Source: a virus
Virus record (IMG/VR): IMGVR_UViG_3300030943_000078
Span: 1 to 38,194 of that record
Length of the DNA stretch: 38,194 bases
Reading direction: 5' to 3' (one strand)
This document shows positions 1 to 38,194 of the stretch, piece after piece; the stretch's first letter is position 1, and the number at the start of each line of letters is the position of its first letter. The position numbers were made by a program, and so were the translations under genes. A model generated the notes under the pieces. That model was not told the DNA's origin. It saw only the letters and a program-made list of their open reading frames with translations, and did no database searches.

Positions 1-362
1 GCATCTACCTTTTGTGCCCACGTTTGAACCGTTTCACCGAGCAGCATCTTTTTACCACCCTGTCCAAGTGTTACTTTTCCGGTAATCTGCATCGAAATGG
101 AATACACGAGAATCTGTGCAAGTGACGCAATGATGATCGGAAACGCGCCGCCGTTATCGTTGAAAATCATTTGCATTGATTGTGAAAAATCATTGATCCC
201 TTCTGCGCAAAAAACAACGTCACCCGCGGCCGGAATAAGGCCGTTTATTGGCAGCGCTTCAATGTCTGGTGCGTCAGTTCCATCGACGCGGGTATATTGC
301 GGCGCAACTGAATACGTCCCCACTGTCACACCTTGGCCGCGCACTATCGCTGCATAAATCAT
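1..362 (-). CDS. Baseplate spike protein, 5' part (runs off window start)
   Basis: The ATG at 362..360 overlaps the stop of the upstream gene (ATGA). The frame stays open to position 1, giving about 120 codons with no stop. The product begins MIYAAIVRGQGVTVGTY and includes a segment TGKVTLGQGGKKMLLGE, a layout like the Gp138/gp45-type spikes that tip contractile tails and pierce the host envelope. The last two bases before the edge combine with base 38194 (read on the minus strand) to continue the same frame into 38194..37999, for a total of 185 residues. The family assignment is by general resemblance and by position between the hub candidate and the fibre genes. The open frame itself is directly visible. 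Confidence 0.6.
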   Translation of the reverse strand, partial: MIYAAIVRGQGVTVGTYSVAPQYTRVDGTDAPDIEALPINGLIPAAGDVVFCAEGINDFSQSMQMIFNDNGGAFPIIIASLAQILVYSISMQITGKVTLGQGGKKMLLGETVQTWAQKVD

Positions 363-1489
363 AAAGCACCGCTAAAAATTTTTGATTCGAGTATTCCATC
401 AATGCGCGTTTGTGCAAGTAACCAGTTGTTTGTTGCGGTCACTTCGCAGCAAAGTTCTGAGTCTGACCGAGCCATCGCGTATCGTATAATATGTACGTCA
501 TATGAATCAGGAATTGCTTTACCTACACGCACGCCGGATTTTTTAAAACCCTGAAAAAGCGCCGACTGACTATCGTTATATATAGTAATCTTATCAAAAA
601 GAACAGCGTCAAAAATCGGCGTTTTAAATTTTACATTCGCGTAGTTTTCCACACCGACGCCCCATAGCAGCGCCCCGACATGTCCTAAAAATGAAAACTT
701 ATAATTCGATTCAGCGACAGTGGCCGCTTCAGGCGCCGCGTTTTGTGAGTAAAACGATATTATTTTATATGTATTTACAACTGTGATTTTATAAATGATT
801 TTATTCTGTAAACATATTTCGTCCAGAATTTTTGGTAGTGTAGACGGCGGAAACAGACGCCCGCTCACAGGCACGAGATAACTGCCGAAACTAGCATCGA
901 ACGTACACGTATAATCCGCTTTTGCCGCGAGTTCGGAAAGCTGCACACTGAGCGGCCTTGTCGTATCAAATTGATACGCGAGTTCAGATTTTATGAGCAT
1001 ATCATCAAATGACGCCGCACGAATAATTAACGTTGTATTTGTGCCGTATGTGTCCGGCTGTAATATAACTGAGAACGCGAGAAAACTTCGATGAATAATT
1101 GATGACCCCGCGCGCTCAATAACCACCGCCGTCATAACTTTGAATTCAGGGTTTGCAAACTTAACGAGCGCGTCTGACATTCGATCAACGGATTGCGCAG
1201 ATGACACATAGTCAATTGATACTTGTGCAACAAGCCCGGCGGGCGGTGAGGATACTGTCGCGTCCAGTGTCATTTTAAGCGCTGCGCCGAGCGGAACGCC
1301 GTTATGCTGAAGGCCGTAATTATACTTACATGAATATACGGACGGCTGATTGATTGCGACTACGCCGTCGGGCATATTTAAAAGTGCCTGAACCCAGATT
1401 TCCGCTACACTCCAGCGGTCGGAGCTGTCAGTCATATCGGCGATGACGACCGGCGTGCACGTTGGTTGTGGTGGGTAGAACAGAATCAT
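359..1489 (-). CDS. Putative baseplate hub protein
   Basis: A 376-residue protein just upstream of the spike gene, overlapping both neighbours by four bases, so it is translated in a tightly coupled tail operon. It starts MILFYPPQP and is rich in beta-strand-type sequence with no membrane segment or catalytic motif. Size, position (tape measure, two small tail proteins, this protein, spike) and beta character fit a baseplate hub of the gp27 / late-control-D kind, which forms the ring that carries the spike. I recognise no decisive motif, so the role is inferred from gene order. Confidence 0.5.
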   Translation of the reverse strand: MILFYPPQPTCTPVVIADMTDSSDRWSVAEIWVQALLNMPDGVVAINQPSVYSCKYNYGLQHNGVPLGAALKMTLDATVSSPPAGLVAQVSIDYVSSAQSVDRMSDALVKFANPEFKVMTAVVIERAGSSIIHRSFLAFSVILQPDTYGTNTTLIIRAASFDDMLIKSELAYQFDTTRPLSVQLSELAAKADYTCTFDASFGSYLVPVSGRLFPPSTLPKILDEICLQNKIIYKITVVNTYKIISFYSQNAAPEAATVAESNYKFSFLGHVGALLWGVGVENYANVKFKTPIFDAVLFDKITIYNDSQSALFQGFKKSGVRVGKAIPDSYDVHIIRYAMARSDSELCCEVTATNNWLLAQTRIDGILESKIFSGAL

Positions 1490-1800
1490 GCGTAATCGAT
1501 CCTGTAATACACCGTGTTACTATCGAAAATGTCGCCGGATAGAATCGCGCCGGTTGAAAACAGGCCACAAAAAACGTCACGCCCCGGCATCACATAAACG
1601 AGCGCTTTGTATTCCGGCGTTCCTGTTGTTCCGTCGTAGATTTTTATCAGGTGATTACCGTTATCATCTGTTCGGGCGTATTCCCAGACGGCTATTTGTC
1701 CGTCTTTACAGCGTACGGCATTTTGAACGCCGACGGCAGGCGTTTGAAATTGTAACAGTGTTGTCACTGCCGCTGTGCGTAAGTCTTTAAAATAGCTCAA
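1486..1800 (-). CDS. Small tail/baseplate protein, unknown
   Basis: A 104-residue protein starting MSYFKDLRTAAVTTLLQFQT. It overlaps the preceding gene by four bases and the hub candidate by four bases. The sequence is mixed alpha/beta with no transmembrane stretch. In compact myophages the gene between the tape-measure region and the hub usually encodes a small baseplate or tail-tip adaptor, which would suit its length, but I do not recognise the family. Open reading frame and operon position are the only support. Confidence 0.5.
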   Translation of the reverse strand: MSYFKDLRTAAVTTLLQFQTPAVGVQNAVRCKDGQIAVWEYARTDDNGNHLIKIYDGTTGTPEYKALVYVMPGRDVFCGLFSTGAILSGDIFDSNTVYYRIDYA

Positions 1801-2471
1801 AATAAACCGCCTATGTTAGAACCGCCATTCGGCGCAATTGTTTCAGACGCAACAGTGAGTATTTTTCCGAGTAGTGTTGAACTGCGCAATACGAACTGTT
1901 CGCGGAGTCTGATAGTAAGCGCGATACCCGCTTTTCCGGCTTCGTGTGGCGGTGAGATTTCCTCTATGTACCACGCACTCGACAGATACGGCGTTGTTTG
2001 TTGTAAGACGCCAAGCGGAATATACGAACCGAGCAACATAACAGGCTGCATATAATTTTTCATCTGATTAAGAACTGATAGACACGATGCGACATAGCCT
2101 GCCGAAAGCCCGGAAAGATTCGGCAATATCGCCCCAAAAGACGCCACGGAATTCGCCAATAACGCAACATCATTTAAAACGATCTGAATAGTGCGGAAAA
2201 TATTTTGATCTTTCGATGCGGGAATGTCCGAAAGTATGATATCAAGTTCCATTGTGGACGCTTCAATCACAGTGCGCGCTTTAAATTCTCCAGCTTGTGT
2301 AAGATTACCGGGTAGGCGAGCCGAAGCGTGGCCGCGTTCGCCGGGTATTTCGCACAAGCAAAACGTCGGCACAGGCGCGTCAGATGTTGGAAGACCTATT
2401 ATAACAGCGGAATTAAAAAGGTTTGCAACCGATCCGCTGATTAAGTTTGCGATGTTAATTGATACAGACAC
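1797..2471 (-). CDS. Putative baseplate/tail-tip structural protein
   Basis: A 224-residue protein starting MSVSINIANLISGSVANLF, directly downstream of the tape measure and overlapping it by one base. The body looks beta-rich: a conserved-looking GERGHASARL stretch near residue 45 and repeated strand-like segments near the C-terminus, ending GGSNIGGLF. Position directly after the tape measure suggests a tail-tip or baseplate protein that contacts the tape-measure C-terminus. No family is recognised with certainty and there is no enzymatic motif. Confidence 0.5.
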   Translation of the reverse strand: MSVSINIANLISGSVANLFNSAVIIGLPTSDAPVPTFCLCEIPGERGHASARLPGNLTQAGEFKARTVIEASTMELDIILSDIPASKDQNIFRTIQIVLNDVALLANSVASFGAILPNLSGLSAGYVASCLSVLNQMKNYMQPVMLLGSYIPLGVLQQTTPYLSSAWYIEEISPPHEAGKAGIALTIRLREQFVLRSSTLLGKILTVASETIAPNGGSNIGGLF

Positions 2472-3628
2472 TATTTGAATAACCTCATTGCTTCATTAAA
2501 CCCGGCTATAGTAGGATGTTGAAATTGTCGGGGAGTTTTTGAATTCATGGTTGCGTCCGTTACCATTGAAATGGCAGTGACCATTTTTCCCGCGCCTTTC
2601 ACCATGGCGTTCTGCATGTCATTGAGTGCATCATTCATCGCCATCATACTATTCACCATCTTACCTGACGCGTCTACGAATGAGGCAGACGCCGCTGTGT
2701 CCGCAAGGCGTGTCGTTTGTTTTTCTTGTGCATTTTCATAATACGCGGCGCGGCCCTGTCTTGCCGTTTGATCGCCGGTAACGTCTTGTATTTCCCCGCT
2801 AAAATTTTTAAGCATTGACGCTTGAATTTTTTGCTTTATCGACGGCGGCAGTCCTTCCATGCCGCTCATTATCTGCGACGCCATCCAGCCCTTGTCTGTG
2901 CCTGTAGATTCCCAATCGCCCGCCGCAACGCGTGCAAGCGCGCGGGTGTCTTTCTTTCCGATAAGACCGTTTATAGCGTCCGCGAGCGGCTTTTGAATTT
3001 TTCCCATGGAGCCTGATACGGCAGACACAAACATAGCGTGCTCGCTGTTTGAAAGTGAGCCTTGATTTTCTGAAGCTCTGCCCCGGATTTTATCACCGCC
3101 GTAGTAGTTTGTAGCAGTGTTGCGCTTCGATAACTCGTACGCGCCCGCAGTCGAGGATTTTGCGGATTCCATCGCTCCGCCTGCTGCCATTGCCGCGGCA
3201 CCGAGAAAAGGCAGTGTTGACGCAATAGTCTGAATAAATGATGACGGGCTCAGAGTTGCGGCAGCATGCGCAAATTTATCGGTATGATTGCCAAACTTTT
3301 TAACAGCCTTTCCCATCGTTTCAGAATTTTGCGCGTCATCTTTCTTTTGATCTTTCTTTTGATCTTTCTTTTGATCTTTCTTTTGATCTTTCTTTTGATC
3401 TTTCTTGTCTGGAACGCCCACTTTTTTATTTATAGCGGCCTGCGTTTTTGCGCTCTCGATAACGGCAGACGTTTTTGCTTTCTGCGTCGCTTGTTTTGCC
3501 GCAAGATCAACAACGGTTTTTGACTTTGAAAGATTACGGCCTTTCTTCTGGATTTTATCCATCTGCGAAAGAACGACATTTTGTCCTTTCACACCGAGCG
3601 TCACGAGATAATTGTCAAGTTGCGGCAT
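2471..3628 (-). CDS. Tail tape measure protein (short) with KKDQ repeats
   Basis: A 385-residue protein immediately after the tail-assembly chaperone. It has a basic, alanine-rich, helix-forming N-terminus, then five to six tandem KKDQ units (about residues 75 to 98), then a hydrophobic segment (PFLGAAAMAAGGAM, about residues 142 to 155) and long helical stretches with many Met and Ala. Such proteins span the tail lumen and set tail length. At 385 residues it would imply a short tail, well below the 600 to over 1000 residues usual for tape measures. The ATG at 3628 lies inside the frameshifted end of the chaperone gene, a normal arrangement. Function comes from position and composition. Confidence 0.65.
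   Translation of the reverse strand: MPQLDNYLVTLGVKGQNVVLSQMDKIQKKGRNLSKSKTVVDLAAKQATQKAKTSAVIESAKTQAAINKKVGVPDKKDQKKDQKKDQKKDQKKDQKKDDAQNSETMGKAVKKFGNHTDKFAHAAATLSPSSFIQTIASTLPFLGAAAMAAGGAMESAKSSTAGAYELSKRNTATNYYGGDKIRGRASENQGSLSNSEHAMFVSAVSGSMGKIQKPLADAINGLIGKKDTRALARVAAGDWESTGTDKGWMASQIMSGMEGLPPSIKQKIQASMLKNFSGEIQDVTGDQTARQGRAAYYENAQEKQTTRLADTAASASFVDASGKMVNSMMAMNDALNDMQNAMVKGAGKMVTAISMVTDATMNSKTPRQFQHPTIAGFNEAMRLFK
3337..3406 (-). repeat. 12-bp tandem repeat encoding KKDQ
   Basis: The unit GATCTTTCTTTT (plus strand) is repeated about five times without change, with partial units at both ends. It lies in frame within the tape measure gene and encodes Lys-Lys-Asp-Gln on the minus strand. 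Uniformity at third codon positions points to recent expansion by slippage. Unit number, and so the length of this charged segment, probably varies between relatives. Confidence 0.95.
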
Positions 3629-4186
3629 ATCCCCTCACCTGTAAAAATCTGTTTTGCAAACGTTCCGCGTCTTCTATGTCAATACTCTTCGCCTCAGTAA
3701 ACGAGATTACGCGCGAGACGATGAGCAAATCAAAATCAATCAAAGATACGGCGTGAAAAAAAAACTTTCTGCCACCGCCGACAGTAGCCCGATTACTTCA
3801 ACCGGCACGCCGGAAAAATCTCGCGCACATGGTACAGCACCGACACAGACACAGTGCTGTGCGTTTAACGCTTCAAACGCATCCATGACAGAGCGCTCGC
3901 GCATACGTGCAATTTGCAGACTATTTGTCGGCTTTTTGATGGTGTAGACGACGCCGTCGTATCGCGCCTTGACGCTGTCTGCGTTGTATTCCACGACGTC
4001 AGCGAGCGAGCACACAGAAAGCTTTTTCTTTTTCACTTCGAGTTCAGGCGCGTCGCTTTTCATAATGTCGATCCACGCCTTTTCCTCTTCGGTCGGTTCG
4101 TTAGTCGACCCGTCGCCGGTTGTCTTGCTTTCAAAATCGACAATTTTAATGCGCGCTCGTGTTATTCGTGGAAACTCATATTTCAT
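3615..4186 (-). CDS. Tail assembly chaperone, -1 frameshifted long product (gpGT-like)
   Basis: Reading 4186 down to the T9 tract and then slipping back one base gives an open frame that continues with ...FFFHAVSLIDFDLLIVSR and ends at a TGA at 3617..3615, inside the first codons of the tape measure gene. The extension adds about 46 residues after the slip. It fills the otherwise empty interval between the zero-frame stop at 3740 and the tape measure start at 3628. Lambda G/GT and many long-tailed phages use the same plan, with a minor long form bridging the tape measure and the tube. I verified the frame by hand-reading the reverse complement; the frameshift itself is a prediction. Confidence 0.7.
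3740..4186 (-). CDS. Tail assembly chaperone, short (zero-frame) product
   Basis: A 148-residue protein between the tube-like protein and the tape measure, the standard place for the gpG-type tail assembly chaperone that coats the tape measure while the tube polymerises. It starts MKYEFPRITRARIKIVDFES and is mixed alpha/beta and acidic in the middle. The zero frame ends just after a run of nine T (minus strand, 3764..3756), six codons after the slip site begins. That run is a ready-made -1 slippery site, and the -1 frame then stays open to the start of the tape measure. The role follows from gene order plus the frameshift arrangement. Confidence 0.7.
   Translation of the reverse strand: MKYEFPRITRARIKIVDFESKTTGDGSTNEPTEEEKAWIDIMKSDAPELEVKKKKLSVCSLADVVEYNADSVKARYDGVVYTIKKPTNSLQIARMRERSVMDAFEALNAQHCVCVGAVPCARDFSGVPVEVIGLLSAVAESFFFTPYL
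3756..3764 (-). promoter_or_regulatory. T9 slippery tract for -1 frameshift
   Basis: On the minus strand the zero-frame codons read AGT TTT TTT TTC ACG, giving the ideal T TTT TTT heptamer. A slip by one base leads into the frame open to 3615. A homopolymer this long could also cause slippage by RNA polymerase, which would produce the same long protein. Confidence 0.75.
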
Positions 4187-4188
4187 CT

Positions 4189-4749
4189 TTAAATTTCCTT
4201 ATCTGTTGCAGGATCAATCTCGGCAACGTCGCCGAACGAAATCTTTGCCGTGACATACCCGCGATCGCGTCCGATACCCTGAAGCGGTAAGTCGATGAAC
4301 ACACAGCGCTTGTGGCGTTGTATCCGTGTTCCGGTGGATGACTGCGTGTTATAGTTGTAAAGAAAGTCAAAGTCAAACACCGTTTGCACTTTTGACTGTC
4401 CCCAATTTTTGAGCTTGTCGAGATTTTCACCGAGCAAAAACTTTATTTCGCGAGTACCGGCGCGGGGAAGTGACTGCATCAGCACGTCACGTGAACCGTC
4501 GGCACTCATAAAGCGTTTTGCGCGCTCGGTGTCCATAGTTATGTCGCCGAGTAAATCCTCTTCGTTATAGAACGTTTCACCGCCGAATGAAATTGACTCG
4601 CCGGAAAGGTTCGCGACAAATGTCGCGACACACTGACCGATTGAAACTGACAGCGACTCTTGCGCGTTCGCGGCGCGCGCCATTGGCACGCAAAACAGAT
4701 CACGAAGAAAGACCAAAACAGGTAAAAGAAAACAGAATATTCGTTTCAT
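4189..4749 (-). CDS. Putative tail tube protein with signal-peptide-like N-terminus
   Basis: A 186-residue protein directly after the sheath candidate and before the tail chaperone, the usual place of the tube protein that lines the contractile tail. The body from about residue 30 is beta-rich (ISFGGETFYNEEDLLGDITM and a C-terminal strand region near AKISFGDVAEID), compatible with a DUF3277-like tube fold. Unexpectedly, the first 28 residues read like a signal peptide: a basic start (MKR), a hydrophobic core IFCFLLPVLVFL and an ARAANA end. The ATG at 4749 has an AAGAAGG Shine-Dalgarno seven bases upstream. The internal ATG at 4683 (MARAANA) has none, so I keep the longer form. Function is by position. 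Confidence 0.55.
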   Translation of the reverse strand: MKRIFCFLLPVLVFLRDLFCVPMARAANAQESLSVSIGQCVATFVANLSGESISFGGETFYNEEDLLGDITMDTERAKRFMSADGSRDVLMQSLPRAGTREIKFLLGENLDKLKNWGQSKVQTVFDFDFLYNYNTQSSTGTRIQRHKRCVFIDLPLQGIGRDRGYVTAKISFGDVAEIDPATDKEI

Positions 4750-4760
4750 GGTGTACCTTC

Positions 4761-5942
4761 TTAATTAAAATTGAAAGCAATTGAATAGTAGTGGATCGCG
4801 CCATAGGGCTTAATCGTTGCGACGATCGCGCCGAGTGGGATGATCCCCTTTGACTGCCACGCCGGATCGAGCGCCGCAATACCGGACGCAGAAAGCGTGA
4901 CGAGTGAAAACGCCGGTGTCCCGTCTTCGTTTGACAGAATCGCGTTCGCTTTCCACAGTGTTTCAAGAGCTGCGCGAGTGAGCGCCGCCACTTCCATCAC
5001 GCCGGTATAATCACCATTGACGCCGGTACGCCCCGCTGCAATAAGTGCGTTACGCGGTGCAACAACGCAATAATCATTGATGTAGTCAATGGCTATTTGC
5101 GTTTCAATCTGTAGTGACGTCGGCGGATTGACATCGTCGTTCAAAAATGTGTCATAGACGAAGTTCGCGCCGCCCTGATCTTTCGCGCCGTTGTATTGTG
5201 CAAGAGAATTCAGCGCAATGTACGCCCGTGTCGCTGCACTATACGTGTCGCCATTCACGCCGGTGAAATCGTGCGCGTCAGAAAGCGAACCGATCGATCG
5301 TGCGATACTGCCGCCGTAGAGCGCGTGCACAAGCGCGGCGAGTAGCGGATTGTGATACACGAACACGCCCGCCGAGACTTCTGTATTTGCGTTCGTGACG
5401 AGTGTCATCGTGCGCTTTTGTGACATGAGTGCGCCGGGGTTTCCCGATCCGCCTGCAAGAAGCAACTGGTCGGGAAGCGTGCCACCGTCGATCATTGACC
5501 ACGACATAATAAAGATTTTTGCGGTTGAATCAGTGCACCACAAAGACGCCGTTGTACAGTCGGCAAGATACGTCGCTGAATCGGTGAGACCGTTCGACCG
5601 TGAGCCGACATTAAGGATTGACCAGCTGCGCGGATCGTAGTTTGCTTTTGTAAGCATCGCACTCGTGAGTGCCGCATTGCCGGTGCTTAAAATATACACC
5701 ATGTCCGGCACGATTGAACCGCCGAAAACGGTGTTCAAAAACTGCGCTGTTGCAAGCGCGGTCGGGTTTGCCGCCGTAAACGCCGCCACCATGTCGGACG
5801 TGACTGCAATCAGTCCCGACTGAACGTTTGCGGTGTATCCGGTTATCGTTTCGCGTGTTGCAAAGACGATCCGGCGGGGAAGACCCGAAAGCAGTCCTGT
5901 CGTGGTGCTGCTTGATATGGTAATAAATTTCGCTGCTGACAT
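4761..5942 (-). CDS. Putative contractile tail sheath protein (DUF3383-like)
   Basis: A 393-residue protein starting MSAAKFITISSSTTTGLLSG, between the tail-terminator and tube candidates. The N-terminal half has the pattern of DUF3383-type sheaths: a strand/helix block in which particles 'fall into' VPDMVYIL-like strands after an aromatic-rich helix (AAFTAANPTALATAQFLNTV). The C-terminus ends in strand sequence GAIHYYSIAFNFN, as in sheath proteins whose terminal strands interlock with neighbours. Length fits the small sheaths of this group. The assignment makes the phage a myovirus. It rests on family resemblance and gene order, without a motif that would be conclusive. Confidence 0.6.
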   Translation of the reverse strand: MSAAKFITISSSTTTGLLSGLPRRIVFATRETITGYTANVQSGLIAVTSDMVAAFTAANPTALATAQFLNTVFGGSIVPDMVYILSTGNAALTSAMLTKANYDPRSWSILNVGSRSNGLTDSATYLADCTTASLWCTDSTAKIFIMSWSMIDGGTLPDQLLLAGGSGNPGALMSQKRTMTLVTNANTEVSAGVFVYHNPLLAALVHALYGGSIARSIGSLSDAHDFTGVNGDTYSAATRAYIALNSLAQYNGAKDQGGANFVYDTFLNDDVNPPTSLQIETQIAIDYINDYCVVAPRNALIAAGRTGVNGDYTGVMEVAALTRAALETLWKANAILSNEDGTPAFSLVTLSASGIAALDPAWQSKGIIPLGAIVATIKPYGAIHYYSIAFNFN

Positions 5943-5943
5943 T

Positions 5944-6453
5944 TTACGCCTCGTATTCCAAAGATTTTTCTATTGTTTCGACGACTTCGGCCGTCGTGAT
6001 TTCTTTGCCGCCGGTGATAGTTGAAACGAACGTTGTCACGGTCTGACACTCGAACACTAAACCGCGCTGTAATACTTCAAGGCCGCCCTTGACAGAAAAC
6101 TCCGGCGTCTCGTCGTGCCGTAAAACATTCGCGATATCCGTCCAGATAAAACTTTCGGGTGAGGTGATAAGTTCGCGCGCGATTTCATACGGTTCAAAGA
6201 GCGCGGCGTCGTTCGCTTCGTCGCTTGTTTTCGCTGTGAAAAAGTTCAGTATGTATTCAAAATCCATTAACACGCCGCTCACGGACGAGGCGAACGGCTG
6301 ACGATTTTTTACGCGGTATATCGATTGAAAATAGGGATATGACGCGTTTTTCGGTACGGCCCCGTATTTATACACGCGCGCCGTTACACTCTGCGCCTTC
6401 AGCGCTTTATTGAGTGCTTCGTTCATCGCGTAATATTTTTCGTTAATAGTCAT
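5944..6453 (-). CDS. Putative tail terminator / neck protein
   Basis: A 169-residue protein starting MTINEKYYAMNEALNKALKA, one gene upstream of the sheath candidate. It overlaps the preceding gene by four bases and ends one base before the sheath start. The pattern of an N-terminal helix, a YPYFQSIYRV strand, a FEYILNFFTAK strand and a GLEVLQRGLVFECQ region resembles the neck/terminator proteins (gp12-like, LIC12-type) that cap the tail and join it to the head in myophages with DUF3383-type sheaths. Gene order supports this; identity is inferred. Confidence 0.5.
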   Translation of the reverse strand: MTINEKYYAMNEALNKALKAQSVTARVYKYGAVPKNASYPYFQSIYRVKNRQPFASSVSGVLMDFEYILNFFTAKTSDEANDAALFEPYEIARELITSPESFIWTDIANVLRHDETPEFSVKGGLEVLQRGLVFECQTVTTFVSTITGGKEITTAEVVETIEKSLEYEA

Positions 6454-6830
6454 TCTACCGCCGCAACCCTTATTTCATCACACACTGCGACAACCGTACC
6501 GATGGGCATTCCGGACTCATTGTCATACGCACTGACAAACGTCCATGTAAGAATCCGCCACGACCGCCCGTCTGCAACGATTTTTTCCGGACGCTCTTCG
6601 AGTGCTTCAGCTAAAAGAATCGACACCCCGTTTTGTACTTCGATCCCGCCTTCCCGGAGCCGTTGAATATCGACCGGTTGTAATGCGTGAATCGACGCTT
6701 TGAGCGTCATTGTCGTCGGGGTGACCGTACAAGAGCCGTCATCATTATCGACTAACGCGTCGTAGGTTACCACGCAATCAGTATCGGCAACCCGCGCCGC
6801 GACCATGCTTGTGAGACCGCGCAGGTTCAT
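6450..6830 (-). CDS. Putative head closure / head-tail joining protein
   Basis: A 126-residue protein starting MNLRGLTSMVAARVADTDC. The features ASIHALQPVDIQRLREGGIE, a central strand block and RPEKIVADGRSWRILTWTF (a 'what I measure, then correct' pattern of strands around DGRSWRI) are typical of small beta-barrel head-closure or joining proteins that sit under the portal-adaptor ring. It starts three bases after the preceding stop and overlaps the terminator candidate by four bases. Assignment by resemblance and position. Confidence 0.5.
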   Translation of the reverse strand: MNLRGLTSMVAARVADTDCVVTYDALVDNDDGSCTVTPTTMTLKASIHALQPVDIQRLREGGIEVQNGVSILLAEALEERPEKIVADGRSWRILTWTFVSAYDNESGMPIGTVVAVCDEIRVAAVE

Positions 6831-6833
6831 AAT

Positions 6834-7097
6834 TTACACCGTTTCAAAGCGATACCGCCCTTTTGCTTTCCGAACTACGACACCCGGCTTCACACCGGTT
6901 TTACTGCTCACTGACCACGTTTCAGGGCTAATTTCCGTGAAGGAATAATCCGCCGGGTTTCCATACCAGTACTCGGCGATAAGTTTTTTCATCATGTCGA
7001 GCGACGGCGACGTGCCGAGCAATTGTCCGTTTTTAACGGTCGCCACCATTTCGCGCGCCATATTTTTTACCATGATAACGATTTGAGTGTCTGTCAT
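6834..7097 (-). CDS. Small neck-region protein, unknown
   Basis: An 87-residue protein starting MTDTQIVIMVKNMAREMVAT. Its start overlaps the stop of the connector gene (ATGA). The sequence has an N-terminal amphipathic helix, a WYGNPADYSFTEIS region and a basic C-terminus (GVVVRKAKGRYRFETV). No family is recognised. Position between the connector and head-closure candidates suggests a minor neck component. Confidence 0.45.
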   Translation of the reverse strand: MTDTQIVIMVKNMAREMVATVKNGQLLGTSPSLDMMKKLIAEYWYGNPADYSFTEISPETWSVSSKTGVKPGVVVRKAKGRYRFETV

Positions 7098-7411
7098 AAT
7101 TCAAGCCCCACGAGTAGCGCCTGTCTTCGTTCTGTTAATCGTCTGCGCCATCGCTCGGAATCATTTCCCGCAAAGCTCGTCGATACGCCATTTTGACTGA
7201 CTGACGAGATTTCCGGGAACTTATTATCAAGCGAAAGAAGATAGCAGGCTGTGTCAAGTACTTGCGAGTTGTATGCGTTATCACCATACAGACCGCTGTC
7301 AACGTCACGCTTTGCCATCGCAACGTATATTGATATGTCAGCGTCAGACACGGCCGGATTGTCCAGCCGTGTCTTTAATTCTGCCGAAAATTGTGCGTCT
7401 GTGTAGATCAC
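7094..7411 (-). CDS. Putative head-tail connector / adaptor protein
   Basis: A 105-residue helical protein starting MIYTDAQFSAELKTRLDN with a GTG start right after the capsid gene stop. Conserved-looking elements are the acidic helix ISDADISIYVAMAKRDVDSG and a C-terminal basic helix SERWRRRLTERRQ. Small helical proteins encoded directly after the major capsid gene commonly form the adaptor ring docking on the portal (gp6/gp15-like). No strong Shine-Dalgarno precedes the GTG, so translation may be coupled to the capsid gene. The role is inferred. Confidence 0.5.
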   Translation of the reverse strand: MIYTDAQFSAELKTRLDNPAVSDADISIYVAMAKRDVDSGLYGDNAYNSQVLDTACYLLSLDNKFPEISSVSQNGVSTSFAGNDSERWRRRLTERRQALLVGLEL

Positions 7412-8890
7412 TTACGCATTAACCGAGAAGTCAAGGATAAATACTTGCCCGCGCTGTATCACCATTGGTCCACCAAAAGTGAGTTGAGCCGCGAAAGATG
7501 AACGCTGTTCGCTCACAACGCCGGTTGTGATGCGAGGGGTTGCGGTTGCCATAGGAAGCAAAATTCCTTTGCGACCAGTAGGCGCGCCGTGAACCACTGC
7601 CACAACGTTGTTGTACTGCGCTGCGCCGAGTGAGTTTGTACGAGCGTTAAGAAGTCCCGACGCTTTCACTTCGATATTTTCAATCGTTCCGCCGATCGCG
7701 AGCTTCAGAGCTTCGCCGAGCGTACGGTTGAAAGTACCTGTTGAAAGATACTGCACCAAGATCGAGTAAATCGACGTCGGAACGTACAGAACCACTTTGC
7801 CGCTTGTCGCAACGTTGGTCAAAGCGATAAGGTTCAAAAGACGTACAATGTCTTTATAAACGTTCATCGGATCAGCGTTTGAAGGAAGCGGAGCCGTTCT
7901 GTCAGCCGGTTTGTAATTGTAATTCGTAATTTTTTGAATCAGCGTTGTCGGGTTTGCCGCCCAGTCTGCCGCAGTTGCCAGAAGTGGAGACGCTGCACCT
8001 GCACTCGCAAGTGATAGCGCTATCGCACTTGAAAGCAAACCATAGTTGCCGCTTGATCCGTCAAATGAAGACGAACCCCATCCGTCAACGAACATGCGCT
8101 CAGTTGCTTGCATGACCTGCTGTTCGATTGTTGCAAAAAGCTGTGTCTGAAGAATGAAACCTGCGAGCGCCGGAGCGATTGAGCGAGCATATCCGAGAAG
8201 TGCCGCTTCCTGATCGTTCTCGATAATGAACCCTTGCGCCTCTGTATACGCGTCCTTGAATTCGTTGTACAGCGAAATCTGCGCCATATTGTTTGAATAT
8301 GTGCGATCGTCGCCGTATGGATTTAAATCGCCGAGACGTCGTTTTGACGCGCCGCTCGCTTCAACGCGAGGGATGCGGAAACGACTGATTGCGCCCGCTG
8401 ACGCCGCCATTTCAGGATTGAGCTGCACCGCGTCACCTTCCTGAACAAATGACTCAATAAAAGTCAACTGCTCATAAAGCTGATCGGCGAGCTGATTGAG
8501 ACCCGCGAACTGGTCAAAGCCCGGATTACCGAAATACGCATTGAGCGCGGTCGCCTGTGCGTTTTCGATACTCATACCGGATTTAACCGCGTTCTGTGCG
8601 ATCACGTTCATCTTTGCACGAAGACCGTGTGCCATATCCATCACATGATCGATACTTGCGCCGTCGAACTTCGTACGAAGGTCTTTGACGCTCGCATTAT
8701 GATCGGGGTGTTGACTGTTCGATACTGCAAGCAGTCTTTCAGTCAACGCCTTGTATTCAGCGCGTGCGGCGGTTTCGTTTATCGCCGTGCACCCGTCTTT
8801 TCGGTGTGCGTCCGCGTACGCATTTCGGACAACGTACCAGTTTTTAAAGTTCTGCTCTGCTACCTGTGCAGATGTGATTTTTTTACTCAT
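7412..8890 (-). CDS. Major capsid protein
   Basis: A 492-residue protein starting MSKKITSAQVAEQNFKNWYV, preceded by AAGGTGG seven bases before the ATG, one of the clearest ribosome sites in the late operon. It follows the protease-scaffold and cement-protein genes, the standard order for a HK97-fold major capsid protein. Visible features are a long helical N-terminal third (likely a delta-domain-like region), a Gly/Ser/Ala-rich middle, and a C-terminal strand region with VVAVVHGAPTGRKGILLPM and QRGQVFILDF. No proteolytic site is evident. Assignment comes from size, order and strong translation signal; the fold cannot be proven by eye. Confidence 0.75.
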   Translation of the reverse strand: MSKKITSAQVAEQNFKNWYVVRNAYADAHRKDGCTAINETAARAEYKALTERLLAVSNSQHPDHNASVKDLRTKFDGASIDHVMDMAHGLRAKMNVIAQNAVKSGMSIENAQATALNAYFGNPGFDQFAGLNQLADQLYEQLTFIESFVQEGDAVQLNPEMAASAGAISRFRIPRVEASGASKRRLGDLNPYGDDRTYSNNMAQISLYNEFKDAYTEAQGFIIENDQEAALLGYARSIAPALAGFILQTQLFATIEQQVMQATERMFVDGWGSSSFDGSSGNYGLLSSAIALSLASAGAASPLLATAADWAANPTTLIQKITNYNYKPADRTAPLPSNADPMNVYKDIVRLLNLIALTNVATSGKVVLYVPTSIYSILVQYLSTGTFNRTLGEALKLAIGGTIENIEVKASGLLNARTNSLGAAQYNNVVAVVHGAPTGRKGILLPMATATPRITTGVVSEQRSSFAAQLTFGGPMVIQRGQVFILDFSVNA

Positions 8891-8892
8891 GA

Positions 8893-9435
8893 TTAACCCA
8901 CCTTCACAGACGACAGACGAGCAAACACGTAGTCAGTCTTTAGTTGCCCGGTGTTCTGTACGCCGGGTGTGCCTTTCCAGACAGTACCGGGAAACGCAAC
9001 CGCGCTGCCTGAACTGCTTGAAAGTTTGCCCGCTGCTGTGATGTATGCTGTTCCGCCTGCGCTCGGCACAGAACCGTGAACGGCAGGTACAGACGCAACC
9101 GCGTCAATGTCGCTGACCATGCACACGTAGTCACCGTCAGCATATTCACCGACAGTCTGATTGATTGCTGATTCGACCTGAGTTGCCGCTTCAAGAAAAC
9201 CGATCGCGATAATCGCGTAGGTATCCGAACCGGCTGAGTATGCAGCAGCACCAAGCACGATGACCTGCTTTCCGGTTGAATCTTCCTGTAATGTGACGAC
9301 GCTACCGATCGGAGCGGCGCTCACACCTGCGGCGGTGGGAATAACAAACTCCACACCGTCAATTCTGCGCGCGTCCCACTGAACCGCGCCTTGTTTTGGA
9401 TTGGCTTCCCCTATTCCGAGTCTTACACCGGGCAT
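8893..9435 (-). CDS. Structural cement / capsid decoration protein
   Basis: A 180-residue, Gly/Ala/Ser-rich beta protein starting MPGVRLGIGEANPKQGAVQW, between the scaffold and the major capsid gene. It resembles the Gp24-like structural cement proteins encoded just upstream of the capsid gene in many phages, with alternating small strands and loops (GSVVTLQEDSTGKQVIVLGA). Such proteins bind the expanded shell and stabilise it. It overlaps the scaffold gene by one base. No charged nuclease or protease motif is present. Confidence 0.6.
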   Translation of the reverse strand: MPGVRLGIGEANPKQGAVQWDARRIDGVEFVIPTAAGVSAAPIGSVVTLQEDSTGKQVIVLGAAAYSAGSDTYAIIAIGFLEAATQVESAINQTVGEYADGDYVCMVSDIDAVASVPAVHGSVPSAGGTAYITAAGKLSSSSGSAVAFPGTVWKGTPGVQNTGQLKTDYVFARLSSVKVG

Positions 9436-10556
9436 TAGAACACCTCCGTATTAGCCGAACTGTCGGCCCCGTCTTTTTTCGGTGACGCTATTTGCATTTC
9501 TGCAAACTTCGCGTTCACTGCTGCAATGCGCAAAGCCGGATCATTTTCAGTGATACCGGCAAGAGCGGCGAGCGTCGGGAAAGACGGCGTTTTCGCACCG
9601 AAATCGACGTTCATAGCAGTCGCGAACGCTGCGACCATCGCCTGCGACGGTTTTGCGTTTTCAAGAGTCGCGCCTTCTTTCTTTTCTTTCTCTTCCGCTT
9701 TTTCTTCGGCGGGAGTTTCTTCGCCGTCACCTGCTGCGTTTTCGCCTTCAGCTTTCGGCTCTTCTTTCTTTGGCGTGAGCTTTTCGCTGATTTCATTCAG
9801 CGCGTCGCCGTGCTTTTTGAGCGTTTCTTCCATAGCATCCATACGGTCACCCGTGTTTTTTGCTGCTATGGCTTCCTCGACCGCGTTTTTGACAAGCGCG
9901 ACGATTTCTTTAGGTTCCATGCTTTCTACCTCGTTATTTAATTTCTCGCCGTGCGAGTTTCTTTCTGTTGTTATTTCGCCGGCGGTATTGATGCACACCG
10001 CGTTCGCAACGCGGATTTTATTTTCAGGGTCGCGGACGTGCGGCGCAAGCGCGACGTGTGTTGCGCGGAGTTCGTTCGCGATTGCATTATATTCTTGACC
10101 GCCCGGAGTGACGCCGTTTTCAACTTTTAAATCGTATATGTCAACAAACGCCGACGCGCCAAAGCCCGCCGAGCCGAGATTTCCCCGGATATAAGCGACT
10201 TCTTTCGCGCCCTTGACGACACCGCTCATCATAGCGGCCTTTAACGTCGTATCATAATTGACGCTGTGCGCCCATCCGTCGATTTTTTTATTCTGTTCGT
10301 TTGTGGTTGAATCATGCCCGCCGACAACGACCGGGGCGGTTTCAAGGGATTTTAAGAATTTTTCATCGGATACTGCTTCAGGTGGATAGTAGAGTCTGAC
10401 AGGTTTGCCGTCAAGTGCAGTGTTGTTTGTCTGAAGTTGTCCGGCGCCGTATTCGAGGACGCCGACGCGAAGAGCGGGGACAGAAAAACGCAGAGACTCT
10501 ATACGTTCGCCTGCGTCGTTTCGTGCTCGTGCCATAATGCGTTTCAATATGTTCAT
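9435..10556 (-). CDS. Prohead protease-scaffold fusion (DUF2213-like)
   Basis: A 373-residue protein. The N-terminal half (residues about 20 to 190) has DUF2213-type prohead protease features: RVGVLEYGAGQL, RLYYPPEAV, TAPVVVGGHD and ATHVALAPHVRDPENKIR, where the His in ALAPH-type motifs belongs to the catalytic region. The C-terminal half changes to a Glu/Lys-rich coiled-coil segment (residues about 215 to 300, with a run of mixed E, K and A) and ends in a helical tail, as expected for an internal scaffold that the protease later degrades. Fused protease-scaffolds are known in phages. It follows the MuF and zinc-ribbon genes and precedes the cement and capsid genes. Confidence 0.7.
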   Translation of the reverse strand: MNILKRIMARARNDAGERIESLRFSVPALRVGVLEYGAGQLQTNNTALDGKPVRLYYPPEAVSDEKFLKSLETAPVVVGGHDSTTNEQNKKIDGWAHSVNYDTTLKAAMMSGVVKGAKEVAYIRGNLGSAGFGASAFVDIYDLKVENGVTPGGQEYNAIANELRATHVALAPHVRDPENKIRVANAVCINTAGEITTERNSHGEKLNNEVESMEPKEIVALVKNAVEEAIAAKNTGDRMDAMEETLKKHGDALNEISEKLTPKKEEPKAEGENAAGDGEETPAEEKAEEKEKKEGATLENAKPSQAMVAAFATAMNVDFGAKTPSFPTLAALAGITENDPALRIAAVNAKFAEMQIASPKKDGADSSANTEVF

Positions 10557-10594
10557 GTATACACCTTTAGATCATAAAATTGAAAAGTGTCAAC

Positions 10595-10945
10595 CTAAAA
10601 ATTAACAGCACACGTTTTACAGTACAACACGCCCCGGCGCATCACAAGGCGCGTGCGCGGCAGAATCTTTTTACAGTGTCCGCATTTGTTCGACGTGATG
10701 CGGCTACGTGGTTGTCGGGGTGTCGCTGCGGCGCATCGTTCACACACATACACCTTTTTCCGCACTTTATACGGGCGTGCAAGTTTACCACCACAGGCGC
10801 ACAGCCGAGCTGTACAACCGCCAATACGTGGCGCTTCGTCGTCGATTTCAGCGCGTGCGAGTCGTTTATACGGCGCGAGTGTCGCAAGCGACGCGCGGGC
10901 GAGACGGTCGCCGATCTCTGAGTCGTACAGTCCGCTAATACTCAT
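10595..10945 (-). CDS. Double zinc-ribbon protein, unknown
   Basis: A 116-residue protein (119 if the ATG at 10954 is used). The start at 10945 (MSISGLYDSEIGDRLARASL) is preferred because GGGGG lies ten bases upstream; the same run is only two bases from the other ATG. It has eight Cys in four pairs (CACGG, CERC, CGHC, CKTC), spaced as two zinc ribbons of rubredoxin-knuckle type. The N-terminus overlaps the 3' end of the MuF gene. Similar Cys-rich small proteins next to MuF genes occur in phages, but I know no assigned role. It could bind DNA or RNA, or fold as a minor head component. Confidence 0.6.
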   Translation of the reverse strand: MSISGLYDSEIGDRLARASLATLAPYKRLARAEIDDEAPRIGGCTARLCACGGKLARPYKVRKKVYVCERCAAATPRQPRSRITSNKCGHCKKILPRTRLVMRRGVLYCKTCAVNF

Positions 10946-12491
10946 AAACAACATACCCCCGTAACGGTTTCACAGACTTTGACGGAATAGCGGCATAACA
11001 CCGACAATTATGAATTGACAAGTTGTTTGCTACATACCACCCTGTCGCTGTTTCGAGGTTATAAACATGACAATCAGAAACTATAGTATCCACTGCAACG
11101 ACGCGCTCAAAAATAAGATCGTGAAAAGTTATTGCGCCGGGAAAAGCGTTCTCGCTTGCTCTATTGAGTTCTTCGGCAATAAAACGGCGCGTGCGTTTAT
11201 TAGACGCCTGCTCATCAAACGCGGCATCAAACCGCGCAATGGCAGTCAAGCAAACGTCATCCGCTTTCAAAACTCCACTCCCGAAGAGAGAAAAAAGATC
11301 ACCGCTGCCGCGCACTCCGCCAAAAGAGGAAAGCCCGAGTCTGAAAAGAGCAGAATTAAGCTCGCTCTCACTCGCTCCAAACAAATGACCGGGCATCATA
11401 TCGGGATTGGTGAAAATGAGTTTGCGGATATGCTCGTCAGTCGAAATATTCCTTTTATCCGTCAGCATCCAATTAACCGTTATAACATCGATTTTTTCCT
11501 CTGGGATTCCGTCGCCGTGGAATTGCGAAGCACTGCCGGTAACGCTTTCAGAAACGCCGCACAAAGAAAAAAAATCGAATATCTTCTCAACCGGCACACC
11601 AGCGTCGTATTCATTTCTTTCGCTTCCGTCGACACTTTGCGCGGAAACTTTGACGACATAGTCACTAGTCTTGACGAGATTCGCAGGCTTCCAGCCACTC
11701 TGTGTCAATACAGGATGATTGCCTGTTGTTCTGATCGTTATACCAGATTCCGTAATGATCGAAGTCAGTTTACCTGTGTACTTGCGCCGAAAACATCGTA
11801 TAACGTCAGAGTTCAGACGTATCTTTGTACCTGAAGGAACACAACCCCACGCCGTGCCCGGATTTCCTTTATGTTCTTTTCCACTCTTTGATACTTCAGT
11901 CGGCGGATCGTCAAAAAGAAAACATTTATTTGCGAGCTTTTTATGCGTTTTTCTGACGCGCTTGTCGCGCTGCGTTGTCCAAATGTAGCGATCTGAAAAC
12001 TCTTTTATTATACCCTCGTTAACAACCGTCCCCAGATTGTATGCATTTTCATCGCCGATCTGCTCGGCCTTGTCTTTATAGTGATCCGCGAACGTGAATA
12101 CTTTATAAACATTTTCACCGTCCCGCGCTTCGAAAACTTTATTTAACGCCTCTTGTGCTGTGTATGAATTTTCTTTTCGCAGTCTCGCAATCTCTTTTTG
12201 AACGACTTCATTCTGCCGGTCGTTCACCATTGTATACAGTGAGTCCCGGAGCGCGCCTTGTGTCTTCAGCCACTCGTGCACCTTACCGTCAAGCGTCCCG
12301 CGATAGACCCGCATCCCTTTCGCAGCATAGTGTTGTTCAAGCGCGCGCCGGTAACGTTTTGAAAAGAGGCGCGCCCGGCTGTCATACTCTTCCCGCGCGT
12401 CTATACTGTCCTCGTTATCCCACACAGCGCGCGCGTAGTCTCTGACCGCTCGACGCCACTGCGGGGCATGCTTTTCAAAAATGTCTATCAT
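10935..12491 (-). CDS. MuF-like minor head protein interrupted by an intein
   Basis: A 518-residue precursor. Residues 1 to 216 and 496 to 518 are host protein: a helical N-terminal region, then RYIWTTQRDKRVRKTHKKLA and GTAWG, joined after splicing to CRCYAAIP, the hallmark GxRC/CRCYA end of the Mu gpF (SPP1 gp7) fold. MuF proteins bind the portal region and help head morphogenesis and DNA ejection. Residues 217 (Cys) to 495 (Asn) form an intein (see separate entry). The spliced product would be 239 residues. The start overlaps the preceding gene by four bases; the gene lies after the portal, the normal MuF place. The insertion point is the most conserved part of the MuF domain, a typical intein target. 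Confidence 0.85.
   Translation of the reverse strand: MIDIFEKHAPQWRRAVRDYARAVWDNEDSIDAREEYDSRARLFSKRYRRALEQHYAAKGMRVYRGTLDGKVHEWLKTQGALRDSLYTMVNDRQNEVVQKEIARLRKENSYTAQEALNKVFEARDGENVYKVFTFADHYKDKAEQIGDENAYNLGTVVNEGIIKEFSDRYIWTTQRDKRVRKTHKKLANKCFLFDDPPTEVSKSGKEHKGNPGTAWGCVPSGTKIRLNSDVIRCFRRKYTGKLTSIITESGITIRTTGNHPVLTQSGWKPANLVKTSDYVVKVSAQSVDGSERNEYDAGVPVEKIFDFFSLCGVSESVTGSASQFHGDGIPEEKIDVITVNWMLTDKRNISTDEHIRKLIFTNPDMMPGHLFGASESELNSALFRLGLSSFGGVRGSGDLFSLFGSGVLKADDVCLTAIARFDAAFDEQASNKRTRRFIAEELNRASENAFPGAITFHDLIFERVVAVDTIVSDCHVYNLETATGWYVANNLSIHNCRCYAAIPSKSVKPLRGYVVYEY
11007..11843 (-). mobile_element. Intein in MuF protein
   Basis: A 279-residue protein-splicing element. Block A is at CVPSGTKIRL (Cys1 = residue 217 of the precursor). 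Block B is at GNHPVLTQSGW with the conserved TxNH-like His. Blocks F/G are at HVYNLETATGWYVANNLSIH with terminal His-Asn, followed by Cys as the +1 nucleophile. All classic splicing residues are present: Cys1, block B His, His-Asn, Cys+1. The middle (precursor residues about 300 to 460) carries FHGDG but no LAGLIDADG or HNH motif on the sense strand. Removal restores an uninterrupted MuF motif. The opposite strand of this DNA carries a separate endonuclease-like gene. Confidence 0.9.
11067..11834 (+). CDS. Antisense Vsr/EDxHD-like homing endonuclease nested in the intein
   Basis: A 255-residue protein encoded opposite the intein and contained within it: it starts 60 bases inside the intein C-terminal boundary and stops 7 bases before the Cys1 codon. 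A GAGG at 11055..11058 sits eight bases before the ATG. Residues about 11 to 55 look like a helix-turn-helix (LKNKIVKSYCAGKSVLACSI). Residues 70 to 105 (STPEERKKITAAAHSAKRGK) look like a NUMOD3-type DNA-binding segment. Residues 115 to 200 have a Vsr/PD-(D/E)XK pattern: GENEFADMLVSRNIPF, QHPINRYNIDFFL, VAVEL, then KKIEYLL and SVVFISF. Likely catalytic acids are E116/E118, D142 and E152. No His is seen between VAVEL and KKIEYLL, where relatives usually have one, so activity is uncertain. Confidence 0.8.
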   Translation: MTIRNYSIHCNDALKNKIVKSYCAGKSVLACSIEFFGNKTARAFIRRLLIKRGIKPRNGSQANVIRFQNSTPEERKKITAAAHSAKRGKPESEKSRIKLALTRSKQMTGHHIGIGENEFADMLVSRNIPFIRQHPINRYNIDFFLWDSVAVELRSTAGNAFRNAAQRKKIEYLLNRHTSVVFISFASVDTLRGNFDDIVTSLDEIRRLPATLCQYRMIACCSDRYTRFRNDRSQFTCVLAPKTSYNVRVQTYLCT

Positions 12492-12877
12492 AGTCCGTTT
12501 TCAGACTTGAATTTTTTCATTAACATAACAAACTTTTCAGGCTGCCATTTCATCATACTGTCAAGCGTGGCCGTTGCTTCGCGTTTGTTAAAATTCGCGC
12601 CTTGCTTCGCGGCCACTTTATCAACCATAATACTAATATATCGCTCATATTCTCTTGCTTCAGTTTTAGCGGTCTTCGTTGCTGCTGCGTCATCTTTTGC
12701 TTTTTGCTTTTTGGCTGCTGCTTCATCCGCTTTGTATTTATCGATTTGACTATCAATACTACCGCCGCGCGCACGAGAACCAAGCGGCAAATTAAGCGAC
12801 CCGTGATCAAGCGCGTTTTCTGCAATAACTTCTTTCAGTACTTCTCGCACCACATTTTTTATTGTTGCATCAGTCAT
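12488..12877 (-). CDS. Ala/Lys-rich coiled-coil protein between portal and MuF
   Basis: A 129-residue protein starting MTDATIKNVVREVLKEVIAE. The middle (residues about 45 to 75) is a strongly helical run rich in Lys and Ala (DKYKADEAAAKKQKAKDDAA), followed by a less charged helical C-terminus. It overlaps the MuF start by four bases. No family is recognised. The location between portal and MuF and the coiled-coil character suggest a head-assembly or internal head protein. It has no Cys and no catalytic motif. Confidence 0.5.
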   Translation of the reverse strand: MTDATIKNVVREVLKEVIAENALDHGSLNLPLGSRARGGSIDSQIDKYKADEAAAKKQKAKDDAAATKTAKTEAREYERYISIMVDKVAAKQGANFNKREATATLDSMMKWQPEKFVMLMKKFKSENGL

Positions 12878-12886
12878 TGCTTTACC

Positions 12887-14521
12887 TCACGCTAAAGGTT
12901 TTGTTAATACCGGCTTTTCTTCTTCGTCGCCCGCGTCGTCGCTCTCATTCCCAGCGCCACCGCTCATCGATTCAGGCATCCCAGCAAATGTCACGTCTTC
13001 GTCCAGCAAATCTAAATGCTTGAACGCTTTTTCAAGTTCCTTGTATTCAAATTGACGAATGAGTATTTCTGTCCGTTTTGACTTCAGGTCTTCACGCTCT
13101 TGATCCGTTTCGTCGTAGATACTTTCAAACTCAATGTCAAAATCATCCTCGGCAACACCACACGCCGCTATGTCCGTATCGTTACGGATCAGCGTATTTA
13201 TGACAAAGCGCGCGATCGGTTCGATCTGTGCAATCTGATAGCGCGAACGGACGTGTTCATTTGTCGACGCGATTTGAAAAGCCGCTTGACTGTAGTTTGT
13301 GTTCCCGCCACCGAAAAAGTATTCAGGCGATAGACCCGTCACTGACGCAACATAGTCACGGAATACGCCCGCGATTTCACTCGTGCCCGGTGATATGTTA
13401 TTGTTTAATATGTCGAGCGTCGTTCCTTTCGGCGTCGCAATCGGTGTCGATACACCCATCGTCTGAGAAAGGCGTTGCAACTGTGCACGCATATTTGAAA
13501 GCATCGTGTCAGTCTGAATATCACCGTCCATCTTTTCAAAGATCACTTGTGCACGTACCATTAAGATTTTAAGGATGTGAACGTACAAGTTCCACGCTTC
13601 AGCGGCGGCGCGTAGTTGCGGCACGCGGTTTAAACCCACGCCAAAAAGCGGCTCAAAGCCGGGACAGTTAAAGTATGCGCTAACGCCGTGTTTGAGTTTC
13701 GCGCCGAGACAATAAAGATCGCCGATCTTTACTTGTGAATACGGCGTTGTAATTCCTGAATAACTCGCACCCATACCATAAGCAAACTGTGTGTCATTGA
13801 AAACGTTAAACGTCACGCCGTCGCCACGGCTTATCGGCACGAGCAAAGCGCCGCGCGGTGATAGCACGGTATAAAAAAGCATATCCTTAATGACTGATTG
13901 CAGCTTTACCTTTTTAAATTTCTGTTCGAGCGCCTGTTTGAATTTTTTGTTTTTTGTTTTTACTTCAAAAGGGTTTTTCATTGCCATGGCAATCGGCTTA
14001 TCTATCATTTCGGAAAGCGTCGGCACTGACAAATATTCCGTGAAGTTCACACGATAAGGCGAGTAGTCAATATACGACATGAGCGTCGACGGATCACTCG
14101 GCGTGTTAATCTTTACCGCGCCGTTAGAATACACAGAGTTAAACGCAGATGAAAGCGCCGCTTCAGCTTTCCGCGATGCTCTTTCCGGCAGTGTGTTTTC
14201 TGCTATTTTGTCGAAGTCGGCGGCTTTGACAATCTCTGTGACGTACGGCTTTCCTTCAGCGTTCTTTACACGTTTGTGTTCACGCTGCGCATACACATGA
14301 AGCAACGCGTTTTCACTCACCGCCTGCACGTCTTTGTATTCTCGTTGCGTATTATAGTCGGCAATAATACCGTTTATTATTCCGTCAATGTTATGTGCGG
14401 ACATTGCTTTTTTCATGTCCGCGACCATTTTCCCATTTTGCAATATTTCATCATGCGGCAGCGTGTACAGCTTTTCGGCAGTGTTTACAAGCGTTGCCAG
14501 TGCTTCAAGCGGTTTATTCAT
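12887..14521 (-). CDS. Portal protein
   Basis: A 544-residue protein after the terminase genes. The C-terminal half carries typical portal features: GLSPEYFFGGGNTNYSQAAF, where portals of the DUF1073 type have a stem/loop signature, then a long helix (RYQIAQIEPIARFVINTLIR) and an acidic tail of low complexity. The N-terminal part contains the wing region with DFSPYRVNFTEYL-like strands. The ring of twelve forms the DNA entry channel at one vertex. Order terminase, neck protein, portal, coiled-coil protein, MuF supports the call. It overlaps the upstream gene by four bases. Confidence 0.85.
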   Translation of the reverse strand: MNKPLEALATLVNTAEKLYTLPHDEILQNGKMVADMKKAMSAHNIDGIINGIIADYNTQREYKDVQAVSENALLHVYAQREHKRVKNAEGKPYVTEIVKAADFDKIAENTLPERASRKAEAALSSAFNSVYSNGAVKINTPSDPSTLMSYIDYSPYRVNFTEYLSVPTLSEMIDKPIAMAMKNPFEVKTKNKKFKQALEQKFKKVKLQSVIKDMLFYTVLSPRGALLVPISRGDGVTFNVFNDTQFAYGMGASYSGITTPYSQVKIGDLYCLGAKLKHGVSAYFNCPGFEPLFGVGLNRVPQLRAAAEAWNLYVHILKILMVRAQVIFEKMDGDIQTDTMLSNMRAQLQRLSQTMGVSTPIATPKGTTLDILNNNISPGTSEIAGVFRDYVASVTGLSPEYFFGGGNTNYSQAAFQIASTNEHVRSRYQIAQIEPIARFVINTLIRNDTDIAACGVAEDDFDIEFESIYDETDQEREDLKSKRTEILIRQFEYKELEKAFKHLDLLDEDVTFAGMPESMSGGAGNESDDAGDEEEKPVLTKPLA

Positions 14522-14910
14522 TCTGTGACCTCATAGCTCAAATGTTTTTCAAGTTCGCCCGTTTCGTATAATGGCTTATCAAACCCTTTCTTCGCAACTG
14601 TCGTAGGCGCATTATGTTGCAGCTCGCCGTTGCTTTCGATTATTCTTTTTGACTCGGCGACCGCTTGACGACCCATATCCTGAAGGAAAACCGTTTCAAG
14701 GCGTTTCGTGTCGCGTGGGTTTCTGACAGAGTTTATCATAAAAGCCTTTAAACGTTCTTTAGTAAACTTCGCGCCGATCTTTTCCGCACCCATCCGCAGC
14801 ACGGGGCGCGGTGGTATTGTCTCACTGCCGTAATGATTTATTGCGAGTACTTCTGCATACGTCATGCCGTCGTCATACGATCCGGGTAATGCGCCTAATT
14901 TTACAAACAT
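14518..14910 (-). CDS. HK97 gp10-like neck / tail completion protein
   Basis: A 130-residue protein with the signature of gp10-like virion morphogenesis proteins: YAEVLAINHYGSETIPPRPV (an 'IPxRP' turn), then NAPTTVAKKGFDKPLYETGE, where the family has N-x-P-T-x-x-x-K-G-x-x-x-P-L-x-x-T-G. The C-terminus HLSYEV matches the final strand. Such proteins join head and tail. The unusual part is its location between large terminase and portal rather than in the neck block at 6 to 7 kb. It may be the true tail-completion protein moved upstream. Confidence 0.65.
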   Translation of the reverse strand: MFVKLGALPGSYDDGMTYAEVLAINHYGSETIPPRPVLRMGAEKIGAKFTKERLKAFMINSVRNPRDTKRLETVFLQDMGRQAVAESKRIIESNGELQHNAPTTVAKKGFDKPLYETGELEKHLSYEVTE

Positions 14911-14913
14911 AAA

Positions 14914-16272
14914 TTACCGCCTTAATACTTGCACCGCTGCCGCATATTCCGCCACTATCGGTGACGTTGCTAAATGTTCAATTGCACCGGCTAAACTGTC
15001 AGGACAGTCATCATGCGGCGCGCCTTTGTAATACCGTGACACTTCGAGCGTGTATTCTGCCTGTGTCCCTGCGAGTATTCTCATTTCCGGTTTGTTTGCT
15101 ATCACTGTCGCCGCGATCCTTTCATGTTTATTACGGTATTGTCTTTTGACTGTCCACAAGTTTTTTATTGCATTACTGTTTTCGTTTGCTCTAAACGCGT
15201 CAATAAAGAAAATAGACGACTCAGCAAGTTGCGACTCGATAACGCTTTCGATCGGCGTAAAGCGTGCGAGAAAGTTTAAAATCGTTATCCGTGTTGCTTC
15301 GTCCGATATTGATTTTGGCAACTTCATTCCTGTGAATAAAATCGCACCGCCTTTCAATACACCCACAACCGACACAGCGGTCGAGTCTGTGTCTGTCTTA
15401 TCGCTGAACGATGGATCAATAAACGCAACTGAATACATACAATCCCACACGTCAACAGTTGCAAACGCGCCGAGCGTATCGTTGTCCTGAACGTGTTTTA
15501 ATTCATAATTACACGCCCATTCCGCATACGGTAAACGCTCTTTGCGTGCTGCAATCTCGACAAGCTCGTCGAGCAGCAGGTCAACCGAGCCGAAAGGAAA
15601 TTGTCGCCCTTCAAAATACTTTGCGTCTATAATTGAAAAAACGTCCTCTTCGTGCCACGGCGTGCCTGACAATCTCGTTTGCCCTAATGGATCAATAAGG
15701 TTTTCAAGTTCTCTGAAATAGTTAATTGTCCAGCGCCTTTCTGCGGGGCTATACCTGTCATCGATGGTCGAAATATCATCGGTCCATATGTAGTCAAAGT
15801 GTCCGCCGGTGATCGACGCGCCCACGCCGACAGCCATCAAAGACGGCTGCGGTGTTATAGTTTTTTTAAATGCGAACTGTGTACGCTCGCTCGACCATAT
15901 TTTTGTTTTTGCGTCAGTGATACCCCAACGTGAAAACATATACAGACGTAAAATATCATTCGTTTCAAAGTGTCGTTGAATTGATTTCAAAATGTCGCTT
16001 GCAAGGTCGCCCGTTTTACGAACGATTAAAAGCCGCATATCAGGGAAACATAAAAAGAGCAGTGCCATAGCGACAACACCGCACGTCGTTTTATAACTAC
16101 CGCGAAAAGCCTGTAGCACATCAAAGCGGTTGTATTGTAGAAAGACTTTTATCCACTCACCATGAAGCGGCGTTAGTTTTTTGTAGCCGAGCACATGGCC
16201 GAACTTGTGCGGTTCGGCAAGCCATGCGCGCAAAAGTGCGACGTGATCAATTTTCTGACTTACTAACGCCAT
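14914..16272 (-). CDS. terL: Terminase large subunit
   Basis: A 452-residue DNA packaging motor. Walker A is at residues 55 to 62 (AFRGSYKTT, a deviant form of the P-loop typical of this group). Walker B is at FDYIWTDDIS (D165/D166). The C-terminal RNase-H-like nuclease starts at VAFIDPSFSD (catalytic Asp about residue 286) with further acids in DTDSTAVSVVG. It hydrolyses ATP to pump DNA through the portal and cuts the concatemer. Length is normal. It overlaps the small terminase gene by 26 bases. Circular closure of the contig would fit headful packaging, but the packaging type cannot be read from this sequence alone. Confidence 0.95.
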   Translation of the reverse strand: MALVSQKIDHVALLRAWLAEPHKFGHVLGYKKLTPLHGEWIKVFLQYNRFDVLQAFRGSYKTTCGVVAMALLFLCFPDMRLLIVRKTGDLASDILKSIQRHFETNDILRLYMFSRWGITDAKTKIWSSERTQFAFKKTITPQPSLMAVGVGASITGGHFDYIWTDDISTIDDRYSPAERRWTINYFRELENLIDPLGQTRLSGTPWHEEDVFSIIDAKYFEGRQFPFGSVDLLLDELVEIAARKERLPYAEWACNYELKHVQDNDTLGAFATVDVWDCMYSVAFIDPSFSDKTDTDSTAVSVVGVLKGGAILFTGMKLPKSISDEATRITILNFLARFTPIESVIESQLAESSIFFIDAFRANENSNAIKNLWTVKRQYRNKHERIAATVIANKPEMRILAGTQAEYTLEVSRYYKGAPHDDCPDSLAGAIEHLATSPIVAEYAAAVQVLRR

Positions 16273-16672
16273 ATTCCCGCAATACGTCCGCGACAGCTTT
16301 GTCTTCTGTGTTGATGTTTAGTGTTGTATCTGTTATCACTTTTTTCCCTTCAGTGAAATCGCCAATGTTTTCAAGTAGTTTAGCAGTCACCATGTCGCAG
16401 CGGCCGAGCATCGTCCCGAAAACGTGATCGACAAGCTGTTGCCCGCTTAACTTCTTTTTCTTCGCTTCGCGGACAACAACACCTTTAATGATTACTGCCG
16501 GGGACACTTCTATTTCATACTCACGGGCGAGTGCTTCAGCGTAAAATTCTGACAGTTTCTTTTTCTCAGCTCGTGCTTTTCCAGACGCCTTTCCACCCAT
16601 CCGTGCAATTTTCTTTTGTTCCGCCTTTGTTCTCGTGTTCTGCGGTTTCAAATTTTCAACTCTTCCAGCCAT
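16247..16672 (-). CDS. Terminase small subunit (putative)
   Basis: A 141-residue protein directly upstream of the large terminase. The N-terminal third is basic and matches the KKxxRMGGKASGKARAxKK style often seen in small terminase or packaging-associated proteins of phages. The rest is helical (LSGQQLVDHVFGTMLG) and ends in an acidic helix. The role would be to recognise viral DNA and regulate the large subunit. Gene order is the main support; the basic N-terminus is an additional hint. Confidence 0.6.
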   Translation of the reverse strand: MAGRVENLKPQNTRTKAEQKKIARMGGKASGKARAEKKKLSEFYAEALAREYEIEVSPAVIIKGVVVREAKKKKLSGQQLVDHVFGTMLGRCDMVTAKLLENIGDFTEGKKVITDTTLNINTEDKAVADVLREYGVSKSEN

Positions 16673-17286
16673 TACGCTTTCACCATCTTCCCTATTCCGA
16701 AAATATCTTGCATCATCTTTTCCGGTTTATCTGCAAGAAATGTTTCACACGCAAGTGCGGCGCCCGGAAAGTTTACCCACTTGTAATCATGCACAAGTAT
16801 AACGCCACCCGGTTGCATTTTGTGGTATACCTTTTTAAAGCTGTCCGTGATGGAGCTATAAAAATCACCGTCGAAAAAAGCAAAACATATTTTATCAGGA
16901 TATTTGTTGTCAGGTATATCACCGAAAAATCCTTTATTGATTACAGGATACGATAGAATTGCATCGTCAAACGTTTTCTTGAACATTTCAATCGATACAG
17001 CAGACGCACCCTTGTCGCATGGTGTTGCGCCGTCTTCTGCTGTTTTTGGCGGCAACCCTTCAAAAGAGTCGTATACATGCAGCGTCTTATCAACCTTCGT
17101 TGCTTTTATGAGTCTTTGAAGGTAGCTCGATGTCATACCGATGTTACAGCCCATTTCGACTATATCCCCCAGAACAGAAAATGTCTCCGCGCAGTTACTC
17201 AGGATGTATTTTAATTGCCCCTCCGCAAGCATCACGAACGTTTTTCCTTCGGCGTCTTTTAATACTTCATCCACTATACTATTCAT
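16672..17286 (-). CDS. TylF/MycF-like SAM-dependent O-methyltransferase
   Basis: A 204-residue class I methyltransferase. Motif I is DIVEMGCNIGMTSSYLQ (SAM-binding Gly loop), followed by LHVYDSFEGLPPK as the acidic strand-2 motif, FAFFDGDFYSSI (metal- and substrate-binding Asp pair) and GGVILVHDYKW. This is the pattern of TylF/macrocin O-methyltransferases, which act on sugars. Its start overlaps the stop of the homing endonuclease gene (ATGA). Lying beside a two-domain glycosyltransferase it may finish a glycan on the virion, on the host surface or on DNA. The substrate is not predictable. Confidence 0.8.
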   Translation of the reverse strand: MNSIVDEVLKDAEGKTFVMLAEGQLKYILSNCAETFSVLGDIVEMGCNIGMTSSYLQRLIKATKVDKTLHVYDSFEGLPPKTAEDGATPCDKGASAVSIEMFKKTFDDAILSYPVINKGFFGDIPDNKYPDKICFAFFDGDFYSSITDSFKKVYHKMQPGGVILVHDYKWVNFPGAALACETFLADKPEKMMQDIFGIGKMVKA

Positions 17287-17822
17287 ACACCCTCGTTTAT
17301 TAAAGCAAATTTGCCAAAATATTTGACAGCCGCTACATTATAGGCATGCGCGGCGTCTTCTTTATTGCAAAATAATCCTAAATAAATATGTTTGTAATTA
17401 ACTTTTATTTGCGCACTCCATTTTTTATTTAATTCTCTCCAGAAAACACCTTTATGTCCTGATTTGTTATTTACTCTCAATTTTTGGTTTCCCATATTTT
17501 CAGAGTGTGCGCAGCTCCTCAGGTTTTCTTTTTTATTATTGCAGCCGTCGCCGTTCTTATGATCTATATCAACATTGCAGTCGTCACACCCTAAAATAAA
17601 CCTATGAAGATAGACAGGTTTACATTTGTTATTACTCCATTTACCAGCTCTTACATAAAAAGTTTTTCCATCGTTCTTATAATCACAATACCAGCGATAT
17701 TGTCTGACCTTGTCCCAGTCTTCTATATCTATGATAACTTCTTTATTGCCGTACTTAACCGACTCAATAAGGAATTTCAGTACTTTTTTGTCTTGATACG
17801 TGATTGTGTTTGATTGCTGCAC
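17283..17822 (-). CDS. HNH homing endonuclease with AP2 domain
   Basis: A 179-residue free-standing homing endonuclease. Order: N-terminal IDIEDWDKVRQYRWYC, HNH core with LHRFILG, VDIDHKNGDGCNNKKENLR (first His of the HNH followed by Asn), then an AP2-type DNA-binding domain at SGHKGVFWRELNKKWSAQI with YLGLFCNKEDAAHAYN. It starts with GTG, with GGGAG eight bases upstream inside the end of the glycosyltransferase gene. It ends in an ATGA overlap with the methyltransferase. It probably invaded the junction between these two genes without disrupting either. All HNH catalytic residues look intact. Confidence 0.9.
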   Translation of the reverse strand: MQQSNTITYQDKKVLKFLIESVKYGNKEVIIDIEDWDKVRQYRWYCDYKNDGKTFYVRAGKWSNNKCKPVYLHRFILGCDDCNVDIDHKNGDGCNNKKENLRSCAHSENMGNQKLRVNNKSGHKGVFWRELNKKWSAQIKVNYKHIYLGLFCNKEDAAHAYNVAAVKYFGKFALINEGV

Positions 17823-17824
17823 AA

Positions 17825-19045
17825 TTAAACTCCCTTATGATAGATATCGAGCGTCGTTCCAAAATGGTGTCTTGCATAAATTTTGTCCGGCCCTGTATAC
17901 TTTACGCCCGTGAAATGCTCGGGGATCATGAAGTGAGAGGGAAATATTTTTACGTTTGCTTTTGTCTGTCGATACATCTCACCCATATATTGATTGCCGG
18001 TTGTTTTCCACGGTTCGCCGACTGTCTCTTTTTGCCGTAACCCTTCAATCAATTCCGCTGCAAATACACTACCTTGCACAGCTGCTAATAGTGGTGATAT
18101 GAGTCCGGGTCGTACCGTTTCATTTTCCCAAACACTATACGAATCAAAGTCATTGTAAAACAGTTCATCAATCGGTGCAAGACATTCCGCATCGGCGTCC
18201 ATAAAAACGCCACCGTATTTATGTAATATTTCATATTGACAAACGTCTTTCGCGCCATGCCAAACACCACTCGACATATAATAGTCAATATGTTTTCTAT
18301 TTATAAAGTTTTCCTTATCTATATCCTTTTCAGTCCACAGCCTGCACTCCCAATCGGGATTAAACTCTTCCCAGCTTCGCATCCACTTAAGCGGCATCGG
18401 TTTTGGCCCAAACCACGCCCTATGTATGATCTTTGGTATGGTGACAGGTTCTTCGCCTGATAGCTTCCACGTCGGCAGCGACACCGTATTATTTGCAACG
18501 GATGGGATTTCCGAGCGGTGCCCGATAAGTGAGGGCACAGGAAAAAGGATCTTCATGCCGTTACGCTTCACGTATTCAGATATACGGTCGTCATCATGCT
18601 GTGAGCGCTGCCGGTCAAATTCGGCGATCATCGGTTGTATGTGTGTCACGGGTAAACATATTGCAACACCGCCCCGCGTCACATTGTCCGTGTAGACGCC
18701 GTCTTTTACCCATAGGGGCGAGCGGTGGCGGTCTTGCTTCAGGAAAAAATTATACCCTTGCGCTCGTCGGTTTTCCTTTATCCGCTTTTCTTCCTGTGCT
18801 GTTATAAAAGCAACGGCCTTTTCTCTGAAGTTATCGCAGACAATACTGTCATCTTGTATCACAAGGTGATGCGTACACAATGGATCATGCTTCATCCATG
18901 ACGCCCGGCTGTTTGCTATAAGGTTGTTTTGTTGGTCTATACTGAAATTAGAGTCGGAAAGTTGCAGTTTTTCCTTCAAATAGGGGAAAAACTGAGTGCG
19001 CGAGGGGTGCGCCATGACACAAATTGATAGTTTTACCGGTTCCAT
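17825..19045 (-). CDS. Two-domain glycosyltransferase (N-terminal GT, C-terminal GT32/OCH1-like)
   Basis: A 406-residue protein. The N-terminal half starts MEPVKLSICVMAHPSR and has HHLVIQDDSIVCDNF, a GT-A-like nucleotide-sugar site. The C-terminal half starts at IPKIIHRAWFGPKPMP and carries GGVFMDADAECL, the DXD motif of GT32 (capsular polysaccharide / OCH1-type) enzymes. Two complete-looking transferases in one chain suggest two consecutive sugar additions. The frame could begin at a TTG at 19072, but neither start has a clear Shine-Dalgarno; I chose the ATG at 19045. It is the first gene of the late minus-strand operon, with a methyltransferase two genes on. The acceptor is unknown. Confidence 0.8.
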   Translation of the reverse strand: MEPVKLSICVMAHPSRTQFFPYLKEKLQLSDSNFSIDQQNNLIANSRASWMKHDPLCTHHLVIQDDSIVCDNFREKAVAFITAQEEKRIKENRRAQGYNFFLKQDRHRSPLWVKDGVYTDNVTRGGVAICLPVTHIQPMIAEFDRQRSQHDDDRISEYVKRNGMKILFPVPSLIGHRSEIPSVANNTVSLPTWKLSGEEPVTIPKIIHRAWFGPKPMPLKWMRSWEEFNPDWECRLWTEKDIDKENFINRKHIDYYMSSGVWHGAKDVCQYEILHKYGGVFMDADAECLAPIDELFYNDFDSYSVWENETVRPGLISPLLAAVQGSVFAAELIEGLRQKETVGEPWKTTGNQYMGEMYRQTKANVKIFPSHFMIPEHFTGVKYTGPDKIYARHHFGTTLDIYHKGV

Positions 19046-19364
19046 ATACGTTTTCTGTACGGTACGCGTCAAAAAGTCAACCGTTTTTTTTCAGGTCTTC
19101 GCAGGCGTCCGCCCGTCCTCGATAACCAATCCTTCGGGTTGGTGTCATAATAATATTTCATACACACAGCACGTGTTTCCTAAGATAAAAAAAATATTAA
19201 AGTTTAGAGAATGCTTTGAGAGGACGGTGAGCAAATTAAAATAGCCCCTTTTTTCAAAAAACGGTCATAATCGTCAATGTTTACGACTATACGTAATTGC
19301 ATAACTACACATACGTTAGTGTCCGCCCACTTTTTGCCAACCCTCAAAAAACGCATGTTTTTGT
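19046..19364. other. Late-operon leader / intergenic region
   Basis: About 320 bases between the glycosyltransferase start and the half-site cluster. It contains a short stem with a TTCG loop (about 19118 to 19137), several A/T-rich stretches and no good -35/-10 pair on the minus strand. A short minus-strand frame (about 19204 to 19398) lacks a Shine-Dalgarno and I do not call it. The late promoter probably lies here but needs a phage-encoded activator or a non-canonical sequence, since I cannot recognise it. Confidence 0.4.
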
Positions 19365-19406
19365 GTGCATTTCGTGCATTTTCTGATTTTATGCACAACG
19401 TGCATA
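19365..19406. promoter_or_regulatory. GTGCAT half-site cluster, candidate operator
   Basis: Four copies of GTGCAT or its complement ATGCAC at 19365, 19374, 19391 and 19400. The first two are direct repeats nine bases apart. The last two form a palindrome, TATGCACAACGTGCATA (19390..19406), with 7-base arms around AAC. The cluster lies about 95 bases upstream of the strong promoter of the degenerate HNH gene and upstream of the late operon, so a dimeric regulator binding here could control both. No regulator is assigned. Confidence 0.55.
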
Positions 19407-19485
19407 CTTTTTTAATAGCACAACCGTTTGCCTGAATTTTGCCCGGACGTCCCTTTTGTCGTCGATTTAAAACGAATATGAAAAC

Positions 19486-19529
19486 TTAAAGAAAAATAAA
19501 TTGACAAAGCGGCGGCAGTGTGCTATAGA
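19486..19529 (+). promoter_or_regulatory. Promoter P1 (TTGACA-17-TATAGA) with A-rich box
   Basis: TTGACA at 19501..19506, 17-nt spacer, TATAGA at 19524..19529, preceded by TTAAAGAAAAATAAA (19486..19500). The spacer is GC-rich and ends TGTGC, giving a TGn-like extended -10. It drives the degenerate HNH-like gene starting at 19566. It shares its architecture with three other promoters in this genome. Confidence 0.85.
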
Positions 19530-19565
19530 TTAAAACACAAGAAATATATAACCAAGCGGGGAAAT

Positions 19566-19949
19566 ATGACATTTACAATAATAACTAAAAAACGCGGTGA
19601 CTTCACGGTTGAGATTGATGACGAAGATTGGCCGCGTGTACGCGGTCGTCAGTGGCAGCCGTTAAACGGGTCAGTTCGATCCTGTGACCGCGACCAAATA
19701 TATGGAAACCCAACCACGTGTCTTCAGTGCTTCATTTTACAAGATACAAAAATCAGCGACGATGAAACAATCGCTTTTCGCGACGGTAACATATTAAACA
19801 ATAAAAAAGAAAATTTCCGCGTCTGCACACAGGCGGAAAGCGAGGGTAAAGAGTTGTCAAGAAAAAACACCACGCTGCGTTTTGCCGCCGTTGCGTGGTG
19901 TATGGCACGAAGAAAATTCTGTTCTCGCGCTATGCTCAATAATGATTAA
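19566..19949 (+). CDS. Degenerate HNH homing-endonuclease-like protein
   Basis: A 127-residue protein from ATG 19566 (GCGGGG lies a few bases upstream); an upstream in-frame start at 19518 lies inside the -10 region and is rejected. The frame keeps the homing endonuclease layout: VEIDDEDWPRVRGRQW at the N-terminus and DGNILNNKKENFRVCTQAES near residue 85. The HNH catalytic histidines are gone: the LHRFIL position reads LQCFIL and the DHxDGN position reads AFRDGN. The AP2 domain is absent. Its relative at 17283 is intact. It is transcribed from its own strong promoter at the early/late junction, so it may have become a DNA-binding regulator. Its stop overlaps that of the small minus-strand gene next to it. 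Confidence 0.65.
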   Translation: MTFTIITKKRGDFTVEIDDEDWPRVRGRQWQPLNGSVRSCDRDQIYGNPTTCLQCFILQDTKISDDETIAFRDGNILNNKKENFRVCTQAESEGKELSRKNTTLRFAAVAWCMARRKFCSRAMLNND

Positions 19950-20056
19950 ACGCTTTCTTCGTATGTTTCTTCAGTCTCGATCTCACTATCTTCGTCTTCT
20001 TGCCGATTGTCGTACCGTTCCTGACAATACGACATTTGTTTGTCTGTTCCGATCAT
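19946..20056 (-). CDS. Small acidic protein, unknown
   Basis: A 36-residue frame starting MIGTDKQMSYCQERYDNRQE, with a strong AGGGGGGA Shine-Dalgarno about five bases before the ATG at 20056. The C-terminus is almost entirely Glu, Asp and Ser. It is the last gene of the minus-strand lipoprotein operon and its stop overlaps the stop of the convergent HNH-like gene. A very acidic peptide can mimic DNA or bind a basic partner. No function can be assigned. Confidence 0.5.
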   Translation of the reverse strand: MIGTDKQMSYCQERYDNRQEDEDSEIETEETYEESV

Positions 20057-20075
20057 ATTCCGTCCCCCCTTTATA

Positions 20076-21002
20076 TTATTTTATAGATTTGTAAATGTCT
20101 TTCAAGCTGCTATCTACGATCATACTATACACGGTGTTTTGATCATATGAAAAGATCAGCATCGTTTTGACTGTTCCCGTGGTATCAACAAACTCGGCAA
20201 GATGCGGATCGCAGACGTGTATGTCAGGATTACCAAACGATAATTTTTCATCGGTGCGAGTTAGTGTTTTTGAGTCAATAGAATAAATCGCTGAAGCGAC
20301 CCACCAATGAGCCGCGTTTAGATCATTAAATGAATTATTAAGCATTCCATATATGATCATAATTTCACGAGTTTCCGCGTCATAATACAAATAAGGATTG
20401 CCGCCGCCAGAGATAAAAATATCTTCTGTCTTTACCACGTCGAGATTCATATCATTATTAAATGCACACTGAACATATGACAGACACACTTTTTCCTGTC
20501 CTATTTCTTCAGGGCCACACTCAACAAGTACGTGCATGATGTTATTATCATCAATCACAACACCGACATTCCATATATTATACCAAATCGAGGTCTTGTC
20601 TGTTGATTTTGTCAGTATCGGATTCCCGGAATTAAAAGGTATGTAGTCGTACCCGTTGACGGATTCATACACATAGATAGCATTGTCTTTAAGACCAAAC
20701 GTATAGTAAAGATTGTTACGTTTTAACGTATAGGGAAAGCGCGCATCAATGTCGCATTTTTTTGCAGTTCCAGCGCTAAAATACAATAGTCCATTACCAC
20801 TCATTCCATAATCGTACAGATACTCAATACTGTTATTTTTAGTCACAATACTGGATTCAACAGTGTTAAAAAAGAGCAGGCTGTCGGAATGTGATTCTTT
20901 TGCTATGCCATACGTTGTTAAAGAATATTCCGTAATGTTTCCGCATGAAACAACACTTAAAGTAATAAGCAAGGAAATAAGTATTGTAAGAAATGTTTTC
21001 AT
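20076..21002 (-). CDS. Surface lipoprotein with beta-propeller-like body
   Basis: A 308-residue protein with a lipoprotein signal: basic start MKTFLTILIS, hydrophobic core and lipobox VVSC at residues 17 to 20. AAGGAG lies upstream of the ATG. The mature part is beta-rich with repeated blades (YFSAG..., NGYDYIPFNSGNPIL, NIWNVGVVIDDNNIMHVLVE, ETREIMIIYG), resembling five-bladed glycosidase-type propellers (GH43/GH32-like folds), though I see no clear catalytic acid set. Codon use is more A/T-rich than in the late genes, which suggests separate acquisition. It sits in its own minus-strand operon from promoter P2. A phage-borne lipoprotein made early could alter the host surface or block superinfection. 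Function is inference. Confidence 0.7.
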   Translation of the reverse strand: MKTFLTILISLLITLSVVSCGNITEYSLTTYGIAKESHSDSLLFFNTVESSIVTKNNSIEYLYDYGMSGNGLLYFSAGTAKKCDIDARFPYTLKRNNLYYTFGLKDNAIYVYESVNGYDYIPFNSGNPILTKSTDKTSIWYNIWNVGVVIDDNNIMHVLVECGPEEIGQEKVCLSYVQCAFNNDMNLDVVKTEDIFISGGGNPYLYYDAETREIMIIYGMLNNSFNDLNAAHWWVASAIYSIDSKTLTRTDEKLSFGNPDIHVCDPHLAEFVDTTGTVKTMLIFSYDQNTVYSMIVDSSLKDIYKSIK

Positions 21003-21013
21003 TGTGCCGCTCC

Positions 21014-21178
21014 TTATATAACCATTTCAATTTCTTTAACACAGGTCCGTAAATCCCTTGCAATTCCTCTAATTTTCTCAATATGCCTTTTATACGCGTC
21101 AGGGTCAAGCCCGTGCACTTCAATGAATATTTCCAGTTCGTCAAGGTCTGCGATAGCTTTGTGTAGTGTTGTTATCAT
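21014..21178 (-). CDS. Small helical protein, unknown
   Basis: A 54-residue frame starting MITTLHKAIADLDELEIFIE, followed by a charged helical stretch (HIEKIRGIARDLRTCVKEIE). GGAAGG lies about ten bases before the ATG. The lipoprotein ATG follows eleven bases after its stop, with the lipoprotein Shine-Dalgarno in between, so the two are co-transcribed. Residues alternate as in a coiled coil. It could be a partner or regulator; nothing more can be said. Confidence 0.5.
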   Translation of the reverse strand: MITTLHKAIADLDELEIFIEVHGLDPDAYKRHIEKIRGIARDLRTCVKEIEMVI

Positions 21179-21225
21179 TGATTTTCAACCTTCCCCGTAT
21201 AGCCGATAGGACAGCTTAAAGATTG

Positions 21226-21393
21226 TTATTCGTGGTTATATATACCGTGAATGCAGAGAAAAGACGCAATTGCCCATTTACATGGATAATTGTTCATACG
21301 TGCAGTAACGTATTTACGGCCGATGACAAGATGTGTTAATTTCTGACGTTCTGCAATTTCTTTGATTATGTTGTTTCTTTCTACCGTTGTCAT
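21226..21393 (-). CDS. Small protein, unknown, first in lipoprotein operon
   Basis: A 55-residue protein starting MTTVERNNIIKEIAERQKLT. AGAGGG lies eight bases before the ATG at 21393; the longer frame to 21429 would begin within a few bases of the -10 of P2 and is rejected. The N-terminal half is helical and charged; the C-terminal half has ARMNNYPCKWAIASFLCIHG. It is the first gene behind promoter P2 and could be a DNA-binding regulator, but no motif is certain. Confidence 0.5.
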   Translation of the reverse strand: MTTVERNNIIKEIAERQKLTHLVIGRKYVTARMNNYPCKWAIASFLCIHGIYNHE

Positions 21394-21425
21394 AATGTTC
21401 CCTCTCTTTTCGTTTTGATAATAAT

Positions 21426-21469
21426 ACAATAGCGCAGCGGGATAATAATGTCAACTATTTTTCTTTAAA
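21426..21469 (-). promoter_or_regulatory. Promoter P2 (TTGACA-17-TATTGT) with A-rich box
   Basis: On the minus strand TTGACA (21454..21449), 17-nt spacer, TATTGT (21431..21426), preceded by TTTAAAGAAAAATAG (21469..21455). The spacer ends TGCGC as in P3. It reads into the lipoprotein operon and is divergent from P3, about 100 bases away. Confidence 0.85.
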
Positions 21470-21534
21470 TTCTTTAAAATTTTTCTTTTTTTCATTAAAA
21501 AGAAGAGACATAAAAATGTATAAATAATCTAAAT

Positions 21535-21578
21535 TTAAAGAAAATAAAGTTGACAACGCCGCCCCCTTGCGCTAGTGT
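21535..21578 (+). promoter_or_regulatory. Promoter P3 (TTGACA-17-TAGTGT), early operon
   Basis: TTGACA (21550..21555), 17-nt GC-rich spacer ending TGCGC, TAGTGT (21573..21578), preceded by TTAAAGAAAATAAAG (21535..21549). It reads into the replication operon starting at 21611. Confidence 0.85.
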
Positions 21579-21610
21579 CTGTATATAACCTACACAAGGC
21601 AGGAAAGATT

Positions 21611-21916
21611 ATGCGACATAGAATTGGAAAGGGACAGATCATCGCATTTGATGCGACCTTAGAAAAAAGACTTGAAGAAATGCGAAAGGCGAAAGGATAC
21701 TACCCGACATTAAAAGAGATCGGCGAAAGTTTCACGCCGCCGCACTCAGTCAATTTTATCTTTCGAGCGCTGCGCCGTTTATACGAAGCGGGCAAACTTT
21801 CCGACGAAGCAAACAAAGTATATGACGCAAAAAACAAAACAGGGGATAAAAATGAAAACAGTCAAAAAATCATCAAAACCAAAACCAGCGCCAAAGCTAA
21901 AAGAATCAAAAAGTAA
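21611..21916 (+). CDS. Small winged-helix-like DNA-binding protein
   Basis: A 101-residue basic protein starting MRHRIGKGQIIAFDATLEKR, preceded by GCAGGAAAG. Its middle (GYYPTLKEIGESF, then HSVNFIFRALRRLYEAGKLS) has the pattern of a LexA/MarR-like winged helix: a 'YPTxxEI' start, a turn, a recognition helix and a basic wing. The C-terminus is lysine-rich and disordered. It is the first gene of the early operon, just behind P3, so it may regulate the early promoters. The frame overlaps the Cas4-like gene by 65 bases. The regulator role is inference. Confidence 0.55.
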   Translation: MRHRIGKGQIIAFDATLEKRLEEMRKAKGYYPTLKEIGESFTPPHSVNFIFRALRRLYEAGKLSDEANKVYDAKNKTGDKNENSQKIIKTKTSAKAKRIKK

Positions 21917-22910
21917 AACAGTTCTCTCGGTATCACCGTCGGCGTGGATGGTGTGGGAAAAGTGCGCACTGTCACTGCAAAACGTGAAACAGCCGTTTGT
22001 GTTAGAGCGTGACGAATATGCGAAAGCCGGAACGTTGCTTCACGAACATATTGAAAGCCAATTAAAAAGCCGCGGCGTTATAGAAACCCTCGACGGTGAC
22101 GACGCCGAGATCGTGCGCTTCGCCGTCGAAACGGTATACAACGAAGTCGGCAAAAAAGCCCTTTTAATAGAAACGAAACTTTCAGTCACGACAAACGGCG
22201 TTGAGTTTTCCGGCAAACCCGATTGCAGCGTCATGCAGCAAGACACGGTTGTCGTCGTGGATTTTAAAGCGGGATGGCGCGAAGTTGAGGCCGAGGGTAA
22301 TAGCCAGCTTAAAATCTACGCGCACGCACTCGCTCGCGGTGACAAGAAAATAACAAAGTGGCGCGGTGTTATCATTAACGCCCGTTTCAATTCCGTGTCA
22401 TATACCGGTGGCGACATTGATCCAAACTACCTATCAAACACCGCGAAAGATATACTCGACCGTACGAAGAAAAAGCAGTATAAAACAAGCAACCACTGTG
22501 CATATTGTCAGCGGCTTTCAACGTGTAAAATGATACGCGATGCAATTGCCGCATGGATAAAGCCCGGCGCGATTGACTCTATAACAAGAGAACCTGAAAA
22601 GTTGGCTGAGGCGCTTCGTCTTGCAAAACCTGCGGAAAAGCTCTTTGAAACGATAAAGAAAGAAGCACAACTTTTTATGGATCTCGGCGGCGAGATACCC
22701 GGCACGACGGTTGAATATACGGCAGGGACACGGACGTGGCCGAGGGATTTAACAGTTGTTGCCGTTGCTGATAGAATAGGCTTGAAACCTAAAGACATGG
22801 TTGAAGAGTCTATCATATCACCGGCAGGCGCGGAAAAGAAAGGTGCGTCAAAAGAAGCGGTAAACGCGATTGCAATCCGTCCGCCGCGCAAGGGGTTTAA
22901 GTTTGTTTAA
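21852..22910 (+). CDS. DUF2800-type PD-(D/E)XK exonuclease (Cas4/RecB-like)
   Basis: A 352-residue protein starting MKTVKKSSKPKPAPKLKESK, preceded by GGGG six bases upstream. It has the RecB-family nuclease order: SPSAWMVWEKCALS at the start of the core, GTLLHEHIE (active His), SGKPDCSV then VVVDFKAG (PD...DxK pair) and QLKIYAHAL (QxxxY). A Cys cluster CAYCQRLSTC, with an earlier Cys, could hold an iron-sulfur or zinc site as in Cas4. Role in phage: end resection for recombination or replication, together with the ssDNA-binding protein that follows. Residues about 275 to 285 (AEKLFETIKKE) recur in the small gene at 26518. Confidence 0.8.
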   Translation: MKTVKKSSKPKPAPKLKESKSKTVLSVSPSAWMVWEKCALSLQNVKQPFVLERDEYAKAGTLLHEHIESQLKSRGVIETLDGDDAEIVRFAVETVYNEVGKKALLIETKLSVTTNGVEFSGKPDCSVMQQDTVVVVDFKAGWREVEAEGNSQLKIYAHALARGDKKITKWRGVIINARFNSVSYTGGDIDPNYLSNTAKDILDRTKKKQYKTSNHCAYCQRLSTCKMIRDAIAAWIKPGAIDSITREPEKLAEALRLAKPAEKLFETIKKEAQLFMDLGGEIPGTTVEYTAGTRTWPRDLTVVAVADRIGLKPKDMVEESIISPAGAEKKGASKEAVNAIAIRPPRKGFKFV

Positions 22911-22961
22911 GGGGGCTATTTTGGCCTAGAAAAGATTAAAATTTATAAGGTGGTACAGAAG

Positions 22962-23675
22962 ATGGCAAAGAAAGTTGCAACAGTTGAAAAGATGAAGGCT
23001 TCAGATTTTCTTTCTGAAGCGGTAGGCAAGTCGGAACTTGTGGTCACAAAGATCACGCCGAAGGGCATCAATGCGGTAATACGCAATGTAATGCTGAATT
23101 GGGTTTTCATCGACAGACCCGCACAGGACAAAGACGACCCTCTAAAAGCATCTTTCAGAACACAGATGGTTTTGCAGGGTGGTGAAAAAGAGTTTGTGCA
23201 AGCGATGAAAAGCGCGCTCACGCAGTATTTAAAAAGTGCGTCGGTAGCGTGGGGCGCAGATTTACGTCTGAAGGTGCTTAACAATTCGCTCATGCTTGAC
23301 GTTGACAAGTCGCTTTTTAAGCAGACAGAGCAGGGCCTTTCTCTTGCAGCGCATCAAACCGTCAGACGTGAAACCGACCTTGACGAGTTTATTGCGAAGT
23401 ACCCGCCGACGGTCAGACTTTCTGATAATTCAGATTGCCCGCCGTCACTCGTGCAGCAGGAATTTTATTCCGGTATGTTCGCAGACGTCGCTGTGTTCAT
23501 TTCATCGTATGAGGTGGACGCAGGGCGCGGGATCACAATGTATTTAAACGGTGTCAGGAAAGTCGCGGACGGTGAGCGCATAGCGTCAATCGATCCGTTT
23601 GCAGATGTTCCCCCGTCAAATAACGTGATTGAACACAAGCCGAAAGGCGGCAAAGTGAAAGGTGCTTTACTGTAG
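22962..23675 (+). CDS. DUF2815-type single-strand DNA-binding protein
   Basis: A 237-residue protein from ATG 22962 (MAKKVATVEKMKASDFLSEA; AAGG 11 bases upstream; an in-frame GTG at 22950 overlaps that site). The core matches DUF2815-type phage proteins, related to T7 gp2.5-like OB-fold ssDNA-binding proteins: repeated strands, EFYSGMFADVAVFIS ('SGxxA' strand) and a DAGRGITMYLNGVRKV strand. The C-terminus is variable. It lies between nuclease and polymerase, the standard order (DUF2800, DUF2815, polymerase A). It would coat ssDNA during replication and recombination. Confidence 0.8.
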   Translation: MAKKVATVEKMKASDFLSEAVGKSELVVTKITPKGINAVIRNVMLNWVFIDRPAQDKDDPLKASFRTQMVLQGGEKEFVQAMKSALTQYLKSASVAWGADLRLKVLNNSLMLDVDKSLFKQTEQGLSLAAHQTVRRETDLDEFIAKYPPTVRLSDNSDCPPSLVQQEFYSGMFADVAVFISSYEVDAGRGITMYLNGVRKVADGERIASIDPFADVPPSNNVIEHKPKGGKVKGALL

Positions 23676-23681
23676 ATGAAA

Positions 23682-23710
23682 AAACCCTCGCTCTTTTGGG
23701 GCGAGGGTTT
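23682..23710 (+). terminator. Hairpin between SSB and polymerase genes
   Basis: A perfect 10-bp stem, AAACCCTCGC pairing with GCGAGGGTTT, with a 9-base loop, starting eight bases after the ssDNA-binding gene stop. Only three T follow (TTTCACAATG), so it is a weak intrinsic terminator or attenuator rather than a full stop, since the polymerase gene lies 49 bases further on. It may also protect the upstream mRNA. Confidence 0.6.
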
Positions 23711-23758
23711 CACAATGGAAACAGTCTCAATGCGTCAAACATTGAAGGGGATAAAACA

Positions 23759-25651
23759 ATGCAGTCAAAAAGAATAAAAAATGTCAAGCTATTATTTATA
23801 GATTTAGAAACAAAATCGTCGTGCCCGATTGAAAACGGGCCGACGAGGTACTTCGCCGACAAGCATGCGGACTGGCTGATCTGCGCCGTCATTGATCCGA
23901 TTGCGTCGGGTAAAACCTCGTCAATGAGTCAATCATTCATACAGACAAATTATACCGGCGGGAAAAAGATTTCCGCGAAGGTGTTAAACCATAAAGGACT
24001 TTTTGTTGCTCATAATTGGTTTTTCGAGTGGTCTTTCTTTGCTCAATTCTACCCCGGTACAAGGGCGGCTGATTTTAAAAATTGGGTGTGTACGGCCGCC
24101 CTTGCCCGTTGGTTTGGTATATGCGCACCGCGCGCGAAACTCGAAGACGTTGCGGCGGCGTTTGATTTAGAAAAAATGCCTGAAGGTAAAAACCTGATTG
24201 CCCGGTACTGCGTGCCGCAAAAGGACGGCGGTTTTAATATCTGCGTGAAAGGCAGCGACGACGCTATCATGTTTGAAAAGTACTGCCTAAAAGACGCCGA
24301 GCTGTCGAAAGCGATATTCGAAAAGCTCGACGGTCACGGCGGTTTTAATTATGAAGAATTCCGGGCGGCGCAGGCGATCGACGTCCGGGGCGTGCCGGTT
24401 GATGTAAAAGCTGCCGCGTTTTTACTAAAGCGGAAAGACAAAGACAAACGCGAAGCATACGCAAAAGCTGAGGCGATCGCAGGGAAAACACCGGGCGGGG
24501 CGCTGGTACTGTCTGCGTCGGGCGCGTTTGTAGAATACATGCAGAACGAATTCGACATTGATCTACCCGACGCACGCGCGGGGACGCTTGACGCGATTGA
24601 TTTCACTACCGACGTTGATTCTCGCAAAATCGAATACGTTCTGTATATCAGAAAACTTTTAACCGCGCGGGCCGGTGACAAGGCCGAGGCAATATTAAAC
24701 CGCGTCCATAATGACCGGGTGCGAAGTGCGACCGTGTTTCATGCAGCAGGCACGGGCCGGTTCCAGTCATGGGGCACAAACTTCTTTAACTTTTCCCGGC
24801 AGAAAGTTAAAAACTGGGAAAAGGAAAAGAACACCGCACCCGTTCCCGCTTTGCAGCGTGGTATCATTCGCACACCAAAGGGGAAAACGCTCATTGAAAG
24901 CGATTGGCGCGGGATTGAAAATTATTTATCTCTTTATTTTGCAGGCGATTACGAACAGCTCGCACGCATAGAAGCGGGCGAATCACCCTATTTGATTTTT
25001 GCGGAAAGCCTGTACGGTGAATCAATTACAAAATCAGACAAAAGATATGTCCCGGCAAAATCGGGCGTGCTCGGTTGCGGTTATGGTGCAGGTGCAAAAA
25101 AATTCTCGATAGTGTATAATCTGTCTCTTGACGAAGCGACGCGCGTGCGTGACGGATGGCATCGAATGAATAAGCGCATCGTCGCTCTGTGGTATGATTT
25201 TTCTGATGCGTTTAAAATGGCATCTATCCGGCGCGAAGAGGCAACGTCTCACGGTTTTATCTTTTCCCCGCTCGGTAATGATAACGACGTAAAAATAACT
25301 TTGCTTGACGGCCATGTTCTTTATTATCGCGGTCTTGTAATATGTCACGACGCAAAAAACCGATTGCAGATTTTGCGTGATAGTACCGTATTGCATGGCG
25401 GGCTGCTTTTGGAGAACCTTATGCAAGCCACATGTGCGCGGTTGTTGTACAGGGCACTCGTTGCGTGTGAGACGAAGGGTTTAGAAGTGGTGCTGCACGT
25501 GTATGATAGTATAATGATCGAGTCGTGGACAAAAAACGCGAAGAAAGACGCCGCAGAGCTTAAACGAATTATGACAAACCCACCCGCGTGGGCGCCGGAT
25601 TTACGTCTTGCTGTTGACATCCGCATCGGTAAACGATGGACGAAGGAATAA
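23759..25651 (+). CDS. Family A DNA polymerase with 3'-5' exonuclease
   Basis: A 630-residue polymerase from ATG 23759 (AAGGGG upstream). The exonuclease part has Exo I (LLFIDLETKSS, D15/E17), Exo II (AHNWFFEW) and Exo III (YCLKDAELS, Y175/D179). The polymerase part has motif A (TLIESDWRGIENYLSLY; the usual DYS is replaced by SDW), a conserved helix with VPAKSGVLGCGYG (motif B Lys and Tyr-Gly) and motif C (VLHVYDSIMIE). The length is that of short phage polymerases that work with a separate primase-helicase, here at 29345. It would synthesise both strands with proofreading. No thioredoxin-binding loop is obvious. Confidence 0.95.
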   Translation: MQSKRIKNVKLLFIDLETKSSCPIENGPTRYFADKHADWLICAVIDPIASGKTSSMSQSFIQTNYTGGKKISAKVLNHKGLFVAHNWFFEWSFFAQFYPGTRAADFKNWVCTAALARWFGICAPRAKLEDVAAAFDLEKMPEGKNLIARYCVPQKDGGFNICVKGSDDAIMFEKYCLKDAELSKAIFEKLDGHGGFNYEEFRAAQAIDVRGVPVDVKAAAFLLKRKDKDKREAYAKAEAIAGKTPGGALVLSASGAFVEYMQNEFDIDLPDARAGTLDAIDFTTDVDSRKIEYVLYIRKLLTARAGDKAEAILNRVHNDRVRSATVFHAAGTGRFQSWGTNFFNFSRQKVKNWEKEKNTAPVPALQRGIIRTPKGKTLIESDWRGIENYLSLYFAGDYEQLARIEAGESPYLIFAESLYGESITKSDKRYVPAKSGVLGCGYGAGAKKFSIVYNLSLDEATRVRDGWHRMNKRIVALWYDFSDAFKMASIRREEATSHGFIFSPLGNDNDVKITLLDGHVLYYRGLVICHDAKNRLQILRDSTVLHGGLLLENLMQATCARLLYRALVACETKGLEVVLHVYDSIMIESWTKNAKKDAAELKRIMTNPPAWAPDLRLAVDIRIGKRWTKE

Positions 25652-25655
25652 AAAG

Positions 25656-25707
25656 TTAAAGAATAATAAGAAAAATAGTTGACAAACGGGCGCGGCGGGC
25701 GTAGTGT
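25656..25707 (+). promoter_or_regulatory. Promoter P4 (TTGACA-17-TAGTGT)
   Basis: TTGACA (25679..25684), 17-nt GC-rich spacer, TAGTGT (25702..25707), preceded by TTAAAGAATAATAAG and AAAAATAG (25656..25678). It starts five bases after the polymerase stop and drives the small-gene and helicase operon. TAGTGTCT followed by TATA is shared with P3. Confidence 0.85.
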
Positions 25708-25727
25708 CTTTATAACGGAGCAACACA

Positions 25728-25958
25728 ATGAGACTTTCACAAGAGGAAAAATTCAACCGAGAAGCGGAAAAGTTAGAACGGACGTTTAATCGCGTTCGTG
25801 CTCGCTTCATAAAATTAGCACACGGCGCGGACGTTTCTTTTGACACTGCCGGGTTCGTTTGTTTAACATACGCGAGCGGTCAAGTTTTTAAATGTCGCGG
25901 CCCGCTCGCTGATTCAGTTTTCGGCTATGCACCAAAAGGGGAAGAAAATGAAAAATAA
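25728..25958 (+). CDS. Small basic protein, unknown
   Basis: A 76-residue protein starting MRLSQEEKFNREAEKLERTF. GGAG lies seven bases before the ATG; the gene is the first behind P4. A charged N-terminal coil is followed by a strand region (ADVSFDTAGFVCLTYASGQV). No family is recognised. The C-terminus overlaps the next gene by 11 bases. Confidence 0.55.
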   Translation: MRLSQEEKFNREAEKLERTFNRVRARFIKLAHGADVSFDTAGFVCLTYASGQVFKCRGPLADSVFGYAPKGEENEK

Positions 25959-26118
25959 AACATTGTACATTATCATTATAGCTTTTCTTGCCGGATACCT
26001 TGCCGCGATGGCACTTATCGGCGTCACGGTTAAAGAGATCGGGCAAACACAAAAGAATCAAGGCGACCGGCTCGCAGAAATTGAGTACTATCTTGATCGG
26101 ATCGGGGTAATAAAATGA
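25948..26118 (+). CDS. Small single-pass membrane protein, unknown
   Basis: A 56-residue protein from ATG 25948 (AAGGGG upstream; the earlier in-frame ATG at 25927 lies within the previous gene). One clear transmembrane helix follows a short basic start (LYIIIIAFLAGYLAAMALIG), then a polar tail that could form a coiled coil (KNQGDRLAEIEYYLDRIG). The membrane location is visible; the function is not. Small early membrane proteins in phages often affect superinfection or host division. Confidence 0.55.
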   Translation: MKNKTLYIIIIAFLAGYLAAMALIGVTVKEIGQTQKNQGDRLAEIEYYLDRIGVIK

Positions 26119-26312
26119 AAATACAAGAAATGATACACAAGGGTTTTAAGCTGCGCGCGTGGATGATGAAAAAATCACGCGGTGAGTGTCGCGTTGTGGT
26201 AAAGCTCAGTAAAAAAACAATACGCGGCGAGCGCTATTATGTGGTACACTCGCCGCAGGTTGAAACGATTCTGTCAGACGTGGAGTTCACTGAGCCGGTG
26301 TTATTGAAATGA
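26115..26312 (+). CDS. Small basic beta protein, unknown
   Basis: A 65-residue protein starting MKIQEMIHKGFKLRAWMMKK, overlapping the previous gene by four bases. It is basic with strand-like segments (CRVVVKLSKKTIRGERYYVV, HSPQVETILSDVEF). The size and charge would suit a nucleic-acid-binding protein. No family is recognised. Confidence 0.5.
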   Translation: MKIQEMIHKGFKLRAWMMKKSRGECRVVVKLSKKTIRGERYYVVHSPQVETILSDVEFTEPVLLK

Positions 26313-26521
26313 TTGTGAACACAGTAGAACAAAATAGAAAAATAATCGCGCAACAGACGCGCAAGCTGTACAGTGCCGGAGCGAATAGGATATTTGTTGA
26401 TTGTGGTTCGTGTGGTATAACTATTTCGATACTGTTTTCATGTCGCTGTTTAGAATGCGGAATATGGTTTTGTCAGCGGTGCGCAAAAGATCATTTTAAA
26501 ATTGACGAGGTGTCAAAATGA
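26309..26521 (+). CDS. Small zinc-finger-like Cys-rich protein
   Basis: A 70-residue protein starting MIVNTVEQNRKIIAQQTRKL, overlapping the previous gene by four bases. Cys pairs in CGSCG, CRCLECG and FCQRCAKDHF, with a His, form a likely zinc-binding treble-clef or B-box-like unit. Small zinc proteins in early operons of phages commonly bind nucleic acid or host proteins. Function unknown. Confidence 0.55.
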   Translation: MIVNTVEQNRKIIAQQTRKLYSAGANRIFVDCGSCGITISILFSCRCLECGIWFCQRCAKDHFKIDEVSK

Positions 26522-26709
26522 ACTGCTCGACGTGTACACATGAGGGAACGATGGCCTGCGATCTATGCAGCGACGGTTTCGATTTATATACGCCGATGGA
26601 AAAAGACGACGCGGGGAAACTTCGCCCCGGTCTGTTTCCGATGGAAAGCGCAGAGAAGCTTTTCGAGACCATAAAGAAAGAATTGATGCGCTTTTCCGGC
26701 ACTGGATAG
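26518..26709 (+). CDS. Cys-rich protein with DUF5664-like start (5' part of split gene)
   Basis: A 63-residue protein with CSTCTHEGTMACDLC (two CxxC pairs) and then DDAGKLRPGLFP, which resembles the 'DAGKxRxxLxP' start of DUF5664 (dATP/dGTP-pyrophosphohydrolase-like) proteins. The reading frame closes at 26709, but the C-terminal DUF5664 signature continues in the -1 frame (see next entry). Residues AEKLFETIKKE match a stretch of the nuclease at 21852 exactly, with different codons. It is either a frameshifted gene or two short products made by a programmed -1 shift. Confidence 0.5.
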   Translation: MNCSTCTHEGTMACDLCSDGFDLYTPMEKDDAGKLRPGLFPMESAEKLFETIKKELMRFSGTG

Positions 26710-26840
26710 CGTGGAAGACGGGAGAGGAAAACGACGCGGAGTCCGGACTTTCACACGCTGCGCACTTTGCGACGAACGCGATTTTTCTTTTGTACTTTGA
26801 TATTATGAAAAAGGAAGGCGGCAATGGCCTCACGAAATAA
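26682..26840 (+). pseudogene. DUF5664-like C-terminal fragment in the -1 frame
   Basis: The frame one base back from the preceding gene reads IDALFRHWIAWKTGEENDAE, then SGLSHAAHFATNAIFLLYF. This matches the 'RHxxAWxxGExxDxESGLxHxAHxxxNxxFLL' core of DUF5664 proteins of phages. No good start codon precedes it, so it is either the second half of a -1 frameshifted gene (an A-rich run AAAGAAAG lies at the junction) or a decayed remnant. The middle of a normal DUF5664 protein, with its YGxxKY motif, is missing. It ends inside the next gene. Confidence 0.55.
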
Positions 26841-27180
26841 AGATGAACGCTCGCACGTTAATGCGCTCATAAAAGCAATCCAGAAAAATTCACCCGGTGT
26901 GTACGCATACATAGACCGGGATGCGGGAAACGTGCGGCACACGTCAAGCGGATGGGATTTTCATCTTTCGTTTATGAAAAAAATTGTATACTGTGAAGCA
27001 AAGGAAGAAAACGGAAAACTGAGTGACTGGCAAGAGTTTACGCGCGCGCTAATTCTTGCGAGTGGCACGCCGTACAAAGTTGTGAGGTTTTGGAAAAACG
27101 GAATATATTTTTCGTTTGACGACGATGATTTTTTATACATGACAGCGGATGTAATTATTACTGATTTTATAGAGAGCTAA
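26824..27180 (+). CDS. VRR-NUC-like nuclease
   Basis: A 118-residue protein with the VRR-NUC fold pattern: GWDFHLSFMKKIVYCEAKEE gives the D...ExK active site and GKLSDWQEFTRAL the conserved Gln. GGCGG lies upstream of the ATG at 26824. It is immediately followed (no gap) by the SNF2 helicase, a combination that recurs in phages. The likely role is cutting branched or recombining DNA. Length is typical of stand-alone VRR-NUC proteins. Confidence 0.75.
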   Translation: MASRNKDERSHVNALIKAIQKNSPGVYAYIDRDAGNVRHTSSGWDFHLSFMKKIVYCEAKEENGKLSDWQEFTRALILASGTPYKVVRFWKNGIYFSFDDDDFLYMTADVIITDFIES

Positions 27181-28473
27181 ATGAAAAATACTGTACTCCG
27201 TCACTATCAGCAGACCGCCGTCGACAAGGCGCTGCTCGCCTATTATAACGGACATCGCGGGTTTTTAGTAGGTGATAAAATGGGTTTGGGTAAGACGATC
27301 GTTGCGCTGCAAATTGCAGAAAAATTGCCGAAAAAGTACAACGTGATCGGCGTTGTCTGTCCGGCGTTTCTTGTACCGAAATGGCGGCGCGAGATTTTGA
27401 ACCGTTGCGACGATGACCGCGAATACAAGTTTGCACTTTATTCGTATTCTGATTTGTCCGACCCGTCAATACTTGCGCAAGCGAAGTCTGTTAATTATGA
27501 CTTTATAATATTTGACGAAGTGCACTACGCGAAGTCATACAAGGCGGCGCGAACGATTGCAACACTTTCAAAGAACGGCCTGCATAGTGTCGCGACGTTT
27601 CTGCTCGGCCTGTCGGGTACATGGCCGCCTAATAATATTGCCGATTGTTACCAGTGGTTTCACGCATCGCGCTCACCGCTTGCGCCGAAGGGGTACGAAG
27701 AATTTGCGTACGAGTTCGCGGCGTCGTGTTATCGTAATAATTTCGGGCTTCAGGTGTCAGGCTTCAAACCAAACGACCGATGGATGAAACACTTCCCGCC
27801 GGTGTATATTGGCCGCACCATTGACGATGTGACTGACGAGATACCCGAAGGGCTGCGCGTTGACGAGCCGGTCAGCATACCGGCAGCAATAGAAAAAGCA
27901 GAGATTAAACTTTTCGGACGGATTCTAGACGATCCCGATTTAATGCAAAAAGCAATTGAAGCGGCGCCCTCTTTTGACCAGTTGATAGAGTTTAGAAAGA
28001 TGCAGGGGCTTGCGAAAGTGCACGCCGTTATTGACTACACACTCGAAGCGTGGGGAAGTGATGAAAAGAAATTGCTTATATTTTCCTACCACACCGAAGT
28101 CGCGGAAAAGATAGCCACCGAGCTTACAAAGAAAAAACTGCCTGTGACATTGATTACAGGCGTAAACACCGACCCCGACGAGCGGGACACTATTACACAG
28201 AAACTAAACAACGTTGCCGAAAGCGTCATAGTTGCGACAATCGATTCTTTAAAAGAAGGGGTTGACGTAACCGGCTTTTCGCTCACGCTGTTTGCTGAAA
28301 TAGACTGGCGAGCGTGGGCGCTCGAACAGGCTGAAGGTCGGACGCGCCGGATCGGGCAAGAGAAAAACGTCAGATGGGTTTACTTTTTCTTCGATTGCGG
28401 TGTTGATAAGATGATGAGAAAGAAGATTGACGAGAAAAACAAACTTGCAGCAGCAGTGAGGGAGACGGCATGA
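27181..28473 (+). CDS. SNF2-like DNA helicase
   Basis: A 430-residue SF2 helicase of SNF2 type. Motif I GDKMGLGKTIVALQ, motif II FDEVHYAK (DEVH form), motif III GLSGTWPPN, a C-terminal domain with LLIFSYHTEVAEKIA and motif VI EQAEGRTRRIGQ. The ATG follows directly on the VRR-NUC stop. It probably moves on duplex DNA or unwinds intermediates during replication or recombination. Length is short for SNF2 but normal for phage forms. Confidence 0.9.
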   Translation: MKNTVLRHYQQTAVDKALLAYYNGHRGFLVGDKMGLGKTIVALQIAEKLPKKYNVIGVVCPAFLVPKWRREILNRCDDDREYKFALYSYSDLSDPSILAQAKSVNYDFIIFDEVHYAKSYKAARTIATLSKNGLHSVATFLLGLSGTWPPNNIADCYQWFHASRSPLAPKGYEEFAYEFAASCYRNNFGLQVSGFKPNDRWMKHFPPVYIGRTIDDVTDEIPEGLRVDEPVSIPAAIEKAEIKLFGRILDDPDLMQKAIEAAPSFDQLIEFRKMQGLAKVHAVIDYTLEAWGSDEKKLLIFSYHTEVAEKIATELTKKKLPVTLITGVNTDPDERDTITQKLNNVAESVIVATIDSLKEGVDVTGFSLTLFAEIDWRAWALEQAEGRTRRIGQEKNVRWVYFFFDCGVDKMMRKKIDEKNKLAAAVRETA

Positions 28474-29348
28474 AAAAAGGAATAATTGTTTTGTCTTTAT
28501 TTGACGGGATGAGCTGCGGGCGGATCGCATTTGATCGGGCGGGAATAAAAGTGAAAAAATACTACGCAAGCGAAATCGATAAATACGCTCAAATCGTTTC
28601 CGAGAAAAATTATCCTGACATAATCAGACTTGGCGACATTACAAAATGGAAAGAATGGAAAATTGAAAAGCCGGATATTATAATCGGCGGTTCGCCGTGT
28701 CAGGGATTTTCTTTTGCGGGGAAACAGTTAAATTTTGAAGATGTGCGGTCAAAGCTGTTTTTTGTATTTGCGGACATTTTAAAACACTACAAGCCGAAAT
28801 ATTTTTTACTTGAAAACGTGCGGATGAAAAAAGAATACCAGAAAGTAATTTCCGATTGTTTGGGCGTTGAACCTGTTGAGATAAATTCCGCGCTTGTCAG
28901 CGCACAAAATAGAAAACGCCTCTACTGGACAAATATTCCGGACGTCACACAACCAACAGACAAAGGAATATTTTTAAAAGATATTATTGAAACGGGAATT
29001 ACTGAAAAAGATAAATCATATTGTATCGACGCAAACTATGCAAAAGGTTCAAACTACAAACAATACTCAGAAAAATGTCGCCGTCAACTGATAAAAAATA
29101 CTGTCTCATCAAACGGAAAGAGCCTGGCTTTAACATCTAACGCAAATAAAACAGGTAGCGGTGTTTATATTTTAGACGGCTGGAGAAAACTTACTCCGCT
29201 TGAGTGCGAGCGATTACAGACTGTCAATACAATATATGAATTTGAAAATTCATATACAAATCATGTGAGTAATTCACAGCGTTATAAAATGCTCGGTAAC
29301 GGGTGGACGGTTGACGTTATCGCTCATATTTTAAGAGGGTTAAAATGA
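28470..29348 (+). CDS. DNA cytosine-5 methyltransferase
   Basis: A 292-residue C5 methyltransferase with all key motifs: I (LSLFDGMSCGR), IV (GGSPCQGFSFAG, catalytic Cys77), VI (LLENVRM), VIII (SAQNRKRLYW), IX-X (LTPLECERLQT; MLGNGWTVDVIAHIL). It overlaps the helicase by four bases. The gene is visibly more A/T-rich than its neighbours, a sign of separate origin. There is no restriction partner, so it is an orphan enzyme that would mask phage DNA from host restriction. The target sequence cannot be predicted from the short target-recognition region. Confidence 0.9.
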   Translation: MKKGIIVLSLFDGMSCGRIAFDRAGIKVKKYYASEIDKYAQIVSEKNYPDIIRLGDITKWKEWKIEKPDIIIGGSPCQGFSFAGKQLNFEDVRSKLFFVFADILKHYKPKYFLLENVRMKKEYQKVISDCLGVEPVEINSALVSAQNRKRLYWTNIPDVTQPTDKGIFLKDIIETGITEKDKSYCIDANYAKGSNYKQYSEKCRRQLIKNTVSSNGKSLALTSNANKTGSGVYILDGWRKLTPLECERLQTVNTIYEFENSYTNHVSNSQRYKMLGNGWTVDVIAHILRGLK

Positions 29349-31492
29349 AACACACGAATTTGACTCGCGCGGATCTCTTCAGTGCTCTCTTTATACCCGG
29401 CGACAAGATCAATATCCGCGTGATACAAGACGCAGAAAGCAAAGCAGACAACCGTCTCTACACTATGCCGACCATTCCGCTCTGTGTAGAATACCCCGAC
29501 GCCTTCCCTTGTGTCGGTATCAATCCACGTCAAACAGTAAGGAAACTGTCATCTATTAAAAACATGGTCATTGATATTGACGACGGGCCGCTTCCCGATT
29601 GGGCAAAAACTCACGCCGACATAATTTGTTCACGCGACGAAACACATCACCATCTATATTTCTGTTTTGAAGATACAACACGGGAACTATTCAAAACGTA
29701 CAGCAAAGTACTACTACAGCAAACACAAGGCGCGGATAAGTCTGTTTCCGATCCTGAGCGCGTCATAAGACTTCCTTATTTTACACACCGAAAAGAGGGT
29801 GTTGAGTCGGAAGGCTATAAAATAGTTTTCATCCGTAAAAATATTAAACGTGAATCGATAGAGATAAAATTCAAATGGCTAAAAGTATCCAAAGACGAAA
29901 AGAAAGACACGGCAATAATTCAAGATTATAATTCCGTTGTTGCGTTCATCCGCTCGGAATATTTAAAGAAACCCGTGAAAGGAAAAGGCGACGGGCGGAG
30001 CCGTGAACTGCTTCACCTGGGCTTCGATTGTCACAAGTGGGGGATAAATGAAGAAACTGCACTTACAATTGCGCAAGAAATATCAAACGAAAGACACAAC
30101 CCACCAGAAGACGACGCAACAATTCAGCATCAAATTGAGAGCGCGTACAAATACGCCAAGGGTGAGTTCGGTGCAGCTCTCGCGGCAGGTAGTGAGAGTG
30201 AAGCAGCGGCGCGAAAGGTCAAACACCAATTCGATGTTGCACAGCGAGTACGTGACAAGCTCCATGACTGGACGTACATACACGGCGCGTGTCGTTTGGC
30301 CGATAGCAAGACCGACAGGGCTTTAACATCACGGGAGCAGATAGAAGATTTTATCTCACGCGAGATCGGGGAGCCTGTAAATTTTCGCCGTCTGCTTTCT
30401 GACTATGCAATTGAGACGTGTGACAAAATGGAATACGCGCCTCATAGAGAAGAAAAGACTTTCGAGTGCGGCGGTGAAACATTCTTTAACAGCTACCGTC
30501 CAAACACGGCAGAAGTGAAACGAGATCCAGAATTAAAGAAAACGGCGGCAAAGATATTCTTGGACCACATAGATTTTATCGCGACGTCGGACGTTGAACG
30601 GGTGACGCTTAAAAATTATTTTGCTTTCTGTGTTCAGAACGTCGGGCAGAAAGTCGACTGGACGCCGCTCATAATAAGCAAGCACGAGGGCTTAGGAAAG
30701 TCCGCTTTCTCAGTCCTCTTTAGAAAAATATTTGGGGAACATAACTGTTCAACCGTGAGCGCGGCGCGTTTACTTTCTGGATGGACTGACTTTATCGCTG
30801 AAAAACTTTTCGTCACATCGCACGAAGTGGAAACGAGCGACTCGTCAGCGCTCACAGAATTAAAAACCCTTATCACTGAAAGCCGCGTTCGCGTCAATGC
30901 GAAGTACGCGAGGACATATGAGACAAACAACTGTGCAAACTTTTTACTACTATCGAATAAACTGTCAGCGCTTCGCCTTGATAAAAATTCACGCCGGTTT
31001 TTCGTTGTGTATAACAATGAAGCGCCAAAAGAAAAAGCATACTACAGTACACTCTTTGACGCGATTGAAAACGGCGCTGGATGGATTTACGATTATTTAA
31101 TGAGCGTTGATTTGTCTGCGTTTGATGCACACGGAGCCGCACCCGAAACGGCGGGCCTTGCGATGATAACTGAAGTCACGAAACCCGATACGTTGAAATG
31201 GCTTGAATCACAATACGAACAGCAAGCCGGTGCGTTTGCCGCGACAATTATAGATATGATCTCTATTGAACGCGACGCCGCACAGTTTGCACCGCCGAAC
31301 GTCGCCCGCTACATTAACAGTCGAACCATTTCAACCTTTTTATATCACGCCGGATTTTCGCCGCGAGAGTATAGACTTAACGGCGTACACAAACATAGCT
31401 GGTTTAACGGTGACGATTTAGCGTTTGAAAAAGAGCTGAAAAAGCTGCGGGATAAGACGCAGAAAGGACGCGCAAAAGACGTTGCAATTTGA
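29345..31492 (+). CDS. Primase-helicase (AEP-like N-terminus, SF3-type helicase)
   Basis: A 715-residue replication protein. The N-terminal third has archaeo-eukaryotic primase/RepB-type features: MVIDIDDGPLPDW (acid pair), HHHLYFCF and PERVIRLPYFTHRK, with a PriCT-like helical linker after residue 200. The C-terminal half is a VapE/D5-type SF3 helicase: SKHEGLGKSAFSVLFRKIFG (Walker A), LSGWTDFIAEKLFVTSHEVE (Walker B region) and FLLLSNKLSALRLDKNSRR (motif C/arginine finger region). It would start and unwind replication forks for the family A polymerase. No origin is evident nearby. Confidence 0.9.
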   Translation: MKHTNLTRADLFSALFIPGDKINIRVIQDAESKADNRLYTMPTIPLCVEYPDAFPCVGINPRQTVRKLSSIKNMVIDIDDGPLPDWAKTHADIICSRDETHHHLYFCFEDTTRELFKTYSKVLLQQTQGADKSVSDPERVIRLPYFTHRKEGVESEGYKIVFIRKNIKRESIEIKFKWLKVSKDEKKDTAIIQDYNSVVAFIRSEYLKKPVKGKGDGRSRELLHLGFDCHKWGINEETALTIAQEISNERHNPPEDDATIQHQIESAYKYAKGEFGAALAAGSESEAAARKVKHQFDVAQRVRDKLHDWTYIHGACRLADSKTDRALTSREQIEDFISREIGEPVNFRRLLSDYAIETCDKMEYAPHREEKTFECGGETFFNSYRPNTAEVKRDPELKKTAAKIFLDHIDFIATSDVERVTLKNYFAFCVQNVGQKVDWTPLIISKHEGLGKSAFSVLFRKIFGEHNCSTVSAARLLSGWTDFIAEKLFVTSHEVETSDSSALTELKTLITESRVRVNAKYARTYETNNCANFLLLSNKLSALRLDKNSRRFFVVYNNEAPKEKAYYSTLFDAIENGAGWIYDYLMSVDLSAFDAHGAAPETAGLAMITEVTKPDTLKWLESQYEQQAGAFAATIIDMISIERDAAQFAPPNVARYINSRTISTFLYHAGFSPREYRLNGVHKHSWFNGDDLAFEKELKKLRDKTQKGRAKDVAI

Positions 31493-31536
31493 TTTTAATT
31501 TGTTGACAAAATGATGTAAAGAAAGGGGTGTTCATT

Positions 31537-31689
31537 ATGTTAAAAATAATACTGCCGTATGTGTTTACGTTCGTTGTTGGTTTCGTTCTTTTGGTGATAC
31601 TAACTTTTGCTGTGCTCGGTATTATTTATTATTTCGGCAATCGCACGACACGCAGACAATACAATAATTGGCGGGGGATAAAAAGATAA
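31537..31689 (+). CDS. Small membrane protein
   Basis: A 50-residue protein starting MLKIILPYVFTFVVGFVLLV, with one long transmembrane stretch and a short basic tail ending NWRGIKR. AAGAAAGGGG lies upstream. TTGACA at 31503 with GGGTGT 17 bases on may be a weak promoter related to P3/P4. The stop overlaps the next start (TAATG). Function unknown. Confidence 0.5.
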   Translation: MLKIILPYVFTFVVGFVLLVILTFAVLGIIYYFGNRTTRRQYNNWRGIKR

Positions 31690-32138
31690 TGTTCGGCTTT
31701 ATACGAAAATCATCAATCAAAGATCACATCGACCGCGCTGTCGCGCGTGTGTCAGACACGCTTAGCAGTATTCACGAAACGGAAAAGAAAAAACTTCATG
31801 CGCAGTATGACGACAAAATAAACTTTTTACTGGCTGAAAAAGAATCAGAGATTGACGAGTACTGCCGTCAAAACTGCATTTTACGCGACACGATCGCGCG
31901 CATGGAGCGCGACAAAGAAGATGTAAAGCAAGGCGCGATTGAAAATACAAGGCTCGCAAATAGCATTGATAAAGTGGCTAAAGATTTACTAGATATGACA
32001 GACAAAGCGCGTGTTGATCTTGTACAGTCCATGTCTAGTGAACTTAAAAAATATCTTGAAACGCTCGGCGTGTATTGGCAGACAACGGCTGAAATCATCA
32101 ACGACACGCGGGCACAACAAAGAAAGGTAATAAAATGA
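31689..32138 (+). CDS. Coiled-coil protein, unknown
   Basis: A 149-residue protein from ATG 31689 (MFGFIRKSSIKDHIDRAVAR), with GGGGGAT about 11 bases upstream. Nearly all of it is charged helix with heptad-like spacing (LHAQYDDKINFLLAEKESEI, LAEK, DRLxx stretches). It has no membrane segment of its own but lies between two small membrane proteins. It could be a scaffold or filament. No family is recognised. Confidence 0.5.
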   Translation: MFGFIRKSSIKDHIDRAVARVSDTLSSIHETEKKKLHAQYDDKINFLLAEKESEIDEYCRQNCILRDTIARMERDKEDVKQGAIENTRLANSIDKVAKDLLDMTDKARVDLVQSMSSELKKYLETLGVYWQTTAEIINDTRAQQRKVIK

Positions 32139-32242
32139 AAAAGGTTCGCGACCCCGAACTAATTGGAGCTATCGTCATTATGGGTATTGTTGCGCTTGTA
32201 TTACTATATCTATTTATTTATCCGGCATGGGAAACACTATGA
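32135..32242 (+). CDS. Small single-pass membrane protein
   Basis: A 35-residue frame starting MKKVRDPELIGAIVIMGIVA, with one transmembrane helix through LVLLYLFIY. AGAAAGG lies upstream. It is overlapped by four bases at both ends (ATGA arrangement), the usual sign of a translated small gene in this operon. Function unknown. Confidence 0.5.
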   Translation: MKKVRDPELIGAIVIMGIVALVLLYLFIYPAWETL

Positions 32243-32541
32243 AAGAAGCAAAGAAAAACTTTAAACGTCAAGTCATGGACACGCTCACAAAGAAAGCAAT
32301 CGAAGCACGCGACAAAGGAGTTGAAAAAGTTAAAAAGGAAATGGAGTCGAGCCCGAAAATTCTCGGAGCTAACCGCGCAACGGTTCGAAAGTATATCAAA
32401 CAGCAATCTAAAATTCTCAGGCAACAACGAAAGAGAGAAATCGCAAAGCTCAGACGAGACGAAGATAAAAAATTTAACGATCATATTGATCGTTGTATCG
32501 CTGCTAACGAGGCTGTAGAAAATGAAAAAACAGAGAATTAA
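32239..32541 (+). CDS. Basic helical protein, unknown
   Basis: A 100-residue protein from ATG 32239 (MKEAKKNFKRQVMDTLTKKA). An earlier in-frame ATG at 32227 lies inside the previous gene and is less likely. It is strongly charged and helical (ATVRKYIKQQSKILRQQRKR), net basic, and probably DNA- or RNA-binding or part of a coiled-coil complex. The 3' end overlaps the next start by 20 bases. Confidence 0.5.
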   Translation: MKEAKKNFKRQVMDTLTKKAIEARDKGVEKVKKEMESSPKILGANRATVRKYIKQQSKILRQQRKREIAKLRRDEDKKFNDHIDRCIAANEAVENEKTEN

Positions 32542-32701
32542 ACCGGCGCAGTTGGAAAAACTACTCGCCGCGCACGACCTGAAGAAGTACGACATATGCA
32601 AAATCTGTGACGTGTCGGCGGCGACTGCCGAGCGTTATATGAAATACGGCATACCACAAGCACAATACAGATTGATTGCGCTGTCGCTGGGGGATTTATG
32701 A
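32522..32701 (+). CDS. Small helix-turn-helix protein
   Basis: A 59-residue protein starting MKKQRIKPAQLEKLLAAHDL. The stretch KYDICKICDVSAATAERYMK, then GIPQAQYRLIAL, has the spacing of a helix-turn-helix (XRE/Cro-like), followed by a final helix. It overlaps the next gene by four bases. It could repress one of the early promoters. The HTH reading is inference from pattern. Confidence 0.55.
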   Translation: MKKQRIKPAQLEKLLAAHDLKKYDICKICDVSAATAERYMKYGIPQAQYRLIALSLGDL

Positions 32702-32928
32702 CAAAAACGGAAAAACTCTTAGATGAATTTTTGAGCGACAACGACATTTGCTGTGCGTCGTGTCGATTATACAATAAGAACGCAAAAATTCACACCATAC
32801 GTGACAACGCTTGTCTATGCCCGCGAAATAAACAATTGACGGTGTTCGACCCACAATTCTTTGTACCTGTGAATGAGAGCTTCATGTGTGAACAATGGCT
32901 TGATACGAGCGACGGAGGTCACAAGTGA
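32698..32928 (+). CDS. Small Cys-rich protein, unknown
   Basis: A 76-residue protein starting MTKTEKLLDEFLSDNDICCA. Cys at CCASCRLY, CLCPRN and one near FMCEQW could bind zinc or iron-sulfur. It overlaps both neighbours by four bases. No family is recognised; the Cys pattern is visible. Confidence 0.5.
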   Translation: MTKTEKLLDEFLSDNDICCASCRLYNKNAKIHTIRDNACLCPRNKQLTVFDPQFFVPVNESFMCEQWLDTSDGGHK

Positions 32929-33905
32929 TTAAAAAATCTTTCTGCGCCGCTTTGATTGCGCTCGGTATTATGCTCGACACATATTTTTATGCGTTTCGTT
33001 TCATTGCCGACGGTCTGCCGGTGTTCGTCGCCGTGTCGTCAGGCATCGCACTTGAACTGCTGCTGTCGTTCGCGGTGTATAATATGCGCCGCTCAAAAAT
33101 ATTTGTCATCATCGCGGTCGTGATTACTTTATACGCCGTTGTCCAGACGTCCGCCGGTCAGACGTTCGCCCTTCTTTCACACACTGCGTCAGTCGGTACG
33201 GAAACGGCAAACGATACGGCGGCGTTCACCATTGAACAGTGTAAACAAAACGCCGAGCGCCTGTCAGCCGAGGCCGATGCAATTACGAAACAACTGCGCA
33301 GTCTTCAGAGCACTGAAGCGCGGGCAGAGTACGCAGGGACTATTCAAAGGGCAAATAACCGTCTTGCAGAAATTACCCGCGAGCGCTCGCGGCTTATGGA
33401 CATTTTGACGAAGACGTCAGCGTCGACCGTCACGAACGCGCGCGTCGAGGATCAAAGTAAATCAATATACGGATTTTATGCCGGTATGAAATACTGGAAA
33501 AAAGATGACTGGCTGAAATTCATATTTCACTTTTTTCTGTCGGTGCTTATTGCGATCATGGCCCCGGTCGGCATTATTTCATGGGGACATAATACGGCGC
33601 GGGTTGAATTCACACGGCAGCAAATAGAAATGTTTGTCGCTGCGGCGTGGTATAAGATACGGAATAATACCGGATCAACTGTTTTATCAGAGACAGCGTA
33701 CAATGAGTTATTACAGAAACGCGGGCATATGGTTGAAACGGGGATTTATTTTTCACTTATGAACCGCTGCTCACAGTTGGGACTTGTGAATACAGGCGGG
33801 TTTGCGATTGAAAAGGATCACAAGAAAGTTGTCGCGAAATTATCCGGTGAAAAGGTTAGCGCGTGGCAAACGCTGCGGGCGCTAATAAAAGATAAAACCG
33901 GCTGA
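32925..33905 (+). CDS. Multi-pass membrane protein with coiled-coil loop
   Basis: A 326-residue protein starting with GTG (GGAGGT six bases upstream). Three transmembrane helices lie near the N-terminus (FCAALIALGIMLDTYFYAF, FVAVSSGIALELLLSFAV, IFVIIAVVITLYAVV), then a charged coiled-coil loop (residues about 105 to 165), a fourth helix (FIFHFFLSVLIAIMAPVGI) and a soluble helical C-terminus that looks winged-helix-like (TAYNELLQKRGHMVETGI). It ends tail to tail with the lysis gene, overlapping it by 24 bases. The role is unknown; it could be a membrane-anchored exclusion or partition protein. Confidence 0.6.
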   Translation: MIKKSFCAALIALGIMLDTYFYAFRFIADGLPVFVAVSSGIALELLLSFAVYNMRRSKIFVIIAVVITLYAVVQTSAGQTFALLSHTASVGTETANDTAAFTIEQCKQNAERLSAEADAITKQLRSLQSTEARAEYAGTIQRANNRLAEITRERSRLMDILTKTSASTVTNARVEDQSKSIYGFYAGMKYWKKDDWLKFIFHFFLSVLIAIMAPVGIISWGHNTARVEFTRQQIEMFVAAAWYKIRNNTGSTVLSETAYNELLQKRGHMVETGIYFSLMNRCSQLGLVNTGGFAIEKDHKKVVAKLSGEKVSAWQTLRALIKDKTG

Positions 33906-34343
33906 ACCTCTGACCATCGCCCCGGCGCTTGATCCGGCAAGGCCGCCGCCGACATACATACGTGATGAAAGAAAATAATTCGCACTAACGCCCGCCATAT
34001 AAAACGCTTTTCTGTCAAGTATTCCGGCGTATAGGTCGGCCTGTAGCATCCATTTTGGAGCGGGCGCGGTGAACGTGTCTGTAAAAATTGACTCCGTCCA
34101 CGACGTAAATGCTCGCGTTTTTAAAATTCCGGTCATTGGATCGTACTTTGTTTCGCGCTGAATTACTTCATGCAACCATTTGTTTTTTACGTCGTCGGTC
34201 TGTGTGTCGGGGTTTTGCAGTTGGTTAGAAATCGGCGGGGAAGTGTCGGGTTTGAATATGACATCCGGTTTTTTTAATAATTCTCTCACAAATAAAGAAA
34301 GGAATACAACAAACAATGCCGCGAATAATACAGTCCATTTCAC
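33882..34343 (-). CDS. Membrane-anchored protein, spanin-like candidate
   Basis: A 153-residue protein with an N-terminal membrane anchor (WTVLFAALFVVFLSLFV), a charged periplasmic linker and a C-terminus rich in Gly, Ser and aromatic residues ending in Tyr (VGGGLAGSSAGAMVRGSAGF), which looks like outer-membrane beta-strand. The layout (inner-membrane helix, linker, beta-strand C-terminus at the end of the lysis cassette) fits a unimolecular spanin joining the two membranes. This is inference; no spanin family was recognised. Confidence 0.5.
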   Translation of the reverse strand: MKWTVLFAALFVVFLSLFVRELLKKPDVIFKPDTSPPISNQLQNPDTQTDDVKNKWLHEVIQRETKYDPMTGILKTRAFTSWTESIFTDTFTAPAPKWMLQADLYAGILDRKAFYMAGVSANYFLSSRMYVGGGLAGSSAGAMVRGSAGFIFY

Positions 34344-34555
34344 TTTTTCACCTCTTCATTGATATGAATACCCCAGATCGACACGGGAATGTCCAGCGCC
34401 TTAATCGTCGCAAGAGTCAGCCCGAAAAGAACACTTGCCAAAATCAAAAGTCCACCGAATACGAACGCAAGGCGATACCACACGCCGTGAACTTTTAACG
34501 AACCGACTGAGACGTCGATTTCTTCGTCGTTCTCTTTTTTAATTTCTTCGCTCAT
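34340..34555 (-). CDS. Putative holin-like membrane protein
   Basis: A 71-residue protein with an acidic start (MSEEIKKENDEEIDVSVGSL), one long membrane helix (LAFVFGGLLILASVLFGLTL) and a short polar C-terminus. It overlaps the next gene by four bases and follows the endolysin by one base. Size and position next to an endolysin suggest a holin or antiholin. Only one membrane segment is clear, so class III or a helper is more likely than a classical two-helix holin. Confidence 0.5.
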   Translation of the reverse strand: MSEEIKKENDEEIDVSVGSLKVHGVWYRLAFVFGGLLILASVLFGLTLATIKALDIPVSIWGIHINEEVKK

Positions 34556-34556
34556 A

Positions 34557-35021
34557 TCATACCGCCTTTAAATACCATCGTTGTTTGTCACCTTCCATGT
34601 ATGGAAAAAACTCTTGACCGAGTAAACATTTAAAAAAGAATTCTTCCGGGTCTTCTGCTTTTCCCGTCCATCCGTTTGATCCTTTCGGCCATGTTTCAAA
34701 ATGCAAATGCGCCGCGTCAGTGCCGGAGCAATCGGATTTTGCAATGACAGTACCCTCAGCGAGAACATCACCGTCCTTAATACCGTTAACAAGTCCGACG
34801 TGCATAAATTTATACACAAGACTACCCTCGGCGACAATAAAACGTTCCCCAAATTTCTCACCCTTGCCATGACGTAAAATTTTCATCTGTTCGGGTGCGT
34901 ATATCGGGGCGTCAATTGGTGCGCGGAGATCAACGCCGGGATGGAATTCTTCTTTCCCGTTTATCGTTCGTAATCCAAATTTTGACGTCATAACAACTTG
35001 TGGCTCTGTCGGTGCTCTCAT
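34557..35021 (-). CDS. M23-family peptidase endolysin
   Basis: A 154-residue LytM-type peptidase: HPGVDL (H27/D31, first metal ligands), a middle GxxH element and HLHFE (H105, H107). This is a zinc peptidase that cuts peptide cross-links in peptidoglycan. No signal peptide is present, so access needs the holin. It lies between two membrane-protein genes in the lysis cassette and overlaps the upstream gene by four bases. Length and motif spacing are standard for a one-domain lysin. Confidence 0.85.
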   Translation of the reverse strand: MRAPTEPQVVMTSKFGLRTINGKEEFHPGVDLRAPIDAPIYAPEQMKILRHGKGEKFGERFIVAEGSLVYKFMHVGLVNGIKDGDVLAEGTVIAKSDCSGTDAAHLHFETWPKGSNGWTGKAEDPEEFFFKCLLGQEFFPYMEGDKQRWYLKAV

Positions 35022-35341
35022 TTTTTCCCTCTCATAATATCGTCAATACGTTTATTGCTTTCTCTCAGTTCAATTTTTACTTCAATGACAGTCTCTTTCA
35101 AGTGCTCAATTTCGGCGTCTTTTAAATCGATGGCGCTTTCGTGATCTTTTTTCAAATCGGAAATCGCTTTTTCCAAAGCGTCAACTTTTACAGTAAGACA
35201 CGTCCATCTATTATATATTACAGACCCTATTTTTTTAAGAAAAATTCCGAAACCAGTGAGAAGACTACCAGCAACACCCCACAAAATATGAGAATGTTTC
35301 CCAATATCTTCGACGGTTTGTGTGTTAATTTCTGAATGCAC
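35018..35341 (-). CDS. Putative holin/XhlA-like membrane coiled-coil protein
   Basis: A 107-residue protein with a membrane segment (ILWGVAGSLLTGFGIFL) followed by a long charged coiled coil (VDALEKAISDLKKDHESAID and more). XhlA/hemolysin-like proteins have a coil and a hydrophobic helix, though in the reverse order, and often accompany lysins. It starts one base after the preceding stop. It could be the holin or a partner. The role is inference from the cassette. Confidence 0.5.
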   Translation of the reverse strand: MHSEINTQTVEDIGKHSHILWGVAGSLLTGFGIFLKKIGSVIYNRWTCLTVKVDALEKAISDLKKDHESAIDLKDAEIEHLKETVIEVKIELRESNKRIDDIMRGKK

Positions 35342-35342
35342 G

Positions 35343-35567
35343 CTAGTTCATTCCCGTTTCGATCCATGTCATACACCTTTTTGCAAAATCTTCGTCGAAT
35401 GTGGCGGCAGCGTAAGAATAGTCCTCTCCCCGGTGTTCAAACGCGAACTTTTTTCCGGCGAGATATGCGGATCGAAACGCCTCAAAAAACGCACCACCAT
35501 CATGCGAGTGTTTGTGCAGTATAATGCACGTTTCATTTTCATAAAAATTAAACGATATTTTTGGCAT
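35343..35567 (-). CDS. Small protein, unknown
   Basis: A 74-residue protein starting MPKISFNFYENETCIILHKH between the fibre gene and the holin candidate. The ATG at 35567 follows the fibre stop by nine bases. A strand-like start is followed by a helical region (GGAFFEAFRSAYLAGKKFAF). No family is recognised. Confidence 0.5.
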   Translation of the reverse strand: MPKISFNFYENETCIILHKHSHDGGAFFEAFRSAYLAGKKFAFEHRGEDYSYAAATFDEDFAKRCMTWIETGMN

Positions 35568-35576
35568 GTCATTATG

Positions 35577-36911
35577 TTAACCTTGTCCTATGTATTCTAC
35601 AAGGAAAGTTTCCCTAGACGCCGTGTGTGGAACTGCGGAGTCTCCGTGCGGTCTAATAACGTCACCTTTGTTGAGCCGGCGCACCGTTGTCAACGAACAT
35701 TCATAAATTGAATTATTTTGATACGTTAAATGGAGAATATTCGCGGCTGTAATTGTAGTTATGGCGGTCGTCAATTGGTTCGAATTGATCGACGTTCCCG
35801 TTGTTGAACCGCCCGCGTTTGCGGATAGAACCATATGTTGTATGGCGAACAATCCACTCCGTTGTGCCGTAACTTCTAAACCGTGCGTTCCATAACTGCC
35901 GTGGTTGTGCGTCGCAAAATTACCAATATTAGTTGGATTATTGGTGTATTTAAAAATCATAGTATCGCCGGATCCGTATCCGGCGTATGTGTCAAACATT
36001 AAAGACGTTCTTACTCTTTCAGTGAGAATTTCCCAATATCCAGAGTTGACGGATTCTTTTACTTTTATCATATCCCCTATTGCAGGAAGCCACATGACGG
36101 ACATCGCGTCATTTGTGAGCGTGGATGCATCTGATGCGTTTGTTGCAATAATGAGTTTATTTACACCTTTTATGTGTTTGATTGTCAAAACTCTTTCCCG
36201 GTTATTTGCTTTTAGGGGAAGTGTACACGTAAGATCGCCCGCAGTTGTGTCGAATTCGAGAACGCTCACGCCGTCAGTGTCAGTGATAACATATGACGCA
36301 GTTTTTAGAACAGTGCTGCCGTTCCCTAAAAGAACGAGACTCGCGATAAAGTCATCCACGTATTTTTTTGTGGAAGCGTGGCCGTTGACTGTCGGTACTG
36401 CCGTGAATAAACACCCTGCCGCATCGCGCTCTGCGAGTGTCAATGCTGTCGCCGCCGTGTCAGGGACGAGATTACTTATATATCGAACAACCCACGACGC
36501 AGCAGTTGTTCCTGTTACCGCAATACATTTTACTAAAAGAGTCCCGCCCGCATAAATTGTTGCAACAAGATTTCCGCCGGATGAGTTTACTGTCACATTT
36601 CCAGAACTGCTGTTGATGATTTCAAAATCAAAACCGAGATACAGTGTTGAAACTACAGGAAGAACAACAATTTCAGTTGACGCACCCGTTATCCGTTGCG
36701 TTCTTTTACTGTTTACTGTTAGGGTGAGCGTACCACCTGAAGCGGTAGGGACGAGCGTTTCCGCGCGGTCGGCCCTTTCATCAAGGTTTTGTAAGTCGCC
36801 CCATATTGCGCTATTGTTTGCGCGCAGGTGGTCGCCGCGAACCGCCGTTACATCGCTAAAAAGCGGCGAAGGTAGCGCCGGGTTTGATGGGTCGGGATAT
36901 GGTAGACTCAT
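35577..36911 (-). CDS. Tail fibre / receptor-binding protein
   Basis: A 444-residue protein following the baseplate-region gene. It starts MSLPYPDPSNPALPSPLFSD, then a short anchor and a long beta-rich, Thr/Ser/Gly/Asn-rich body (STLYLGFDFEIINSSSGNVT, GYGSGDTMIFKYTNNPTN) and a C-terminal domain ending FLVEYIGQG. This is the layout of trimeric fibre proteins with a receptor-binding tip. It overlaps the upstream gene by four bases. No enzymatic domain is visible. An associated chaperone was not identified. Confidence 0.65.
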   Translation of the reverse strand: MSLPYPDPSNPALPSPLFSDVTAVRGDHLRANNSAIWGDLQNLDERADRAETLVPTASGGTLTLTVNSKRTQRITGASTEIVVLPVVSTLYLGFDFEIINSSSGNVTVNSSGGNLVATIYAGGTLLVKCIAVTGTTAASWVVRYISNLVPDTAATALTLAERDAAGCLFTAVPTVNGHASTKKYVDDFIASLVLLGNGSTVLKTASYVITDTDGVSVLEFDTTAGDLTCTLPLKANNRERVLTIKHIKGVNKLIIATNASDASTLTNDAMSVMWLPAIGDMIKVKESVNSGYWEILTERVRTSLMFDTYAGYGSGDTMIFKYTNNPTNIGNFATHNHGSYGTHGLEVTAQRSGLFAIQHMVLSANAGGSTTGTSINSNQLTTAITTITAANILHLTYQNNSIYECSLTTVRRLNKGDVIRPHGDSAVPHTASRETFLVEYIGQG

Positions 36912-38008
36912 GATATATGCCTCGCGTCAGTGATATAATATTTTGTACTGTCGATGTTCACAATAAACGTTTTACCCGTTGGAATAATCCGACGTAAAAG
37001 TTCAAACAAAGTTGCTATTGCAATTGACCCGCCTGCTAGTTGGCGCAATTGAATGGTGATCTCATTTGTCATAATCGCGGTAGCTGACCATGTTGAAAAA
37101 GTACCGTAACCTTCTGTTGGGCCGGATACAGGCGGCGGCACTGCGGAGTCTATGGCGTACGTCACACTTGTCGGGTTCGGTGCGAGTACGGATACGGCTT
37201 CCGGCGACGGGCGCGGCGCGCTCGGTAGGACTTGCCCTAGATCAACGTTAGTATATGAGCTTTTCCGCCATGTTGAACCGTCAGAATAGTAAACAGAGCC
37301 GCTGTCCCCGGAGCCGTCACTTGCGACAATGCAAATAGTTCCTACCGAGGGAATCGCAAGCGGTACCGTTGCGGAAAATGTATATGAATTAGAAAAATCC
37401 GATACCGGGCGCGGCGCGCACCATTTAAGTGTTGATCCTGATTTATAACCGCGTGAGTAAAACGTTGCGCTCGCCGCTTTATTTGTCCAGCCGGTCGGTG
37501 TCACCCACCCACGCGCCGTGTATGTTGTCGCGCTCGGTGTCGAAGGCGTGGATCCGGCGGTTGAATAAATGATAAATCCGGTATCAGTTACCGATGGCAA
37601 AAGATTGCCGGTGATGATCTGCGGGACAAGGGTACTATCAAACCACGAGAACGGTGCAAGACAGAGCGTCTGAATAACGAGTAATACGTTTTTTATAGTG
37701 CTTCTATTCCAACCGTTCGAAACAAGTTTATATAATGCCGCTGCTTGATTATTTGTCCCACCAAAAAAACCAATGCCGTATTGTTTCAAAAGATAGTCAA
37801 GCCACGGCGTCCGGGGATAATCGAGATGAGAAACGAGCCACGGCGTGAGTATGAGCGTTTTGAGCGCGACCGCTTGTGCAGCTCGATCCGCGAGAACCGC
37901 GTCCCACCATGTAATATATGCTCTATGCGTCGCAGGCGCGTCACTTGCAAGATTAAAATATCCCGGCGGCGTGAGCGCCGAGACGGTCATTTTATCTATT
38001 AAAGCCAT
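36908..38008 (-). CDS. Baseplate / fibre-attachment protein, putative
   Basis: A 366-residue protein starting MALIDKMTVSALTPPGYFNL. Residues 25 to 120 are helical with Trp/Pro-rich elements (TPWLVSHLDYPRTPWLDYLL, YGIGFFGGTNNQAAALYKLV), which resembles the DUF2612/tail-protein-I type baseplate proteins that carry the fibres. The middle is low-complexity Ser/Thr/Gly; the C-terminus is beta. It overlaps the spike gene end by 10 bases and the fibre by 4. No baseplate-J-like protein is seen, so this gene may combine jobs. Inference. Confidence 0.5.
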   Translation of the reverse strand: MALIDKMTVSALTPPGYFNLASDAPATHRAYITWWDAVLADRAAQAVALKTLILTPWLVSHLDYPRTPWLDYLLKQYGIGFFGGTNNQAAALYKLVSNGWNRSTIKNVLLVIQTLCLAPFSWFDSTLVPQIITGNLLPSVTDTGFIIYSTAGSTPSTPSATTYTARGWVTPTGWTNKAASATFYSRGYKSGSTLKWCAPRPVSDFSNSYTFSATVPLAIPSVGTICIVASDGSGDSGSVYYSDGSTWRKSSYTNVDLGQVLPSAPRPSPEAVSVLAPNPTSVTYAIDSAVPPPVSGPTEGYGTFSTWSATAIMTNEITIQLRQLAGGSIAIATLFELLRRIIPTGKTFIVNIDSTKYYITDARHIS

Positions 38009-38194
38009 TCACTCACCTGCACTGTGATAGTGATGTTTGCCGGATCAATGAACAGATACCGGTCAAACCATGATGAGCTGTCACTAAAGAGCGCATCCTT
38101 TTTAAAATCGATGAATTTTGTCGCGCCGCTATCAAGTGAAAGCGTCACAGCCGTTTCGCCGCCGACATCCGGGTTGACTACCATGTCGAGGGTG
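37999..38194 (-). CDS. Baseplate spike protein, 3' part (enters from window end)
   Basis: The frame reads TLDMVVNPDVGGETAVTLSL and ends NITITVQVSEWL. An internal ATG at 38184 exists, but the open frame continues to the window edge and joins in register with the gene that runs off position 1. Joined, the gene has 186 codons including stop. Beta-strand content fits the spike or its C-terminal domain. See the entry at 1..362. Confidence 0.65.
   Translation of the reverse strand, partial: TLDMVVNPDVGGETAVTLSLDSGATKFIDFKKDALFSDSSSWFDRYLFIDPANITITVQVSEWL

Follow-up and report, generated by a model that had tools for sequence, protein, structure and literature searches.

Can the same phage DNA encode, on one strand, an intein within a head protein and, on the other, a complete endonuclease that would mobilise that intein? 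This question is raised by a 38,194-nucleotide viral sequence (IMG/VR virus record IMGVR_UViG_3300030943_000078; hereafter the window, meaning the whole stretch of DNA that was analysed), in which an initial annotation made from the letters alone had noticed a homing-endonuclease-like gene lying antisense to, and inside, an intein of the MuF gene. Canonical mobile inteins, e.g., the VMA inteins, carry their endonuclease domain in frame (PMC8966425). We consider it highly likely that the window holds a mobile intein with its homing endonuclease encoded by the other strand, within the coding sequence of the splicing domain. In the mechanism that we propose, the sense strand would yield MuF with a self-excising HINT intein whose middle is a poorly ordered loop, and the antisense strand would be an independent gene for an endonuclease with a helix-turn-helix and a Vsr fold, which probably cleaves intein-free MuF genes, with repair then copying the entire element into the cut gene.

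An intein and an opposite-strand gene within MuF

The interrupted gene belongs to a structural module on the minus strand (terminase, portal, MuF, and a DUF2213 protein), and its reading frame is referred to here as the sense frame. Its features are as follows.

10935..12491, minus strand: MuF-like minor capsid gene, interrupted by an intein (518 aa precursor; PF04233 and Intein_splicing)
11007..11843, minus strand: intein, putative mobile unit (279 aa, Cys1 to Asn279; Pfam, invariant residues, empty sites in relatives)
11715..11717, minus strand: block B histidine, intein H43
11004..11009, minus strand: C-terminal splice junction, Asn and Cys+1 (from the sequence, HNCRC)
11124..11468, minus strand: sense middle of the intein, predicted disordered, an apparent antisense shadow of the nuclease (AlphaFold; substitutions follow the antisense frame)
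11511..11522, minus strand: FHGD motif, conserved in the sense frame; read in reverse, it is the VAVE motif of the nuclease

The MuF precursor matched a head protein family (PHROG 15127, 1e-57) and, below the cut-off, Pfam PF04233 (E 2e-4), while Pfam Intein_splicing was matched with an E of 2e-11 over precursor residues 227-495. Cys1 is precursor residue 217, the terminal Asn is residue 495, and Cys+1 is residue 496; with the block B T-x-N-H, these are the residues that define a class 1 HINT intein, and C1, T40, N42, H43, and N279 were invariant across 23 homologous inteins. The intein on the minus strand with all its splicing residues, as initially annotated, is hence upheld. In an AlphaFold model of the sense intein, the HINT ends were predicted well (pLDDT 80-97), while pLDDT fell below 50 over nearly all of residues 126-240. 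The best Foldseek matches of this model were nearly all inteins, at weak E-values (1.4e-3 and above), probably because the middle is disordered. No in-frame endonuclease domain was found between the splicing blocks, as the sense middle had no nuclease match, which agrees with the earlier remark that it lacks an endonuclease motif of its own; in the model, this middle looks like a loop that is tolerated because it would be spliced out. The sense open reading frame is continuous, i.e., not divided into two separate genes for intein halves.

The antisense gene is nested within the intein and shares its codon boundaries, and the following features were assigned to it.

11067..11834, plus strand: antisense homing-endonuclease-like gene (255 codons and TGA; homologues, model, I-Bth0305I match)
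11055..11058, plus strand: Shine-Dalgarno GAGG, 8 nt before the ATG and opposite the Asn-Leu-Glu codons of block F
11067..11069, plus strand: start codon ATG, whose reverse complement CAT encodes the block F His
11100..11219, plus strand: helix-turn-helix region, residues 12-51 (model helices; HTH_7, HTH_23, and HTH_58 in relatives)
11412..11687, plus strand: nuclease core, residues 116-207 (invariant residues; aligned to I-Bth0305I)
11412-11414, 11484-11486, 11490-11492, and 11520-11522, plus strand: core residues E116, N140, D142, and E152, respectively
11832..11834, plus strand: antisense stop codon, at intein codon 4 (Ser TCA)
10979..11020, plus strand: weak promoter-like elements (TTGACG-18-GACAAT at 10979-11008; isolated TTGACA at 11015-11020)

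As a consequence of the shared register, an antisense stop requires TTA, CTA, or TCA in the sense frame. Not one of these three was used among the 43 sense Leu and Ser codons in the window's overlap, an outcome with P = 2.9e-6 given that they make up 25.7% of the Leu and Ser codons in the phage's other genes. The plus-strand frame almost filling the intein, its own GAGG, the common register, and the avoidance of these codons had all been noted at first, and each was confirmed.

As a single query, the antisense protein returned nothing significant in Pfam, NCBIfam, or PDB, and the identification as a nuclease was made from a family profile and a structure model. A profile of 12 family members had I-Bth0305I (PDB 3r3p) as its top match (E 1e-5), and this was also the top PDB match in a Foldseek search (E 5.6e-4; TM-score 0.62 by target length) with a model of high mean confidence (pLDDT 89.6). 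The resemblance amounts to about 18% identity over 97 aligned columns, in a comparison that covered the catalytic domain of I-Bth0305I. Members of the family also matched helix-turn-helix, MTES_1575, and DUF559 families. E116, N140, D142, A150, and E152 were invariant in 40 members, so that both the core fold and the acidic catalytic residues (E116, D142, E152) of Vsr-fold homing endonucleases are present. The His of the EDxHD signature was not conserved, with any His at up to 17 residues after E152 occurring in just 19 of 40 members, and we therefore call the nuclease Vsr-fold rather than strictly EDxHD. The initial annotation, which had described a helix-turn-helix plus a NUMOD-like N-terminus ahead of a Vsr-type core, was right about the helix-turn-helix and the core; the matches of the N-terminus were to helix-turn-helix families and did not show a NUMOD. 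It had also named the lack of any profile match to homing endonucleases as evidence that would count against it, and the I-Bth0305I matches speak to the opposite.

Selection on two overlapping frames

A tblastn search with the antisense protein recovered homologues in 113 phage records (up to 37% identity, E 2e-35), from phages of Klebsiella, Edwardsiella, Gordonia, Aggregatibacter, Vibrio, Acinetobacter, Helicobacter, Pseudomonas, and Salmonella, and 59 further loci came from scans of IMG/VR. At almost all loci, both frames were open across the whole overlap and in the same register. The whole collection comprises about 109 distinct nucleases at 95% identity, falling into 61 clusters at 50%. 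On one contig (L074), the nuclease and the sense frame were both broken, which may represent a decayed copy or a sequencing error. In a bacterial genome collection, no relatives were found with the peptide patterns used, a result that reflects a limit of the patterns and is not evidence of absence.

Co-occurrence was also approached from the sense side, with a query limited to 80 residues of the sense protein, namely the intein's N-terminal splicing block. This search yielded 80 viral loci, 79 of which matched a profile of the MuF N-extein, and an antisense nuclease was detected by profile in all 80: 74 were confirmed in register by script, and six by opposite-strand profile where the motif pattern for the sense open reading frame failed. 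The only nucleases among the 80 that are possibly shortened were those of L173 and L174. Regular breakage of the antisense frame in homologous inteins, which the initial annotation had put forward as counter-evidence, was thus not observed, and among non-redundant loci, 53 of 55 were free of antisense stops. Stop-generating codons accounted for 2 of 2841 Leu and Ser codons in the overlap, compared with 528 of 2650 in the exteins. Apparent antisense stops in L044, L052, and L053 were set aside, as they precede the start codon of the nuclease and are not part of its coding span.

Openness and similarity of the mirror frame could in principle be a chance by-product of sense conservation and codon bias. 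The register does correlate the two proteins, and sense constraint by itself accounts for a median score of 83 bits with the nuclease profile. The observed median, however, was 270 bits, and in 74 of 74 loci, the observed score exceeded every one of the locus's own synonymous redraws, in which the sense protein was held fixed. Synonymous redraws also had far lower antisense similarity and acquired 6-15 antisense stops per sequence in the intein middle, and the loci span 32 to 67% GC.

A codon-position test pointed in the same direction. It used 19 locus pairs aligned on the sense protein, some of which share loci, so that the pairs are not all independent. Substitutions in the exteins peaked at the third position of the sense codons in all 19 pairs, and the same peak was found in blocks A-B (18/19), block F (14 vs 2), and the intein C-terminus (17 vs 1). 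In the intein middle, the pattern was reversed: substitutions peaked at sense position 1, which is antisense position 3, in all 19 pairs, and in each of them the antisense protein was more alike there than the sense protein. This reversal refutes chance openness, and we regard the by-product explanation as extremely improbable. Judged by this test together with the synonymous redraws, selection acts on both frames, as in an overlapping antisense gene pair, and the substitution patterns indicate that it is the sense frame that is conserved in the splicing blocks and exteins, and the antisense frame in the intein middle. Since the copies nearest to the window (L001-L003) do not differ in the antisense gene, this signal does not come from comparisons within the window's own lineage.

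The unstructured sense middle, less conserved than the nuclease, might alternatively suggest that only the nuclease is functional and that the intein no longer splices, its frame being passively open. We find this very improbable, given that the splicing residues are invariant, that the splicing blocks are conserved in the sense frame, and that nearly all nucleases have an open sense frame opposite them. The last point is informative because a free-standing relative shows the opposite: across the nuclease of Acinetobacter phage BUCT629, the opposite frame contains 13 stops (13/41 Leu and Ser codons), and an open sense frame opposite a nuclease is therefore not automatic. In nested open reading frames taken from stop to stop, 6 of 2265 Leu and Ser codons corresponded to stops. 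We thus retain the reading in which the intein would still be excised by protein splicing and the nuclease gene is maintained opposite it, and in which the nested gene, as the initial annotation had suggested, replaces a fused endonuclease with the same DNA coding twice, a proposal that the position test, the redraws, and the 80 of 80 loci sustain.

Two further observations concern these loci. The BUCT629 gene (L010:1767-2699) is convergent with an uninterrupted MuF gene, and its nuclease is possibly an ancestor or an escaped form. Separately, at several loci, the sense middles of different phages resembled each other somewhat more than would be expected from the fixed antisense protein; this extra similarity may reflect shared ancestry, real constraint, or a second function, and the middle is perhaps no mere passenger.

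Mobility and expression signals

Empty sites were found in Vibrio phages VBM1, Athena1, and 1.154.O, which carry an intein-free version of this MuF gene, with the empty site precisely at DYQ^CRC. In VBM1, the main stretches on either side were 93% and 97% identical to those of the intein-bearing phage, and it is on these Vibrio phages that precise in-frame insertion and the existence of empty alleles are documented. In some pairs, inteins and exteins were also discordant: L058-L060 have nucleases that are alike and exteins that are not (0.54 vs 0.08 normalised score), and Gordonia phages have clearly different inteins inside nearly identical exteins. More than one insertion place exists in MuF, as seen in Escherichia phage fEg-Eco06 vs Jersey-like Salmonella phages. 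The distribution and the empty sites fit horizontal movement, and from these sequence comparisons, we infer homing as its probable route.

An antisense protein might instead be made without being a homing nuclease, e.g., as a DNA-binding regulator of the MuF operon or as a defence or exclusion nuclease. Its helix-turn-helix modules and the unconserved His would suit such roles, and the target and activity of the nuclease, including cleavage of DNA, are predicted. Yet E116, N140, D142, and E152 do not vary in 40 members, and the gene travels with the intein, with the empty sites and intein-extein discordance described above. A non-homing role consequently seems quite unlikely to us, and the homing endonuclease reading is preferred.

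The signals from which the nuclease would be translated coincide with splicing motifs. The block F His codon was CAT in 38 of 40 cases, compared with 45% in exteins, and the remaining two were CAC, giving a GTG start. Within the block F Asn-Leu-Glu/Gln motif, the Leu codon was CTC in 32 of 43 homologues (vs 19% in exteins), a choice that provides the GAG of the Shine-Dalgarno sequence. Block F in most members would hence also act as the ribosome-binding site and start codon of the nuclease. In L028, L058, and L064, block F has Tyr instead of His, the antisense codon would be ATA, and the nuclease would have to start elsewhere or be silent. In the window, as listed, the nuclease stop falls at intein codon 4; among 80 relatives, 61 have it at codon 5 or 6.

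At a fixed distance on the nuclease strand, all 12 of 12 bases of a sigma-70 promoter were present in 8 of 74 distinct C-terminal tails (11%, compared with 0.3% of synonymous redraws), and at least 11 of 12 in 16 of 74 (22% vs 1.4%), figures that are exploratory since the scan was refined after a first look at that region. The -35 box falls on the last intein codons (Val-Ser-Asn), which in part of the family would thereby double as promoter. In the window itself, the candidate elements were no better than chance, while relatives have consensus promoters in the corresponding place. Taken at the level of sequence, the intein carries the translation start of the nuclease and, in some members, its promoter, from which antisense transcription and translation would proceed.

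Given such promoters in part of the family, the antisense transcript might itself matter, either by lowering MuF expression or by timing the nuclease early, before late-gene transcription. We consider this unlikely; it is a prediction from the promoters and would be an addition to the opposite-strand homing endonuclease reading, not an alternative to it.

Relation to known mobile elements

Collectively, these loci probably represent a distinct and widespread class of mobile inteins of ~0.8-1.1 kb, with the splicing domain on one strand and a complete homing-endonuclease gene on the other, the start and in part the promoter placed in intein codons, and both readings selected in phages whose hosts differ widely. 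Searches of open literature turned up no intein with an antisense nuclease, in keeping with the initial annotation, which knew of no described case, though a 2025 preprint by Gosselin et al. could mention one. It reportedly deals with actinobacteriophage inteins of 'non-canonical architecture', and because Gordonia phages carry the present element, it is the main prior-art risk.

In fractured genes, the two parts of a split intein are said to flank a gene for a Vsr-like nuclease (Dassa et al. 2009). The present element resembles them in combining an intein with a Vsr-like homing nuclease in phage, but here the intein is contiguous and its DNA is read twice. With canonical mobile inteins, it shares a HINT splicing domain, precise insertion in a conserved gene, an internal nuclease, and empty alleles; unlike in those, the nuclease is a separate opposite-strand gene that overlaps the splicing blocks, and the sense middle contains no nuclease. 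It would thus be a third way of building a mobile intein, beside the fused and split forms. Antisense homing endonuclease genes are known from nuclear group I introns, e.g., I-DsqI and the Didymium iridis intron Dir.S956-2 (PMC9548176), where the nuclease gene is likewise antisense to a self-splicing element, but those are RNA elements in rDNA with His-Cys box nucleases and no protein-on-protein dual coding. The out-of-frame HNH insertion ShiLan in phage methylases (PMC11855218) similarly hides a nuclease, there in an alternative frame of an insertion through which the host frame stays open, and differs in being on the same strand, of HNH type, and free of intein or intron, with no Shine-Dalgarno detected.

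Beyond mobile elements, the loci offer an unusually clear example of antisense dual coding over almost the full length, in which both proteins are recognisable and natural replicates exist at low and high GC. That splicing motifs, namely block F and the intein's final codons, apparently also provide a start site, a ribosome-binding site, and a promoter is relevant to how regulatory signals can be accommodated within protein sequence. Standard gene finding discourages overlaps, and such antisense genes are hidden as a result: public phage records generally miss the nuclease, and in nearly all of those examined, the annotation covers only the head protein on the other strand. An antisense hypothetical protein that overlaps the nuclease gene is annotated in Salmonella phage vB_StyS-sam (gp43; L016:2237-2638) and is probably a fragment of it. 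In the window's own neighbourhood, a small Cys-rich, zinc-ribbon-like open reading frame with weak Pfam matches only (10595-10954, minus strand) lies between MuF and the DUF2213 gene, and a glucosyltransferase-like gene (17825-19072, minus strand; PHROG 854, E 8e-17) lies near the terminase region.

Follow-up and report, generated by a model that had tools for sequence, protein, structure and literature searches.

Gene content and layout of the locus

The window analyzed here is the whole of virus record IMGVR_UViG_3300030943_000078, a stretch of 38,194 bases whose gene set is of the tailed-phage type. Its minus strand carries genes for a terminase (phrog_38), a portal protein, a MuF-like head protein, and a glycosyltransferase, and its plus strand carries genes for an exonuclease/DUF2800 protein, a ssDNA-binding protein, DNA polymerase A, a helicase, a C5 methyltransferase, and a DUF5906 protein; an endolysin-like ORF is also present. 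No integrase or repressor was recognized among the scanned window ORFs, a set that covers part of the small ORFs. A preliminary description of this DNA had proposed a minus-strand operon of four ORFs (55, 54, 308, and 36 residues), and we confirmed all four where it had placed them, outside the late operon and between a convergent gene (HNH) and the divergent rightward operon, as had also been described. The features of this cassette and its neighbors are as follows:

17825 to 19072, minus strand: glycosyltransferase gene, DXD type (PF04488, phrog_854), kept in relatives, with 61% identity in locus L002
19566 to 19949, plus strand: HNH-type endonuclease gene, 127 residues (phrog_4578, E 2e-6), convergent with the cassette
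About 19901 to 19860, minus strand: rho-independent terminator of the cassette, a hairpin followed by a T run
19946 to 20056, minus strand: acidic ORF of 36 residues with a Shine-Dalgarno-like sequence
20076 to 21002, minus strand: predicted lipoprotein of 308 residues (P0001; lipobox VVSC, Cys20), probably beta-propeller-like from its similarity to a propeller family
21014 to 21178, minus strand: ORF of 54 residues, possibly a small helical or HhH-like protein (sub-threshold match to Pfam PF21616)
21226 to 21393, minus strand: ORF of 55 residues with a Shine-Dalgarno-like sequence
21426 to 21461, minus strand: cassette promoter, an A-tract plus TTGACA-17-TATTGT (core 21454 to 21426), found as an exact pattern match
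21543 to 21578, plus strand: divergent rightward promoter of the same class as the cassette promoter
21611 to 21916, plus strand: p101, an ORF of 101 residues that opens the rightward operon, with 56% identity over 75 residues to an ORF in L002

Between 21412 and 19946, the four ORFs fill 1371 of 1467 bases. Purine-rich Shine-Dalgarno-like sequences lie upstream of the ORFs, most clearly for the lipoprotein and the 36-residue ORF. The 308-residue frame is far longer than expected by chance, since no ORF reached that size when the 1509-base stretch was shuffled 1000 times with dinucleotides preserved (largest, 184 residues). At the distal end, the stops of the 36-residue ORF and the 127-residue HNH gene overlap tail to tail, and the 3' end of the HNH gene runs through the cassette terminator. 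This hairpin has a 9-pair outer stem (-19.0 kcal/mol) followed by TTTTTCT, and it is absent from the list of the terminator scanner, whose loop limit is 3-8. With a promoter, Shine-Dalgarno-like sites, and a terminator all found, the cassette is, at the level of sequence, a separate transcription unit, as originally described. The claim of an atypical composition was also upheld, with a GC content of 37.6% in the cassette compared to 46.4% in the window, and GC3 of 0.34-0.43 in the four cassette ORFs compared to 0.42-0.59 in 22 of the 24 other tabulated ORFs. However, the remaining two, the 179-residue HNH gene (0.344) and the C5 methyltransferase gene (0.358), are equally AT-rich, so this composition is not unique to the cassette.

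The small ORFs have few leads in the collections searched. The 54-residue ORF matched Pfam PF21616 at E 2e-4, which is under the cut-off, and had no relative among IMG/VR or phage records, while the 55-residue ORF had no match in Pfam, PHROG, PADLOC, NCBIfam, or the phage collection. When all four cassette proteins were searched for known anti-phage defense, 0 PADLOC families matched at E 1. Two features of the surrounding genes are also of note. The 127-residue HNH gene and another HNH gene at 17283-17822 are paralogues (30% identical) and may have aided gene gain or loss in that part of the genome. A TylF-type methyltransferase gene at 16672-17286, near the glycosyltransferase gene, is kept in related loci (74% identity in L025 and 56% in L026), as is the glycosyltransferase gene itself (52% in L026 and about 49% in L027), and with this conservation the two genes appear to form a stable module for glycan modification in the phage group.

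Expression, accessory status, and probable host

The A-tract and core of the cassette promoter are common to rightward sites at 19494, 21543, and 25672. When the class was written as AAAAWANTTGACA-N17-TANNGT, we found 4 sites at two or fewer mismatches compared to 0.13 expected in shuffles, an enrichment that is overstated since the pattern was derived from the sites themselves. A looser pattern, TTGACA-N17-TANNNT, gave 3 sites compared to 0.40 expected, and at least 3 were seen in 1 of 100 shuffles. At three or fewer mismatches, AAAAWANTTGACA-N17-TANNGT had one match in locus L008 of a related phage, which is at chance level (59/200 shuffles), and an exact search of IMG/VR with the 30-base promoter returned 0 matches. 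From the sites within the window, we infer that one polymerase transcribes both the cassette and the rightward genes, at about the same time. Because the cassette uses a promoter class that belongs to the phage itself, expression with the rightward, replication-side genes is likelier than expression confined to lysogeny, and the cassette is probably turned on alongside those genes.

To place the cassette among related phages, we compared the window with record IMGVR_UViG_3300038673_000502 (loci L002, L005, and L008), which carries the terminase, glycosyltransferase, HNH-like, p101, and exonuclease genes in the window's order. Identity to the window is 75% for the terminase, 64% for the exonuclease, 61% for the glycosyltransferase, and 56% for p101; the HNH protein of this relative is weakly similar to that of the window (12/26 residues at the N-terminus). 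The gap between the HNH gene and p101 is 1661 bp in the window but -11 bp in L002, where the stop of the HNH gene overlaps the start of p101, and the lipoprotein had no match in this record. More broadly, tblastn searches of 37 phage or MAG loci at E 0.05 returned no match to any of the four cassette proteins. Since the cassette is missing at the syntenic site, it looks accessory, although the site is covered by one relative only (1/1 without the cassette) and the genes may have been lost there. Of the contigs with 100% identity, the two that extend furthest toward this part of the genome stop at window base 18934, before the cassette. The preliminary term "moron" is thus apt insofar as the cassette is its own unit, is atypical in GC content, and is absent from the one syntenic relative, but the picture of an independent gene expressed in lysogeny, which that term implies, is less likely with a promoter of the phage's own class.

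Among cellular sequences, the closest relative lies in a Spirochaetes MAG, one contig of which (57,989 bases) includes a phage region; this assignment rests on MAG binning, which can err. Identity to this region is 71% for the terminase, 61% for the portal protein, and 76% for a 492-residue protein in the head-gene region. At the far end of the contig are two genes for tRNA-Met and one each for an aspartyl-tRNA synthetase-type protein, a semialdehyde dehydrogenase, and an isocitrate/isopropylmalate dehydrogenase, and these cellular-type genes suggest that the relative is probably integrated in a chromosome. The window exonuclease had no match in the MAG genome, and one comparison of the tails found no similarity, so the phage is shared only in part with the MAG region. 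At E 1e-20, the terminase had a match in 4 of the 392 Spirochaetes genomes searched, with 30-35% identity in the three besides this MAG. Judging from these similarities, a spirochaete-like host is likely for the phage.

Similarity of the lipoprotein to propeller proteins

The N-terminus of the 308-residue protein (MKTFLTILISLLITLSVVSC followed by G) reads as an orthodox signal peptide with the lipobox VVSC and Cys20. It fits four lipobox patterns, and the lipobox noted in the preliminary description was therefore confirmed. Sequence searches returned no significant match to Pfam (none), PHROGs (best E 0.27), PDB sequences (best E 0.81), NCBIfam (best E 0.21), or PADLOC (none), and tblastn matched 0 of 50,697 phage records at E 1. 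We found nothing in IMG/VR, plasmids, or GTDB contigs, in 46 genomes from the MAG's order (0/46), or in 10 phage relatives and 3 others; searches for related loci were keyed on exact 8-residue patterns and so miss distant relatives.

When we compared the protein with the 392 Spirochaetes genomes, 12 gave matches at E 0.01; one family of secreted proteins of 633-660 residues (best E 5.9e-5) accounts for 9 of the 12 match rows. The reversed-sequence control matched 3 of 392 genomes (best E 3.7e-3) at scattered, unrelated places. This family is present in 112 of the 392 genomes and absent from the MAG genome G001. Three of its members match Pfam propeller models, mostly under the cut-offs, and the family alignment matches PQQ-repeat proteins with an hhalign probability of 96%. 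One member (L013) is weakly similar to BamB (TIGR03300, residues 172-261, E 5.7e-4) over an overlapping stretch.

By hhalign profile comparison, the mature lipoprotein matched a 9-member alignment of this family with a probability of 88% (maximum of 20 shuffles, 3.4%) and a 30-member alignment with one of 71% (maximum of 40 shuffles, 1.6%), and a single-comparison hmmsearch gave 8e-10; since the family was picked because it matched, these values are optimistic. With the same qualification, a comparison of 95 ORFs with the 9-member alignment gave 87.4 for the frame of the lipoprotein and at most 2.9 for the remaining 94. The alignment covers one stretch only, residues about 65-142, whose core LYYTFGLKDNAIYVYESVNGYDYIPFNSGNPIL looks like a propeller blade by its sequence. 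Compared directly with PQQ-repeat proteins, the 308-residue protein itself reached 2.0% (shuffles, 0.9% at most), and Pfam propeller models gave no match to it. Two short proteins that had been taken as similar to it (L104 and L105) were rejected, as by eye they resemble PQQ-type repeat proteins.

Structure prediction and a propeller search, which the preliminary description had proposed as a check, pointed the same way but weakly. Two AlphaFold models of the lipoprotein were poor (mean pLDDT, 36.4 and 38.9), and the Foldseek and VIA-align matches of these models were mostly propellers with a TM of about 0.2-0.3 and a Z mostly below 8, which carry little weight given the low pLDDT. A BFVD fold search gave no usable match, and no internal repeat in the lipoprotein was significant (score, 30, compared to a shuffle mean of 33.4, with 46 of 60 shuffles as high). 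The earlier label "beta-propeller-like" thus has moderate backing, chiefly from the stretch that matches the spirochaete family. On balance, we favor a propeller fold for the protein, though by a modest degree of belief.

Possible functions and comparison with known systems

We propose that a tailed phage whose host is probably spirochaete-like gained an accessory, moron-like operon that would be transcribed during infection from its own phage-class promoter and ended by its own terminator. The main product would be secreted and, after lipid modification at Cys20, held in the envelope; there, its largely beta, probably propeller-like domain may bind some component of the envelope. As the likeliest outcome, a receptor would be masked or jammed and further phages excluded, with the three small ORFs serving accessory or regulatory roles. 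As a whole, a moron-like operon for an exclusion lipoprotein in a phage of a spirochaete-like host is the best explanation that we can offer, with a probability of roughly 0.4. We consider it quite likely that the main product is an accessory envelope lipoprotein; given that, superinfection exclusion, which is argued by analogy, falls just short of even odds. Exclusion of rivals, which the preliminary description had tentatively raised, is our best guess as the most economical role for the cassette. It is plausible that the cassette is an ordinary kind of phage cargo, an accessory envelope lipoprotein, with an unusual orphan protein as its product.

A product that benefits the host, through lysogenic conversion or as an auxiliary function, is a less probable reading, in which the lipoprotein would bind or process an extracellular substrate such as a polysaccharide, comparable to Erp/Rev. 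Glycan-modifying genes adjoin the cassette, and the GH43-type xylanase 3kst ranked first and second in Foldseek with the two models (E 2.9e-3 and 8.6e-3; TM, 0.30 and 0.26). However, those models are poor, and a GH43 glycosidase, also suggested by eye, gained no support: the profile probability from small, home-made GH43 profiles was 0.7-1.2% compared to shuffles of up to 1.5%, and Pfam gave no match. The promoter class also suits a role at the time of infection over a prophage role, even though spirochaete prophages with lipoprotein cargo are known (PMC10016077).

It is unlikely, though not fanciful, that the cassette is instead an early module for host takeover inside the envelope, acting for example on outer-membrane protein assembly or lipoprotein sorting, with exclusion being incidental or not occurring at all. 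The family that the lipoprotein resembles is, as described above, weakly BamB-like with PQQ repeats, and BamB is a lipoprotein propeller of the outer membrane; the lipoprotein itself, on the other hand, is little over shuffles in its comparison with PQQ-repeat proteins. We hold it very unlikely that the protein is a virion or adsorption component that is expressed apart, either tail-associated or an envelope-targeting lipoprotein needed by the phage itself. Propellers are known in phage receptor-binding devices, as in phi11, and the phi11 structure 5efv was Foldseek rank 7 (E 0.045). Against this, the cassette is not part of the late structural operon and has a terminator of its own and a promoter of the rightward class, a relative with a 75%-identical terminase lacks it, and a signal peptide with a lipobox is generally atypical of virion proteins. 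A decaying or functionless insertion seems equally improbable: the lipoprotein lacks homologues in the collections searched and the small ORFs are orphans, but the 308-residue frame is intact and comes with a Shine-Dalgarno-like sequence, lipobox, promoter, and terminator. Finally, a bolder form of the exclusion reading, which we regard as a long shot, is that the protein belongs to a new class, in which a phage-borne propeller, derived distantly from the secreted spirochaete family with BamB-like repeats and anchored in the outer membrane, imitates a host envelope scaffold and thereby blocks or re-routes receptor assembly or display. If true, this would be exclusion by propeller mimicry, rather than by a tiny receptor-jamming peptide, in a spirochaete other than Borrelia.

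Among known systems, the protein has the signal peptide and lipobox that characterize the superinfection-exclusion lipoproteins Llp, Cor, Rtp45, and Ltp. We detected no homology to these lipoproteins in the phage collection and PHROG searches, and no phage-encoded propeller lipoprotein matching this one appeared in the literature as judged by titles and abstract openings. The secreted Spirochaetes family of about 640 residues aligns with residues about 65-142 of the lipoprotein (hhalign, 71-88%), but it is chromosomal and twice as long, and the N-termini of three members inspected have no [AGS]C lipobox. Ltp of Streptococcus thermophilus phage TP-J34 is a lipoprotein that prevents DNA injection; it resembles the present protein in being a phage-encoded accessory lipoprotein (a "moron" per its authors) of scattered distribution that is anchored outside the cytoplasmic membrane, but it differs in belonging to a Gram-positive phage, in being a lysogeny-module gene transcribed in the prophage, and in targeting the tape measure protein through repeat domains (PMC3952083). 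The present lipoprotein had no sequence match in the phage collection.

Llp of T5, a protein described as small, acts on FhuA from the periplasmic side and jams it, and Rtp45 of phage Rtp, of about 6 kDa, changes LptD (PMC9586334, PMC12685063). Both resemble the present case in that the infecting phage of a Gram-negative host makes an envelope lipoprotein, and both shield the infected cell from further phages, which for the present protein is a proposal only; they differ in being very small and in jamming FhuA or LptDE from the periplasm (PMC9586334, PMC12685063). The present lipoprotein is 308 residues long, is probably beta-rich, and has no detected sequence similarity to either. Erp/Rev of the Borrelia cp32 prophages are adhesins and surface-displayed lipoprotein cargo, and they share with the present protein the carriage of lipoprotein cargo by spirochaete phages but serve the bacterium inside vertebrate hosts (PMC10016077). 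The present phage, in contrast, comes from a metagenomic record, and no plasmid record matched. Phage-borne envelope lipoproteins determine which phages share one host, and the characterized cases cited are from enterobacteria, streptococci, and Borrelia; an operon for an orphan lipoprotein of 308 residues, carried by a phage whose hosts are probably environmental spirochaetes, would broaden the characterized set.

The HNH gene and a glycosyltransferase near the cassette

The HNH gene that converges on the lipoprotein cassette (19566-19949, plus strand) lacks the region that carries the His-rich HNH motif in the protein at L002, a locus of a relative with the same gene order at this site and no cassette, which suggests that the window gene may be degenerate. 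We also found a gene neighborhood that looks glycan-modifying:

16672-19072: adjacent genes for a TylF-type methyltransferase, an AP2/HNH endonuclease and a glycosyltransferase

The glycosyltransferase and TylF genes are both kept in relatives. Two distinct IMG/VR contigs, each 100% identical to the window, share an end point within the glycosyltransferase, at position 18934. Differences between strains on the side facing the HNH gene and cassette could account for this common end, as could an effect of assembly. Upstream of the terminase at L009, a related locus, lie four ORFs (226-421 aa) that by eye resemble glycosyltransferases and a methyltransferase.

Head protein insertion and a 91-aa ORF

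Two further features were noted:

10935-12491, minus strand: MuF-like head protein with an intein-like insertion (PF14890, residues 227-495)
26565-26840: 91-aa ORF whose C-terminal ~47 residues match parts of several PHROG families

Alignments of the head protein with L008 (same relative as L002), L026 (another related locus) and L012 (on a Spirochaetes MAG contig) cover residues 1-217 or 1-232, and that with L008 picks up again at residue 478; judged from these alignments, the insertion looks absent from all three. The families matched by the 91-aa ORF are mutually unrelated (phrog_801, pyrophosphohydrolase; phrog_5033 and phrog_2252, endolysins), and its C terminus is perhaps a small mobile domain.

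A probable Spirochaetes prophage and propeller proteins

The 57,989-base Spirochaetes MAG contig carries housekeeping genes as well as a phage region (L012, L049 and L050) that includes a Baseplate J-like gene, and this region is therefore probably an integrated prophage. A family of secreted WD40/PQQ-like propellers of ~640 aa (L013, L014, L024 and others), which the cassette lipoprotein partly resembles, is present in 112 of the 392 Spirochaetes genomes. Those of its members that were scanned hit no family-specific model in either Pfam or NCBIfam, and they showed a weak likeness to BamB.
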